NCBI RefSeq assembly: GCF_016756595.1
Contig: NZ_AP023257.1
Span: forward strand, 1,690,001-1,754,000
DNA from: Mesorhizobium sp. L-2-11
Lineage (GTDB): Bacteria > Pseudomonadota > Alphaproteobacteria > Rhizobiales > Rhizobiaceae
Reading direction: 5' to 3'
DNA: 64,000 nucleotides
Shown: positions 1 to 64,000 of the stretch, piece by piece
Layout of the letters: each line of letters begins with the position of its first letter
Numbering within the stretch: the stretch's first letter is position 1
Notes under the pieces: model-generated
Seen by the model: the letters and a program-made list of their open reading frames with translations, nothing else
What the model was told of the DNA's origin: nothing
Databases searched by the model: none
Position numbers and translations under genes: made by a program

Positions 1-344
1 GATTTGCGGTGAGCTTCTTGGCTCTCCGCCTGTTCTGTTTGACATCGTAAAGAGAAGATTTGTTCGAACTTCATGGCCCGAAAGGATCATGATTTGTCGC
101 GGGAGACGCTCAATCTCCCGCATATGATGGGTTTGCCTAACCGCACCCTCGAACCGATCTCGAGAAGCTGGTCTTTTTGTGCCAATGACATCAGGCGACA
201 ATCCTGCACAGGATTGAGCCGAGGCGACGATCTCTTGGAGGTCGCGCTGAGCGATGATCCTTCGGATCACGCTGAAGCAAAAATCCTTCGGGATTTGGCT
301 GAAGCGACGATCCCTTTGGGATCGCGCTGGTGGGTATTGGCAAT
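1..344 (+). other. 16S-23S internal transcribed spacer (3' part)
   Basis: This stretch precedes the 23S gene and should be the 3' part of the rRNA spacer; the 16S gene and spacer tRNAs would lie off the left edge. I see no tRNA in it. The last third (194-330) consists of five short hairpin units in tandem, listed separately. An open frame across 73-453 runs into the 23S gene and is not considered coding. Confidence 0.8.
194..330 (+). repeat. Five tandem mini-hairpins in the rRNA spacer
   Basis: Five degenerate hairpin units of about 25-29 bases follow each other, centred near 208, 237, 262, 289 and 316. The shared pattern is GCGAC, then ATCC, a TTC-like loop, GGAT, then CGCTGA. Stems include CAATCCTG/CAGGATTG (199-216), TGATCC/GGATCA (255-269) and CGATCCC/GGGATCG (308-324). 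A copy of the same unit lies inside the 23S gene at 1572-1598. They may be processing stems or expanded copies of a small palindromic repeat. Confidence 0.75.
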
Positions 345-350
345 GAGAAC

Positions 351-3168
<2,818 letters not shown>

Positions 3169-3183
3169 GTTCTCATTCCCTAT

Positions 3184-3208
3184 GCCCATCTGACGAAGTC
3201 AGATGGGC
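3184..3208 (+). other. Perfect hairpin between 23S and 5S
   Basis: GCCCATCTGAC (3184-3194), loop GAA, then GTCAGATGGGC (3198-3208) form a perfect 11-bp stem just after the 23S terminal stem. It has no strong U run, so an rRNA processing stem is more likely than a terminator. The rest of the 23S-5S spacer (3209-3442) shows GC-rich short palindromes but no gene. Confidence 0.6.
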
Positions 3209-3442
3209 TGTTCTCACTCACGCTCGTTCCGCCCTGCGGGCGGCGCTACGTGGGTGCGGCGCATCGGCGCCGACGGTCGGTCGACCTTGCGAAGCTTCGC
3301 TTCGAAAGGCGCCAGGACCAAAGAACGGTAAGGCACATATAAGACCAGCGAACAGCTCAGAGAGCAGAAAATAGGCTTCCCTATTGGCTACTTCCTCATC
3401 GCTATTCGCTCAAAAAGCTTCTCGAACAACGTGCGCTTTGCC

Positions 3443-3560
3443 GACCTGGTGGTTATGGCGGAGCGGCTGCACCCGATCCCATTCCGAACTCGGCCGTGAA
3501 ACGCTCCAGCGCTGATGGTACTTCGTCTCAAGACGCGGGAGAGTAGGTCGCTGCCAGGTC
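3443..3560 (+). rRNA. rrf: 5S ribosomal RNA
   Basis: The sequence begins GACCTGGTGG and ends CTGCCAGGTC; these ends pair as helix I of 5S rRNA. The core contains the conserved CCCGATCCCATTCCGAACTC block and the GGGAGAGTAGGTCG 3' domain. The length of 118 bases is normal for an alphaproteobacterium, and the place after 23S in the rRNA operon agrees. Confidence 0.95.
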
Positions 3561-3671
3561 TGCAAAACGCACGTTGGATCTTCACCTTCACATCGTACTT
3601 TCCAAAAATCGAAAATGGGTCGATGTGTGGAAAATCTTCTCTCTACCAAAAGGCCCGCCAATCGGGAACTC

Positions 3672-3692
3672 GGGCCGCGCAAGCGGCCCTTT
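3672..3692 (+). terminator. Hairpin after 5S rRNA
   Basis: GGGCCGC (3672-3678), loop GCAA, GCGGCCC (3683-3689), then TTT. It could act as a partial terminator or processing stem between 5S and the following tRNA-fMet. Confidence 0.5.
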
Positions 3693-3743
3693 CAGTTGGC
3701 GCAAGCTTGATTCCAGTGAGCCAAGGCTTACTTCTGAAGTTGA

Positions 3744-3820
<77 letters not shown>

Positions 3821-3824
3821 AACA

Positions 3825-3853
3825 AAAACGGCCCGCATCACGCGGGCCGTTTT
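3825..3853 (+). terminator. Rho-independent terminator of the rRNA operon
   Basis: AAAACGGCCCGC (3825-3836), a five-base loop, then GCGGGCCGTTTT (3842-3853) form a strong stem ending in a T run directly after tRNA-fMet. This is the likely end of the rRNA-tRNA transcript. Confidence 0.9.
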
Positions 3854-4028
3854 GCGTTTGGAGGCTGGCGCAGTCGAGTTGAAGTTCTGCAAGGAGGCTG
3901 TACGATGGCGGCTTCCGCTTGCTCGGCGGTTTTCCGTTCTTCGCTATGGAACCAACAGCCGGGCCGAATGGTTCCAGCCGTTTGGCCGCGCCGCCATGCA
4001 GATCCGGCGCGTCCCTAAGGTAATCAGG

Positions 4029-4433
4029 ATGTTCAAGAATAGGTATTATGCCGAAGCTGTATTGGTTGTCGGAGCGTTGATCATGGGTGGCGAGAAAAGT
4101 GCCGTTCAAGCGCAGGAGCGCGATGAGACAGTGGTCCGCGTTGCCGAATTGGTAATCGATCCGGCCCAGCTCGACGCCTACAAGGCCGCCGTCAAAGAAG
4201 AGATGCAAGACGCCATCGATTTCGAACCGGGCGTGCTGGCCATCTACTCGGTGGCAGAGAAGGACAAGCCGAATAGTCTTCGGTTCTTCGAGATATACGC
4301 CAGCGAGGAAGGGTATCGGGCGCATATCGCATCGCCGCATTTCAAGAAATATGTCGCGACGACGCAGTCGATGATCCTGTCGCGCAAATTGATCGAGACC
4401 GTGCCGGTTCAGCTCAGCGCGAAGCCACGGTGA
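4029..4433 (+). CDS. Exported ABM-domain protein (putative quinol monooxygenase-like)
   Basis: A 134-residue protein. The ATG at 4029 is chosen because it gives a hydrophobic signal-like segment (residues 8-20, VEAVLVVGALIMG-type) and has AAGG upstream; the open frame extends to 3852 but that part reads into the terminator. Residues about 35-120 match the dimeric alpha/beta-barrel (ABM) fold, with the typical YASEEGYRAHIASPHFKKY stretch (90-108). Family members oxidise quinols or degrade haem, but many have no known role, so function is unassigned. It stands alone between the rRNA operon and an opposite-strand regulator. Confidence 0.7.
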   Translation: MFKNRYYAEAVLVVGALIMGGEKSAVQAQERDETVVRVAELVIDPAQLDAYKAAVKEEMQDAIDFEPGVLAIYSVAEKDKPNSLRFFEIYASEEGYRAHIASPHFKKYVATTQSMILSRKLIETVPVQLSAKPR

Positions 4434-4582
4434 CGGCCGTGCATGTTGGGCGCGCCCGCGCTGAACTAATTTAGATAAGCACGTTCGCAACGGAAGAAGT
4501 GCCAGAGTCCCACGCCGCAAGCTGACTCAAGCCGCGGTATCCGGCACGGAAGCGATTATGCGGTCGGGTTCAGGCCGCGCCC

Positions 4583-5410
4583 CTACCGCAGGCTTTCCAG
4601 CTCGCGGATGCGTTTGGCGCCGTCGGCCTCGAGCTGCCGGGTGACGGCGCCGATCAGCGTTTCGGCAACGACGAAAAGCGCCGCCGAGGAGTCCCAGGCC
4701 GAGGGCACGGCGGTGCGCCCGGCGATGACATGGCGGGCGAAGCGGGCGATCGGCGACAGCCACTGGTCGGTGAACAGCACGATCTGCACGCCACGCTGAT
4801 GTGCCGTCTCGGCGAAGCGAACCAGGCTGTCCTGGTAGCGCCTGATGTCGAAGATCACCAGCACGTCGCGCTTGCCCATGTCAATCAGCCGGTCGCGCCA
4901 GACGCTTTCCTGTCCGGCGAGGTGAAAGACGTTGGGCTGGATGATGGCGAGGTGGGCGGCCATGTAGCGCGCCAGCGGATCGGTGAAGCGGCCGCCGATC
5001 AGGAAGGTTTTGCCACGCCGGTCGGCAAGTTTTGCGACGATGTCGGCAAGCTGCTTTTCAGACAGGTGCCTGAACGTCTCGCGCATATTGTCGAGCGTTG
5101 CCTCCAGCATCGGCGAGACCGCGCCGCCGTTCGGCGATGGCGGGTTGAGCGTCCGTGAGGCCGGCGACTGCAGTTGCGCCGCCAATTCGTCCTGCAGCGC
5201 CGACTGGAATTCCGGGTAGTTCTGGAAGCCGAGCCGGGCGACGAAACGCAGGATGGTCGGCGAGGAGACGCCGGCAGCAGCCGAAAACTCGGCGACGGTC
5301 TTCAGGCCGATCAGCGGGTAGCTGGCGATCAGCGTCTGCGCTGCGCGGCGCTCGCCCGCCGGCATCGTGCCGATGCGGTCCGAGATCAGTTCGGCAATGC
5401 TCGAAATCAT
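4583..5410 (-). CDS. MurR/RpiR family transcriptional regulator
   Basis: A 275-residue regulator. The N-terminal RpiR helix-turn-helix lies at about 35-62 (KTVAEFSAAAGVSSPTILRF) and a sugar-isomerase-like SIS domain follows at about 125-265, which normally binds a phosphosugar or related ligand. The ATG at 5410 is preferred over an upstream TTG at 5470 because a GGGTGGGAAAAG stretch precedes it. It is divergent from the amidohydrolase/TRAP/glutamine-synthetase set and probably controls it; two direct repeats in the divergent gap are candidate operators. The ligand cannot be told from sequence. Confidence 0.88.
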   Translation of the reverse strand: MISSIAELISDRIGTMPAGERRAAQTLIASYPLIGLKTVAEFSAAAGVSSPTILRFVARLGFQNYPEFQSALQDELAAQLQSPASRTLNPPSPNGGAVSPMLEATLDNMRETFRHLSEKQLADIVAKLADRRGKTFLIGGRFTDPLARYMAAHLAIIQPNVFHLAGQESVWRDRLIDMGKRDVLVIFDIRRYQDSLVRFAETAHQRGVQIVLFTDQWLSPIARFARHVIAGRTAVPSAWDSSAALFVVAETLIGAVTRQLEADGAKRIRELESLR

Positions 5411-5437
5411 CTTTTCCCACCCTTGGCCGCTTTGCTG

Positions 5438-5467
5438 AAATCGCATTTGAGCCAAAATCGCGTTTGA
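5438..5467. promoter_or_regulatory. Candidate RpiR operator: two direct repeats
   Basis: AAATCGCATTTGA (5438-5450) and AAATCGCGTTTGA (5455-5467) differ by one base and start 17 bases apart in the gap between the regulator and the divergent operon. The placement suggests autoregulation and control of the operon. No binding data; inferred from position and repetition. Confidence 0.45.
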
Positions 5468-5560
5468 CAAAGCCGGACAAACTGTATGAAATCATCCACA
5501 AGGACGCAATGATGCAAAATACGTAACATACGATACAGCGCTCCCCGGGGACTGCAAACA

Positions 5561-6391
5561 ATGGAGACAGCACGGCCCGCCAGCCCTGCATCGCCTGAAA
5601 CCGTAGGGGTGACGAACCTCGGCGGATCGAGCCCTTTCGTGCTGACCTGCGACCACGCCTCCAACTTCCTGCCGCCGGAATTCGGAACGCTCGGCCTTGC
5701 TGCCGAAGAGCTTTCCCGCCACATCGCCTGGGATCCCGGCGCGCTGCCGGTCGCCCGCCGCATGGCCGCGGCGCTTGACGCGACACTGGTCGAGACCCGC
5801 GTTTCGCGGCTGGTCATCGACTGCAACCGGCCGCTCGATGCACCCGATCTGGTGCCGCCGGTCAGCGAGACCACGGCCATTCCGGGCAATGCCGGCCTGT
5901 CGGAAATGCAGGTTGCCGCGCGCATCGCCCTTTCCTGGCAACCCTTCCACGATGCGGTTGCGAGCATCATCGACACAAGGCTGGCGGGCGGGCTGGAGAC
6001 GCGGCTGGTTTCAATCCATTCCTTCAACCCGGTCTACAGGAGCAAGAGCCGGCCCTGGCATATCGGCGTCATCCATGACGAGGATCGTCGGCTGGCAGCG
6101 CCGCTTGTCGCGGCGCTGCAGCGGCTCGCCGGCGTCACGGTCGGCGTCAACCAACCCTATTCGCCGGCCGACCGCGTTTATTTTACGCTGGAAAGGCATG
6201 CGCGCCCGCTGGGGCTACCCTGCGCGATGATCGAAATCCGCAACGACGAAATATCCGACGAAGCCGGGCAGCGAAAATGGGCGGATCTGCTGACGGGCAT
6301 CTTCGTTGGCATTCACACGCCGGAAGCATCAACGAGTCCTGAGTCCCTGCCGCGGCGCGGCAGGCAGATTCCGGCCCATCCGATCCGATAA
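5561..6391 (+). CDS. N-formylglutamate amidohydrolase family protein
   Basis: A 276-residue protein with hallmarks of the N-formylglutamate amidohydrolase (HutG/FGase) family: an early TCDHASNFLPPEFG segment (about 29-42), a SIHSFNP motif near the centre and a C-terminal MIEIRND motif. These enzymes are zinc hydrolases that free formate from N-formylglutamate, though many paralogs act on other N-acyl amino acids. It is the first gene of the set divergent from the RpiR regulator and is followed 18 bases later by a TRAP permease, so it likely acts on the imported substrate. A second paralog is at 40746. Confidence 0.85.
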   Translation: METARPASPASPETVGVTNLGGSSPFVLTCDHASNFLPPEFGTLGLAAEELSRHIAWDPGALPVARRMAAALDATLVETRVSRLVIDCNRPLDAPDLVPPVSETTAIPGNAGLSEMQVAARIALSWQPFHDAVASIIDTRLAGGLETRLVSIHSFNPVYRSKSRPWHIGVIHDEDRRLAAPLVAALQRLAGVTVGVNQPYSPADRVYFTLERHARPLGLPCAMIEIRNDEISDEAGQRKWADLLTGIFVGIHTPEASTSPESLPRRGRQIPAHPIR

Positions 6392-6409
6392 TTCGACAGG
6401 AAGAGACCG

Positions 6410-6922
6410 TTGCCCCAAGCCGCACAGCTTTTTGTCCGCTACGTTGACGCGATAAACCATCGCGTCGGACGCGTCGCGATGTACCTGCTGTTCGTCATGG
6501 GCGCGATGCTGCTCTACTCGACGCTGTCGCGTATCATTTTCGGCGTGCCGATCAACTGGGTGCTGGAAATGTCGCAGTTCCTGCTCTCCGCCTACTATCT
6601 GGTGGGCGGCGCCTATGCCCTGCAACTCGATCAGCATGTGCGGATGGACCTGTTCTACAGCCGCCTCGATGCAAGGAAGCGTGCTATCACCGACGCCATC
6701 ACCATCCTCTTCGTCATCTTTTTCCTGGTCGTGCTCCTCGGTGGTGGCCTATCGAGCACAAACTACGCCATCCAATACAATCAGAAGAACTACTCGGCCT
6801 GGTCGCCCGTGCTCTGGCCGATCAAGGTGGTGATGACGACCGGAGTCTTCCTGATGTTGCTGCAGTGCATCTCCACCTTCATCAAAGACGTGGCCATTGC
6901 CCGCGGGAGGCCGATCGCATGA
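6410..6922 (+). CDS. TRAP transporter small permease (DctQ type)
   Basis: A 170-residue membrane protein with four predicted hydrophobic segments, the size and pattern of DctQ subunits. The TTG at 6410 follows AGGAAGAG and is taken as start. It overlaps the large permease gene by four bases (ATGA at 6919-6922), showing translational coupling. With the large permease and binding protein it forms a sodium-driven tripartite importer for an organic acid-like solute in the inner membrane. Confidence 0.9.
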   Translation: MPQAAQLFVRYVDAINHRVGRVAMYLLFVMGAMLLYSTLSRIIFGVPINWVLEMSQFLLSAYYLVGGAYALQLDQHVRMDLFYSRLDARKRAITDAITILFVIFFLVVLLGGGLSSTNYAIQYNQKNYSAWSPVLWPIKVVMTTGVFLMLLQCISTFIKDVAIARGRPIA

Positions 6923-8244
6923 GTTCCGAGGCGATCACTCTATTCATGTTCGGAACCATGATGGTGCTGCTCTTTACCGGGCAGCGCGTCTTCGGCGTCA
7001 TCGGCTTCGTCGGTTCGGCGGCGGCACTGTGGCTGTGGGGGCAGGGATCGTTCGAGATGCCCTTCAACGCCTCCTTCCAGGTATTGAACTGGTACCCGCT
7101 GATCACCGTGCCGTTCTTCATCTTCATGGGCTTCATGTTGTCGGAATCCGGCATGGCCGGCGACCTCTACCGGATGTTCCATGTCTGGTTCGGGCCGGTG
7201 CGCGGCGGTCTCGCGCTGGGCACGATCGGCCTGATGGTGCTGATTGCCGCGCTCAATGGCCTGTCGGTCGCCGGCATGGCGATCGGCGCGACGATCGCCC
7301 TGCCGCAGTTGCTGCGCCACGGCTACGACAAGTCGATGGTCACCGGCGTCATCCAGGCGGGTTCCTCGCTCGGCATCCTGATACCGCCGAGCGTCGTGCT
7401 GGTGCTTTACGCCATGATTGCCCGGCAGCCGGTACTGGATCTGTGGCTGGCCGGGGTTGGCCCCGGCCTGCTGATGGCGCTGATCTTCGGTGTCTATGTC
7501 TATCTGCGCTGTCTGATCCAGCCCGAAGCCGGCCCCGCTCTGCCGGCCGAAGAACGCGCGCAGATCACCCGCGCCGAGAAATTCGCCCTGCTCGGGGAAG
7601 GTCTGCTGCCGCTTGCCATCTTCGCCGTCATGATGGGCATGTTCATGACCGGCGTGACGAGCCTGGTGGAAAGCTCGGTGGTGGGGGCGGTTCTGGCGAT
7701 GGCCGGCGCCTGGTGGGCGGGAAACCTGAACCGGAAATCCTTCGAGACGGCGACGCGCAACACGCTGGGCATCAGTTGCATGTTCCTTTGGATCATTCTC
7801 GGCGCGCTGTGCTTCAGCTCGGTCTATGATGGGCTGGGCGCGGTAAAGGCAGTCAAGACGCTTTTGATCGACACCTGGGAGTTCAGCCCGTGGACCATCC
7901 TGGTGCTGATGCTCCTCTCCTTCATCGTCATGGGAATGTTTCTCGACGACACCGCGATGCTCGTCATCGTCGCGCCGCTCTACATCCCGCTGGTTATCAG
8001 CCTTGGCTTCAATCCGATCTGGTTCGGCATCCTTTATACGATCACCTGCCAGATCGCGTACATCACGCCGCCCTTCGGCTATAATCTGTTCCTGATGCGC
8101 GCAATGGCGCCGCCCGAGATCACTTTGGTCGACATCTACCGCTCCATCGTGCCTTTCTTCTTCCTGATGGTGCTGTCGCTGATCATCATCATGATTTTCC
8201 CGCAGATCGCGCTGTGGCTGCCGAGCCTCTTTTCGGGACGATAG
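6919..8244 (+). CDS. TRAP transporter large permease (DctM type)
   Basis: A 441-residue, strongly hydrophobic protein with about twelve membrane segments. Family signatures include the NGLSVAGMAIGATIALP stretch and the SLGILIPPSVVLVLYAMIA region typical of DctM. The start ATG at 6919 overlaps the small permease stop. It forms the transport channel of the TRAP system and is followed by the binding-protein gene about 100 bases downstream. Confidence 0.93.
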   Translation: MSSEAITLFMFGTMMVLLFTGQRVFGVIGFVGSAAALWLWGQGSFEMPFNASFQVLNWYPLITVPFFIFMGFMLSESGMAGDLYRMFHVWFGPVRGGLALGTIGLMVLIAALNGLSVAGMAIGATIALPQLLRHGYDKSMVTGVIQAGSSLGILIPPSVVLVLYAMIARQPVLDLWLAGVGPGLLMALIFGVYVYLRCLIQPEAGPALPAEERAQITRAEKFALLGEGLLPLAIFAVMMGMFMTGVTSLVESSVVGAVLAMAGAWWAGNLNRKSFETATRNTLGISCMFLWIILGALCFSSVYDGLGAVKAVKTLLIDTWEFSPWTILVLMLLSFIVMGMFLDDTAMLVIVAPLYIPLVISLGFNPIWFGILYTITCQIAYITPPFGYNLFLMRAMAPPEITLVDIYRSIVPFFFLMVLSLIIIMIFPQIALWLPSLFSGR

Positions 8245-8348
8245 CATGGGCGATGCGTCGAGGAAGGAACCAAAAAGAGGAAGAATGAGCTTCCCGGAAG
8301 ATCGTGGACCTGCACGCATGCAGGCGTGTCGAAGAGGAGAACGGAACG

Positions 8349-9416
8349 ATGACTGAGCAGAGAAGAAACATAAGCAAGCGCGATTTCCTGCGAAAGGCGG
8401 GATTGACGACCGCAGGCGCGGTCGGCGCGTCCACGCTGGCTATGCCCTACGTCAAGGCACAGAGCCCGATCACATGGCGCCTGCAGACCTATGCCGGCCC
8501 GGCCCTGGCCGAGCACGTCATCAAGAACTCGATCGACTGGTTCAACAAAGCGGCCAATGGCGAGATGGTGATCGAGCTCTACACCGCAGACCAACTCGTC
8601 CCGCAAGGCGAGCTGTTCCGTGCTGTCCAGTCGGGCACGATCGATGCGGCCCAGAGCGACGACGACTCGGCCGCCGCTCCGGTCGACGTCAAGGTCTTCG
8701 GCGCTTATTTCCCGCTCGCGGCGCGCTATTCCCTCGATGTGCCGGCGCTGTGGCACTGGCACGGCCTGAAGGAGATCTGGGAAGAGGCCTATGCCGAGAT
8801 TCCCGACGTGACATGGCTCTCCACCGGGGCCTGGGACCCCTGCAACTTCGGCACGACCAAGCCGATCAAATCCCTCGCCGACCTGCAGGGCCTGCGCGTC
8901 TACACCTTCCCTACCGGCGGCCAGTTCCTGTCGCGCTTCGGCGTGGTGCCGGTCTCGCTTCCCTACGAGGACGTGCAACCCGCCATGCAGACCGGAGAAC
9001 TCGATGGCGTGTGCTGGTGCGGCATCACGGAGATGCATACCGTGGGCTGGGCCGACGCGCTGAAATACTACCTGACGAACCCGCTGTCGGGCGCCTGGGC
9101 CGGCTCCTACTTCGTCAATACCGGGAAGTGGAAGGCTGTGCCCGAGCATCTGCAGCAGCTCTTCCGTCTGGCAATCGACGCCTCGCACTACTACCGGCAG
9201 CATTGGTACTGGGCTGGCGAGGCCAACTACCGCAACACCGGCAAGCTTGAGCTCACCACCATCCCGGATGCGGAATGGGCGAAGGTCGAGGAAGAGGCAG
9301 TAAAGTTCTGGGACGAAATCGCCGCGCAGAGCGAGCGTAGCGCGAAGGTCGTCGAGATCATCAAGAAGTACAATGAGTCGATGAGGAAGGCCGGAGCGCC
9401 CTATCGCTACGGCTGA
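8349..9416 (+). CDS. TRAP transporter substrate-binding protein (DctP type)
   Basis: A 355-residue periplasmic binding protein. The N-terminus has a Tat-like signal (NISKRDFLRKAG, then a hydrophobic stretch and a cut near MPYVKAQ); the twin residues are KR instead of RR. The body fits the DctP fold, with features such as GELFRAVQSGTIDA and the GLRVYTFPTGGQFLSRFG region. GAGGAGAACG precedes the ATG at 8349. It probably delivers an organic acid to the permeases just upstream. The exact ligand is unknown; the next genes (glutamine-synthetase family and aldehyde dehydrogenase) hint at an amine or amino-acid-like compound. Confidence 0.9.
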   Translation: MTEQRRNISKRDFLRKAGLTTAGAVGASTLAMPYVKAQSPITWRLQTYAGPALAEHVIKNSIDWFNKAANGEMVIELYTADQLVPQGELFRAVQSGTIDAAQSDDDSAAAPVDVKVFGAYFPLAARYSLDVPALWHWHGLKEIWEEAYAEIPDVTWLSTGAWDPCNFGTTKPIKSLADLQGLRVYTFPTGGQFLSRFGVVPVSLPYEDVQPAMQTGELDGVCWCGITEMHTVGWADALKYYLTNPLSGAWAGSYFVNTGKWKAVPEHLQQLFRLAIDASHYYRQHWYWAGEANYRNTGKLELTTIPDAEWAKVEEEAVKFWDEIAAQSERSAKVVEIIKKYNESMRKAGAPYRYG

Positions 9417-9429
9417 TTGCGCAGACAAG

Positions 9430-9454
9430 GCCGCCCGCCATGGCGGGCGGCTTT
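9430..9454 (+). terminator. Terminator or attenuating hairpin after the TRAP binding protein
   Basis: GCCGCCCGCC (9430-9439), loop AT, GGCGGGCGGC (9442-9451), then TTT. It may raise the level of binding-protein mRNA over the downstream genes, or end the transcript. Confidence 0.7.
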
Positions 9455-9501
9455 GCGAACATAGCTAAGCTATACGCTGTCGTGGATGCCTGGAGTTTTA
9501 A

Positions 9502-10872
9502 ATGGCCGGAAATTTCTCGTTCGATCAATTGAAGAAGGCGGTCTCCAGCGGTGAGGTCGACACCGTGCTGGCCTGCATCGTCGACATGCAGGGCCGGCTG
9601 GCGGGAAAGCGGTTCCTGGCACAGTATTTCGTCGAGTCCGCCCATGACGAGACGCATGGCTGCAACTATCTCCTGGCCAACGACATCGATATGGAACCGG
9701 TGCCCGGCTACAAGGCGGCGAGCTGGTCGAAGGGTTACGGCGACTTCGTCATGAAGCCGGACCTGTCGACGCTGCGGCGCATTCCATGGCTGGAGAAGAC
9801 GGCGCTGGTGATCTGCGACGTGCTCGACCACCACACCCATGACGACCTGCCGCATTCGCCGCGCGCCATCCTGAAGAAGCAGGTCAAGCGGCTGAGCGAA
9901 CGCGGCTATATCGGCTATTTCGCCTCCGAACTCGAATTCTATCTGTTCAGCGAAACCTACGATTCCGCCCGCAAGAAGCACTGGCAGGGCCTCGACACGG
10001 CCTCGCCCTATATCGGCGACTACCAGATCGGCATCACCACCAAGGAAGAAGGCGTCATGCGCCGGCTGCGCAACGAGATGCAAGCGGCCGGCATTCCGAT
10101 CGAGAACTCCAAGGGCGAGTGGGGGCCTGGCCAGGAAGAAATCAACGTCCGCTATGCCGAGGCGCTCGAGATGGCCGACCGCCACGTCATCCTGAAGAAC
10201 GGCGCCAAGGAGATCGCAGAGTCGGAAGGCAAGGCGATCTCGTTCATGGCCAAGTACAATTACGGGCTGGCCGGCAATTCCAGCCATATCCACAATTCGC
10301 TGTGGAGCGCCGACGGCGAGACGCCGCTTTTCTACGACAAAAAGGCTGAGTGGACGCTGTCGACGCTCGGCCAGCAATGGGCGGCGGGCCAGCTTAGATA
10401 TGCCAGGGAATTCACCTGGTTCCTGGCGCCCTACGTCAACTCCTACAAGCGCTTCCAGGCCGGCACCTTCGCGCCGACCAAGATCATGTGGAGCGAGGAT
10501 AACCGCACCGCCGGCTTCCGCCTGTGCGGCGAGGGCACCAAGGGCATCCGCATGGAATGCCGCATCGGCGGCGCTGACCTCAACCCCTATCTCGCCTTCG
10601 CTGCGCTGATTGCGGCCGGCCTTGCCGGCATCGACGAAAAGCTTGAACTGCAAAAACCCTTCGTCGGCGATGCCTATCAAGCCTCGCAGCTGCCGGAAAT
10701 TCCGAAGACCCTGCGCGATGCCACCGAGACGCTGGCGAAATCGGAGATGCTGAAGCAGGCGCTCGGCGACGGCGTGCTCGAGCATTATGTCCATACGGCG
10801 CACTGGGAGCAGTTCGAATACGACCGCCGCATTACCGACTGGGAACTGCACAGGGGGTTCGAACGGTATTGA
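9502..10872 (+). CDS. Glutamine synthetase family ligase (gamma-glutamylpolyamine synthetase-like)
   Basis: A 456-residue protein of the glutamine synthetase superfamily. The ATP/metal motifs are visible: ASELEFYLF (acidic metal ligands), GPGQEEINVRYAEAL, GNSSHIHNSLW and the RMECRIGGADLNPYLAFAA end segment. The divergence from housekeeping GlnA and the pairing with dehydrogenases resemble PuuA/GlnA-like enzymes that couple glutamate to an amine. In the Puu pathway a gamma-glutamyl amine is then oxidised by an aldehyde dehydrogenase, which is also present here. The true acceptor is unproven. It follows the TRAP genes and ends just before a toxin-antitoxin promoter. Confidence 0.88.
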   Translation: MAGNFSFDQLKKAVSSGEVDTVLACIVDMQGRLAGKRFLAQYFVESAHDETHGCNYLLANDIDMEPVPGYKAASWSKGYGDFVMKPDLSTLRRIPWLEKTALVICDVLDHHTHDDLPHSPRAILKKQVKRLSERGYIGYFASELEFYLFSETYDSARKKHWQGLDTASPYIGDYQIGITTKEEGVMRRLRNEMQAAGIPIENSKGEWGPGQEEINVRYAEALEMADRHVILKNGAKEIAESEGKAISFMAKYNYGLAGNSSHIHNSLWSADGETPLFYDKKAEWTLSTLGQQWAAGQLRYAREFTWFLAPYVNSYKRFQAGTFAPTKIMWSEDNRTAGFRLCGEGTKGIRMECRIGGADLNPYLAFAALIAAGLAGIDEKLELQKPFVGDAYQASQLPEIPKTLRDATETLAKSEMLKQALGDGVLEHYVHTAHWEQFEYDRRITDWELHRGFERY

Positions 10873-10874
10873 CG

Positions 10875-10918
10875 GTGTTGTGATTTATGTTAGTGTTGCG
10901 ATAAATACATCACAACAC
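10875..10918 (+). promoter_or_regulatory. Operator-flanked promoter of the toxin-antitoxin pair
   Basis: GTGTTGTGAT (10875-10884) and its exact reverse complement ATCACAACAC (10909-10918) flank 24 bases. Inside or overlapping them is a promoter-like pair: TTGTGA (10878-10883), 17 bases, ATAAAT (10901-10906). The first arm starts three bases after the synthetase stop codon. Such an arrangement fits autorepression by the antitoxin. Confidence 0.65.
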
Positions 10919-10924
10919 ACGGAG

Positions 10925-11383
10925 ATGATGTTGCCCCAGGGTAGAGGTAAAATCGACAAGGCGTGGTTTCAGGACCAAATGAAAGAGCGTGGCTTGTCGC
11001 TGCGCGGCACAGCAGGCCGTATAGGTATGGACCCAGGCGCGCTGTCTCGGACACTGAATGGTGAACGGCGCATGCAGGTCGATGAAATCCATAAGATCGC
11101 GGAAATTTTCGGTACTTCGGCAAGCGGGGTCCTGCTTCATCTCGGCTCACCGAACGACGGAAGCACCGAAAATACTCAGGCCTGGCGTCGTCGGGGCTTC
11201 ATGGAGGAGCAGGTGGATTTCAAAGGTGCAACGGCAATGAATGACGACGACAAAGATCACATCGTGCCGCCGAGGGGTGCTGATCCGTTGTTTGGATGCA
11301 TGGCCGGGACGCTCACCCTTCTTCCGGATGTCGATTACACCGCACCTGCAGATCCGGATTGGGGCAAGGTGTATGACGACTGA
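10925..11383 (+). CDS. XRE-family antitoxin of a type II toxin-antitoxin pair
   Basis: A 152-residue protein with a helix-turn-helix of the XRE type at about 22-68 (LRGTAGRIGMDPGALSRTLN) and a C-terminal tail (GADPLFGCMAGTLTLLPDVD then YTAPADPDWGKVYDD) that resembles toxin-binding tails of VapB-type antitoxins. ATG codons at 10925 and 10928 are both possible; ACGGAG lies just before. The end overlaps the PIN toxin gene by 11 bases. The gene and its operator separate the synthetase from the aldehyde dehydrogenase, so the module looks inserted into a metabolic operon. Confidence 0.85.
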   Translation: MMLPQGRGKIDKAWFQDQMKERGLSLRGTAGRIGMDPGALSRTLNGERRMQVDEIHKIAEIFGTSASGVLLHLGSPNDGSTENTQAWRRRGFMEEQVDFKGATAMNDDDKDHIVPPRGADPLFGCMAGTLTLLPDVDYTAPADPDWGKVYDD

Positions 11384-11792
11384 TGGAGTGCTGCTCGACA
11401 CCTGCTTCATGCTGTGGCTCTCAACGGAGCAGCCGGTCACGAGGACGGCGGTCGAGAAGGTGACCAGCGCGCGAAAAAATGGTGGCGTGATCGCGGTTTC
11501 CGTCATGTCGGCCTGGGAGATCGGAATGCTTGTCGCCAAAGGCCGGCTTCCGTTCATCAAGTCGCCGCTCGCATGGTTTGAACGGTTTGTGCAAGCCGGG
11601 GCAACGAGCGTTGAGGGTATCGACAGCGAGCTTTTGGTCGAGTCTTCGTTCCTGCCTGGTGTCGTTCACAACGATCCGACAGACCGGATTATCATAGCTA
11701 CGGCGCGTTCGAAGAACCTGGCAATTATCACCCGCGATCGGGCGATCCTTGCCTATGGCGCGGCTGGCTTCGTCAAAACAGTCCCTTGTTGA
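11373..11792 (+). CDS. PIN-domain toxin (VapC-like ribonuclease)
   Basis: A 139-residue PIN protein. The expected acidic residues are present: D9 in GVLLDTCF, E49 in SAWEIGML, D101/D104 in NDPTDRIIIATA and D122 in TRDRAIL. PIN toxins cut tRNA or rRNA with magnesium and are held inactive by the antitoxin encoded upstream. The ATG at 11373 lies inside the antitoxin gene, giving coupled translation. The stop (11790-11792) is only 13 bases before the next start, so the module may cotranscribe the aldehyde dehydrogenase. Confidence 0.9.
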   Translation: MTTDGVLLDTCFMLWLSTEQPVTRTAVEKVTSARKNGGVIAVSVMSAWEIGMLVAKGRLPFIKSPLAWFERFVQAGATSVEGIDSELLVESSFLPGVVHNDPTDRIIIATARSKNLAIITRDRAILAYGAAGFVKTVPC

Positions 11793-11805
11793 TTTGGAGA
11801 CCTCC

Positions 11806-13191
11806 TTGGAAACTATCAAACTCAAATCCCCCATCGATGGTTCGATCTATGCCGAACGGCCTGTGGCCACGGACCAGGCGATCAACGCTGCTGTCGAGCG
11901 GGCCAAGGCGGCGCAGGAGAAATGGGCTGAGACGCCGATCGTCGAGCGCGGCAAGTACATGCTTGCCATGCTGGAGGCGCTGGTAGCCATGACCGACGAG
12001 ATCGTGCCGGAGATTGCCTGGCAGCTGGGTCGTCCGGTGCGCTATGGCGGCGAGTTCGGCGGCGTCAGGGAACGCACCAATTACATGGTCGAGATCGCCG
12101 AAGCGGCACTCAAGCCGGTGATGGCCTCCAATCCGAGGGACGGGTTTCGCCGCTATGTGAAGAAGGTGCCGCTCGGCCTGGTCATGGTGATCGCGCCGTG
12201 GAACTATCCTTATCTCACCGCCGTCAACACCATCGTGCCGGCGCTGATGGCCGGCAGCGCCGTCATCCTCAAGCACGCGGCGCAGACGCTGCTGGTCGGC
12301 GAACGCTTTCAACAGGCTTTCGACAAAGCAGGCCTGCCCAAGGGCCTGTTCCAGAACCTCGTCATGAGCCATGCGCAGACCGAAAAACTGCTCGGCTCGG
12401 GCAAGATCGACCATGTCAATTTCACCGGCTCGGTTGCCGGCGGCCGCGCCATCGAAAAGGCCGCGGCTGGCACGTTCATGACGCTCGGCCTCGAACTCGG
12501 CGGCAAGGACCCGGCCTACGTCCTCGCCGACGCCAAGATCGACCATGCCGTCGCCAATCTGGTCGACGGCGCCTTCTACAATTCCGGCCAGTGCTGCTGC
12601 GGCATCGAGCGCGTCTATGTCCATGAGAAGGTCTATGACGAGTTCGTCGAAGGCTTCATCGCCGAAACCAGGAACTACGTCGTCGGCAACCCGCTCGATC
12701 AGGCGACGACGATGGGGCCGATGGCACAGGCGCGCTTTGCCGACCTGATCCGCGAGCAGAAGGCCGAGGCGCTGCGCAAGGGTGCCAGGGTGCACATCAA
12801 CATGAAGGTGGCCAATGACGAGCCAGGCTCGCCCTATCTGGCGCCGGAAGTGCTGACCGGCGTCGACCACCAGATGAGCGTCATGCGCGAGGAAAGCTTT
12901 GGGCCGATCGTCGGCATCATGAAGGTGCGCAACGACGAGGAGGCGATCGCGCTGATGAACGACAGCCCCTACGGGCTGACGGCCTCGATCTGGACGCGCG
13001 ACACCGAGCATGCGGCGGCGATCGGTGATCGCGTCGAGACCGGCACCGTGTTCATGAACCGCTGCGACTATCTCGATCCGGCGCTGGTCTGGACCGGCGT
13101 CAAGGACACCGGCAAGGGCGCCGCCCTGTCGGCCATCGGTTACGACAATCTGACGAGGCCGAAATCATATCATCTGCGCGAAGCCATCTGA
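11806..13191 (+). CDS. Aldehyde dehydrogenase family protein
   Basis: A 461-residue NAD(P)-dependent dehydrogenase. Key sites are seen: APWNYP (about 130-135), E230 in LELGGKDP as general base and the catalytic cysteine in the GQCCCG run (263-265). The TTG at 11806 is chosen as start because GGAGA sits five bases upstream and the family length fits. It follows the toxin gene closely and precedes an iron-type alcohol dehydrogenase, so the two probably process an alcohol/aldehyde intermediate made by the upstream genes. The substrate is unknown. Confidence 0.9.
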   Translation: METIKLKSPIDGSIYAERPVATDQAINAAVERAKAAQEKWAETPIVERGKYMLAMLEALVAMTDEIVPEIAWQLGRPVRYGGEFGGVRERTNYMVEIAEAALKPVMASNPRDGFRRYVKKVPLGLVMVIAPWNYPYLTAVNTIVPALMAGSAVILKHAAQTLLVGERFQQAFDKAGLPKGLFQNLVMSHAQTEKLLGSGKIDHVNFTGSVAGGRAIEKAAAGTFMTLGLELGGKDPAYVLADAKIDHAVANLVDGAFYNSGQCCCGIERVYVHEKVYDEFVEGFIAETRNYVVGNPLDQATTMGPMAQARFADLIREQKAEALRKGARVHINMKVANDEPGSPYLAPEVLTGVDHQMSVMREESFGPIVGIMKVRNDEEAIALMNDSPYGLTASIWTRDTEHAAAIGDRVETGTVFMNRCDYLDPALVWTGVKDTGKGAALSAIGYDNLTRPKSYHLREAI

Positions 13192-13209
13192 TTTTTTCGA
13201 AAGACAAAA

Positions 13210-14382
13210 ATGACAAAATTGATTTCCAAATGGAACTACCCGACAACCGTGCGCTTCGGCGCGGGGCGTATCAAGGAATTGCCTGATGTGCTTGATGCCA
13301 CCGGCATCAAACGGCCGCTGTTCGTCACCGATCCAGGGCTGGCCAAACTTCCGGTCGTCGCCTCGACGTTGAAGATCCTCGACGGTGCCAAGGTGCCCTA
13401 TGGCGTGTTTTCCGAGGTCAAGCCGAACCCGGTCGACTCCAACCTGACCGCCGGAATTGCCGTGTTCAAGAAGGGCAAGCATGACGGCGTCATCGCCTTC
13501 GGCGGCGGCTCGGCGCTCGACCTCGGCAAGCTGATCGCCTTCCAGGCCGGCCAGACGCGGCCGGTCTGGGATTTCGAGGATATCGGCGACTGGTGGACGC
13601 GCGCCAACTCCGACGCGATCGCGCCGATCATCGCCGTGCCGACCACGGCCGGCACCGGCTCGGAGGTCGGCCGCGCCGGCGTCATCACCAATGAAGCGAC
13701 CCACACCAAGAAGGTGATCTTCCATCCGAAACTTTTGCCGGCCATCGTCATCGCTGATCCGGAACTGTCGGTCGGCATGCCCGGCTTCATCACCGCCGGC
13801 ACCGGCATGGACGCACTCGCCCATTGCCTCGAAGCCTATTGCGCGCCGGGCTATCATCCGATGGCCGACGGCATCGCCGTCGAGGGCGTGCGGCTCGTCT
13901 TCGAAAACCTGCCGAAAGCCTATGCCAACGGCAGGGATCTCGTCGCCCGCGCCCACATGATGAGCGCGGCCGCGATGGGCGCTGCCGCCTTCCAGAAAGG
14001 GCTGGGCGCCATCCACTCGCTGTCGCATCCGGTCGGCGCACTTTACGACACCCATCATGGCATGACCAACGCCGTGTTCATGCCCTATGTGCTGGCCTTC
14101 AACCGCGACGCCATCGAGGCGCAGATCGCCCGGCTCGCGGCTTATTGCGGCATCAAGGGCGGCTTCGACGGTTTCGCCAAGGCCGTCATCAAGTTGCGCA
14201 AGGAATTGAAGGTGCCGCATGCGCTGCCGGGCCTGATCAACGGGCTCGACATGGACAAGAAGCGCAAGGGGCTGATCGCCGACATGGCGGTGGTCGATCC
14301 GACCGCCGGCGGCAACCCGGTCAAGCTGACCAGGAAGGCGGCGCTGACGCTGCTCGACAACGCCATTGCCGGCACCGTCTGA
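13210..14382 (+). CDS. Iron-containing alcohol dehydrogenase
   Basis: A 390-residue group III alcohol dehydrogenase. Motifs include GGGSALDLGK (NAD binding), PTTAGTGSEV, and the metal-binding region GTGMDALAHCLEAY plus HSLSHPVGALYDTHHG, which supply the Asp and His ligands. It lies 18 bases after the aldehyde dehydrogenase and is the last gene of the set. The reaction direction and substrate are not evident. Confidence 0.92.
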   Translation: MTKLISKWNYPTTVRFGAGRIKELPDVLDATGIKRPLFVTDPGLAKLPVVASTLKILDGAKVPYGVFSEVKPNPVDSNLTAGIAVFKKGKHDGVIAFGGGSALDLGKLIAFQAGQTRPVWDFEDIGDWWTRANSDAIAPIIAVPTTAGTGSEVGRAGVITNEATHTKKVIFHPKLLPAIVIADPELSVGMPGFITAGTGMDALAHCLEAYCAPGYHPMADGIAVEGVRLVFENLPKAYANGRDLVARAHMMSAAAMGAAAFQKGLGAIHSLSHPVGALYDTHHGMTNAVFMPYVLAFNRDAIEAQIARLAAYCGIKGGFDGFAKAVIKLRKELKVPHALPGLINGLDMDKKRKGLIADMAVVDPTAGGNPVKLTRKAALTLLDNAIAGTV

Positions 14383-14548
14383 GACAATATTCGCGTCGGA
14401 ATCCGATCTGGAAAATGAAACTGATTTGGAAGGCAACAAAGGGGGAGAGATGAAAGGTAAGACGGAAACTCGTTAGCCGGAGAAATAATCGCGAGGCGAT
14501 TGCTACAGCCGGTTAAAAAGAGTTTACTTTTCGTACTGCAGGGTAGCG

Positions 14549-14577
14549 CTTTCACAAAGCTTTCATCGCGCTGTCAC
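14549..14577 (+). promoter_or_regulatory. Pho box (three 7-bp direct repeats)
   Basis: CTTTCAC (14549-14555), CTTTCAT (14560-14566) and CTGTCAC (14571-14577) are spaced exactly 11 bases apart, matching the PhoB-box pattern of CTGTCAT repeats with 4-base gaps. The box is 57 bases before the binding-protein start, in a 252-base gap that is otherwise featureless. It predicts induction of the importer under phosphate limitation. Confidence 0.75.
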
Positions 14578-14634
14578 ACGAAAACGATACCGCATCGCAG
14601 GCGTCCAACGGCGTCAGTTCAACGGAGAGAACAC

Positions 14635-15741
14635 ATGTTCAAATTCACGGGAAAAGTGCTTTCCCTTACGGCCGTCGCCCTGATGGCGACCTCTGCCATC
14701 TCGTCGGCGCAGTCCATGGATGAACTGGTCGCCGCCGCCAAGGCGGAAGGCCAGCTCACCACCATCGCGCTGCCGCACAGCTGGTGCGGCTATGGCGACG
14801 TCATCGCCGGATTCAAGGCGAAATATCCGGAAATCACCGTCAACGAACTCAATCCCGACGCCGGCTCCGGCGACGAGATTGAGGCGATCAAGGCCAACAA
14901 GGACAATAAGGGGCCGCAAGCGCCTGACGTTATCGACGTCGGCCTGTCTTTCGGCCCGTCCGCCAAGGCAGACGGCCTGATCCAACCTTACAAGGTGTCG
15001 ACCTGGGACACGATCCCTGACAGCGCCAAGGATGCCGATGGCTATTGGTATGGCGACTACTACGGCGTGCTCGCCTTCGGCGTGAACAAGGCCGTCGTGC
15101 AGAACGCCCCACAGGACTGGGCTGACCTGCAGAAGCCGGAATATGCCAATTCGGTGGCGCTCGCCGGTGACCCGCGCTCGTCGAACAACGCGGTCATGTC
15201 GGTGTACGCCGCTGGCCTCGCGGCTGGCGGTACCGGCGGCCAGGATGCCGCCGCCAAGGGTCTGCAGTTTTTCAAGCAGCTCAACGATGCCGGCAACTTT
15301 GTGCCGGTCGACGGTGAAGCGGCAGCTGTCGCCCAAGGTACGACACCGATCGTGATGAACTGGGACTACAACCTGCTGGCCATGCGCGACAAGATGGCCG
15401 GCAATCCGGAAATCGAAATCGTCGTGCCAAAGAGCGCGGTGGTCGCAGGCGTCTACGTGCAGGCGATCAGCGCCTATGCGCCGCATCCGAACGCCGCCAA
15501 GCTGTGGATGGAGTATCTCTACTCGGACGAAGGCCAACTCGGCTGGCTGAAGGGCTACTGCCACCCGATCCGCTTCAACGACCTCGCCAAGAAGGGCGTG
15601 ATCCCGAAGGAGATGCTGGACAAGTTGCCGGCCGCCGAGAACTACGAAAAAGCGATCTTCCCAACCTTGGAGGAGCAGAACGCCGCCAAGAAGGAAATCA
15701 GCACGAACTGGGATGCCATCGTTGGCGCCGTCGTGAAGTAA
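14635..15741 (+). CDS. ABC transporter substrate-binding protein (PotD/iron-type family)
   Basis: A 368-residue exported binding protein with a signal peptide ending near residue 25 (ATSAISSAQS). It has the two-lobe pattern of extracellular solute-binding family 1, including DVIDVGLSFGPSAKADGL and the FGVNKAVV and MNWDYNLLAM segments. The ATG at 14635 follows CGGAGAGAACAC. It is the first of four importer genes (binding protein, two permeases, ATPase). A Pho box upstream makes a phosphorus compound such as a phosphonate or phosphodiester an attractive ligand; this is inference, as the subfamily also carries polyamines, iron and thiamine. Confidence 0.85.
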   Translation: MFKFTGKVLSLTAVALMATSAISSAQSMDELVAAAKAEGQLTTIALPHSWCGYGDVIAGFKAKYPEITVNELNPDAGSGDEIEAIKANKDNKGPQAPDVIDVGLSFGPSAKADGLIQPYKVSTWDTIPDSAKDADGYWYGDYYGVLAFGVNKAVVQNAPQDWADLQKPEYANSVALAGDPRSSNNAVMSVYAAGLAAGGTGGQDAAAKGLQFFKQLNDAGNFVPVDGEAAAVAQGTTPIVMNWDYNLLAMRDKMAGNPEIEIVVPKSAVVAGVYVQAISAYAPHPNAAKLWMEYLYSDEGQLGWLKGYCHPIRFNDLAKKGVIPKEMLDKLPAAENYEKAIFPTLEEQNAAKKEISTNWDAIVGAVVK

Positions 15742-15743
15742 TT

Positions 15744-15782
15744 CATAGGGCGCCGGTCGGTTCGCCGCCCCGGCGCCCTATG
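15744..15782 (+). terminator. Strong hairpin between binding-protein and permease genes
   Basis: CATAGGGCGCCGG (15744-15756) and CCGGCGCCCTATG (15770-15782) form a perfect 13-bp stem with a 13-base loop and no T run. As in malE-type operons it likely stabilises the upstream mRNA so the binding protein is made in excess. Confidence 0.7.
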
Positions 15783-15799
15783 CCAAGTTCGGGAAGTCC

Positions 15800-16708
15800 A
15801 TGGCAGACTCCACAATGTCCCAGACAGCCAGCGTCAGGCCTGGCGCGCCGGAGATCAGCCGCCTTCGGCTGCCACTGCATTGGTTGGGCGTAGCTCCGTT
15901 CTTCATTTTCGCACTGCTCTTTCTGATCCTGCCCACGATAGGGCTGATCGCGGGCGCGTTCAAAAATGCGGCTGGCGACTATACGCTCGACAACATCATC
16001 GCGTTGTCGCAGCCCAAGCTCGCAGCGGCCTATTGGGTGTCCATTCAGATCAGCTTTGTCTCTGCGGTCCTTGGCGCCCTGATCGGCCTGGCAATGGCCG
16101 TAGCAGTGATTCGCGGCGGCTTGCCGCCGTGGTTGCGCTCGGCGACCCTGACCTTCTCGGGCGTCGCCTCGAATTTCGCCGGCGTGCCGCTGGCATTCTC
16201 GTTCATCGCGACGCTAGGCCGGCTCGGCGTGGCGACGATCCTGTTGCGAGACATTTTCGGCATTAACATCTATTCGCTCGGCTTCAGCATCTTTTCGTTC
16301 TGGGGCCTGATCCTCACCTACCTCTATTTCCAGATTCCATTGATGATCGTCATCATCACGCCGGCGGTCGATGGGCTGAAGAAGGAATGGGGCGAAGCTG
16401 CCGCCACGCTCGGTGCAACCAATTGGCAATATTGGCGCATGGTGGTGATCCCCGTCTTGTGGCCGAGTTTTCTCGGGACGACGGTCCTGCTCTTTGCCAA
16501 CGCGTTCGGCGCGGTCGCAACGGCCTATGCACTGACCGGGCCGTCACTCAACATCGTGCCCATCCAGCTGTTCGCGCAGATTCGCGGCGACGTGCTTTAC
16601 AATCCGAATCTAGGCTATGCGCTTGCATTCGGCATGATCGTCATCACCGGCCTGGCCAATCTCTTCTACATCCTGTTCCAGCGGCGAGCCGAACGGTGGC
16701 TGAAATGA
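15800..16708 (+). CDS. ABC transporter permease (PotB-like)
   Basis: A 302-residue inner-membrane protein with about six hydrophobic segments and the permease EAA-loop region (KKEWGEAAATLGATNWQYWR, about 193-212), which contacts the ATPase. It is the first permease of the Pho-box importer; its stop overlaps the next permease by four bases. Start ATG at 15800; a second ATG five codons later is possible. Confidence 0.88.
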   Translation: MADSTMSQTASVRPGAPEISRLRLPLHWLGVAPFFIFALLFLILPTIGLIAGAFKNAAGDYTLDNIIALSQPKLAAAYWVSIQISFVSAVLGALIGLAMAVAVIRGGLPPWLRSATLTFSGVASNFAGVPLAFSFIATLGRLGVATILLRDIFGINIYSLGFSIFSFWGLILTYLYFQIPLMIVIITPAVDGLKKEWGEAAATLGATNWQYWRMVVIPVLWPSFLGTTVLLFANAFGAVATAYALTGPSLNIVPIQLFAQIRGDVLYNPNLGYALAFGMIVITGLANLFYILFQRRAERWLK

Positions 16709-17499
16709 AGCAAGGCAACCGTTTTTGGGCCTGGCTGGTTTTTGGCGTGGGAACCACCTATTTTATCCTGCCGCTTTTGGCGACCTTTGAATTCTCCTTG
16801 CGTAAGCGGCGAGGGGAATACTCGTTTGACGCCTACCGCTCGGTCTTCGAAGATCCGAATTTCCAAGCGACCTTTACCTATTCCGTCGTTGTGGCGATCT
16901 TCACCATCCTTTTGGGCGTGCTCCTCGTTGTCCCGACGGCCTACTGGATACGGCTGCGGCTACCGCATCTGCGGCCGATCGTAGAGTTCATCACCCTGCT
17001 GCCGCTGGTTATCCCCGCCATCGTCATCGTCTTCGGCTACATCAGAATGTTCGGTTCGAATTCAACGTTGCCTTTTCTGGCGACGGCGCGCGGCGCCGAT
17101 GCTCTGCTGGTCATCGGCTATGCAGTGCTGGCGCTGCCTTATATGTACCGGGCGGTCGATACCGGTCTCAGGACCATCGACGTCAGAACGCTCACCGAAG
17201 CCGCACAAATCCTCGGCGCCGGCTGGACCACCATCATCGTCCGCATCATCCTGCCGAATGTGTTGATCGCCGTCCTATCCGGCGCGTTCCTGAGTTTTGC
17301 CATCGTCATCGGCGAGTTCACCATGGCCTCGCTGCTGAATCGCCCGGCCTTCGGCCCCTATCTGCAGAACATTGGCGCCAACACTGCCTATGAGCCGTCG
17401 GCACTGGCGCTCATTTCGTTCGCCATCACCTGGGGCTGCATGTCGCTGATCCAAATCCTGTCGCGTTTTGCGCCGCGATCGGCGAACCGGCCAAACTGA
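16705..17499 (+). CDS. ABC transporter permease (PotC-like)
   Basis: A 264-residue membrane protein with six predicted segments and an EAA loop (LTEAAQILGAGWTTIIVRII, about 163-182). The ATG at 16705 overlaps the preceding stop (ATGA), showing coupling. It pairs with the upstream permease to form the channel of the Pho-box importer. The open frame extends far upstream but that part overlaps the previous gene. Confidence 0.88.
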   Translation: MKQGNRFWAWLVFGVGTTYFILPLLATFEFSLRKRRGEYSFDAYRSVFEDPNFQATFTYSVVVAIFTILLGVLLVVPTAYWIRLRLPHLRPIVEFITLLPLVIPAIVIVFGYIRMFGSNSTLPFLATARGADALLVIGYAVLALPYMYRAVDTGLRTIDVRTLTEAAQILGAGWTTIIVRIILPNVLIAVLSGAFLSFAIVIGEFTMASLLNRPAFGPYLQNIGANTAYEPSALALISFAITWGCMSLIQILSRFAPRSANRPN

Positions 17500-17528
17500 T
17501 CGACAAAGTACCGACCGAAAGAAAAGCC

Positions 17529-18593
17529 ATGGCTGAGCCATTCCTCTCCATCCAGCAGGTTCGAAAATCCTTCGGCGCCACCACCGTCGTCGAGGATTTT
17601 AACCTCGAAGTCGAGCCGGGCGAATTCGTCTCCTTCCTCGGGCCATCGGGCTGCGGCAAGACGACAGTGCTGCGTATGGTCGCCGGCTTCGAGGAGCCGA
17701 GCGCCGGCAAGATCGTCGTGGCCGGCAAGGACATCACCCGGCTCAAACCAAACCAGCGCAATGTCGGCATGGTGTTCCAGGCCTATGCGCTGTTTCCAAA
17801 CCTGACCGTGGCGCAAAACATCGGCTTCGGGCTGAAGGTCGCCGGCATGCCTAAGGCCGATGCCGACAGGCGCGTCGCCGAGATGCTCGACCTCATCAAG
17901 CTGCCGCAGATGGGCGACCGCTATCCCTACCAACTCTCCGGCGGTCAACAGCAGCGTATCGCGCTGGCGCGGGCGATTGCGCCGAAGCCGAAGCTCCTGC
18001 TGCTCGACGAGCCGCTGTCGGCGCTCGACGCCAAGGTGCGCGTGTCGCTGCGCGAGGAAATCCGCTCGATCCAGAAGAAGCTCGGCATCACCACCGTCTT
18101 CGTCACCCACGACCAGGAAGAGGCGTTGTCGATCTCCGACCGCATCGCCGTCATGTATGGCGGCAAGGCCGAGCAGGTCGGCACCCCGTTCGAGATCTAC
18201 AACCGGCCGGCGACCAAGTTCGTCGCCAATTTCGTCGGCACACTGAACGTGCTCGAGGGCACCGTCACCGATGCAACGTCGGGCAAGGTGCGCGTCAATT
18301 CGCAAGAGATCTCGCTGCATGGAAAGCTCAACGGCTCCAGGTCCGGCGACACGCTGTCGCTGGCGCTGCGGCCCGAGGCGATTTCGCTCGGCCGCCATCC
18401 CGGCCGCGACGCGAGCCTTTCGGGCGAGATCACCGAAGTGCATTTCCTCGGCTCGGTCATCCGGGTTCGCGTTGGCATCGGCGGCAGCACGGTGTCGCTC
18501 GACACGTTCAACAGCCCGGCCACCCCGCCGCCCGCCGTCGGCGAAAGGGCCGAGATTTCGTTCTCGTCGGGCGACATGCTGGTGCTGCATTAG
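17529..18593 (+). CDS. ABC transporter ATP-binding protein (PotA/FbpC-like)
   Basis: A 354-residue ATPase. Walker A GPSGCGKTT is at 38-46, signature LSGGQ at 136-140, Walker B LLLLDEP at 156-162 and the switch His in VTHDQEEAL. A C-terminal TOBE-like domain (about 250-354) is typical of polyamine/iron/phosphonate importers. It lies 29 bases after the permease and ends the operon; a heptamer repeat array follows. Confidence 0.92.
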   Translation: MAEPFLSIQQVRKSFGATTVVEDFNLEVEPGEFVSFLGPSGCGKTTVLRMVAGFEEPSAGKIVVAGKDITRLKPNQRNVGMVFQAYALFPNLTVAQNIGFGLKVAGMPKADADRRVAEMLDLIKLPQMGDRYPYQLSGGQQQRIALARAIAPKPKLLLLDEPLSALDAKVRVSLREEIRSIQKKLGITTVFVTHDQEEALSISDRIAVMYGGKAEQVGTPFEIYNRPATKFVANFVGTLNVLEGTVTDATSGKVRVNSQEISLHGKLNGSRSGDTLSLALRPEAISLGRHPGRDASLSGEITEVHFLGSVIRVRVGIGGSTVSLDTFNSPATPPPAVGERAEISFSSGDMLVLH

Positions 18594-18602
18594 GGGAAGA
18601 GT

Positions 18603-18743
18603 GAATGGTGAATGGTGAATAGTGAATAGTAGAAGGCACTTGACGCGCCGAAATTTCTCTGCGGCAACCATTCACCATTCACCATTCACCATTCACCATT
18701 CACCATTCACCATTCACCATTCACCATTCACCATTCACCATTC
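18603..18743. repeat. Heptanucleotide tandem repeat with inverted copies
   Basis: Eleven perfect tandem copies of ACCATTC fill 18667-18743. Upstream at 18603-18630 are four copies on the opposite strand sense (two GAATGGT, two GAATAGT). The two arrays are separated by 36 bases and could fold into a hairpin of about 28 bp. A seven-base unit would shift frame if copies change, so it is unlikely to be coding. It sits between the importer ATPase and the antiporter gene. Confidence 0.9.
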
Positions 18744-18809
18744 ACCGCAGCCAATGCCGTCGCCTTTTTTTGCAGTGCCAATCGCCCGGCTTCGCCGCTA
18801 CGATGACGC

Positions 18810-20360
18810 ATGGCACTTTTCGAGCTGACCCTTGTTCTCCTGCTGATTGCCGTCGCGCTGGCGGCGTTGTCGCGGCGTCTCCAGGTTCCTTATCCCTCCT
18901 TGCTGGCGTTGGCCGGCGCAGGCATCGCCTTCCTACCGTTTGCGCCGACCATCGAGATCGATCCCGAACTGGCGCTCGCCTTGTTCGTCGCGCCCGTGCT
19001 TCTTGACGCGGCTTACGACACCTCGCTGCGCGACCTCAATCGCTATAGGCTGCCGCTCGTCTTGCTGGCGCTTGGCGCCGTCATTTTCACCACTGCGACC
19101 GTCGCGCTCGTCGGATGGACAATGGCAGGCCTGCCGATCGCTGCGGCTATTGCCCTTGGCGCGATCGTGGCGCCGCCCGATGCCGTCGCGGCGTCGGCCG
19201 TGCTTGGACAGTTCAAGGTGCCGCACCGCGTCACCGCGATCCTGCAAGGCGAAAGCCTGCTCAACGACGCCACGGCACTCCTGATCTACCGTATGGCGGT
19301 TTCCGCCGCTGCCGGCTCCATCCTGCTGAGCAGCGCTGTTCCGATGATCTTGCTGTCGACGGTCGGCAGCCTTGCCGCTGGTTACGTGCTCGGCCGATTG
19401 TCTCTCGCCACGCTCAGCCGGATCGAGGACCCGGCGAGCGGCACTGTGGTGCAATTTGCCGGAACGTTCGGCGTCTGGATCCTGGCCGACAGCATCGGGC
19501 TCTCCGCCATTATAACAATCGTCGTCTATGCCATGACCATCGCGCGCACCGCGCCGCGCCGCATGCCGGCCAGAAATCGCGTCAGCTCCTATTCGGTCTG
19601 GGAGACGGCGGTGTTCGTGCTCAACGTGTTGGCCTTCGTTCTGATGGGACTGCAGGCACGGTCGATCGTCGGCCGGCTGGCCGAACAGGGGCAAGCCGAG
19701 GCGTTTGTCTTTGCCGCAGCCGTGCTGGCTGTCGTCATCGTCTCGCGTCTCGTCTGGGTGCTGGGATGCGGCGCGATCATGAGGTGGCTTGCCAGCTTCG
19801 GTGACGCAGAACGGCAGGCCGAAGCCCCGTCGTTTCGCGGCGGCGTGCTGATCGGCTGGTGCGGCATGCGCGGCCTCGTCACCCTTGCGGCAGCGTTTGC
19901 CTTGCCGGCTGACTTTCCCGGTCGCGACCCGATCGTACTCGCCGCGTTCTCGGTCGTGCTCGGCACCCTGGTGCTGCAAGGCATCAGCCTGAGGCCGCTG
20001 CTGGGCTTGCTTCGTCTCGATCCGGACGAGACTGTCGACCGCGAGGTCGCGCAGGCGCGCGTCGCCATCATGCAGGCAGCGTTGGACGTGTTGAGCGGCA
20101 AGACATCGAATGCCGCGGCCGTGGTCCGCGAGCAATTTGCCGCACAGCGCACGATCGCTGAAAACCCGAAGGATGCCCAGGCAGCGACCGAGTACGACAG
20201 GTTGCGCCTCTATGCCATCAAGAGCCAGCGTGACGCGCTGGAACAGCTGCGTGTCGACGGAACGATCGGCGACGAAGCGTATCATCGCCTGGAGGAGGAA
20301 ATCGACTGGTCGGAATTGGCCGCTTCTCCGCCAGGACGTTTCCAGCCGCTGACGACTTAG
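18810..20360 (+). CDS. Na+/H+ antiporter, CPA1/NhaP type
   Basis: A 516-residue membrane protein. About twelve hydrophobic segments span 1-400, with the CPA1 core motif GAIVAPPDAVAASAV (about 112-126) and GESLLNDATALLIYR (about 146-160). The last 110 residues are hydrophilic and helical (cytoplasmic tail). It should exchange sodium or potassium for protons. The ATG at 18810 has no strong ribosome site, so the start is moderately sure. Confidence 0.9.
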   Translation: MALFELTLVLLLIAVALAALSRRLQVPYPSLLALAGAGIAFLPFAPTIEIDPELALALFVAPVLLDAAYDTSLRDLNRYRLPLVLLALGAVIFTTATVALVGWTMAGLPIAAAIALGAIVAPPDAVAASAVLGQFKVPHRVTAILQGESLLNDATALLIYRMAVSAAAGSILLSSAVPMILLSTVGSLAAGYVLGRLSLATLSRIEDPASGTVVQFAGTFGVWILADSIGLSAIITIVVYAMTIARTAPRRMPARNRVSSYSVWETAVFVLNVLAFVLMGLQARSIVGRLAEQGQAEAFVFAAAVLAVVIVSRLVWVLGCGAIMRWLASFGDAERQAEAPSFRGGVLIGWCGMRGLVTLAAAFALPADFPGRDPIVLAAFSVVLGTLVLQGISLRPLLGLLRLDPDETVDREVAQARVAIMQAALDVLSGKTSNAAAVVREQFAAQRTIAENPKDAQAATEYDRLRLYAIKSQRDALEQLRVDGTIGDEAYHRLEEEIDWSELAASPPGRFQPLTT

Positions 20361-20391
20361 CCGCGCGCTGTCTGGCCCAAGCTCTCTCCAC

Positions 20392-20412
20392 CCGGCTGCA
20401 CATTGCAGCCGG
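20392..20412 (+). terminator. Hairpin after the antiporter gene
   Basis: CCGGCTGCA (20392-20400), loop CAT, TGCAGCCGG (20404-20412) form a perfect 9-bp stem without a T run, 30 bases after the antiporter stop. Confidence 0.5.
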
Positions 20413-20457
20413 TCCGCCGAATCGCTACTGCCTTCAGGAAATTGAGCCGGATAAGCA

Positions 20458-21372
20458 ATGAAGCTGGTCAGCTACAACATCCAGTACGGGTTCGGCGGCG
20501 ATGGTCGCTACGATCTGGCGCGCTGCACCAATATAGTCGCTGGCGCAGACATCATCGCGCTGCAGGAGGTGGAACGGCACTGGCTGCGGACCAACGAGGA
20601 CGACCAGCCGGAAATCCTTTCGCGACTGCTGCCTGATTATCACTGGGTCTACGGGCCGGCGTTCGACATGGACGCCAGCGAGCGGCGTGACGGCCGCATT
20701 GTCAACCGGCGGCGGCAATTCGGCACCATGCTCCTGTCCAAGCTGCCGATCGTCTGGTCGCGCCTGCACACGCTGCCGCTGCGCCGCACCGTGCGTCCGC
20801 TCAACACCCGCAACGCGGCGCTGGAATGCATGATCCACACCCCGGCCGGCCCGGTGCGGGTGCTGTCGCTGCATCTGGCGCATATTGCCGCCGAAGAGCG
20901 GCTGGAGCAGATCGATTATCTGCTCGCCGAGCATCGCCGGGCGCCGTTCGACGGCGGCCCGTGGAGCGGCGCCGACGATGAGCCCGCGCGCAACTGGAGC
21001 AATGGCGAGCCGGAGCCGGAAAACCCGCTGGCGGCGATCTGGATGGGCGATTTCAACATGGAGCCGGGCAGCGCCGAGTACCGGCGCATCGTTGGCAGCA
21101 CGCCCTATCATCGCGGTGCCGCTTATCTCGGCGGTTTTGTCGATGCCGCCGCCGTCGCCAGCGAACCGACGGCGGATTTCCACACCCATGTGAAGACCAT
21201 CGACGGCAGGCTGGCAAAGCGACGGCTCGACCACTGCTTCGTCGGCGGAATGTTGGCGGGACGGGTGCGCTCGGTCAGCGCCGATATCGGCGAAATCGCC
21301 TCGGACCATTTTCCGCTGCGCGTCGACATCGACCTGGAAACGCCGTTCGCGACGGGGGCCGAAGGCGGATGA
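20458..21372 (+). CDS. Endonuclease/exonuclease/phosphatase (EEP) family hydrolase
   Basis: A 304-residue protein of the EEP superfamily. The catalytic landmarks are SYNIQYGFGGD near the start, ALQEVERHW (metal-binding Glu), SLHLAHI, GDFNMEPGS and the end motif SDHFPLRV (catalytic Asp-His). Members are DNases, phosphodiesterases or sphingomyelinases; no signal peptide is seen, so it is likely cytoplasmic. The role is unknown. It lies eight bases upstream of an EamA transporter gene. Confidence 0.85.
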   Translation: MKLVSYNIQYGFGGDGRYDLARCTNIVAGADIIALQEVERHWLRTNEDDQPEILSRLLPDYHWVYGPAFDMDASERRDGRIVNRRRQFGTMLLSKLPIVWSRLHTLPLRRTVRPLNTRNAALECMIHTPAGPVRVLSLHLAHIAAEERLEQIDYLLAEHRRAPFDGGPWSGADDEPARNWSNGEPEPENPLAAIWMGDFNMEPGSAEYRRIVGSTPYHRGAAYLGGFVDAAAVASEPTADFHTHVKTIDGRLAKRRLDHCFVGGMLAGRVRSVSADIGEIASDHFPLRVDIDLETPFATGAEGG

Positions 21373-21379
21373 GCCGCCG

Positions 21380-22225
21380 ATGACCCTGTCCGTCTTCCTC
21401 GCGGTGCTTGCCGCCGCCGCCATGCACGCGATCTGGAACGCGCTGGTCAAGGTCCATCTCGACCGCTTTTTGTCGATCACGCTAATGACGCTCGGCATGG
21501 GCGCCGTGGCGCTTCTGGCGCTGCCATTCGTCGAGGTGCCGAAAGCGGAAGTGTGGCCGTACATCATCGCCTCGGTGGTCTTCCATATGGGCTACAGGAC
21601 GTTCCTGATCGGCGCCTACAAGGCCGGCGATTTCGCCCAGACCTATCCGCTGGCGCGCGGCACCGCACCGCTGCTGGCTGCGCTTGGCGGCATCGTGATC
21701 GTCGCCGAAGTTCCGGCGCCGCTGGCCATCCTCGGCATTGTTCTTTTGTCGGCCGGGACGCTGGTGCTGTCGTTTCGCGGCGGCGCGCATCTGGAGAGGC
21801 TGAACCTGCGCGCCGTCGGCTTTGCGCTGGGCACCTCGATTTTCATCGCCGGCTATACGCTGTCCGACGGCAGCGGCGCGCGGCTGGCCGCGACGGCGTC
21901 AAGCTATGCCGCATGGCTGTTCGTCTGCGATGCGGCATGGGCATTGGTGCTGTGCCTGATCTTTCGCGGACCAAAAGCGCTGCCGGCGCTGGCGCGCGAC
22001 TGGAAGGCGGGCGTGTACACCGGCGTGCTCAGCGGCGCCGCCTACTGGATCGTGATGTGGGCGATGACCAAGGCGCCGATCGCCTCGGTCGCGGCGCTGC
22101 GCGAAACCTCGATCCTGTTCGCCCTGATGATCTCGGTGTTTGCGCTCGGCGAGAGGATGACCGCCTGGCGGGGTGCCGCCGTGCTCAGCATTGTTGCCGG
22201 CGTCGTCGCGCTGAGGCTCGGATAA
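21380..22225 (+). CDS. EamA/DMT family transporter
   Basis: A 281-residue protein with about ten hydrophobic segments in two repeated halves, the layout of drug/metabolite transporters (EamA). An AMHAIWNALVK segment near the N-terminus is typical. It is probably cotranscribed with the hydrolase upstream. It ends 29 bases before the convergent GMC gene. The substrate cannot be inferred. Confidence 0.88.
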   Translation: MTLSVFLAVLAAAAMHAIWNALVKVHLDRFLSITLMTLGMGAVALLALPFVEVPKAEVWPYIIASVVFHMGYRTFLIGAYKAGDFAQTYPLARGTAPLLAALGGIVIVAEVPAPLAILGIVLLSAGTLVLSFRGGAHLERLNLRAVGFALGTSIFIAGYTLSDGSGARLAATASSYAAWLFVCDAAWALVLCLIFRGPKALPALARDWKAGVYTGVLSGAAYWIVMWAMTKAPIASVAALRETSILFALMISVFALGERMTAWRGAAVLSIVAGVVALRLG

Positions 22226-22254
22226 GCGTTGCGGATCATGCGCAAGTCAAAGTG

Positions 22255-23913
22255 CTATAGCGTCCGTTGCAGGTCCGTGGGACGCGTGGCGCTGTAGTTG
22301 CCCGAAAACACGGCCGGCGGCAGCGGGTCGCGGTCAAGGATCAGATCGGCGCCCTTTTCGCCGACCATGATGGTCGGCGCATTGGTGTTGGAGGAGGGGA
22401 TGCGCGGCATCACCGAAGCGTCGCAGACGCGCAAGCCCTCGATACCATGCAGCCTGAGATCCGGTGTCACCACGCTCATCGCATCATGGCCCATGCGGCA
22501 GGTGCCGACGGGGTGATGGTCGGTCTTGGAACTGCGGCAGGCATAGTCGAACAGTTCGTCGTCGCTGGTAAGTGTCGGCCCCGGCAGCACCTCGCGCAGC
22601 ACGTAAGGGGCCAGCGCCTTCTGCCGCATGATCTCGCGCGCCAGCTTGAGCCCCTTGATCGACATGTCGCGGTCGTAGGGGTCGGACCAGTAGTTCGGAT
22701 CGATCAGTGGATGGTCGGCGGGGTCGGCGCTGTTCAGCCGGACCGTGCCGCGCGAGCGCGGGCGCAGGAACGCCGAATTCAGTGTCACGCCTGGATTTTT
22801 CAGTTTCTCGACACCGGCCTCGATGCCGGAGCCGAGGCCGAGATGCAGCTGGATGTCGGGCGAGGCGGCGGTAGGGTCGGCGTACCAGAAGCCGCCGGTC
22901 TCGAACAGGCTGGAGGCAACGGGGCCTTTTTTCAACAGCAGGTACTGCAGGCCGGCCCACACCGTCCGGTGCAGCTTGGCGTAGTTGTCGTAGGTGTGGT
23001 CGCCGGTGCATTCGGCAATGACGAACAGGTCGAGATGATCCTGCAGGTTGCAGCCGACGCCGGGCAGATCGTGCACCGGCGTCACACCGACCGACTTCAG
23101 ATGGTCGGCCGGGCCGATGCCCGACTGCATCAGCAGCTTCGGTGAGCCGATGGCGCCGGACGAGACGATCACTTCCCGCTCGGCGCGCAGGACTTTCTTC
23201 TCGCCGCCCGGCCTGTCGACGATCTCGACACCGACGGCGCGGCCCTTGTCGATGACGATGCGCGTGACCAGCACATCGGTCCTGACGGTCAGGTTTTTTC
23301 GCGCGCGGATCGGCCTGAGATATGCGACCGAGGCGGAGGAGCGTTTCGCGTCCTTCTGCGTCAATTGGTAATAACCGACGCCTTCTTGGGCTATCCCGTT
23401 GAAGTCCGGATTGAAGGGTATGCCCATCTCTTGTCCGGCGCGGAAATAGGCCTCGCAGATCGGCAGCGGCGCAATCGGGTTCGAGACGCCGAGCGGACCC
23501 TGGTCGCCGTGAAAATCGTTGGCGTAGCGCTGGTTGTTCTCGGCCCGCTTGAAATAGGGCAGCACGTCGCGATAGCCCCAGCCGGCAAGGCCCTCTTGCT
23601 TCTCCCAGGCGTCGTAGTCGCGGGCATTGCCGCGTGTATAGATCTGGGCGTTGATGGAGGAGCCGCCGCCGATCACCTTGGCCTGCGTGTACCGGAAGAC
23701 GCGGTCCTTCATGTGTTTTTGCGGCACGGTCGACCAGCCCCAGGCGGCGATGCCCTTGGTCATCTTGGCGAAACCTGCCGGCATGTGGATCAGCGGGTGC
23801 CAGTCCTTGCCGCCGGCCTCGAGCAGCAGCACTGAATTCGATGGCTCTTCGCTCAGCCGGTTGGCCAGGACGCAGCCGGCCGGGCCGGCGCCGACGATGA
23901 TGTAGTCGGTCAT
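22255..23913 (-). CDS. GMC family FAD-dependent oxidoreductase (choline/alcohol dehydrogenase-like)
   Basis: A 552-residue flavoprotein. FAD binding is shown by IIVGAGPAGCVLANRL (5-20) and LLLEAGG; the GMC signature is near AKVIGGGSSINAQIYTRG. The C-terminal active-site region has SKTDHHPVGTCRMG and NTNAPTIMVGEK. Such enzymes oxidise primary alcohols or sugars. It is the last gene of the 12-gene minus-strand catabolic operon, following the SDR gene by 12 bases. The substrate is unknown; BetA-like choline oxidation is possible but the neighbours suggest sugar or polyol. Confidence 0.88.
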   Translation of the reverse strand: MTDYIIVGAGPAGCVLANRLSEEPSNSVLLLEAGGKDWHPLIHMPAGFAKMTKGIAAWGWSTVPQKHMKDRVFRYTQAKVIGGGSSINAQIYTRGNARDYDAWEKQEGLAGWGYRDVLPYFKRAENNQRYANDFHGDQGPLGVSNPIAPLPICEAYFRAGQEMGIPFNPDFNGIAQEGVGYYQLTQKDAKRSSASVAYLRPIRARKNLTVRTDVLVTRIVIDKGRAVGVEIVDRPGGEKKVLRAEREVIVSSGAIGSPKLLMQSGIGPADHLKSVGVTPVHDLPGVGCNLQDHLDLFVIAECTGDHTYDNYAKLHRTVWAGLQYLLLKKGPVASSLFETGGFWYADPTAASPDIQLHLGLGSGIEAGVEKLKNPGVTLNSAFLRPRSRGTVRLNSADPADHPLIDPNYWSDPYDRDMSIKGLKLAREIMRQKALAPYVLREVLPGPTLTSDDELFDYACRSSKTDHHPVGTCRMGHDAMSVVTPDLRLHGIEGLRVCDASVMPRIPSSNTNAPTIMVGEKGADLILDRDPLPPAVFSGNYSATRPTDLQRTL

Positions 23914-23925
23914 GGCGTCACCTGT

Positions 23926-24687
23926 TCACAGTCTCGGCACCGACAGCGCACCGTCGACATTGATGATCGAGCCGGTCGAAAAACCGAGCTTGCCGCCGGC
24001 GAGTGCCGCTACGGCGGCGCCGATATCGGCGGCTTCGCCCCAGCGCTTCGCCGGCACCAGCCCGCCGTCGATCAGCGCGTCGTATTTGGCGGTGACGCCT
24101 GATGTCATGTCGGTGCGGATGATGCCCGGCCGCACCTCGAACACACCGATATTTTCGGGAGCGAGCCGCAGCGCCAAGGCCTTCACCCACATCGAAAGCC
24201 CGGCCTTGGAGATGCAATAGTCGGCACGTTCGGGCGAGGCCATTTCGGCGCTGACCGAGGTGATGGTGATGACCGTTTTTGGAAAATCACCCGGCGCCGC
24301 AAGCATCGCCCTGGCAACGGCCTGGCTGAGGAAGACGGTGCCGCGCAGATTGATGGCGAGGATGCGGTCGAAGTTTTCCGGTTTCAATTCCAGCAGGTCG
24401 CCGCGTACCACGGCGCCGATGCCAGCATTGTTGACCAGGCAGTCCATGCGGCCGAAGGCGCTCGTCGCGGCATCGACCAATGCGGCGTGGCCGTCGAGGT
24501 CGGCGATGTCACTGCGGTGGTAGGCGAATTTCGCGCCGCGGGCGGTGATGTCAGCGGCAAGCCTGTCGCCGGCTTTTTCGGCAAGGTCCACGACAAGGAT
24601 ATCGAAGCCCGCACCGGCCAGGGCTTCGGCGCAAGCAAGGCCGATGCCACGCGCGCCGCCGGTGACGATAGCTGCCGGGCGGCTCAT
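23926..24687 (-). CDS. Short-chain dehydrogenase/reductase (3-ketoacyl-ACP reductase-like)
   Basis: A 253-residue SDR. The NAD(P) motif TGGARGIG (9-16), the NNAG motif and the YxxxK catalytic pair in DYCISKAG are present, and the C-terminus ends in a typical GSIINVDGAL segment. The ATG at 24687 overlaps the stop of the upstream GMC gene (ATGA). It probably acts on a sugar or polyol intermediate in the operon. Confidence 0.92.
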   Translation of the reverse strand: MSRPAAIVTGGARGIGLACAEALAGAGFDILVVDLAEKAGDRLAADITARGAKFAYHRSDIADLDGHAALVDAATSAFGRMDCLVNNAGIGAVVRGDLLELKPENFDRILAINLRGTVFLSQAVARAMLAAPGDFPKTVITITSVSAEMASPERADYCISKAGLSMWVKALALRLAPENIGVFEVRPGIIRTDMTSGVTAKYDALIDGGLVPAKRWGEAADIGAAVAALAGGKLGFSTGSIINVDGALSVPRL

Positions 24688-26186
24688 GCGACAAGATCCG
24701 TCTTGCGGATGTGGTCGGCAACGCGCAGCGCTTGTGCTGCGATCGACAGCGCCGGATTGACCGCGGCCGAGTTCGGCAGGAAGCTGGCGTCGACGACAAA
24801 CAAGTTGTGGTGGTCGAACGAGCGGCAGAACGGGTCGAGCGGCGAGGTTGCTGGATCGTCGCCCATCTTGGCCGTGCCGCACTGGTGCGAGGGCGTGCGC
24901 TTGTCGAAAGGCCGCGACAGGACGATCGGATAGCCGCAGGCGCGGAAGTTTTCACGCATCACCTTGGTCAGCCCGTCGAGCGACTGCATGTTGGAGCGCC
25001 GCCACTGCATGACGATGTCCTTGCCATCGACCATGATGCGGCTTTCGGGATCGGGCAGATCCTCGCACATCAGGTACCAGTCGACGGCGTGGCCGGCCAT
25101 GAAGTCCAGCGCGAATTTGGGTGCAAGCTTGACGTTGGCCCTCAGGATATGACCGTCGATCTTGCCGAGAAGCTGGACGTTGCCGAGCGGCTTGCCGCCC
25201 TTGCCATCGGACAAATAGTAGTCGTTGAGCATCAGCGTCTTCTGGTAGACGGAGGTGTTCCTGCGGCGCGGATCGATCGCCAGCATGGCGCTCGAATTGT
25301 GGTTCATGAAGTTGCGGCCGACCTGGTCGGAGCGGTTGGCAAGGCCCTTTCCGCTGGGGGAAGGCGAACGCAGCAGGATGGCCGCTGAATTGACCGCGCC
25401 GGCCGAGAGGACGACCAGTTTCGGCGTCACTTTCTTCAGCGTGCCGTCCTGACGATAGTGAACGGCTGCGATCGTCGTGGCATCCGATGAGGCTTCGAGG
25501 TATTCGACATGAGCACCGGTCTCGAGCCTGATGTTCCGATCGGCAAGTGCCGCTGTCAGCGGCCCCGATTGGGCGTCGACCTTGCCGGTCCCGGTGTTGG
25601 GAAACGCATCCCAACCTGTCTTGCCGTCTCTTAGCCAGGCGTCGATGTCGACGCCGAGCGGCAGCGATGCCGGATGCAGGCCGAGGCCCTTGAGTTCGGC
25701 GCGGGCGCGGGCGATCGGCGGCTCGTCCGGCACCGGCCCGAAGGCATAGGGGATTGAGTGGAACGGCTCGGTCGGGTCTTCGCCGAGCGCGCCGCGCACC
25801 CGAAAAAGCTGCTCGGCCCTGGAGTACCAGGGCTCGAACTCCTCATAGGAGAACGGCCAGGCCGGCGAGACGCCGCCATAGTGCTCCATCTCCGAAAAGT
25901 CTTCCCTGCGGTAGCGGATCAGCACCGCGCCATAGAATTTCGAATTGCCGCCGACGTAGTAATAGTTACCGGGATTGAACGCGGCACCCCCGGCCTCGCG
26001 CCACATTTCCTTCGGCCGGTAGTGGCCGTCGACGAAGATGGCGCGCGTGTCGCGGGTATGCGGCGTCGCCGGCAGCTGTTCGCCACGCTCCAGCATCAGG
26101 ATCGAGGCGCCACTGCCGGCAAGGCCGGAAGCGATCGTGGCGCCGCCGATGCCGGAACCGATGATGACGATGTCCGGGTTTGTCAT
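24684..26186 (-). CDS. GMC family oxidoreductase (second copy)
   Basis: A 500-residue flavoprotein, with FAD site IIGSGIGGATIASGLAGSGA (8-27) and LMLERGEQL. The C-terminal half contains PSHQCGTAKMGDD and VDASFLPNSAAVNPALSI, the latter holding the Asn of the GMC His/Asn pair. It is divergent in sequence from the GMC at 22255 and closer in style to glucose/gluconate-dehydrogenase-like proteins. It overlaps the ATPase gene stop by one base, so it is part of the operon. Confidence 0.87.
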   Translation of the reverse strand: MTNPDIVIIGSGIGGATIASGLAGSGASILMLERGEQLPATPHTRDTRAIFVDGHYRPKEMWREAGGAAFNPGNYYYVGGNSKFYGAVLIRYRREDFSEMEHYGGVSPAWPFSYEEFEPWYSRAEQLFRVRGALGEDPTEPFHSIPYAFGPVPDEPPIARARAELKGLGLHPASLPLGVDIDAWLRDGKTGWDAFPNTGTGKVDAQSGPLTAALADRNIRLETGAHVEYLEASSDATTIAAVHYRQDGTLKKVTPKLVVLSAGAVNSAAILLRSPSPSGKGLANRSDQVGRNFMNHNSSAMLAIDPRRRNTSVYQKTLMLNDYYLSDGKGGKPLGNVQLLGKIDGHILRANVKLAPKFALDFMAGHAVDWYLMCEDLPDPESRIMVDGKDIVMQWRRSNMQSLDGLTKVMRENFRACGYPIVLSRPFDKRTPSHQCGTAKMGDDPATSPLDPFCRSFDHHNLFVVDASFLPNSAAVNPALSIAAQALRVADHIRKTDLVA

Positions 26187-27301
26187 CAGAGGATGCGGTT
26201 CTCGGTCGCCGGATCGAAGAACACTGCCTTGGTCAGGTTGAAGGCGAGCGGCGTGCTGGTGCCCGGCTGGATGTTGGCGTCGGCGCGCAGCCGCGCCACC
26301 ACCGCCTTGCCGCCCAGGTTGGTGACGGCGAAGGTGTCGGAACCGGCCGGCTCCACAACCTCGATGTGACAGTCGGCGGTGGCGATGTTCGATGCGTTGC
26401 GTTCTGCCCCTTCAGGATCGGTCAGGGCCTCGGGGCGGACGCCAAAAATGATCGGCCTGTCGTGGAATGCCGACAGACCCGTCGGCGCATCGGCCAGCGG
26501 CAGCGAGATCGGCTCGCGCGCCTCGCGCTGCAGCACCACGGAAAGCGCATTGCCATTGCCGCCGATCGTCGCCGGAATCAGGTTCATCGCCGGCGAGCCC
26601 ATGAAGTCGGCAACGAACAGGTTGGTCGGGTTGTTGTAGATTTCGGCAGGCGTGCCGAACTGCTGCACCTCGCCGTCGCGCATCACCGCGATCTTGGTGG
26701 CCAACGTCATCGCCTCGATCTGGTCGTGCGTGACATAGACGATCGTGGTGCCGGTGGTCGCGTGCAGGCGCTTGATCTCGATGCGCATATCGACGCGCAG
26801 CTTGGCGTCGAGATTGGAGAGCGGCTCGTCGAAGAGAAAGAGCTTGGGGTCGCGCACCAGCGCCCGGCCCATGGCGACGCGCTGGCGCTGGCCGCCGGAG
26901 AGCTGGCTCGGCTTGCGCTGCAGGAGGTGGCCGATCTGCAGCACCTTCGCCACCTTGTCGATCGCCTTCTGGCGCTCCTGAGCCGGCACGCCGCGCATCT
27001 CCATGCCGAAGGCAATGTTTCCGGCGACGGTCATATTTGGATAGAGCGCGTAGCTCTGGAACACCATGGCGATGTCGCGTTTCGAGGGGTGGAGATCATT
27101 GATCGTCCGGCCGTCGACACGGATTTCGCCTTCGGTGATGGTTTCCAGGCCGGCGATGGTGTTGAGCAAGGTCGACTTGCCGCAGCCAGACGGGCCGACC
27201 AGCACGAGGAAGCCGCCCTTTTCGAGATCGAGGTCGATGCCCTTCAGGATCTCGACCGATCCGAACCGCTTCCTCAGCCCATCAATTTCGAGAAAAGCCA
27301 T
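26186..27301 (-). CDS. Sugar ABC transporter ATP-binding protein (UgpC/MalK type)
   Basis: A 371-residue ATPase with Walker A GPSGCGKST (36-44), signature LSGGQ (134-138), Walker B LFLFDEP (154-160) and a C-terminal TOBE-type regulatory region. The type matches CUT1 carbohydrate importers. It lies four bases after the permease gene and energises the importer encoded next to it. Confidence 0.93.
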   Translation of the reverse strand: MAFLEIDGLRKRFGSVEILKGIDLDLEKGGFLVLVGPSGCGKSTLLNTIAGLETITEGEIRVDGRTINDLHPSKRDIAMVFQSYALYPNMTVAGNIAFGMEMRGVPAQERQKAIDKVAKVLQIGHLLQRKPSQLSGGQRQRVAMGRALVRDPKLFLFDEPLSNLDAKLRVDMRIEIKRLHATTGTTIVYVTHDQIEAMTLATKIAVMRDGEVQQFGTPAEIYNNPTNLFVADFMGSPAMNLIPATIGGNGNALSVVLQREAREPISLPLADAPTGLSAFHDRPIIFGVRPEALTDPEGAERNASNIATADCHIEVVEPAGSDTFAVTNLGGKAVVARLRADANIQPGTSTPLAFNLTKAVFFDPATENRIL

Positions 27302-27305
27302 TCGA

Positions 27306-28250
27306 TTATCCTTTGACGGCGCCGGCCATCAGGCCGCGCACGAAATAGCGGCCAGCGACCACATAGACGAGAAGGGTCGGCAGTGCGGCGATCATCGCCG
27401 CCGCCATGTTGACGTTGTATTCGACGACGCCGGTCGAGGTGTTGACGACGTTGTTCAGCGCCACCGTCATCGGCATCGCGTCGCCGGTGCCGGCATAGGC
27501 CGAAGCGAACAGGAAGTCGTTCCAGATGTTGGTGAACTGGTAGATGACGGTGACGACGAAGATCGGCATCGAATTCGGCAGCATGATGCGCCGGAAGATC
27601 TGGAAGAAGGAGGCGCCGTCGACCTGTGCCGCCTTGACCAGTTCGGTCGGGAACGCCTCGTAGTAATTGCGGAAGAACAAGGTGGTGAAGCCGAGCCCGT
27701 AGACGACGTGGACAAAGACCAGGTTGACCGTCGGATTGCCCAAGCCGAATGAAAATCCCGTTGCGTTGCGCAGCGTCACGCCGAAACGGCCGAGGCTGCC
27801 GAGGATCGTCGCCATCGGCAACAACACCGACTGGAACGGAATGAAGCAGGCAAACAGCATCAGGCCGAAGACCAGCGTGTGGCCGCGGAAGCGCCATTTG
27901 GTCAGGACATAGCCGTTGAGCGCGCCGAGCAGCGTCGAGATCAGCACCGCCGGAACCACCATCTTGATGGAATTCCAGAAATAGCCCTTGATGCCGGCGC
28001 AGGTCAGGCCGACGCAGGTCTCGCCCCACGCCTTCAGCCACGGCTCGAAGGTCGGCGCCTGCGGCAGCGCCAGCATGTTGCCGTTCTGGATCTCGTCCAT
28101 CGTCTTGAACGACGTCACCAGCATGACGAACAGCGGCATCAGGTAGAACAGCGCGAACAGCGCCAGCAGGCCATAGATGACGATGCGGTTGACGGTCCTG
28201 GCGCTGATGCCGCCAGTGCTCTGGCGAGCGGGCGTGGCAATGACGCTCAT
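27306..28250 (-). CDS. Carbohydrate ABC transporter permease (UgpE/MalG type)
   Basis: A 314-residue membrane protein with about six hydrophobic segments and the EAA loop (ELVKAAQVDGASFFQIFRRI, about 205-224). It is the MalG-type partner of the permease whose gene overlaps it at 28247-28250. Confidence 0.92.
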   Translation of the reverse strand: MSVIATPARQSTGGISARTVNRIVIYGLLALFALFYLMPLFVMLVTSFKTMDEIQNGNMLALPQAPTFEPWLKAWGETCVGLTCAGIKGYFWNSIKMVVPAVLISTLLGALNGYVLTKWRFRGHTLVFGLMLFACFIPFQSVLLPMATILGSLGRFGVTLRNATGFSFGLGNPTVNLVFVHVVYGLGFTTLFFRNYYEAFPTELVKAAQVDGASFFQIFRRIMLPNSMPIFVVTVIYQFTNIWNDFLFASAYAGTGDAMPMTVALNNVVNTSTGVVEYNVNMAAAMIAALPTLLVYVVAGRYFVRGLMAGAVKG

Positions 28251-29203
28251 CGCGGCTTCTCCCTGAGCTCGGAATAAAGATAGGGCACGATGATCGCGGT
28301 GATGGTCATCAGCATGATCACGGCGCTGGCCGAGCCGACGGCCATTTCGTTGCGCTTGAAGGTATACTCATACATGAAGTTCGACGGCAGCCAGGCCGAG
28401 CCGCCTGGCCCGCCGCTGGTCAGTGCGACGACCAGATCGTAGGACTTGATGGCGAGGTGGGCGAGCACGATGAAGGCCGACAGGAAGATGGGCCGCAGCA
28501 GCGGGATGACGATGCGGCGATAGAGCTGGAAGGTGGTTGCGCCGTCGATCTGCGCCGCCTTCATGATCTCGCCGTCGATGCCGCGCAGGCCGGCGAGGAA
28601 CATCGCCATGATGAAACCCGAGGCCTGCCAGACGCCGGCGATCACCACGGTGTAGATGACGAAATCCTTGTTCTTGATCCAGTCGAAATGGAAGCTCGTC
28701 CAGCCCCACTGGTGCAGCGTCTGCTCGAGGCCGAGGCCGGGATCGAGGAACCATTTCCAGGCGACGCCGGTGACGATGAAGGATAGCGCCATCGGGTAGA
28801 GGTAGATCGGCCGCAACATGCCTTCGCCGCGGATCTTCTGGTCGAGCAGAATCGCCAGGAACAGGCCGAGCGCCAGGCAGATGAAGATGTAGAGAAAGCC
28901 GAAAATGCCCATATTGATAATCGAGGTGTACCAGCTCGACGGCGGGTCGCTCTCGAAGGTCCAGCGCCACAGCCGCTGATAGGCCCGCGGCCCGGTCAGC
29001 GCATAGGACGGGAAGGTCTTGGAATTGGTGAACGACAGATAGACCGTCCACAGGATGAAGCCGTAGACGAAGACAATGGTGATCGCAAAGCTTGGCGCCA
29101 GCACGATCTTCGGCAGCGCGTCCTGCAGGCGCGAACGCATCGAGACACCCGGGCGGGCACTATGCTCCGGCGTCAGCTTAATCTGGGTCGTGACCGTAGT
29201 CAT
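28247..29203 (-). CDS. Carbohydrate ABC transporter permease (UgpA/MalF type)
   Basis: A 318-residue membrane protein. The ATG at 29203 is chosen because GGGAGGAG lies just upstream; the open frame runs on to 29335 but without support. The EAA loop reads EIMKAAQIDGATTFQLYRRI (about 225-244). It is cotranscribed with the binding protein, from which it is separated by a 163-base gap containing hairpins. Confidence 0.92.
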   Translation of the reverse strand: MTTVTTQIKLTPEHSARPGVSMRSRLQDALPKIVLAPSFAITIVFVYGFILWTVYLSFTNSKTFPSYALTGPRAYQRLWRWTFESDPPSSWYTSIINMGIFGFLYIFICLALGLFLAILLDQKIRGEGMLRPIYLYPMALSFIVTGVAWKWFLDPGLGLEQTLHQWGWTSFHFDWIKNKDFVIYTVVIAGVWQASGFIMAMFLAGLRGIDGEIMKAAQIDGATTFQLYRRIVIPLLRPIFLSAFIVLAHLAIKSYDLVVALTSGGPGGSAWLPSNFMYEYTFKRNEMAVGSASAVIMLMTITAIIVPYLYSELREKPR

Positions 29204-29324
29204 GGGCTCCTCCCTTTCGGGTCCCTTCACCGCCAGGCGGGGAAGGATAGCCCCGCGAGACGGGGCGTGTTGGTCGATCGCCGGCGCCATTCCGACCAGA
29301 GGCCGACCATCCTGGCTTGGTGGA

Positions 29325-29350
29325 ACCTTCCCCACCGCAGCGGGGAAGGT
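29325..29350 (-). terminator. Hairpin between binding-protein and permease genes
   Basis: On the plus strand ACCTTCCCC (29325-29333) pairs with GGGGAAGGT (29342-29350). Two weaker palindromes follow within the same gap (about 29224-29266). As the hairpin lies downstream of the binding-protein stop and lacks a T run, it probably sets different mRNA levels for the binding protein and the permeases. Confidence 0.6.
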
Positions 29351-29366
29351 CCTTTCATGCCGGTTC

Positions 29367-30620
29367 TTACTTTGCGTCTTCGATCGCGTTGACCAATTGG
29401 GTCACGGCCTCGTCCGAGGTCTTGATCTGGCCGTGGACGAATTTCGAGACAACGTCCTTGTAAGCATTGGCGACGGCCGGCGGCGCGCCATAGCCTTGCG
29501 CCAGCGAACCGAACAGCGTGCCGCCTTCGTTGGCGGCCTTCAGGTCGGCCATGCCCTTCTTGCCGCAAGCGTCGAAGTCGGTGTCGGGCACGTCGGTGCG
29601 GGCCGGGACCGAGCCCTTGACGACGTTGAAAGCCGACTGGAAGCTCTTCGACAAGGTGGCGGTGGCCAAGGCGACCTGGGCGGCCTTGCGGTCCTCCGGA
29701 ACGTCGAACATGCCGAACATGTCGGAGTTGTAGACCACGCTGCCGTCGGTTCCCGGGAAGCGATAGCACAGGAAGTCGGTGCCCGGGGTCTTCTTGGCGG
29801 CGTTGAATTCGCCCTTGGCCCAGTCGCCCATGACCTGCACCAGCGCATCGCCCTTGATGACCATGGCGGTGGCTAGGTTCCAGTCGCGGCCGGAGAAGTT
29901 CGGGTCGACATAGGTGACGAGCTTGGCGAGGTTGTCGAACGACTTCTTCATCGTGTCGGACTTCAGCTGCTCCTCGTCGAGGTCGTTGAAGGCCTTCTTG
30001 TAGAACTCAGGTCCGCCGGTCGACAGCACGACCGAATCGAACATGGTGGCTTCCTGCCAGTTCTGGCCGCCGAGCGCGAGCGGGATGACGCCAGCCGCCT
30101 TGGCCTTGTCGAGCAGCGCGATGAATTCGTCGAAGGTCTTGGGCTCGGTGCCGCCGATCTTGTCCATCACCGCCTTGTTGATCCACAGCCAGTTGACCGA
30201 GTGGACGTTGACCGGAGCCGCGACCCACTTGCCGTCATAGACCGAGAACCTCTGCAGGGCGGCCGGAACGGACTTGTCCCAGCCTTCCTTTACCGCCGTC
30301 TCGGTCAGGTCGCCCATCACGCCGGCCGCGGCATAGTCGAGCACGGTATAGCCGAGCATCTGCGAGGCGGTTGGGTAGTTGCCGGCCGCGACCATCGCCT
30401 TCAGCGCGGTCATGGCGGCGTCGCCGCCGCCGCCGGCCACGGGTACGTCCTTCCAGGCAAAGCCTTGCTTGGCCAGATCCTCCTTGAGCACGTTCAAGGC
30501 AGCCGCTTCGCCGCCAGACGTCCACCAATGTAGCATCTCGACTTCCTTGACGTCCTGGGCGTGGGCCGCGAACGCAAGACCCGAGCCGAGAGCCGTTCCG
30601 ATAAGCAGTTTGCGCAACAT
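29367..30620 (-). CDS. Carbohydrate ABC transporter substrate-binding protein
   Basis: A 417-residue exported protein with a signal peptide of about 22 residues ([17 protein letters not shown]). It starts with [20 protein letters not shown], the usual opening of CUT1 sugar-binding proteins. AAGGGAGGAAGTAC precedes the ATG. It captures the substrate of the LacI-controlled operon in the periplasm; the sugar is not identifiable. Confidence 0.92.
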
Positions 30621-30679
30621 GTACTTCCTCCCTTGTTGCAGCTACACGACCGGCTGATGTCCGCCGGGTTCTTCCCAAC

Positions 30680-32191
30680 TCAGCCGACCCACCATCCGGT
30701 GCGCTGGCCGCGATGAAACTGGATCGTCTTTTCCTCGGTATAATCCTCGACGGCGCGCTTGCCGAGTTCGCGTCCGAAACCGGACTGCTTGTAGCCGCCG
30801 AAAGGCAGCTCCGGATAACCTTCCATGAACGTGTTCACCCAAACGGTTCCCGAACGCACATTCCGCGCCACCGACATGCAGGTGTCGATGCTGGCGCTCC
30901 ACACGCCCGCCGACAGACCATAGGGCGTGTTGTTGGCGATGCGCAACGCCTCTTCAATCGATGCAAAGGTCAGCACCGAAAGCACCGGGCCGAACACTTC
31001 CTCACGCGCAATGGCCATGTCTTCGGTGACGCCGCGAAGGATGGTCGGATCGAGATACTGACCGGCACTGGAGGCGATCTGCTTGCCGCCGCAATAGACG
31101 CTGCTGCCGTCGTTTGCCGCCGCCGCCACGTAGCCGGTGACCTTGGAGAGGTGCTCGGAAGAGATCATCGCGCCGACCTTGGTGCTGTCGTCGAGCGGAT
31201 CGCCGACGATGACCCTTGCGGTGAGCGCCTTCACCGCGTCGAGGAAGTCGTCGGCGATCGCCTCGTGGACGATCAGCCGGCTGCCGGCGTTGCAGCATTC
31301 GCCGGCGTTGAAAAAGCCGCCGAACACCGCCGCGTCGGCCGCCGCTTCAAGGTCGGCATCTGGAAAGACGATCTGGCCGTTCTTTCCGCCGAGCTCCATC
31401 GAGACTTTCTTCAGCGTGTTTGCAGCCGACGCCATGGTCATCTTGCCGACGCGAGTAGAGCCGGTGAACGACACCATCTCGACCAGCGGATGGCTGACGA
31501 TCGGCGCGCCGACATCGCCGCCCAGGCCGGCGAGGATGTTGATGACGCCGTCCGGCAAGCCGGCCTGCATCAGGATGTCGCCGAGCACGAAGGTCGAGGC
31601 CGAGGTCATCTCGCTCGGCTTGACCACCGCGGTGCAGCCGGCGGCGAGCGCGAACGGCAGTTTCTGGCTGACGATGAGGAACGGAAAATTCCATGGCGTG
31701 ATGATCGAGACGACGCCGATCGGTTCGCGCAGCACGACGCCCAGCATGGCGTCGCCGAGATTGGCGTAGGTCTCGCCATGCAGCGTGCGGGCAAGTGCTG
31801 CGGCATAGCGCCAGATGTCGACTGCGCCGCCGATCTCGCCGCGTGCCTGGGCGATCGGCTTGCCGGATTCCAGCGCGTCGAGCCGGGCGATCTCCTCGAG
31901 CCGCGCCTCGATCAGGTCTGCCGTCTTGAGCAGGATCGCGGCGCGCTCGCCGGCCTTCATGCGCGGCCAGGGGCCGATCTCGAAAGCCTTGTGCGCAGCC
32001 TGTACCGCTGCCTCGACTTCCGCTTCGCCGGCTTGCGCATAGCGCGAAACGGTGAAGCCGTGGCCGGGGCTGTTGCGCTCAAGCGTGCGACCGTCGCGCG
32101 CATCGACGAACTTGCCGTCGATCAGCAGCCGGTAGCTCTTCGGCGCTGCGGATGCCTCGGCGGGCATGGCGATGGTGAGGGGCAAGTTCAT
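30680..32191 (-). CDS. Aldehyde dehydrogenase (betaine-aldehyde/phenylacetaldehyde type)
   Basis: A 503-residue NAD(P)-dependent dehydrogenase. It has TPWNFP, the general-base Glu in SMELGGKNG, and the catalytic Cys in FNAGECCNAGSR. ATG at 32191 is used; the frame continues upstream but an internal ribosome site (GGAAATCAC) favours this start. It is in the same operon as the enoyl-CoA hydratase and CoA transferase, suggesting an acid that becomes a CoA ester. Confidence 0.92.
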   Translation of the reverse strand: MNLPLTIAMPAEASAAPKSYRLLIDGKFVDARDGRTLERNSPGHGFTVSRYAQAGEAEVEAAVQAAHKAFEIGPWPRMKAGERAAILLKTADLIEARLEEIARLDALESGKPIAQARGEIGGAVDIWRYAAALARTLHGETYANLGDAMLGVVLREPIGVVSIITPWNFPFLIVSQKLPFALAAGCTAVVKPSEMTSASTFVLGDILMQAGLPDGVINILAGLGGDVGAPIVSHPLVEMVSFTGSTRVGKMTMASAANTLKKVSMELGGKNGQIVFPDADLEAAADAAVFGGFFNAGECCNAGSRLIVHEAIADDFLDAVKALTARVIVGDPLDDSTKVGAMISSEHLSKVTGYVAAAANDGSSVYCGGKQIASSAGQYLDPTILRGVTEDMAIAREEVFGPVLSVLTFASIEEALRIANNTPYGLSAGVWSASIDTCMSVARNVRSGTVWVNTFMEGYPELPFGGYKQSGFGRELGKRAVEDYTEEKTIQFHRGQRTGWWVG

Positions 32192-32216
32192 GTGATTTCC
32201 AGGTTCCGCTCGCATT

Positions 32217-32985
32217 CTAGGATCTTGAAAACGCTGGTTTCTGTTTGGTCTTGAAAGCGTCGACACCGGCATTGAGATCGCCGGTCAGCGCGATGAAGCC
32301 ACTGGCCAGCGCCTCGGTTGCGGCGGCACTTTCCTCGCCTTCGGCGACAGCGATCATCAGCTTGGCGGCCTCGGTTGCCAACGGGCCGCGCTCGGCGATC
32401 CTGCCGGCCCAGGCCTTGGCCTCGATGAATGCCTTGCCCGTGTCGACCACCCGGTCGACGATGCCCAGAGCGAGTGCTTCGGCCGCCACGAACGTCTCGC
32501 CGCCGATTGCCATGCGCCGCACCGTCTGCGCGCCGAAGCGGCGCACCGCGCGCTGCGTGCCGGACCAGCCGGGCACCACGCCGATCGAGGTTTCCGGAAA
32601 ACCTAATTTGACCTGCGCCTCGGCGACACGGAAGTCGCAGGCGGCCGCCAGTTCCAGCCCGCCACCCAGCGCATGGCCGCACAGCACGGCGATGGTCGGC
32701 TGCCGCAACCGCGCCAGCCGGTCGAAGACGCGGTGGCCATAGCGCACCCATTGCACCTGAAAATCGGCGGCGCTCATTTGCGACCAGGCTTCGACGTCGC
32801 CGCCGGCGCAAAAGCCCTTGCCTTCGCCAAACAGCAGCACGACGCGGATGCCGTCGGCGGCCTCGGCCGTATCGAGCGCGGCTTCCAGCGCGCGCAGCAT
32901 CGGGATGTCGAGCGCGTTGAATTTCTCCGGCCGGCGCAGCGTGACGATGCCGAGGTCGCCGTCGGTTTCAAAGGTGACGAAACGC

Positions 32986-32993
<8 letters not shown>
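32217..32993 (-). CDS. Enoyl-CoA hydratase/isomerase family protein
   Basis: A 258-residue crotonase-fold protein. Oxyanion-hole segments are FCAGGDVEAW (61-70) and GHALGGGLELAAACDF, and a FPETSIGVVPGWSGTQR segment carries the region of the first catalytic Glu. The ATG at 32993 overlaps the CoA-transferase stop by eight bases. It should hydrate or isomerise an acyl-CoA formed by the transferase. Confidence 0.9.
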
Positions 32994-36640
<3,647 letters not shown>

Positions 36641-36674
36641 CCAGATCGTCCTCGGTGTTTTTTGGTCGAATTTA

Positions 36675-36688
36675 TTGGAACGTTCTAA
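36675..36688. promoter_or_regulatory. LacI-type operator (proximal to lacI-family gene)
   Basis: TTGGAACGTTCTAA is a near-perfect palindrome centred at 36681/36682, 35 bases upstream of the regulator's start. LacI family operators usually have a central CG with mirrored arms, as here. It shares the core GGAACGTTC with the site at 36817. Confidence 0.75.
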
Positions 36689-36816
36689 TTCTGAGCTGAA
36701 TTTGAGTCAATCAAGATTTTTACCAAAATTCGAAAATCCGGCATTCACGGCTTTCCCTCGCTACGATGCAGCATTCTGGGGCGTGGATCCAAGAATCCAA
36801 AAGGTCCTTGATTTGT

Positions 36817-36828
36817 TGGAACGTTCCA
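36817..36828. promoter_or_regulatory. LacI-type operator (proximal to DUF993 gene)
   Basis: TGGAACGTTCCA is a perfect 12-bp palindrome about 30 bases before the DUF993 start, where it would cover the promoter or transcription start. It matches the core of the site at 36675, separated by about 142 bases, so looping is possible. Confidence 0.8.
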
Positions 36829-36857
36829 TTTAATAGGCGTGCCAAAGGGAGAAACCG

Positions 36858-38012
36858 ATGGACATTGCCTTGCCCGGGGAGGGCGGTCGCAGCACTCGCT
36901 ACCACTTGGTCGGCCAGCCGGCACAGCCGGTGATCGGCGCGCGGTTTTCGCGCATCGCCTATGCCGCCGCCCATGTCGTTGCCGATCCCTTGGCGATGGC
37001 CGATCCGTGGTCTCATCCTGCGGTCGACTGGGAGCGCACGATGGCGTTCCGCCATCATCTGTGGCGGCTCGGCTTTCACGTCGCCGAGGCGATGGACACT
37101 TCGCAGCGCGGCATGGGTTTCGACTGGACAAACGCCAGGGAATTGATCCGCCGCTCGATCGCCGAGGCGCGAACCGTCGAGGGCGCCGATCTCGCCTCAG
37201 GCGCCGGAACAGACCACCTGGTGCCGAGCGCCGCCAGTACGCTCCACAATGTCGTCGCGGCCTATGAGGAGCAGTTCGGTTTCATCGAGGGCCTGGGCGG
37301 CAAGGCGATCATGATGGCCAGCCGGGCGCTTGCGACTATCGCCAAGGGTCCCGACGATTATTTCAGCGTGTATGACCGCATCCTGTCCCAGGCATCCGGC
37401 AAGGTCATCCTGCACTGGCTGGGCGACATGTTCGATCCGGCGCTGAAGAATTACTGGGGCAGCCATGATTTCGACACTGCGCTCGATACGGTCGTCGCCA
37501 TCATCGAACGCCATGCCGGCAAGGTCGAGGGGATCAAAATATCGCTGCTCGATGCCGGCAGAGAGGTTGCCCTGCGCAACCGGCTACCGGGAGGGGTCGT
37601 CATGTTCACCGGTGACGATTTCAACTACCCCGAGTTGATCGCCGGCGATGGCCAAAGACATTCGCACGCGCTGCTCGGAATTTTCGACGCCATCGCGCCG
37701 GTCGCCAATGCCGCGCTGGCGAGGCTGACCGACGGCGATCGCGCCGGCTATGACGCGCTGATGGCGCCGACAGTGCCTTTGTCACGAAAGATCTTCGAGG
37801 CGCCGACCGAGTACTACAAGGCCGGTATCGTCTTTATGGCGTGGCTGAACGGCCACCAGGACCATTTTTCGATGATCGGCGGCATGCAATCGGCACGCGG
37901 CATCTGCCACTACGCCGATGTGTTCCGCCTTGCCGACCAGGCCGGATTGCTGGCCGACCCGGAGCTTGCCAGCGCAAGAATGAAGAGCCTGTGCGCCGTG
38001 GCGGGCGTCTGA
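36858..38012 (+). CDS. DUF993 family protein (dihydrodipicolinate synthase/aldolase-like)
   Basis: A 384-residue protein of the DUF993 family, related to dihydrodipicolinate synthase-like class I aldolases; I see the TIM-barrel-like pattern (for example VILHWLGDMFDP, GIKISLLDAG and VVMFTGDDFNYPEL, the lysine in GIKIS being a possible Schiff-base residue). It starts at ATG 36858 after GGGAGAAACCG and is divergent from the LacI operon with a shared operator pair. The function is unproven; an aldolase that cleaves an oxidised sugar intermediate would complete the pathway. Confidence 0.82.
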   Translation: MDIALPGEGGRSTRYHLVGQPAQPVIGARFSRIAYAAAHVVADPLAMADPWSHPAVDWERTMAFRHHLWRLGFHVAEAMDTSQRGMGFDWTNARELIRRSIAEARTVEGADLASGAGTDHLVPSAASTLHNVVAAYEEQFGFIEGLGGKAIMMASRALATIAKGPDDYFSVYDRILSQASGKVILHWLGDMFDPALKNYWGSHDFDTALDTVVAIIERHAGKVEGIKISLLDAGREVALRNRLPGGVVMFTGDDFNYPELIAGDGQRHSHALLGIFDAIAPVANAALARLTDGDRAGYDALMAPTVPLSRKIFEAPTEYYKAGIVFMAWLNGHQDHFSMIGGMQSARGICHYADVFRLADQAGLLADPELASARMKSLCAVAGV

Positions 38013-38154
38013 GCGCCAAGCGCAAGAAGAGCTCGCCCGAATCTCCGATTTGCCTTGTCCCGGCAAATCTCTATGCGCTATGCGTCCGACGCAGGACCAT
38101 CCGGCGCGCCGACGCCAGATGGTCATAGCGGCCGTTCTGCATAGGGATACGCCA

Positions 38155-39117
38155 ATGAACTTCGATCTAAGGGGCAAGCGCGTTTTCGTGGCCGGGCATC
38201 GCGGCATGGTCGGCTCGGCCATATCGCGCAGGCTGGCGGACGAGGACTGCGAGGTCCTGACCGCATCCCGCGATGAACTCGATCTCCTAGACCAGGCCGG
38301 CGTGCGGCGCTGGATGGCTGGCCACAGGCCGGACGCGGTGGTGATGGCGGCGGCCAAGGTCGGGGGTATCCTGGCCAACAACAAATTGCCGGTCGATTTT
38401 CTGCAGGACAATCTCATCATGCAGACCAATGTCATCGAGAGCGCCTTCCGCAACGAGGTGCAGAAATTGCTGTTTCTCGGTTCGTCCTGCATCTATCCGA
38501 AGTTTGCGGCGCAGCCGATCTCCGAGGACGCTTTGCTCACCGGTCCGCTCGAGCCGACCAACGAATGGTACGCGATCGCCAAGATCGCTGGGCTGAAACT
38601 GTGCCAGGCCTATCGGCGCCAATACGGTGTCGAGTACATCTCGGCGATGCCGACCAATCTCTATGGCCCCGGCGACAATTTCGACCTCTCCACCAGCCAT
38701 GTCGTACCAGCCCTGATGCGCAAGGCGCACAAGGCCAAGCGCGCCGGCGACAAAACCCTGGAAGTCTGGGGATCGGGCACGCCGATGCGCGAGTTCCTGC
38801 ATGTCGATGACGCCGCCGACGCCCTGGTCTGGCTGCTGAAAAACTATGCCGGCGACAGCCACGTCAATGTCGGCTCGGGCGAAGACATCACCATTGCCGA
38901 GCTGGCCCGCACCATGCTCGCCGTCGTCGGCGCCGAGGCGGTGCTCACATTCGATGCGACGAAGCCGGACGGCACGCCGCGCAAGCTGATGGACGTATCG
39001 CGCCTGTTTGCCACCGGCTGGCGGCCGCGATACTCGCTTCAGAGCGGACTGGAGCAGACCTATGCCTGGTTTCTCCGGCACATCGAGACGGGCGATCTCC
39101 GCCTCGGTGCGGCTTGA
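38155..39117 (+). CDS. fcl: GDP-L-fucose synthase
   Basis: A 320-residue SDR-fold epimerase/reductase. The NADP motif GHRGMVG is at 14-20, the catalytic serine region is FLGSSCIYP (108-115), and the YxxxK pair is Y139/K143 in NEWYAIAK. It converts GDP-4-keto-6-deoxymannose to GDP-fucose for surface polysaccharides. The usual partner GDP-mannose 4,6-dehydratase is not adjacent. ATG at 38155 is preferred over the frame's upstream extension. Confidence 0.93.
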   Translation: MNFDLRGKRVFVAGHRGMVGSAISRRLADEDCEVLTASRDELDLLDQAGVRRWMAGHRPDAVVMAAAKVGGILANNKLPVDFLQDNLIMQTNVIESAFRNEVQKLLFLGSSCIYPKFAAQPISEDALLTGPLEPTNEWYAIAKIAGLKLCQAYRRQYGVEYISAMPTNLYGPGDNFDLSTSHVVPALMRKAHKAKRAGDKTLEVWGSGTPMREFLHVDDAADALVWLLKNYAGDSHVNVGSGEDITIAELARTMLAVVGAEAVLTFDATKPDGTPRKLMDVSRLFATGWRPRYSLQSGLEQTYAWFLRHIETGDLRLGAA

Positions 39118-39193
39118 TCGTCGACGCTGATTGCTGCATGACGGCCTGGGCGGTCGTCTCTTGGCCATGGCCAATGCAAAGTCGCAAAACGAT

Positions 39194-39206
39194 TTCCTCT
39201 GCACAG
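39194..39206. repeat. Outer 13-bp inverted repeat, left copy
   Basis: TTCCTCTGCACAG here has an exact reverse complement at 39898-39910, so the pair encloses the terminal-repeat element. The following bases (GGGATTTGG against TGATTTTGA) are also alike. It may be an older, separate palindromic repeat. Confidence 0.5.
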
Positions 39207-39282
39207 GGGATTTGGTTCTTTGACTGTCGGTCACTGCCGGCCGGCCTGCAGCCGCCGATCCAACGTACACAGGCCACCACAC

Positions 39283-39378
39283 CTTCGTCATCCTAGGACG
39301 GAGCAGGAGCGAAGCGACGTCGCGGAGACCCTGGGATCTATGCCGTGACATAAGCCGAAGACTGCAGCGGCCCAGAAC
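39283..39378 (+). repeat. Left terminal inverted repeat of GIY-YIG element
   Basis: About 81 of 96 bases match, without gaps, the reverse complement of 39718-39813 (hand alignment). It contains the 10-bp palindrome GCGACGTCGC (39314-39323). Confidence 0.9.
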
Positions 39379-39437
39379 GGCGCTTGCATCCGCAATGGCC
39401 ATCCGCAATGGCGCTCCTTACGCTTCCGCGATGATCG

Positions 39438-39711
39438 GGCTATGCCACCATGACCGCGGCGCGGCACGATCTACGTCGGCGTCACCAATGATCTCGGCCG
39501 CCGCATGCCGGAGCACAAATCCGGCGAAGGCTCGCGCTTCACCAGCCGCTACGGCGTGCAGGGTCTGGTCTGGTACGAGGAATATTTCGACATTCGCGAC
39601 GCTATCCAGCGCGAAAAGTCGCTGAAGCGCTGGCTGCGGCAATGGAAGATCGAGCTGGTCGAGAAGAGCAATCCGGAGTGGTTCGAGCTTTTTCGCGGGA
39701 CGGGGTGGTAG
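39438..39711 (+). pseudogene. GIY-YIG nuclease, frameshifted near the N-terminus
   Basis: The frame ending at 39711 reads GTIYVGVTNDLGRRMPEHK from 39463, then a body ending YEEYFDIRDAIQREKSLKRW and NPEWFELF, as in short GIY-YIG domain proteins (about 90-100 residues). Upstream that frame is stopped by TGA at 39451-39453. The expected N-terminal Gly-Tyr-Ala (GGCTATGCC, 39438-39446) lies in another frame, so a one- or two-base indel between about 39447 and 39462 has broken the gene. The intact part after the shift starts at ATG 39505 (68 residues) and lacks the YVG strand, so activity is unlikely. Confidence 0.75.
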
Positions 39712-39717
39712 CGTTCG

Positions 39718-39813
39718 GTTCTGGGCCGCTGCATTCTTCGGCTGAGGTAACGTCATGGATCCCAGGGTCTGCGCCGCGTCGCTTCGCTCCTTGCTTGCCC
39801 TAGGATGACGAAG
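39718..39813 (-). repeat. Right terminal inverted repeat of GIY-YIG element
   Basis: Reverse complement of 39283-39378 at about 84% identity; begins six bases after the nuclease stop codon. Confidence 0.9.
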
Positions 39814-39897
39814 CGATGGACGCATTCGCTAGTCTCAACGGTTTGCGATTCGCCACTCACTCCGCGTTCACTGCAGATCGCCGATCTGTCAAAATCA

Positions 39898-39910
39898 CTG
39901 TGCAGAGGAA
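39898..39910. repeat. Outer 13-bp inverted repeat, right copy
   Basis: CTGTGCAGAGGAA is the exact reverse complement of 39194-39206. A 15-bp palindrome CAGATCG-C-CGATCTG lies just before it at 39874-39888. The rest of 39814-40042 shows no convincing gene. Confidence 0.5.
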
Positions 39911-40042
39911 CTCTCATGACCGTGGTCAAGAGTAATGGGTGTCGCCTCGATCTTGCCGAAATACGGCATCCACCCGGTCCAACCAGAAGCGCGCCCGTAA
40001 GAGAGGAAATCCACGGGTACGAGAGACGGCGGATTGTCTGGA

Positions 40043-40117
40043 TGGTGGGCGTGACAGGGATTGAACCTGTGACCCCTGCAATGTCAATGCAGTGCTCTCC
40101 CGCTGAGCTACACGCCC
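40043..40117 (-). tRNA. tRNA-Val (GAC)
   Basis: On the minus strand a 75-base tRNA reads GGGCGTG at the 5' end, paired with CACGCCC, with D arm GCTC-AGCGGGA-GAGC, anticodon stem-loop CTGCA-TTGACAT-TGCAG (anticodon GAC), T arm ACAGG-TTCAATC-CCTGT and an encoded ACCA end. It stands alone between the GIY-YIG element and cpdR. Confidence 0.95.
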
Positions 40118-40235
40118 ATCCGAAGCCGCGCATACACCATTTTTGCTCCGGCGCGTCAATAGCAGGAAAAGGGAAAGAACGGTTCGCCTTGCCACGCCGT
40201 CGAAGGCGCGCCGGAAGCCGGCGGCGGAAAGCGTG

Positions 40236-40598
40236 TCAGGCTGCCTGCAGCATCTTTTCGACCTCGTTGACGAGGTCGCGCAAATGGAACGGCTTCGACA
40301 GCACCTTGGCGTCTTTCGGCGCCTGGGAATCCGGATTGAGCGCGACGGCGGCGAAGCCGGTGATGAACATGACCTTGAGGTCGGGATCGATCTCGGTGGC
40401 GCGGCGGGCGAGTTCAATGCCGTCCATCTCCGGCATGACGATATCGGTCAAGAGCAGTGAGAACGGCTCTTCGCGCAGCCGTTCATAGGCGCTGGCGCCA
40501 TTGTCGAAATCGCTGACCTGGTAGCCGGCACGCTCCAGCGCCTTGACGAGGAACCGGCGCATGTCGTCGTCGTCTTCCGCCAGTAGAATGCGTGCCAT
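40236..40598 (-). CDS. cpdR: Response regulator CpdR
   Basis: A 120-residue single receiver domain. The phospho-acceptor is D52 in LLLTDIVMPEMDG, the acidic pocket is EDDDD near residues 8-12, and the conserved Lys is in LSKPFHLRDL. The sequence and length match CpdR, which in its unphosphorylated form directs ClpXP to degrade cell-cycle proteins in alphaproteobacteria; phosphate comes from the CckA-ChpT relay. It ends in Ala-Ala, a ClpX-type tail. It is divergent from an N-formylglutamate amidohydrolase gene. Confidence 0.93.
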   Translation of the reverse strand: MARILLAEDDDDMRRFLVKALERAGYQVSDFDNGASAYERLREEPFSLLLTDIVMPEMDGIELARRATEIDPDLKVMFITGFAAVALNPDSQAPKDAKVLSKPFHLRDLVNEVEKMLQAA

Positions 40599-40745
40599 CT
40601 TATCCCGTCCGAATCACCCGCCCGGGACTGCCGTGGGGCAGCCCGTTAACCATCCTGTATATGAGGAGGCGAGGGTAAACATCAAGTGAACGATAAAGGC
40701 CCGATCGGCCTTTGACAAAGCAGTCCGCACGCCGAAACGCTGGAC

Positions 40746-41702
40746 ATGCGGCCGGCGAGGTGGCACCTTTCCAATCATGATGCATTGGTGTTTCCGGGTT
40801 CGTTCAAGTTGAAAACGGCAGCCGAGGATTTTTCGGTCGTTCCCCCTTTCGAAATCCGGTCGGGCGCCGAACAGCGCGTTCCCTTCCTTTTCAACTCGCC
40901 GCATAGCGGCCGTCACTATCCGGACCGGTTCCTGGCGATGGCAAGGCTGGACCGAAACGCCATCCGCCGCTCCGAAGATTGCTATGTCGACGAATTGTTC
41001 GGCGGCGCCGTCGCGCTCGGCGCGCCGATGCTGGCGGCAAACTTCCCGCGCGCCTATCTCGACGTCAACCGGGAGCCCTGGGAACTCGATCCGCGCATGT
41101 TCGCCGAACCGGTGCCGTCGTTCTGCAATATCCGTTCGGCGCGCGTCGCCGGCGGGCTTGGCACCGTGCCCAAGCTGGTGGGAGAAGGGCTCGACATCTA
41201 TGCCGGCCGCTTGCCGCTGGCGGAAGCCGTCGCGCGTATCGAGGCCGTCTACAAGCCTTATCACGAGACGCTGAAACGGCTTTTGACCACGACCAATGCG
41301 CGGTTCGGCTTTGCCGTGCTGATCGATTGCCACTCGATGCCGGCGAGCATCAGGGTCGGCGACAGCGGTGTCAGGCCCGACTTCATCGTCGGCGACCGTT
41401 TCGGCATGTCGGCCTCGGCAGCGCTGACCGAGACGGCGATCGGCCTGCTCATCGGCATGGGCTATACCGTCGCCCATAACAAGCCCTACGCCGGAGGCTT
41501 CATCACCGAGCACTATGGCCGCCCTGTGCGCCATCTCCATGCGCTGCAGATCGAGGTCAATCGCGGGATCTACATGAACGAGCGGACGTTCCAGAAATCC
41601 GCCGGCTTCGATGCACTCGCCGACGATCTGGCGCAATTCTCGGCCGACCTGATGGCAATGCCCGACCACAATTTCATCGACCTGCCGCTTGCCGCCGAAT
41701 GA
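40746..41702 (+). CDS. N-formylglutamate amidohydrolase
   Basis: A 318-residue protein with the FGase landmarks FNSPHSGRHYPDRF, YLDVNREPWELD, LIDCHSMPA and LQIEVNRGIYMNE. It should hydrolyse N-formyl-L-glutamate to formate and glutamate in a HutG-type route or a related amide; no other histidine-degradation genes are nearby. The ATG at 40746 has no strong ribosome site; alternative TTG/GTG starts near 40785 would shorten it by about 13 residues. It is distinct from the shorter paralog at 5561. Confidence 0.9.
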   Translation: MRPARWHLSNHDALVFPGSFKLKTAAEDFSVVPPFEIRSGAEQRVPFLFNSPHSGRHYPDRFLAMARLDRNAIRRSEDCYVDELFGGAVALGAPMLAANFPRAYLDVNREPWELDPRMFAEPVPSFCNIRSARVAGGLGTVPKLVGEGLDIYAGRLPLAEAVARIEAVYKPYHETLKRLLTTTNARFGFAVLIDCHSMPASIRVGDSGVRPDFIVGDRFGMSASAALTETAIGLLIGMGYTVAHNKPYAGGFITEHYGRPVRHLHALQIEVNRGIYMNERTFQKSAGFDALADDLAQFSADLMAMPDHNFIDLPLAAE

Positions 41703-42066
41703 TGCCGAAAATCGAATCGAGATCTTGCGCCGGATAAGGGCGTCGGCGTGCCGGTCGGGGACGCGCAATCGGCTGGCTGCCGCGCCGAAAAAAAGACCGC
41801 ATCGTTTGCACGACACGGTCGAAGTCTAGGGAGGAAACGCCCAAGGAGGGCATGGACAGGAAAACCTGTCCGAGAACAAATCTATTGTGCGATGCACAAA
41901 TGTCAAGCCGTTTTTAATTCACTATGATGTGGAAACTGAGTTTCGAGGGCGCCAGCGTTGCATTCGAGCAACAGTTGTCGATGCGCAAAAGTCCCGCACG
42001 CCCTTGTTTTGGCGGAAATCCACAGGCAGACGATGGTTCCAGCACGCTAACCGCGGGGAGACTCAG
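41703..42066. other. Intergenic region with hairpin and palindrome
   Basis: This 364-base gap has no convincing gene. It holds a hairpin GGACAGG-AAAA-CCTGTCC (41854-41871) and a palindrome at 41885-41899, listed separately. The downstream part is probably the leader of the hisN-like gene. Confidence 0.6.
41885..41899. promoter_or_regulatory. Palindrome TTGTGC-GAT-GCACAA
   Basis: Six-base mirrored arms around GAT, in the gap between the amidohydrolase and hisN-like genes. Its TGC/GCA core resembles sites of TGC-reading regulators such as PhaR, but no evidence links it to one. Confidence 0.45.
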
Positions 42067-42840
42067 TTGGATATCAGCATCGATTTCATGCGGCGCATTG
42101 CGCGTGCCGCCGCTGCCGAAACCTTGCCGCGCTTCCGCAGCCAGGGCGCGGTCGCCAACAAGGAGCAAGGCAGCTTCGACCCGGTCACCGAGGCCGACCG
42201 CGAGACTGAGCGGGTCATTCGCGCGCTTATATCAGCGGAATATCCCGATCACGGCATCCTCGGCGAGGAGCATGGCAGCGAGAACATTACCAGCAGGCAT
42301 GTCTGGGTGATCGATCCGATCGACGGCACCCGTGCCTTCATTTCCGGCCTGCCGGTGTGGGGAACGTTGGTCGGGCTGACCGTCGACGGCGATGCCGTTG
42401 CCGGGATGATGTCGCAGCCCTTCACCGGCGAGCTTTTCTACGCCAACGCGTCCGGCGCCCATTATGAAGGCCCGGGCGGGCCGCGAAGGCTGACGACACG
42501 CAAGACGATAAGCCTCGCCGAGGCGACGCTGTTCACCACCACGCCGGCACTGTTCAAGGGAGACGCGCGCCTGCGTTACGACCTGTTCGAGCGGCAGGTC
42601 CAACTCGCCCGCTACGGCACCGACTGCTACGCCTTCGCCATGGTCGCGGCGGGAAGCGTCGACATCGTCGCCGACCCCGGTTTGAAACCCTACGATATCG
42701 TCGCGCTGATCCCGATCATCGAGAAGGCCGGCGGCGTCGTCACCACCTTCGAAGGCGGACCGGCGGAAAGGGGCGGCGACATCCTGGCTGCGGCAACGCC
42801 GGAGCTTCATGCCGCCGCGATGGCGGCGCTGCGTGGCTGA
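42067..42840 (+). CDS. hisN: Inositol monophosphatase family protein, probable histidinol-phosphatase
   Basis: A 257-residue magnesium-dependent phosphatase. Motifs: EADRETE, GEEHGSE (65-71), DPIDGTRAFI (83-92, metal ligands Asp) and a C-terminal KPYDIVALIPIIEKAGG. The TTG at 42067 after GGGGAGA is the likely start. Length and sequence are like the HisN-type histidinol-phosphatase of rhizobia; a general inositol phosphatase cannot be excluded. Confidence 0.85.
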   Translation: MDISIDFMRRIARAAAAETLPRFRSQGAVANKEQGSFDPVTEADRETERVIRALISAEYPDHGILGEEHGSENITSRHVWVIDPIDGTRAFISGLPVWGTLVGLTVDGDAVAGMMSQPFTGELFYANASGAHYEGPGGPRRLTTRKTISLAEATLFTTTPALFKGDARLRYDLFERQVQLARYGTDCYAFAMVAAGSVDIVADPGLKPYDIVALIPIIEKAGGVVTTFEGGPAERGGDILAAATPELHAAAMAALRG

Positions 42841-42935
42841 GTCGGCTGGCAGTTGGCCGTTGCATAGCCCACGCTCCTGACGGGAGGGTGTCAGCAGCTC
42901 TCGGCTATGGAGACTATGTCACGGAAGGGAATCAC

Positions 42936-43463
42936 ATGCGGACGCAGTCAACAGCCAGCCGTTCCGAAAATGCTCCAGCAGAAAATGCCCTGGGAGATGG
43001 CAGGGCCGACTTCGATTTCTTCTTCGGACGCTGGAAAGTCAACCATCGAAGATTGCAGAAGCGGCTGCAAGGCGACACGAACTGGGACGTGTTTGGCGGG
43101 ACATGCGAGGTGCGCCCGATCCTTGGCGGGCTCGGCAATGTCGACGACAATGTCATTGGATTACCCGGCGGCGCCTATCGCGCCGCCACGCTGCGGACCT
43201 TCGATCCGGCGACGAGACAATGGTCGATCTGGTGGCTCGACGGCCGCAATCCGGCGACCATCGATGTTCCGATGCGCGGCGCCTTCGAAGCAGGCGTCGG
43301 CACGTTCCTGTGTGAAGACGTCTTCGACGGACGCGATATCCTGGTTCGCTTCCTGTGGTCGCGGATCACTGAAAGATCGGCGCGCTGGGAGCAGGCTTTT
43401 TCATCGGATGGCGGCAATACCTGGGAGATCAACTGGGTCATGGATTTCGCCCGGCAAGCGTAG
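42936..43463 (+). CDS. Conserved protein, DUF1579-like
   Basis: A 175-residue protein with DFDFFFGRWKVNHRRLQ near residue 24 and a repeated strand pattern (ATLRTFDPATRQWSIWWLDG) as in DUF1579/lipocalin-like proteins. GGAAGGGAATCAC precedes the ATG. The role is unknown; no signal peptide is seen. A pair of 26-bp direct repeats follows the gene. Confidence 0.72.
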   Translation: MRTQSTASRSENAPAENALGDGRADFDFFFGRWKVNHRRLQKRLQGDTNWDVFGGTCEVRPILGGLGNVDDNVIGLPGGAYRAATLRTFDPATRQWSIWWLDGRNPATIDVPMRGAFEAGVGTFLCEDVFDGRDILVRFLWSRITERSARWEQAFSSDGGNTWEINWVMDFARQA

Positions 43464-43485
43464 GGGGAGATCGAGTTGGCAGACA

Positions 43486-43546
43486 TTTTTCGAGCCAAGT
43501 CATGTTTTCAAGCCAAGACTTTTTTCGAGCCAGGTCATGTTTTCAA
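43486..43546. repeat. 26-bp direct repeat pair after the DUF1579-like gene
   Basis: The 26 bases from 43486 (TTTTTCGAGCCAAGTCATG, then TTTTCAA) recur at 43521-43546 with one change (A to G), 35 bases apart. Another AGCCAAG lies between them. It may be a short duplication in the spacer before the convergent hydrolase gene. Confidence 0.85.
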
Positions 43547-43589
43547 TGATTTGGAGCGGTCTTCCGCGCGGGGGGAGCACGGCACTCAA

Positions 43590-44582
43590 TCAGGCGGTGT
43601 CGTCGCTTCCCGGGATGAAGGCATCGAAGGCGGCAAAGAACTGCTCGCGAAAAAAGTCGGCTTCCTGCAATATTTCATGGCGTGCGCCATCGATCACCAG
43701 CAGCGAACCTAGACGCAGGCGTCTGGTGTAGGTTTCCACCGCCTTCGTCGAGACGACCTGGTCGGCGCCCGCGGCGACCACCAGCAGGGGAACCTGGATC
43801 CTGGCCATGAAGTCGGGATCGCTGACGGCCTCGGACGCCTCAGCCGCCGCTTTCAGCCAGCGGATCGTCGGGCCGCCGAGCGCCAGTTTCGGGTAGGTTT
43901 CGTAGATCAGCGTGTTGCGCAGATACCGCTCCGGATCCGATGTCACCATGTTGGTGGCAAACGGAATGGTTCTTCTGGGCCGCGGACCCCAGGCGGCATA
44001 AAGCTTGCCAAGGCCCAGCAGACAGAACAGCGAGCAGAGGCGGCGAACGGTGGTGGTCGAGACCGGCAGGTCGGGCACGGCCAGGAAGGGCGCGATCAGT
44101 ACCATGCGGCGTACGCGGTTCACCATCGACGGCCCGGCAAGCAGCGTGATCACCGCCCCAGCCGAATGGGCCAATATGTAATATGGCCCCCGGCAGTCGG
44201 GCAGCACGATCTCCTCGAAGAACTGTTCCAGGTCGCCGGTGTAGTCGAAGAAGCTGCGGACATAGCCGCGCTCGCGGTCGCCGATCAGCCGGTCGGAACC
44301 GCCCTGGCCGCGCCAGTCGAAGGTGGCGACGCCAAAGCCGCGGTCGGCAAGGTTGCGAATGGTCTCGAAATATTTTTCGATGCACTCGTTGCGGCCGGTC
44401 AAAACGACCACGGTGCCCGTCAGCGGGCGGGCAACGGCGGGAAAGAGGCCATAGCGGATCTTCTTGCCGTCGCGCGTGGTGAAGAAACCACCGGCGGCAT
44501 TCTCCGGCAGCGGATTGCCCGGAGTTTCGAGGAAAAGGGGAATTTTGTCGATCAAAGGGATTTCGTCGGGGAGGTCCGTCAT
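43590..44582 (-). CDS. Alpha/beta hydrolase, lysophospholipase-like
   Basis: A 330-residue serine hydrolase. The nucleophile elbow is AHSAGA (S140), an RGQGGSDR oxyanion loop is at about 91-98, and the late His is in GARHEILQEAD. It matches PldB/monoglyceride-lipase-like proteins. The ATG at 44582 is used; the open frame extends to 44804 but no ribosome site supports longer forms. Convergent with the DUF1579-like gene. Confidence 0.87.
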   Translation of the reverse strand: MTDLPDEIPLIDKIPLFLETPGNPLPENAAGGFFTTRDGKKIRYGLFPAVARPLTGTVVVLTGRNECIEKYFETIRNLADRGFGVATFDWRGQGGSDRLIGDRERGYVRSFFDYTGDLEQFFEEIVLPDCRGPYYILAHSAGAVITLLAGPSMVNRVRRMVLIAPFLAVPDLPVSTTTVRRLCSLFCLLGLGKLYAAWGPRPRRTIPFATNMVTSDPERYLRNTLIYETYPKLALGGPTIRWLKAAAEASEAVSDPDFMARIQVPLLVVAAGADQVVSTKAVETYTRRLRLGSLLVIDGARHEILQEADFFREQFFAAFDAFIPGSDDTA

Positions 44583-44992
44583 TCGGCGCTGCGTTTTAAG
44601 TGTCGCTGCCTGCATGGCGCAAGCTTTTGTAGGCATAGACGCCCATGCAGCAAAAGCAAAGGAATTCCGGACGCGCAGGAAAGGCTGCACGAGGCAGCCG
44701 GCGAGTGAGGCCGAAAGCAGCTTGCGGCATGCTTCCGGCCCCCCGTCGATCCGGGAGGAAGGGACGTTACACCCGGTCGGCCCCGTTGCGGCAATCTCGC
44801 GCATAACCCCGAAAACCGCAGCCGATTTCGCTGTGAATCATGCGCAATCAAAGTGTTACAGCCTGCGTGTCCGAGAGGACGCGCGACGCCGTAACCGCCG
44901 CCTGTTCCTTGATCCTGGAAGCAGCCTAGCGCGACTTAGCTGAACGTCCGCCGAAGCCGCGGTTCATCTGCCGTTCATCGAGGCGGCAGAAT
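44583..44992. other. Intergenic region upstream of the hydrolase and hsp20
   Basis: No gene is visible in these 410 bases. It must hold the promoter of the minus-strand hydrolase; I cannot place it. The hsp20 promoter begins at 44993. Confidence 0.5.
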
Positions 44993-45021
44993 CTTGAAAT
45001 GCCTTCTCGTGCTCCCCAAAT
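44993..45021 (+). promoter_or_regulatory. Sigma-32 (RpoH) type promoter of hsp20
   Basis: CTTGAAA (44993-44999), 14 bases, then CCCCAAAT (45014-45021). This closely fits the heat-shock consensus CTTGAAA...CCCCATNT. Transcription would begin near 45028, giving a leader of about 100 bases. Confidence 0.7.
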
Positions 45022-45027
45022 GTCTGC

Positions 45028-45126
45028 TGCGGCCGCCAATGTCGGGGCTGCTGGCCTATCCGGAACGCCGTCACGGGTTTCGCACCGGCCATACGCAAAC
45101 CTTGTTGCTCAACAGGAGAACACACT
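45028..45126 (+). promoter_or_regulatory. ROSE-like RNA thermometer in the hsp20 leader
   Basis: The leader ends with CTTGTTGCTCAACAGGAGAA: TTGCT (45105-45109) can pair with the ribosome site AGGAG (45114-45118), as in ROSE elements of rhizobial small heat-shock genes. Further GC-rich stems are possible upstream (for example around 45040-45095). At low temperature the hairpin would block translation and open on heating. The fold was judged by eye. Confidence 0.72.
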
Positions 45127-45591
45127 ATGCGTCATGTTGATTTTTCCCCGCTCTATCGTTCGACCGTCGGTTTCGACCGGCTGTTCACCATGCTTGATTC
45201 GCTTGCGCAGCCGGAAGGTGGGCAGACCTATCCGCCCTACAACATCGAGCGCACCGGTGAGGATTCCTACCGCATCTCGATGGCGGTCGCCGGATTCTCG
45301 GACGATGAGCTCTCGATCGAGGCTCACCGCAACGTTCTGACTGTCAAGGGTGAGCGCAAGGAGGGCAATGGCGAAGGCTCCGAACTGCTCTATCGCGGTA
45401 TCGCCAGCCGGGCCTTTGAGCGCCGCTTCCAGCTTGCCGACCATGTTGACGTCGTCGGCGCCTCGCTGAAGAACGGCCTGCTCTTCGTCGACCTCAAGCG
45501 CAACATTCCCGAGGAGTTGAAGCCGCGCAAGATCGCGATCACCGCGTCTTCGGCGAAGGCCAAGCAGATCGAGGCCAAGACCGCTGCTTGA
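45127..45591 (+). CDS. Small heat-shock protein, Hsp20 family
   Basis: A 154-residue alpha-crystallin-type chaperone. The N-terminus (HVDFSPLYRSTVGFDRLF) is like IbpA; the crystallin domain spans about 35-130 with YNIERTGEDSYRISMAVAGF and the GLLFVDLKRNIPEE end. It holds unfolded proteins during heat stress. AGGAGAACACACT precedes the ATG. An RpoH promoter and ROSE-like leader predict double heat control. Confidence 0.95.
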   Translation: MRHVDFSPLYRSTVGFDRLFTMLDSLAQPEGGQTYPPYNIERTGEDSYRISMAVAGFSDDELSIEAHRNVLTVKGERKEGNGEGSELLYRGIASRAFERRFQLADHVDVVGASLKNGLLFVDLKRNIPEELKPRKIAITASSAKAKQIEAKTAA

Positions 45592-45624
45592 CCTCAGCAA
45601 TTAAAAGCCCGTCTCCTAGACGAG

Positions 45625-45650
45625 AGCGGCGCCGAAAGGCGCCGCTTTTT
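45625..45650 (+). terminator. Rho-independent terminator of hsp20
   Basis: AGCGGCGCC, loop GAAA, GGCGCCGCTTTTT: an eight-base stem with a T run, 34 bases after the hsp20 stop. Confidence 0.93.
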
Positions 45651-45758
45651 GTATGCCTGTGCCATCCAGGACCACAGGTCCTGGCCCTTTCGTGGCGAGC
45701 GGCGCTGCGTCATCCTGCGGCCTGAGTCATCTCGATCGCCGAGACCATCAAGGACGCG

Positions 45759-46511
45759 ATGTCTGATTTTTCTTTGACGCTGACAGGCACAATCGCCATC
45801 ACCTTCCTGCTGGCCGGTATCGTCAAGGGCGTCACTGGCATGGGGTTGCCGACGCTGGCGATGGGGCTGCTGGGTACGATCATGCCACCGGTCGCCGCTG
45901 CCTCGCTGCTTATTGTTCCGTCCTTCGCGACCAATGTCTGGCAGTTGTTCGCCGGCCCGAGTTTTGCGTCGATCCTGCGCCGGCTGTGGCTGATGATGAT
46001 TGGCATCCTGATCGGCACCGTGGCGGGCTCATGGCTGCTGGCCAGCGACAACGTCAAGTGGACGACCGCCGGTCTTGGTGCCGCTTTGATCGCGTATGGC
46101 GCCTACACCTTGCTGGCCCGCCAATTGACCGTCCCGGTGCCAGCCGAGGGCTGGTCGTCACCCGCAGTCGGTTTCATCACCGGCATTGTCACGGGCGGCA
46201 CGGGGGTATTCGTGGTTCCCGCCGTCCCCTATATCCAGGCATTGGGACTGGGCAAGGATGACCTGATCCAGGCGCTCGGTCTTTCCTTTACCGTGTCGAC
46301 CATTGCGCTAGCGGTCGGCCTAGCCTCGCATGGGGCGTTCCAGCTTGAGCATATCGCGATGTCTTCGCTGGCCGTTGCTCCAGCCTTGCTTGGCATGTGG
46401 CTCGGGCAGGTCCTCAGGCAACGGATCAACCCAAAAACCTTCCGGCGCTGGTTTCTGATTTTTCTGATCCTGCTCGGCTTCGAGCTTCTGGTGCGGCCCT
46501 TCCTGGCTTAG
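45759..46511 (+). CDS. TauE/SafE family sulfite/anion exporter
   Basis: A 250-residue membrane protein with about eight hydrophobic segments in two halves. The repeated motifs GIVKGVTGMGLPTLAMGLLG (about 21-40) and GFITGIVTGGTGVFVVP are typical of TauE/SafE. AAGGACGCG precedes the ATG. It probably exports sulfite or a sulfonate-linked anion; the ligand is not certain. Confidence 0.9.
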   Translation: MSDFSLTLTGTIAITFLLAGIVKGVTGMGLPTLAMGLLGTIMPPVAAASLLIVPSFATNVWQLFAGPSFASILRRLWLMMIGILIGTVAGSWLLASDNVKWTTAGLGAALIAYGAYTLLARQLTVPVPAEGWSSPAVGFITGIVTGGTGVFVVPAVPYIQALGLGKDDLIQALGLSFTVSTIALAVGLASHGAFQLEHIAMSSLAVAPALLGMWLGQVLRQRINPKTFRRWFLIFLILLGFELLVRPFLA

Positions 46512-46522
46512 CCCTAAACGGA

Positions 46523-47575
46523 CTACGCGCCGATCAAGGCCTCGAATCGCGCTATGTCCTCATCCGTGGTCGCGAAGCTGGTGACGAAGCGATGGATAGC
46601 CTCATTCTCGCTGAGATGACCGTCGAAACCGTGCGGTACTCCCCATTCGTAGAATTTGGCGCCGGCCGCCTGCAGTCGTGCGGCATTGTCGTGGCTGAGG
46701 ATTGCGAAGACTTCATTGGCCTGGGGAGGCCAAGCAAGCCGGGCCGAAGCAGAATCCTCAATTGCTGCCGCCAGGCGCGCGGCCATGACGTTGGCATGTC
46801 GCGCGGTTTTCAGCCACAGATCGTCGGCGAAATATGCTTCGAACTGCGCCGCGATAAAGCGCGATTTGGAGAAATTCTGTGCGGCGCGCTGGCGCAGCAG
46901 GCGCAGATCCCGTCCCAGGTTTGGATTAAGCACCACCACCGCGTCGGCCATCCAGCAACCGTTCTTGGTGCCGCCAAAGGAGACGATGTCGATGCCGCTC
47001 TTCCAGGTCATTTCCGCCACAGTGGCGTCTATCGCGGCAATCGCGTTGGCGAAGCGGGCGCCGTCCATATGCAAAGGCAACCCATGACGATGGCTCACTT
47101 CGGAGATGGCTGTGATCTCGGCGGCGGTGTAGACGGTGCCGACTTCAGTCGCCTGCGTGATCGTGACCGCCATCGGTTGCCCGGCGGGAGCCAAGTCTTG
47201 GGAATAGCGCATGATGGCCCTATCGAGCGCCTGCGGATTGATGCGCCCCAATGCCCCCGGCACCGGCGACATACGCGCTCCTCCGGTGAAAAAGCCCGAC
47301 GCGCCGAATTCATCGACGGTCATATGCGCTTCGGAATGGCAGAAGGCGACGCCGCCAATGCGGTTGCACGCGCTCATGGAGAGGGCGTTGGCCGCCGTAC
47401 CGGTTGCGACGAAGAACACTGCAACCTCGCGTTCGAAAATTTCGCTGAAGCGCCGATAGATGGCGCGGTCCAGGTCGCTGTCGCCGTAAGCAGTGGCAGC
47501 ACCTGTGGCATGCCGGGATAAATTGGCTGAGATGTCGGGATGGGCGCCTGCCCAATTGTCGGAAGCGAAATTCAT
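46523..47575 (-). CDS. Low-specificity L-threonine aldolase
   Basis: A 350-residue PLP enzyme of fold type I. The Lys that binds PLP is K204 in SFGGTKNGC; LHMDGARFANAI supplies the Asp and Arg contacts. It splits threonine or allo-threonine to glycine and acetaldehyde. ATG at 47575 gives the family length; the open frame runs further to 47746. Convergent with the TauE gene by 11 bases. Confidence 0.93.
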   Translation of the reverse strand: MNFASDNWAGAHPDISANLSRHATGAATAYGDSDLDRAIYRRFSEIFEREVAVFFVATGTAANALSMSACNRIGGVAFCHSEAHMTVDEFGASGFFTGGARMSPVPGALGRINPQALDRAIMRYSQDLAPAGQPMAVTITQATEVGTVYTAAEITAISEVSHRHGLPLHMDGARFANAIAAIDATVAEMTWKSGIDIVSFGGTKNGCWMADAVVVLNPNLGRDLRLLRQRAAQNFSKSRFIAAQFEAYFADDLWLKTARHANVMAARLAAAIEDSASARLAWPPQANEVFAILSHDNAARLQAAGAKFYEWGVPHGFDGHLSENEAIHRFVTSFATTDEDIARFEALIGA

Positions 47576-48058
47576 GCGTTTGCCTGTGCTGGGAAAGTCG
47601 ATGCAACCTTGGCCGCTTTCGCATGCCGCTCGCAAGTGCCAAGCGGCGGAAAAGCGGTAAAGCCAGCGAGAGCGGAGAACAGGACATACGGTCGAAGGTT
47701 GCGTTTTGGTGTGGCCGCGCGTAATTTTCTGTCGCGGACAGCCCAAGATTGTTGTGAATCGGTCTTGTGCCCATCCGTAATTTCTGTCATAAAAATTTAG
47801 GACAGTAGTGCTGTCTTATTTTGTCGCACAAAACGGGCTGGATTGGCGTATCATTGGGCCTCTCCGGCCGTTGCCGCGAGCGACAGATAGACAGCCCGGC
47901 TCTGGCCTGTACGATTGCCGGATGCGAACCAGGCCGCCTGGTTCGGCAAGGATTTCGCAAGACGGGATTTCGCAAGACGTGCCGCAAGGATGAGAGGGAA
48001 GCTCATGCGCTTCCCAACGGAAACCAGCGCCCGAAGGGCTGGCATGGAGGACAGGACG
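47576..48058. other. Gap between threonine aldolase and gltB
   Basis: The 483-base gap contains both promoters. A dyad at 47801-47815 and a 14-base direct repeat GATTTCGCAAGACG (47951-47964 and 47966-47979) are visible. The frame of gltB is open back to 47915, and that part would read a Asp-Phe-Ala-Arg-Arg repeat, but a ribosome site at 48046 favours the later start. Confidence 0.6.
47801..47815. promoter_or_regulatory. Dyad upstream of gltB
   Basis: GACAG-TAGTG-CTGTC, followed by an AT-rich stretch (TTATTTTG). It is placed between divergent genes and could be an operator, for example for an Lrp- or nitrogen-type regulator; the protein is not known. Confidence 0.4.
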
Positions 48059-52807
<4,749 letters not shown>

Positions 52808-52820
52808 GCTTTGGGATCTG

Positions 52821-52841
52821 CCGGGAAGCCAAGCTTCCCGG
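52821..52841 (+). terminator. Hairpin between gltB and gltD
   Basis: CCGGGAAGC (52821-52829), loop CAA, GCTTCCCGG (52833-52841), no T run. It could stabilise the gltB message or reduce gltD readthrough. Confidence 0.55.
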
Positions 52842-52951
52842 TCGACGCCTTCATCAACAATCCTGGCCTCGGACTGAAGGTTGCCATGGCTGCCTTATGA
52901 GGTTAACGGGTGCGTCGTCGAGCGCGCCATCTGGACAGCAGGGACTGGACT

Positions 52952-54406
52952 ATGGGCAAGGTAACAGGGTTTCTCGAGATCGACCGGCAGGTGCACAAGT
53001 ACCAGCCGGCTTCCGACCGCATCCGGCATTTTCGCGAGTTCACGCTGCCGATGTCGGACAAGGAGGTCGAGAAACAGGCCGCGCGCTGCATGGATTGCGG
53101 CATTCCGTACTGTCACGGGCCGACCGGCTGCCCGGTCCACAACCAGATCCCGGACTGGAACGACCTCGTCTACAACGGCGACTGGGACAATGCGATCCGC
53201 AACCTGCATTCGACCAATAATTTCCCGGAATTCACCGGCCGCATCTGTCCGGCACCTTGCGAGGAAGCCTGCACGCTGAACCTCGAGGACATTCCGGTCG
53301 CCATCAAGACGATCGAGCAGGCGATCGCCGACAAGGCCTATGAAACCGGTCATATCCGGCCCTATCCGCCGGAAAAGAAAACCGGCAAGCGCGTCGCAAT
53401 CATTGGCTCGGGGCCGGCCGGCATGGCGGCCGCGCAGCAGCTTGGCCGCGCCGGCCACGACGTTCACGTCTATGAGCGCGAGAGCCGGCCGGGCGGGTTG
53501 ATGCGCTACGGCATCCCCGACTTCAAGATCGAGAAGCACTATATCGACCGACGCATCGAGCAGATGCAAGGCGAGGGCGTGAGTTTTCATTGCGGGATCA
53601 ATGTCGGCGTCGACAAGCCGGTGGCGGAGCTGCTCGCCGACTATGATGCGGTGCTCTATTGCGGCGGTTCGGAAACGCCGCGCCCGGCCAACATTCCCGG
53701 CGACGATCTCGACGGCGTGCATGACGCGATGCCTTACCTGGTGCAGCAGAACAAGCGCATCGGCGGCGAGCCGATCCAGTCGGTGGCGTGGCCGTCGCCG
53801 CCTATCGTCGCCGGCGGCCAGCATGTCGTCGTCGTCGGCGGCGGCGACACCGCATCCGACTGCGTCGGCACCGCCTTCCGCCAGGGCGCCGTTCGCGTCA
53901 CCCAGCTCGACATCCGGCCGCAGCCGCCGGAAAGGGAAGACAAGCTTTCGGTCTGGCCCTACTGGGCGACGAAGATGCGCACCTCGTCCTCGCAGGCGGA
54001 AGGCGCCGAGCGCGAGTTCCAGGTGGCGACGCTCGAATTCATTGGCGAGGACGGCGCGTTGACCGGCGTCAAATGCTGCGAGGTCGATGAGAAACGCAAG
54101 CCGATCGCCGGCACGGAATTCGTCATCCGCGCGGATCTCGCCTTCATCGCTATCGGCTTTGCCGGGCCGGCTACCGTCGGACCGGTGTCGGAGTTGGCTG
54201 GCCAGATGAAGATCGCCATCGACAGTCGCCGCTCGAACAACGTCGAGGCCAATGATCGCGACTACAAGACCAGCGTCGAAAAGCTCTATGCGGCGGGCGA
54301 TGTGCGCCGCGGTCAATCGCTGGTCGTCTGGGCGATCCGCGAGGGCCGTCAGGCAGCGCGTTCGATCGACGAGGCGCTGATGGGATCGAGCGTGCTGCCG
54401 CGCTGA
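52952..54406 (+). CDS. gltD: Glutamate synthase (NADPH) small subunit
   Basis: A 484-residue flavoprotein that passes electrons from NADPH to GltB. Two 4Fe-4S cysteine sets are seen: C46, C49, C54, C60 (CMDCGIPYCHGPTGC) and C99, C103, C107 (CPAPCEEAC). The FAD site is IIGSGPAGMAAAQQLGRAGH and the NADPH site VVVVGGGDTASDCVG. The ATG at 52952 gives the usual length. It forms the complex with the large subunit encoded upstream. Confidence 0.96.
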   Translation: MGKVTGFLEIDRQVHKYQPASDRIRHFREFTLPMSDKEVEKQAARCMDCGIPYCHGPTGCPVHNQIPDWNDLVYNGDWDNAIRNLHSTNNFPEFTGRICPAPCEEACTLNLEDIPVAIKTIEQAIADKAYETGHIRPYPPEKKTGKRVAIIGSGPAGMAAAQQLGRAGHDVHVYERESRPGGLMRYGIPDFKIEKHYIDRRIEQMQGEGVSFHCGINVGVDKPVAELLADYDAVLYCGGSETPRPANIPGDDLDGVHDAMPYLVQQNKRIGGEPIQSVAWPSPPIVAGGQHVVVVGGGDTASDCVGTAFRQGAVRVTQLDIRPQPPEREDKLSVWPYWATKMRTSSSQAEGAEREFQVATLEFIGEDGALTGVKCCEVDEKRKPIAGTEFVIRADLAFIAIGFAGPATVGPVSELAGQMKIAIDSRRSNNVEANDRDYKTSVEKLYAAGDVRRGQSLVVWAIREGRQAARSIDEALMGSSVLPR

Positions 54407-54464
54407 GACCGCCTGGAAACTCTACTCCCGCGGCCATCTGAGGGCGTTTTCTGCGCTTCCGGCG

Positions 54465-55700
54465 CTACGGAGTGATCGCCGTGGTCGTTTCGGGCACGGC
54501 CGCCGCCACAGGCTGCTTCCTTGGCGGCCAGGAAAAATCGTCGGCGCGGCCGGGCGAAGCAGCTGATGACTTGCCCTCGACGACGAGTTTTTCGCCGGGC
54601 CCGTCCGGCTGTGCCGGCGCTGCGGCGCCGAGAAGTTCCGAACCGCCGTCGAGTGCCGGATCGTTGAGCAGCATCGGCACGGTGCGATCGACGGGCATGG
54701 GCGTCGGCGCCGGCGCCCCGACGGGAGCGCCCGCCGGCGCATAAGCTGCCGGTGTACCCGGAGGCGCGGTCATTCCAAGGATCTTCAGCAAGGGTTTTTC
54801 GGCATAGAAGGCGAGCTTGCGTTTGCCGGCTTTCGAGACATAGATGCCGTCGTCGGTGCGCAGGCGCACCGGCTGTCCGTTGATGTCAGGCCCGCTGGTG
54901 ACAAAGGCGCCTTCCTCGTCGACGAACCCGTCCCAGATGTCGACGAATTCACCGCCGTGACTTTCGGCCGTCGAGCGGTAGATGTCGTTGAAAGCCAGCA
55001 TGTCGGAGGTCATCTTCGGCGCCTTGAAGGCCGGCATGCCGACCCACAGATATGGCACCTTGGCCGACGCAATGGCCTTGCCGAACGCTTCGGTCCTGCG
55101 TTCGTATTCCTTGGTCCAGGCTTCGGACCGCGGCTGTTCGCGTTCACCGTTCACGCGCATCTGCTGCCGATCGTTGGAGCCCAGCATGACGATAACGGCC
55201 GCCGGCTTTTCGGTCTCGATCAGCTGCTTGATCTGTTCGGGCCAGTTGTAGAAATCGTCACGCACGAAACCGGACGAACCGTTGCTGCGGACGACGATTC
55301 TGACCTTGTTGTTTTCGGCAAAGGCGGTGTCGAGACCCTCGGCGAGGCCGGTCGCCATGAAATCGCCGACCACCAGAACGGTGCGGGCATCCGGCGCCTT
55401 AGCGACAATCGGGGCTGCCGGCTCAGCCGGCCGGCGCGGCGCGGCACGGGCCTTTCTGGCTTTTGGCTTGCGTGGCCCGATCCTCTGAATCTGTCGCGGC
55501 TGAATCAGTCGCGGCGGCTCCAGCCGCTCGCTTCGGCGCAGAAACAACAAGTCGCGCAGCGACCAGCCACGCCTTTGTTCTTCCTGCGCCACGGCCGGCG
55601 TGTGAAAGACGGCGGCAGTGCTGACGGCCAGAACGGCAATAGCCAGAATCAGGATCGGCACGCGACGAAGAATCACACGGATACGCGCAGCCGAAACCAA
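54465..55700 (-). CDS. DUF459 SGNH-hydrolase-like periplasmic protein, catalytic residues altered
   Basis: A 411-residue protein with an N-terminal membrane/signal segment (about 15-32), a basic Pro/Arg linker (60-100), a SGNH-like domain (107-300) and a Pro/Ala-rich tail. Block I reads VVGDFMATG, where SGNH enzymes have GDS (F114 instead of Ser), and the last block reads DDGIYVSKAG, with Y287 where a His is expected. LGSND (block III) is kept. It may be inactive as an esterase. The TTG at 55700 after GGAGACGGC is preferred over a TTG at 55733. Confidence 0.8.
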   Translation of the reverse strand: MVSAARIRVILRRVPILILAIAVLAVSTAAVFHTPAVAQEEQRRGWSLRDLLFLRRSERLEPPRLIQPRQIQRIGPRKPKARKARAAPRRPAEPAAPIVAKAPDARTVLVVGDFMATGLAEGLDTAFAENNKVRIVVRSNGSSGFVRDDFYNWPEQIKQLIETEKPAAVIVMLGSNDRQQMRVNGEREQPRSEAWTKEYERRTEAFGKAIASAKVPYLWVGMPAFKAPKMTSDMLAFNDIYRSTAESHGGEFVDIWDGFVDEEGAFVTSGPDINGQPVRLRTDDGIYVSKAGKRKLAFYAEKPLLKILGMTAPPGTPAAYAPAGAPVGAPAPTPMPVDRTVPMLLNDPALDGGSELLGAAAPAQPDGPGEKLVVEGKSSAASPGRADDFSWPPRKQPVAAAVPETTTAITP

Positions 55701-55758
55701 TTGCCGTCTCCATCCCTTAGGAGCGCCGGACAACCGTGCCGCCGCTCTATCTTTTTTT

Positions 55759-55796
55759 GGAGCATCGGAGCCAAACCGGTTTTGGTCCGATGCTCC
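55759..55796. repeat. 38-bp palindrome between DUF459 and transglycosylase genes
   Basis: GGAGCATCGGA (55759-55769) and TCCGATGCTCC (55786-55796) are exact mirror arms, and the inside (CCAAACCGGTTTTGG) is also nearly palindromic. Its look is that of a dispersed rhizobial palindromic repeat. A T run lies on the wrong side for a terminator of the minus-strand genes. Confidence 0.8.
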
Positions 55797-55816
55797 GGGT
55801 CAGCCCCTATGCGAGG

Positions 55817-57043
55817 CTAGTTCTGCCTGAGCCATTTGAGCACTTCCATGCTCGGATGTCCGTCCTGGGTCAAGCCAGCCTTTGCCTGGAAGGCCATGAT
55901 GGCGGCTCTAGATCCCTCACCGATCTTGCCGTCGAACTTGCCGTCGTAGTAGCCGTACTGGGAAAGCCGTTGCTGAAGCTCCTGTCTCTCCTCGAAGGAG
56001 AGCTTCGTGAAAGGCCGCTTCCAGTCCTGCACAAGCCCACCATGGCCGGCGATTTCGTCGGCAAGAAGGCCAACGGCAACTGCGTATTTGTCGGCATTGT
56101 TGTAGCGCTTGATGACCGAAAAATTCTTGACCATCAGGAAAGCCGGGCCGCCACGGCCGCCTGGCACCTTCAGCGTCGCCTTCTCCGCACTATTCCTGAA
56201 CGGCTTGCCGTTGACACGCGTGACACCCAGCGCTTGCCATTGCGAGAGTGACTTCGATCCGGCCGGGAACTTCCTTCCGTCGGGAAGGCTGACTTCATAG
56301 CCCCAGGTCCTGCCGGCCTGCCAGCCGTTCTTCCTGAGCAGATTGGCGGCCGTTGCCAGTGCATCGGGAATCGAATTCCAGATGTCGCGCTTGCCGTCGC
56401 CGTCCATGTCGACCGCATAGGCCTGATAGCTGGTGGGAATGAACTGGGTATGGCCCATGGCGCCGGCCCATGAGCCACTGAGGTGGCTCTTATCGATATC
56501 GCCCCTTTGCAGGATTTTTAGCGCCGCGATCAGCTGCGTGCGGGCAAACTTCGATCGTCTCGAATCGGCATAGCCAAGCGTTGCCAGCGAACGCACGACA
56601 TTGCGCATGACATCGTCGCGCTTGAGGATTTCGCCGTAGTTCGATTCCATCGACCAGATCGCCAGCAGGATATGACGGTCGACGCCGTATCTTGCCTCGA
56701 TCCTGTCCAGCCACGGCTTCCACTTCCTGGCCATCTGCTTGCCAACAGCGACCGACTGGTCATGGACGCGGTTGTCGAAATAGTCCCAGGCGGGCGCGGT
56801 GAATTCGGGTTGATAACGCGCTTTTTCCAGCACGACCGGGTCGGCATCGCTGATGCCCTCGAATGCGCGGTCGTAAACGGCGCCGGAAACGCCGCTCCGC
56901 ACCGCGGTGGCGCGGAAGCTCGCCACCCATTGCCGGAAACCGGCGTCGGCAAAAGCCGATCCGGTTGGCATCAGCAAGGCAAGCGACATACTGGCGGCCG
57001 CAACGATGCTTGTGAAGCGCTTTGCGGCGTCGCGAACGGACAT
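55817..57043 (-). CDS. Lytic murein transglycosylase, MltB family
   Basis: A 408-residue exported enzyme that cleaves peptidoglycan with 1,6-anhydro product. Signal peptide ends near ...SAFA (about 32). The catalytic Glu is E133 in IWSMESNYGEI, with GAMGHTQFIPTSYQ downstream, and a peptidoglycan-binding domain is at the C-terminus (about 340-408, YGYYDGKFDGKIGEGSRAA). ATG at 57043 is preferred to one at 57079 because AAGGAGGAAAAG lies just before it. Confidence 0.93.
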   Translation of the reverse strand: MSVRDAAKRFTSIVAAASMSLALLMPTGSAFADAGFRQWVASFRATAVRSGVSGAVYDRAFEGISDADPVVLEKARYQPEFTAPAWDYFDNRVHDQSVAVGKQMARKWKPWLDRIEARYGVDRHILLAIWSMESNYGEILKRDDVMRNVVRSLATLGYADSRRSKFARTQLIAALKILQRGDIDKSHLSGSWAGAMGHTQFIPTSYQAYAVDMDGDGKRDIWNSIPDALATAANLLRKNGWQAGRTWGYEVSLPDGRKFPAGSKSLSQWQALGVTRVNGKPFRNSAEKATLKVPGGRGGPAFLMVKNFSVIKRYNNADKYAVAVGLLADEIAGHGGLVQDWKRPFTKLSFEERQELQQRLSQYGYYDGKFDGKIGEGSRAAIMAFQAKAGLTQDGHPSMEVLKWLRQN

Positions 57044-57256
57044 CTTTTCCTCCTTCTTCATCACAGGAAGATCATTCATCGCCGAACCCGGTTAGCATTT
57101 AGTTTACCATAGGTGCCGTTGGGAACGAAAAGGCGGGTTGGTGCTTTAGGGACTGCAGATTTTTTTCTGACCAGCCGTTCCATAATCCCAGATTCCGGCG
57201 CGAAAATGTCTTGAAGCGGGATTGCCGAACAACCTTAGAAGCGGATATTTGACAGC

Positions 57257-58162
57257 ATGAAGAGAGTTCGCAAGGCAGTTTTCCCGGTCGCTGGCCTCGG
57301 CACGCGTTTTCTCCCGGCCACCAAGGCCATACCCAAGGAAATGCTGACCGTCGTCGACAGGCCTGTCATCCAGTATGTGGTCGACGAGGCACGAGAAGCC
57401 GGCATCGAGCATTTCATCTTCGTGACCGGACGCAACAAGGCGGTCATCGAGGACCATTTCGACGTTCAGTTCGAACTCTATGACACGCTCGCCCAGCGCG
57501 GCAAGGACGACGAGCTCGCCCGCCTGCAGCGGCTGCAGCCTTCGCCAGGACAGACCAGCTTCACCCGCCAGCAGGTGCCGCTTGGTCTTGGCCATGCCGT
57601 CTGGTGTGCCCGCGAACTGGTCGGCGACGAGCCCTTCGCGCTGCTCTTGCCCGATATGATCATGCAGTCCGAAAAAAGCTGCATGAAGGAGATGGTCGAG
57701 CTTTATGCCGAGACCGGCAACAACATCGTCGCGGTTCAGGAATGCGACCCCGCCGAGGCGCATAAATACGGCATCGTCGGCCGCGGCGAGGATACGCATC
57801 ATGGTTTCCGCATTACCGGCATGGTGGAGAAGCCGAAAGCCGGCACGGCACCCTCCAATCTATACATCAACGGGCGCTACATCCTGCAGCCGGAGATATT
57901 TGGGATACTTGAAGGCCAGGAGAAAGGCGCCGGCAATGAGATACAACTCACCGATGCGATGCTGAAGCTGGAGAAGCAGCAGCCCTTCTATGGCTGCCAC
58001 TACCGGGGGCGCACCTTCGATTGCGGATCGCCGGAAGGCTTTGTCGAGGCCAATGTCGCCTTCGCGCTGTGGCGCAGCGACATAAACGGACGCATGGCGG
58101 GCGTTATCAGCAAGCTTCTCGACGAGATGAAACCGTCAGAGCAGCGCGGCGCGGCGTTTTAA
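57257..58162 (+). CDS. galU: UTP-glucose-1-phosphate uridylyltransferase
   Basis: A 301-residue nucleotidyltransferase that makes UDP-glucose for polysaccharides. The active-site motif [17 protein letters not shown] (13-29) is intact, and LLLPDMIMQ and [21 protein letters not shown] appear as expected. It is divergent from the transglycosylase gene (213-base gap without obvious features). Confidence 0.96.
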
Positions 58163-58174
58163 CCCCTGGGCCAA

Positions 58175-58237
58175 TGCATGCGCGCAAAAGCATGCCCTCG
58201 GGCCTGAACCGAGGGTGCGCAGCGGTTTTGCGATGCA
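58175..58237. repeat. 63-bp imperfect palindrome after galU
   Basis: Outer arms TGCATgcGCGCAAAAGC and GCGGTTTTGCGATGCA (reading inward) pair with small bulges, and the centre is CCCTCGG/CCGAGGG (58195-58215). It looks like a REP-type intergenic element or convergent terminator between galU and the barrel protein gene. Confidence 0.65.
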
Positions 58238-58312
58238 AAGCTTCTCGAGACCACCGTTCCCGCCACGGCCCGACTTGAATCTCGACATGCCCCAAACCTG
58301 CAACGGCCCGGT

Positions 58313-60046
58313 TTACGGCTGCAGCGTCACCCCGACAAAGATGCTGTGGGCGGTGTAGTCGCGGCCCTCGAGGTTGCTGGTCTGTTTTTCAGTTCTGGCG
58401 CGGGTGGTCAGTCCGGCATATCGGTTCAGCCACCATGTCAGTCCGGCCTCGGCGCTCAGCGTCAGATCATGGCCGTCCGATCCGATGTAGTCGCGCCAGG
58501 CAACGCCGAGAGCTGCGTTGCTGGTCAGGTTGGCACGGATTTCCCGCTCGGCGGTGAGGCGGCCGGAGTAAAGGATGGTGCCACTTTCGTTGGCGGTTGT
58601 CGTGCCCTCGACGATCGTCTGTCCGGTGAGGCCGATCGTGGTGCCGCGTTCCGGCGACCATCTGAGGTCGGCATTCACCGTGGCGCCCGAAATTGCACGC
58701 AGGCGGTCGTCGTCGATCGCCTCGCGCAGCCAGCCGGCCGAGAACTCGCCGGCAAGCTTCTCGCCGAGGTCCAGCTCGGCGCCGGCCCGAACTCCAAGCC
58801 GCGTCGAGGATCGTTCGAAACCATTGCTGTCGACGCGCAAATCATAGACCCGGCGGCCGATTTCGACCTCGGTGAAGGGGGTGATGGCGGGCGAAATCTC
58901 ATAGCCGGTGCGCAAGGTGGCGGTATAGAGCGTCGAATCTCGGTCTTTCTGCGACAGCGTTCCGCCCGTCGAAAGCTTGGCGTCGCCGTAGATGTCGTGT
59001 TCGACTGCGCCGGTCAGGGCGAAGCGCATCTTGCCGGCATCCTTCTCGACTGCCAGGCTGCCGTCAATGGTCTGGCGCACCGGCTGCTCGACTGTGCCTT
59101 CGATGACGACCGGCGAGGAAGCCGATTCCGGCGCCGCCTCGTAGCCGAGCCTGGCGATAGCGCGCAGATCGTTGTCGAAGTCGACATTGAGCATGCCTTC
59201 GACACGGCCGCGCGCCTCCTCAACCTCGTCGCCCGATATGGTCTTGAGAAACGTGCCGTAGCCGTCGACGGTAGCCGAATTCTCCCGCCAGTCGGAGATG
59301 GCATTGAAGCGCAGCGTCGTTTCCGACAGCAGGGCCGGCTTGCCTTCGCTGCTTGAATCGGCATTCGATGAGGCCCTCAGGCCTTGCTCGAGCGTCGGCC
59401 TGATCACGAAGGAGCCGAGTTTGATGCCGGTGGCGGCGAACGGGTCGTCCTCGGCCCTCCTGTCCCGGCCTTCGATGGCTTCGACGCGCTCGGCGCCCGG
59501 ATCGAGCTGCTGCCTGTCGGCGGAATCGATGGTCACGGCACGGGAATTGATTGGGTCCTGGTCGGTCTCGGCGGTGTCCTCGTCATCGGTCGTGGCCGTC
59601 GTCGCGGCGGCCTGTGTCTGGGCGGCCTCCTCCTGATCGGCGGCGCCCTGCGTTGTGCTCGATGGCCGGCGCGGCGGGACGGGAGCGGGGGTGTCCGCAA
59701 ACGGATCGTCGGTTGCTTCCGGCGGATCAAAAATGCTGCCGGTCGCCGGTGCCGTGTCGTCGTCCTGCACGGCGCCCGGGCTGGCCGGCTGATAGGGAGG
59801 CGTCGGCGCAGTGCTCTGGGTGGTTGCCCCTGCCTGCGCCGTCTGATCCTGGGCGATGCTCAATTGCCTGGTTTTGCGCTGCTGGTCATCCAGAATCGCT
59901 GATTCCGAAACCTCGCCGCGCAGCTCGGTAACCTGGGCATAGGGTTGCGCAGGCCGCAGCAAGGCGAAGACGCTGGTCGCCAGCAGCAAGGCGCAGACCG
60001 CCTTGCCGTTTCGTCTTTCTTTCTTTTCAGGCTTGGTCCCGGACAT
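58313..60046 (-). CDS. Outer-membrane beta-barrel protein with disordered N-terminal region
   Basis: A 577-residue exported protein. Signal peptide up to about residue 38 (LLLATSVFALLRPAQPYAQ), then a Pro/Ala/Thr/acidic low-complexity region (about 60-190), then repeated amphipathic strands with a C-terminus YTAHSIFVGVTLQP that fits an outer-membrane barrel. Function unknown. ATG at 60046 is used; a GTG nine bases upstream is possible. Convergent with galU, divergent from kdsD. Confidence 0.75.
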   Translation of the reverse strand: MSGTKPEKKERRNGKAVCALLLATSVFALLRPAQPYAQVTELRGEVSESAILDDQQRKTRQLSIAQDQTAQAGATTQSTAPTPPYQPASPGAVQDDDTAPATGSIFDPPEATDDPFADTPAPVPPRRPSSTTQGAADQEEAAQTQAAATTATTDDEDTAETDQDPINSRAVTIDSADRQQLDPGAERVEAIEGRDRRAEDDPFAATGIKLGSFVIRPTLEQGLRASSNADSSSEGKPALLSETTLRFNAISDWRENSATVDGYGTFLKTISGDEVEEARGRVEGMLNVDFDNDLRAIARLGYEAAPESASSPVVIEGTVEQPVRQTIDGSLAVEKDAGKMRFALTGAVEHDIYGDAKLSTGGTLSQKDRDSTLYTATLRTGYEISPAITPFTEVEIGRRVYDLRVDSNGFERSSTRLGVRAGAELDLGEKLAGEFSAGWLREAIDDDRLRAISGATVNADLRWSPERGTTIGLTGQTIVEGTTTANESGTILYSGRLTAEREIRANLTSNAALGVAWRDYIGSDGHDLTLSAEAGLTWWLNRYAGLTTRARTEKQTSNLEGRDYTAHSIFVGVTLQP

Positions 60047-60209
60047 TGCTACCACTGCTTGCGCGGCGCACGCGCGCCATACTTACCGAACCGTAAACGG
60101 GGATGGTTAACGCAGGGTTGAGGCGGCGGTCGATCAAAGCCCATTGGATTAGCTACCGGATGGCAATTCCGTTGGACAGGCGCGCGGCAAAGCGCTAATC
60201 GCATCAGCC

Positions 60210-61211
60210 ATGCATGCGGGATCCCCAGACAAGAAGCGGCTAGATGGGCAGGCTTCGATCGCCTCGGCGCTTAGAACGGTAGCGACCGAGCAGGCCGGAG
60301 TCGCGGCGCTGGCGGCCGCGCTCGAAAACGGATTGACCGAACCGTTCGCGCGCGCCGTCGATCTGGTGTCGCATATCGCCGGCCGCGTCATCGTCACCGG
60401 CGTCGGCAAGAGCGGCCATATCGGCTCAAAGATCGCGGCGACGCTCGCCTCGACCGGCACGCCGGCTTTCTTCGTCCATTCTGCCGAAGCCAATCATGGC
60501 GACCTCGGCATGATCGCCAGGGACGACGCCATCATCGCCATATCGTGGTCGGGCGAGAGCCGCGAGCTCAAGGGCATCATCGCCTATTCCAGGCGCTTCT
60601 CGATTCCGCTGATCGCAGTCACCGCCGGAGAGCGTTCGGCGCTGGCGCGGGCGGCCGATGTGGTGCTTTTGCTGCCGCGTGCGCCGGAAGCCTGCCCGCA
60701 CGGCCTGGCGCCGACGACATCGACGCTGCTGCAACTGGTGATCGGCGATGCACTGGCCATCGCGCTGCTCGAAGCGCGCGGTTTTACGCCGGATCATTTC
60801 CGCACCTTCCATCCCGGTGGGCAACTTGGCGCCAATCTGACGCAGATCCGCGACATCATGCATGTCGGCGACAGGCTGCCGCTGGTGCCTTCCGGCACTG
60901 GAATGCACGAAGCGATCCTCGAATTGTCGCGCAAGGGGTTTGGCTGCGTGGCGATAACCGCTGCGGATGGTACGCTGATCGGCATCATCACCGACGGCGA
61001 CATCAGGCGCCACATCGGCAGCAATCTTCTGGCGATGAGCGTCGACCAGGTCATGACCAAGGAGCCGAAGACGGCCGGACCGGATACGCTGGTGGCGACT
61101 GCGCTGCAGACGATCAACAGTTCGACCATCTCCAGCCTGATGGTTGTCGAAGGCAGACGGCCGGTCGGACTTGTCCATCTGCACGACCTGCTGCGCATCG
61201 GCGCGGCCTGA
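60210..61211 (+). CDS. kdsD: D-arabinose-5-phosphate isomerase (KpsF/GutQ family)
   Basis: A 333-residue enzyme that makes arabinose-5-phosphate for Kdo of LPS. SIS domain at about 40-190 (TGVGKSGHIGSKIA, FFVHSAEANHGDLGM and SGESRELKGI) and two CBS domains at about 215-330. The ATG at 60210 gives the usual length. Confidence 0.94.
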   Translation: MHAGSPDKKRLDGQASIASALRTVATEQAGVAALAAALENGLTEPFARAVDLVSHIAGRVIVTGVGKSGHIGSKIAATLASTGTPAFFVHSAEANHGDLGMIARDDAIIAISWSGESRELKGIIAYSRRFSIPLIAVTAGERSALARAADVVLLLPRAPEACPHGLAPTTSTLLQLVIGDALAIALLEARGFTPDHFRTFHPGGQLGANLTQIRDIMHVGDRLPLVPSGTGMHEAILELSRKGFGCVAITAADGTLIGIITDGDIRRHIGSNLLAMSVDQVMTKEPKTAGPDTLVATALQTINSSTISSLMVVEGRRPVGLVHLHDLLRIGAA

Positions 61212-61255
61212 GCTCGTCAGAGAGAATTTCCAAACAGTCTCTGACAGAGCTCAGG
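61207..61255. terminator. Inverted repeat between kdsD and nfeD-like genes
   Basis: CCTGAGCTC-G-TCAGAGA and TCTCTGA-CA-GAGCTCAGG form an imperfect 16-bp stem with a loop of about 14 bases; the kdsD stop codon is inside its left arm. It is symmetrical, so it could end both convergent transcripts, but no T run is visible. Confidence 0.6.
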
Positions 61256-61288
61256 TCCGTTTGAAGTCGCACCGCCGAGATGGTGGGA

Positions 61289-61759
61289 TCAGTCCAGGAC
61301 CGCCTCGACCGTCAGTTCCAGATCAGTGTCGGCCGCGCCCGTCACGCGCACCTGCGTGCCGGCCGGGAGATCGGGGCCGGAGACGCGCCATAGCGTGTCG
61401 CCCAGCTTTATGCGACCGCGGCCGTCCTTGATCGGCTCGGCCAGCGTGGCCATCCTGCCGATCATTTGTTCGCCGCGGCGGTTCAGCAGCGGCTGGTCTG
61501 TCGGGTCATGGCGTCCGCCCGCCAGTCTCTTGCCGACATAGGTTGAAACCAACGACATCGCCAGGAAGGCGAGAACCTGGATTTGCCAGGTCCAGAAGTC
61601 CGCGTCCCAGATGAGCAGGGAAACCACGCCGATCAGCAGCGCGGCGATGCCGATCCACAGCATGAATATGCCCGGTGCGATGACCTCCATCACCAGGAGG
61701 ACGAAGCCGAGAACCATCCAAACCCAGGGGCCGAGTTCGGAAATGATGCGTTCGAACAT
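61289..61759 (-). CDS. NfeD family protein
   Basis: A 156-residue membrane protein. Three to four hydrophobic segments span about 10-80, followed by a C-terminal OB-fold-like domain (about 90-156) with GRMATLAEPIKDGRGRIKLG. It is four bases after the SPFH gene; NfeD and SPFH proteins form membrane-domain pairs. Confidence 0.93.
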   Translation of the reverse strand: MFERIISELGPWVWMVLGFVLLVMEVIAPGIFMLWIGIAALLIGVVSLLIWDADFWTWQIQVLAFLAMSLVSTYVGKRLAGGRHDPTDQPLLNRRGEQMIGRMATLAEPIKDGRGRIKLGDTLWRVSGPDLPAGTQVRVTGAADTDLELTVEAVLD

Positions 61760-61763
61760 GGGC

Positions 61764-62714
61764 TCAGGTCTCGCTGGGACGAACCACGGGCGGGCGTGCA
61801 GCTTGCCGCGTGGTGCCGGCAGTGCCCTCTGCGCCGAAGACTTCCTTGGCGATCGCGCCGATGCCGCCGAGGGTGCCGATCAATGATGAAGCTTCCATAG
61901 GCATCAGCACGACCTTGCTGTTTGTGGCGGAGCCGATCCTGGTCAGTGCTTCGGTGTATTTCAGCGCAACGAAGTAGTTGAGCGCCTGCACGTCGCCCTT
62001 GGCGATCGCTTCCGACACCACCTGCGTGGCGCGGGCCTCGGCCTCGGCTGAGCGTTCGCGCGCCTCGGCGTCGCGGAAGGCGGCTTCCTTGCGACCCTCG
62101 GCTTCCAGGATCTGCGACTGCTTGAGGCCTTCGGCGTCGAGGATCTGCGCGCGCTTGTTGCGTTCGGCCATCATCTGGCGCCCCATCGATTCGACGAGAT
62201 TGGCCGGTGGATTGATGTCCTTGATCTCGACGCGGGTGATCTTGATGCCCCAGGGATGCGCCGCCTCGTCGACGACGCGCAGCAGGCGTTCGTTGATGGC
62301 GTCGCGGTTCGACAAAAGCTCGTCGAGATCCATCGAGCCCATCACGGTGCGGATGTTGGTCATCGTCAGGTTGAGGATGGCGTTCTCCAGCCCGGCGACC
62401 TGGTAGGCGGCCTGGGCGGCGTTGAGCACCTGGTAGAAGGCGACGCCGTCGACGGCGACGGTGGCGTTGTCGCGGGTGATGATCTCCTGGGTCGGGACGT
62501 CGAGCACCTGCTCCATCATGTTCAATCTGGAGCCGATGCGGTCGATGAACGGCACGATGAGGTTGAGGCCGGGGCTCAATGTCTTGGTATAACGGCCAAA
62601 GCGTTCGACGGTATAATTGTAGCCTTGCGGTATTGTCCGGATGCCTTTGAAAAGCACGAGCACGACAAGGGCGACAAGAACAAGAAGCGCGATATCGAAA
62701 CCACTGAAATCCAT
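61764..62714 (-). CDS. SPFH/band 7 family membrane protein (stomatin/QmcA-like)
   Basis: A 316-residue protein with one N-terminal membrane segment (about 7-24), an SPFH domain (about 28-190, [20 protein letters not shown]) and a coiled-coil, Ala/Glu-rich region (about 190-250), typical of QmcA/stomatin-like proteins. The ATG at 62714 follows GAGGGAGAGCC. It is cotranscribed with the NfeD gene. Confidence 0.94.
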
Positions 62715-62865
62715 TTGGCTCTCCCTCAGATGCCGGCCACGCAAATGTTTCAACGCGACCGACTTCACCAAACACTTAATTGTGTTTCAGGAACGTTACA
62801 ATCAGGTGATAGTGGACTAACGGTGCATTGAAAGCCGGCTCGCGGCGTTCGATTGTACTTCCGCT

Positions 62866-63930
62866 TCAGATCCAGCCAGACAGTTCGCGCCGCACCATCG
62901 CCTCGATCACCGCCATGCCCTCGGCACTGTCGTTGAGGCAGGGGATGTGCGCGAACTTCTCGCCGCCGGCATGATGAAAAGTCTCGGCCGCCTCCCTGCC
63001 GATCTCGTCCAGCGTCTCGATGCAGTCGACAGAAAAACCCGGGTTGACGATGGCGATCGATCTCACGCCTTCTGCGGGCAGTTTCTCGACCGTCTTGTCG
63101 GTGTAAGGCTGCAGCCATTCCTGCGCACCGAAGCGCGACTGGAACGTGGTGATCAGCTTCTTCTCGTCCCAGCCGAGCTTTTCACGCAGCAGCCGGGTCG
63201 TCTCCAGGCAATGCGCCTGATAGGGGTCGCCCTTGTCGGAATAGGGTTTTGGAATGCCGTGATAGGAGGCGATGATCATTTCCGGCTCGAAATCGAGGCT
63301 CGCCAGATGGCGCTCGATCGAACGGGCAAGCGCCTCGATATAGACCGGTTCGGCATAGTAGGGCGGCACGCTGCGGATCGCCGGGGCGCGGCGCATCTTC
63401 ATCAGCGCGCGAAACAGCTGGTCGTTGGCGGTCGCGGTGGTGGTCGCGGAATATTGCGGATAAAGCGGAAAAGTCAGAATGCGGTCGCAGCCTTGCGCGA
63501 CCAACCGTTTGGCGACGCTCTCAGTCGACGGATTGCCGTAACGCATGGCCCAGTCGACGGTGATGCCTGGCAGGTCGCGCAGCGCCTCGGTCAGCTTTTC
63601 GCTCTGAGCGCGGGTGTAGGTGCGTAGCGGCGACTCGTCACGCTGCCGGTTCCAGATCCTGGCATAGTTGGCGCCCGACTTCTTCGGCCGTGTGGTGAGA
63701 ACCAGCCCGTAGAGGATCGGGTACCAGATCGCCTTGTTGAGCTCGATGACGCGCGGATCGGACAGGAATTCCCTGAGATAGCGCCACATCGGCTTGAATT
63801 CCGTGCCGTCGGGCGTGCCGAGATTGACCAGCATGACTCCGATCCTGCCCGCCCCGACCGGCGGCTGTCCTGCCGGCAGCGGGCCGAGGACCTTCGCGGC
63901 CTTGGGATCGGCAGGGTTGGAAGGCGTCAT
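62866..63930 (-). CDS. hemH: Ferrochelatase
   Basis: A 354-residue enzyme that inserts iron into protoporphyrin IX. The metal-binding His is in IASYHGIPKPYSDKGDPY, with LVNLGTPDGTE at the start and a TFQSRFGAQEWLQPYTD motif. The ATG at 63930 fits the family length; the open frame reaches 63999 but the first 23 residues are unsupported. It may be cytoplasmic or membrane-associated, as in other alphaproteobacteria. Confidence 0.95.
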   Translation of the reverse strand: MTPSNPADPKAAKVLGPLPAGQPPVGAGRIGVMLVNLGTPDGTEFKPMWRYLREFLSDPRVIELNKAIWYPILYGLVLTTRPKKSGANYARIWNRQRDESPLRTYTRAQSEKLTEALRDLPGITVDWAMRYGNPSTESVAKRLVAQGCDRILTFPLYPQYSATTTATANDQLFRALMKMRRAPAIRSVPPYYAEPVYIEALARSIERHLASLDFEPEMIIASYHGIPKPYSDKGDPYQAHCLETTRLLREKLGWDEKKLITTFQSRFGAQEWLQPYTDKTVEKLPAEGVRSIAIVNPGFSVDCIETLDEIGREAAETFHHAGGEKFAHIPCLNDSAEGMAVIEAMVRRELSGWI

Positions 63931-64000
63931 AAGGGATCTCCGCACACCGCGCGAAACTAGCGATGCCGCGCCGGTTTTCAATGCAGCGTCTGGCCGCACC

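Follow-up and report, generated by a model that had tools for sequence, protein, structure and literature searches.

A stand-alone GIY-YIG nuclease gene between CGTC-tagged REPs: a decayed Mesorhizobium element and its relatives across Pseudomonadota

Bacterial chromosomes commonly carry repeats known as REPs. The enzyme of the GTAG-REPs is RAYT, which is recognised by its Y1_Tnp domain and moves without target duplication, as is also seen for the elements described below. GIY-YIG enzymes are hydrolytic nucleases, and we know of no case in which this family drives DNA transposition on its own. The described repeats closest to those considered here are the CGTC-REPs, found mostly in alphaproteobacteria and composed of a CGTC or TGTC tag, a stem of 8-9 bp beginning with AT and a CCA-like tail (Di Nocera et al. 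2013, PMC3733652). Their dimers show one preferred orientation, and loops of lengths other than 4-5 nt are also given for them (PMC3733652). In the passages cited here, these repeats apparently have no dedicated transposase (Di Nocera et al. 2013, PMC3733652): no tyrosine transposase gene is flanked by them, associations with other transposase classes are few and fortuitous, and the CGTC-1 repeats of Neisseria are equated with dRS3 (PMC3733652). The GIY-YIG superfamily includes homing enzymes (PMC1564403). Among the papers listed by searches of open-licence literature, covered mostly at the level of titles and the opening lines of abstracts, we recognised none that connects GIY-YIG proteins with REPs.

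The window element and its CGTC-tagged ends

The window is a 64-kb stretch (contig positions 1690001-1754000) of a 7.4-Mb genome assembled in 5 contigs, and the closest matches of the locus studied in it come from Mesorhizobium. A previous sequence-only reading described inverted-repeat ends of about 96 bp, roughly 84% matching, around a small damaged GIY-YIG nuclease gene, with no transposase, and proposed that such a nuclease could spread or maintain a repeat family as RAYT does. The arms were recovered by repeat search exactly where that reading had placed them, and the gene content was confirmed by Pfam. The element is composed as follows.

39283..39813, + strand: whole element, 531 bp, from end-to-end alignment with relatives elsewhere and a boundary test on 61 relatives
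39283..39378, + strand: left terminal inverted repeat arm, from repeat search
39286..39340, + strand: left-end CGTC-tagged REP, from the REP finder, with tail CTA
39387..39412, + strand: 13-bp tandem duplication upstream of the gene, not in the 4 relatives aligned
39457..39711, + strand: broken GIY-YIG nuclease gene, an open frame without a proper start (ATG frame 39505-39711)
39718..39813, - strand: right terminal inverted repeat arm, from repeat search
39756..39810, - strand: right-end CGTC-tagged REP, with a 9-bp stem, a long loop and a CCA tail

The two arms, of 96 nt each, are 84% complementary and spaced by 339 nt, and local alignment of the flanks scored 123, compared with at most 22 for shuffles (n=20). 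GIY-YIG is the sole recognisable gene between them: its 85-codon open frame matches PF01541 at E=2.3e-12 and its 68-aa ATG frame at E=1.3e-5, two further frames of the element region gave no Pfam match, and no transposase domain was found by Pfam inside the element. The gene is damaged at its 5' end, where small indels around the start place the first catalytic GIY-YIG motif out of frame; the window copy is dead. Its best relative (locus L105) aligns over the full length, with 86.7% identity over 541 columns. The locus is ordinary as one broken copy and unusual as a family.

Some other features surround the element. An outer inverted repeat of 24 nt (83%) is present at 39191-39214 and 39890-39913, and its core has exactly four occurrences in the genome, with another arm match at about 110 bp from one of these. 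Since this outer repeat sits in DNA missing from the aligned relatives, the element may be nested in another small repeat. A minus-strand tRNA gene lies downstream, at 40046-40117; an Rfam search over the window site returned the tRNA and one sub-threshold match only.

What the sequence-only reading did not foresee is that the ends are CGTC-tagged REPs and that the association runs through the phylum. Both palindromes carry the CGTC tag, at 39286-39289 and 39807-39810. It is followed by the stem, a loop of about 30 nt and a CCA-like tail. The stem is of 8-9 bp and begins with AT, as in CGTC-REPs; in the right arm it has 9 bp (ATCCTAGGG/CCCTGGGAT), and in the left arm it is one base weaker and detected only if a mismatch or G-T pairs are allowed. 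The tails read CCA on the right and CTA on the left, and those listed for relatives are CCA, a CCA-like tail having been demanded by the REP finder itself. The loop departs from the 4-5 nt of CGTC-REPs, measuring about 28-31 nt in almost every relative within the genus; short loops are found beside the nuclease gene in other genera. The repeats are also multi-copy, mostly as inverted dimers of one orientation; the CGTC-REP finder returned no further ones elsewhere in the 64-kb window.

In 56 of 64 related elements the left stem is the same as the right one, where permutation expects 24. Covariation was scored at the stem positions left free by the search: these are Watson-Crick paired in 0.937 of cells as against 0.671 with arms shuffled (27 units), all four Watson-Crick pair types occurring at one position, and in a second set in 0.960 as against 0.715 (21 units). 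This covariation indicates that the hairpin itself is conserved. The expected stem of the window's left arm is not the minimum-energy DNA fold, and a typical short-loop REP folds with z -3.83. Since the free energy of the window's own arms is no better than that of shuffles (z 1.05 and 0.12), the case for a hairpin rests on the covariation in relatives.

Copies, boundaries and empty sites

The right arm (39715-39810), used as a query, has at least 48 matches in its own genome, counting itself and the left arm, a lower bound given that 40 of 82 first-look candidates were scored. The repeats are thus present at other sites, and the possibility that they might occur only here, which the sequence-only reading had named as fatal to its proposal, did not hold. 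Among the arm matches listed, 11 pairs stand no more than 600 bp apart, with tags outward in nine and inward in two. PF01541 was found at three places of this genome, namely the window element, a 734-aa frame, which we take to be UvrC, and a broken fragment at 2688375. The CGTC-REP finder returned no CGTC-REP at the UvrC-like locus. The broken fragment (2688295-2688642 on the window's contig; loci L003 and L011) has one CGTC-REP, on one side. The two small GIY-YIG remnants found here thus both adjoin such repeats. The single Y1_Tnp protein of the genome lies more than 200 kb from every arm match listed.

A scan of public genomes yielded 271 loci, of which 80 were kept, 76 of them titled Mesorhizobium and 75 with 500 bp available on both sides. 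Intact relatives, which the sequence-only reading had suggested looking for, are common: an open 95-aa frame is present in 72 of the 80 loci, and open genes stand between such ends in many Mesorhizobium genomes. Of the 75 loci, nearly all from Mesorhizobium, 66 have a CGTC-REP upstream of the gene and 68 have one downstream, 62 being flanked on both sides. The kept loci contain 175 REPs in 480 kb, and shuffled sequence contains none; their density reaches 0.9-1.0 per locus in the bins next to the gene versus 0-0.08 in other 250-bp bins up to 3 kb. Tags point outward in 70/77 upstream and 73/84 downstream REPs (all 80 loci), and inverted flanks scoring at least 40 occur in 73 of 76 relatives.

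The boundaries of the unit were examined on 61 elements with one REP per side, whose median tag-to-tag length is 509 bp. Among their 1830 pairwise alignments, 1381 terminate within -8 to +2 of the left tag and 1308 within -3 to +8 of the right tag; the others reach less far or go beyond, 121 pairs running more than 30 bases past a tag. Pairs from within one genome mostly end at the tags as well, the best being 88-93% identical and the others 74-85%. T precedes CGTC and A follows GACG in 64/64 elements, so the true ends may extend slightly beyond the tag. No target-site duplication of 2-9 bp was found beyond the permutation range, either in 64 elements or in 35 dimers. Compared with insertion sequences, the element has terminal inverted repeats and neither a known transposase nor a target-site duplication.

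The sequence just outside the tags shows some regularity. A nearly constant CTT precedes CGTC in the 64 related elements; beyond it, from -12 to -8 outside the left tag, pyrimidines are favoured, C being found at -9 in 45 elements and at -8 in 41; the mirror positions on the right side have G at +8 in 50/64 and at +9 in 44/64. The pyrimidine bias beyond CTT possibly reflects a target preference.

Shorter units were surveyed in 4 x 200 kb of REP-rich chromosomes of the genus, containing 121 REPs. All 40 two-REP clusters have their tags outward; 33 of them measure 155-228 bp and seven 491-507 bp. There are in addition 35 single REPs and two clusters of three REPs, one of which, of 557 bp, contains no GIY-YIG frame. 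A GIY-YIG frame is present in each of the seven long pairs, visibly broken in at least two of them; unrelated genes between the repeats, the other outcome that the sequence-only reading had considered damaging if coupled with a lack of empty sites, were therefore not seen in the long pairs of these 800 kb. The 33 clusters of 155-228 bp could not accommodate the gene, and nothing similar to the nuclease was detected in them. By their sequences, these gene-free REP dimers share the end architecture of the element.

Filled and empty sites were compared at the window site, at two other Mesorhizobium sites and in the same 4 x 200 kb, a comparison that the sequence-only reading had asked for, and presence or absence is clear. 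At the window site, REPs were found in 0 of 29 relatives (whole loci), several of which retain both flanks without the element, with diverged intergenic DNA. One homologous Mesorhizobium site carries the full element in four genomes, a REP dimer of about 155 bp in others and no REP in six. Similarly, the element stands between sufB and sufC in Azospirillum lipoferum and is absent from A. ramasamyi, A. oryzae and strain B510 (95-97% identical), which have only a short spacer there. Two Sphingobium plasmids are gene-free at another site, one with a single fused REP and one with none, and a gene-free Sinorhizobium K101 site retains a REP-like palindrome. These solitary REPs may be scars left by excision, or REPs of older date. 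Divergence between the intergenic flanks of different species is too great for the insertion points to be placed to the base. Collectively, these comparisons describe the element as a discrete repeated unit that, as judged from alignment, ends at the CGTC tags and is present or absent at homologous sites.

At the Mesorhizobium site represented by locus L130, gene-free versions in other Mesorhizobium (L254-L260) often carry a CTCCCCC...GGGGGAG-type repeat instead, as if such intergenic sites collected several repeat families.

The nuclease family and its association with REPs

The intact nucleases are minimal. Y6, Y17, R27 and E64 are invariant in 12 relatives and correspond to the two Tyr motifs, the central Arg and the Glu of GIY-YIG enzymes, with roles assigned after PMC1564403. 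Pfam recognises GIY-YIG in intact relatives, plus T5orf172 over the same residues, and neither Pfam nor NCBIfam returned a separate DNA-recognition domain in three of them. The best PDB sequence match is 1zg2 (8.4e-7). The AlphaFold model is of low confidence (mean pLDDT 65), and its structure matches, to UPF0213, UvrC, I-TevI and Slx1 domains, are weak, none having E<0.001, and are supportive at most. Median dN/dS is 0.07 for the 72 open frames and is below 1 in all 36 disjoint nearest pairs, values that are biased low since loci were chosen by protein similarity; by this comparison, the nuclease is under purifying selection. A phage origin was not supported, a match being found in 1 of 50,697 phage records.

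The association extends well beyond the genus. The window fragment has relatives in 89 of 199 genomes of the family, and a profile search matched 109 of 398 Pseudomonadota genomes. We fetched 30 loci across the phylum with located genes, 11 of them from the window's own family and including the window element itself. REPs within 500 bp or inverted flanks were present at 26 of the 30, and at 17 of the 19 from outside the family. Twenty further loci, picked roughly in listing order, gave 18/20, hence 35/39 outside the family in all. REPs proper are present at 22/30 and 12/20 of these loci; the other positive loci were counted by inverted flanks, and the flanks inspected are mostly CGTC-like palindromes. 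At random points in 20 regions of such genomes, REPs were found at 14/500 and inverted flanks (score at least 40) at 0/500. REPs or inverted flanks were also present at 28 of 29 other loci of the family.

REP sequences linked to the gene differ among genera across the phylum, and the association persists. Tag orientation is another matter: at the 29 other family loci, 18 upstream tags are outward and 16 inward, with 29 and 28 downstream, and upstream of the 50 phylum loci 32 are outward and 11 inward. The orderly outward orientation is a feature of Mesorhizobium, and orientation is loose outside it because several REPs often stand on each side. Some members have no recognisable REP or inverted flanks (L042, L075, L079, L090, L093, L343, L346 and L312).

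A plasmid collection contained 43 matching records out of 72,556. Twelve of 20 fetched loci have clear REPs or inverted flanks, including those of S. meliloti, A. lipoferum, N. aromaticivorans, Sphingobium, Aeromonas and N. gonorrhoeae; two are weak (Planktothrix and Spirosoma) and six have none, namely R. tumorigenes and five resembling other GIY-YIG kinds. The N. gonorrhoeae record (L317) has roughly a dozen CGTC-REPs in an array that encloses an open GIY-YIG frame. A tree was built from 66 rows, after two of the five other-type loci and five further rows had been dropped as too short. It splits off the other three of these five, L321, L322 and L327, which stand in other contexts, from the remaining 63 rows, with a bootstrap that is not settled; 54 of these 63 have REPs or inverted flanks and nine do not. 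An Asn-x-x-Trp motif near the C-terminus is kept in 49 of the 54.

REP load, taken as the count of CGTC-REP pattern hits per genome, ranges from 0 to several hundred. Within the family its median is 25 in gene-bearing genomes (n=89) versus 7 in gene-free ones (n=110; p=1.5e-17), with p=1e-8 once 4 hits per gene are subtracted and the count is expressed per Mb. In mixed genera, the gene-bearing side is higher in 30/38 cases, or 26/38 after correction. Outside the family, the medians are 13.5 (n=96) versus 4 (n=285; p=7e-14), and 13 of 18 mixed families agree while five show the opposite. Eleven of the 63 family genomes with at least 20 hits were gene-negative at first. A better profile found the gene in one of these 11 and in two of 12 REP-poor 'negatives'. 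With 3/23 recovered overall, the first family search evidently misses some genes. Of the 58 genomes from other families that reach at least 20 hits, 13 have no gene. Gene-free REP-rich genomes of the family show that REPs can persist without the nuclease. Y1_Tnp, the RAYT domain, occurs in 23 of the 199 family genomes and in five of the 28 with at least 40 hits. Within these genome sets, REP load, as measured by pattern counts, follows gene presence.

Proposed function, alternatives and comparison with known systems

We consider it likely that the locus is a decayed small mobile element whose nuclease does for CGTC-REPs what RAYT does for GTAG-REPs. In its intact form the element would have an outward-tagged CGTC-REP at either end and a single gene, encoding a stand-alone GIY-YIG endonuclease of about 95 aa. 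This nuclease may recognise the REP hairpins and cut at the tagged ends, and the element, or a copy of it, would then be inserted elsewhere with no target duplication, host repair or replication probably taking part; the short dimers could be mobilised in trans. Since GIY-YIG enzymes hydrolyse DNA, transposase-like joining by the nuclease alone is unlikely, and this activity would come from elsewhere. The RAYT-like role put forward by the sequence-only reading is supported, with movement itself as the presumed step, and the GIY-YIG nuclease makes a good candidate as the enzyme dedicated to CGTC-REPs, which it would move. To a wider claim we give chances slightly above even: that a solitary GIY-YIG endonuclease, unaided by any transposase, recombinase or reverse transcriptase, mobilises itself together with large numbers of non-autonomous CGTC-REPs across Pseudomonadota, and perhaps in Cyanobacteria and Bacteroidota (one weak locus each), acting on hairpin ends without target duplication. 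If true, this would be a new class of DNA mobile element and would supply the missing enzyme of CGTC-REPs. A specific candidate enzyme would explain the origin of these repeats and their wide variation in number, and fits the gap stated in 2013 in the cited passages, where CGTC-REPs stand without a dedicated enzyme.

The gene could also be a selfish one of the homing type, with REPs or REP dimers as the target that it cuts and into which it is then copied, the REPs not being spread by it. Such behaviour would suit a superfamily that includes homing enzymes (PMC1564403), the N. gonorrhoeae gene lying inside its array, the gene-free sites with a single fused REP (one Sphingobium plasmid) or a REP-like palindrome (Sinorhizobium K101), and the frequent presence, in other genera, of several REPs of both orientations on each side; this explanation gains some ground from orientation being loose outside Mesorhizobium. 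Nevertheless, we find it unlikely: in Mesorhizobium, a single unit of constant layout comprises the gene and its two REPs, with DNA that differs beyond the tags, other gene-free sites have no REP, Pfam found no separate DNA-binding domain, and homing by itself leaves unexplained why REP load follows the gene.

Alternatively, another enzyme could move the REP dimers, the nuclease gene having been captured between two REPs and riding along. Gene and ends would travel as a unit either way, and REP-rich genomes without the gene exist, but this possibility looks improbable in view of the same gene being the cargo in 7/7 long two-REP pairs, of an association that spans the phylum with different REP sequences, and of Y1_Tnp being present in just 23/199 family genomes and 5/28 REP-rich ones; moreover, the cited passages of PMC3733652 report no CGTC-flanked tyrosine transposase gene and only few, fortuitous associations with other classes. 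More improbable still is a host nuclease, serving the cell by cutting REP hairpins, with flanking REPs that regulate its gene and mobility as an incidental matter. Purifying selection would agree with it, as would the nearest structure matches, which are UPF0213 and UvrC-type GIY-YIG domains, whereas the patchy presence (89/199 genomes), the several copies at different sites of one genome, the occurrence of broken copies and the absence of the gene from homologous sites speak against it.

A mobile element with its own nuclease, the reading we prefer, can be set beside several known systems. RAYT may be regarded as its working analogue, not its relative. In RAYT/REPIN systems, as here, an enzyme gene is flanked by palindromic REPs and short REP dimers occur elsewhere; they have a Y1 HUH transposase and a GTAG tag, whereas here the pair is GIY-YIG and CGTC, which places the element outside that group. 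Homing endonuclease genes and Penelope-like elements also have a GIY-YIG nuclease in mobile DNA, but neither an intron or intein host, nor a separate DNA-recognition module, nor a reverse transcriptase was seen here, introns having been looked for with Rfam over the window site. Slx1-like and UPF0213 proteins are minimal single-domain GIY-YIG nucleases, like the enzyme of the element; the Slx1-like group is without the C-terminal Asn (PMC1564403), whereas the element nuclease mostly keeps Asn-x-x-Trp. Finally, apart from the long loop of about 30 nt in this genus, the window ends match the CGTC-REPs of Di Nocera et al. 2013, and Neisseria, S. meliloti, A. lipoferum and N. aromaticivorans, all named in PMC3733652, have the gene beside CGTC-type palindromes in our data. 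For these repeats, to which the cited passages of PMC3733652 assign no dedicated enzyme, the GIY-YIG nuclease is a candidate.
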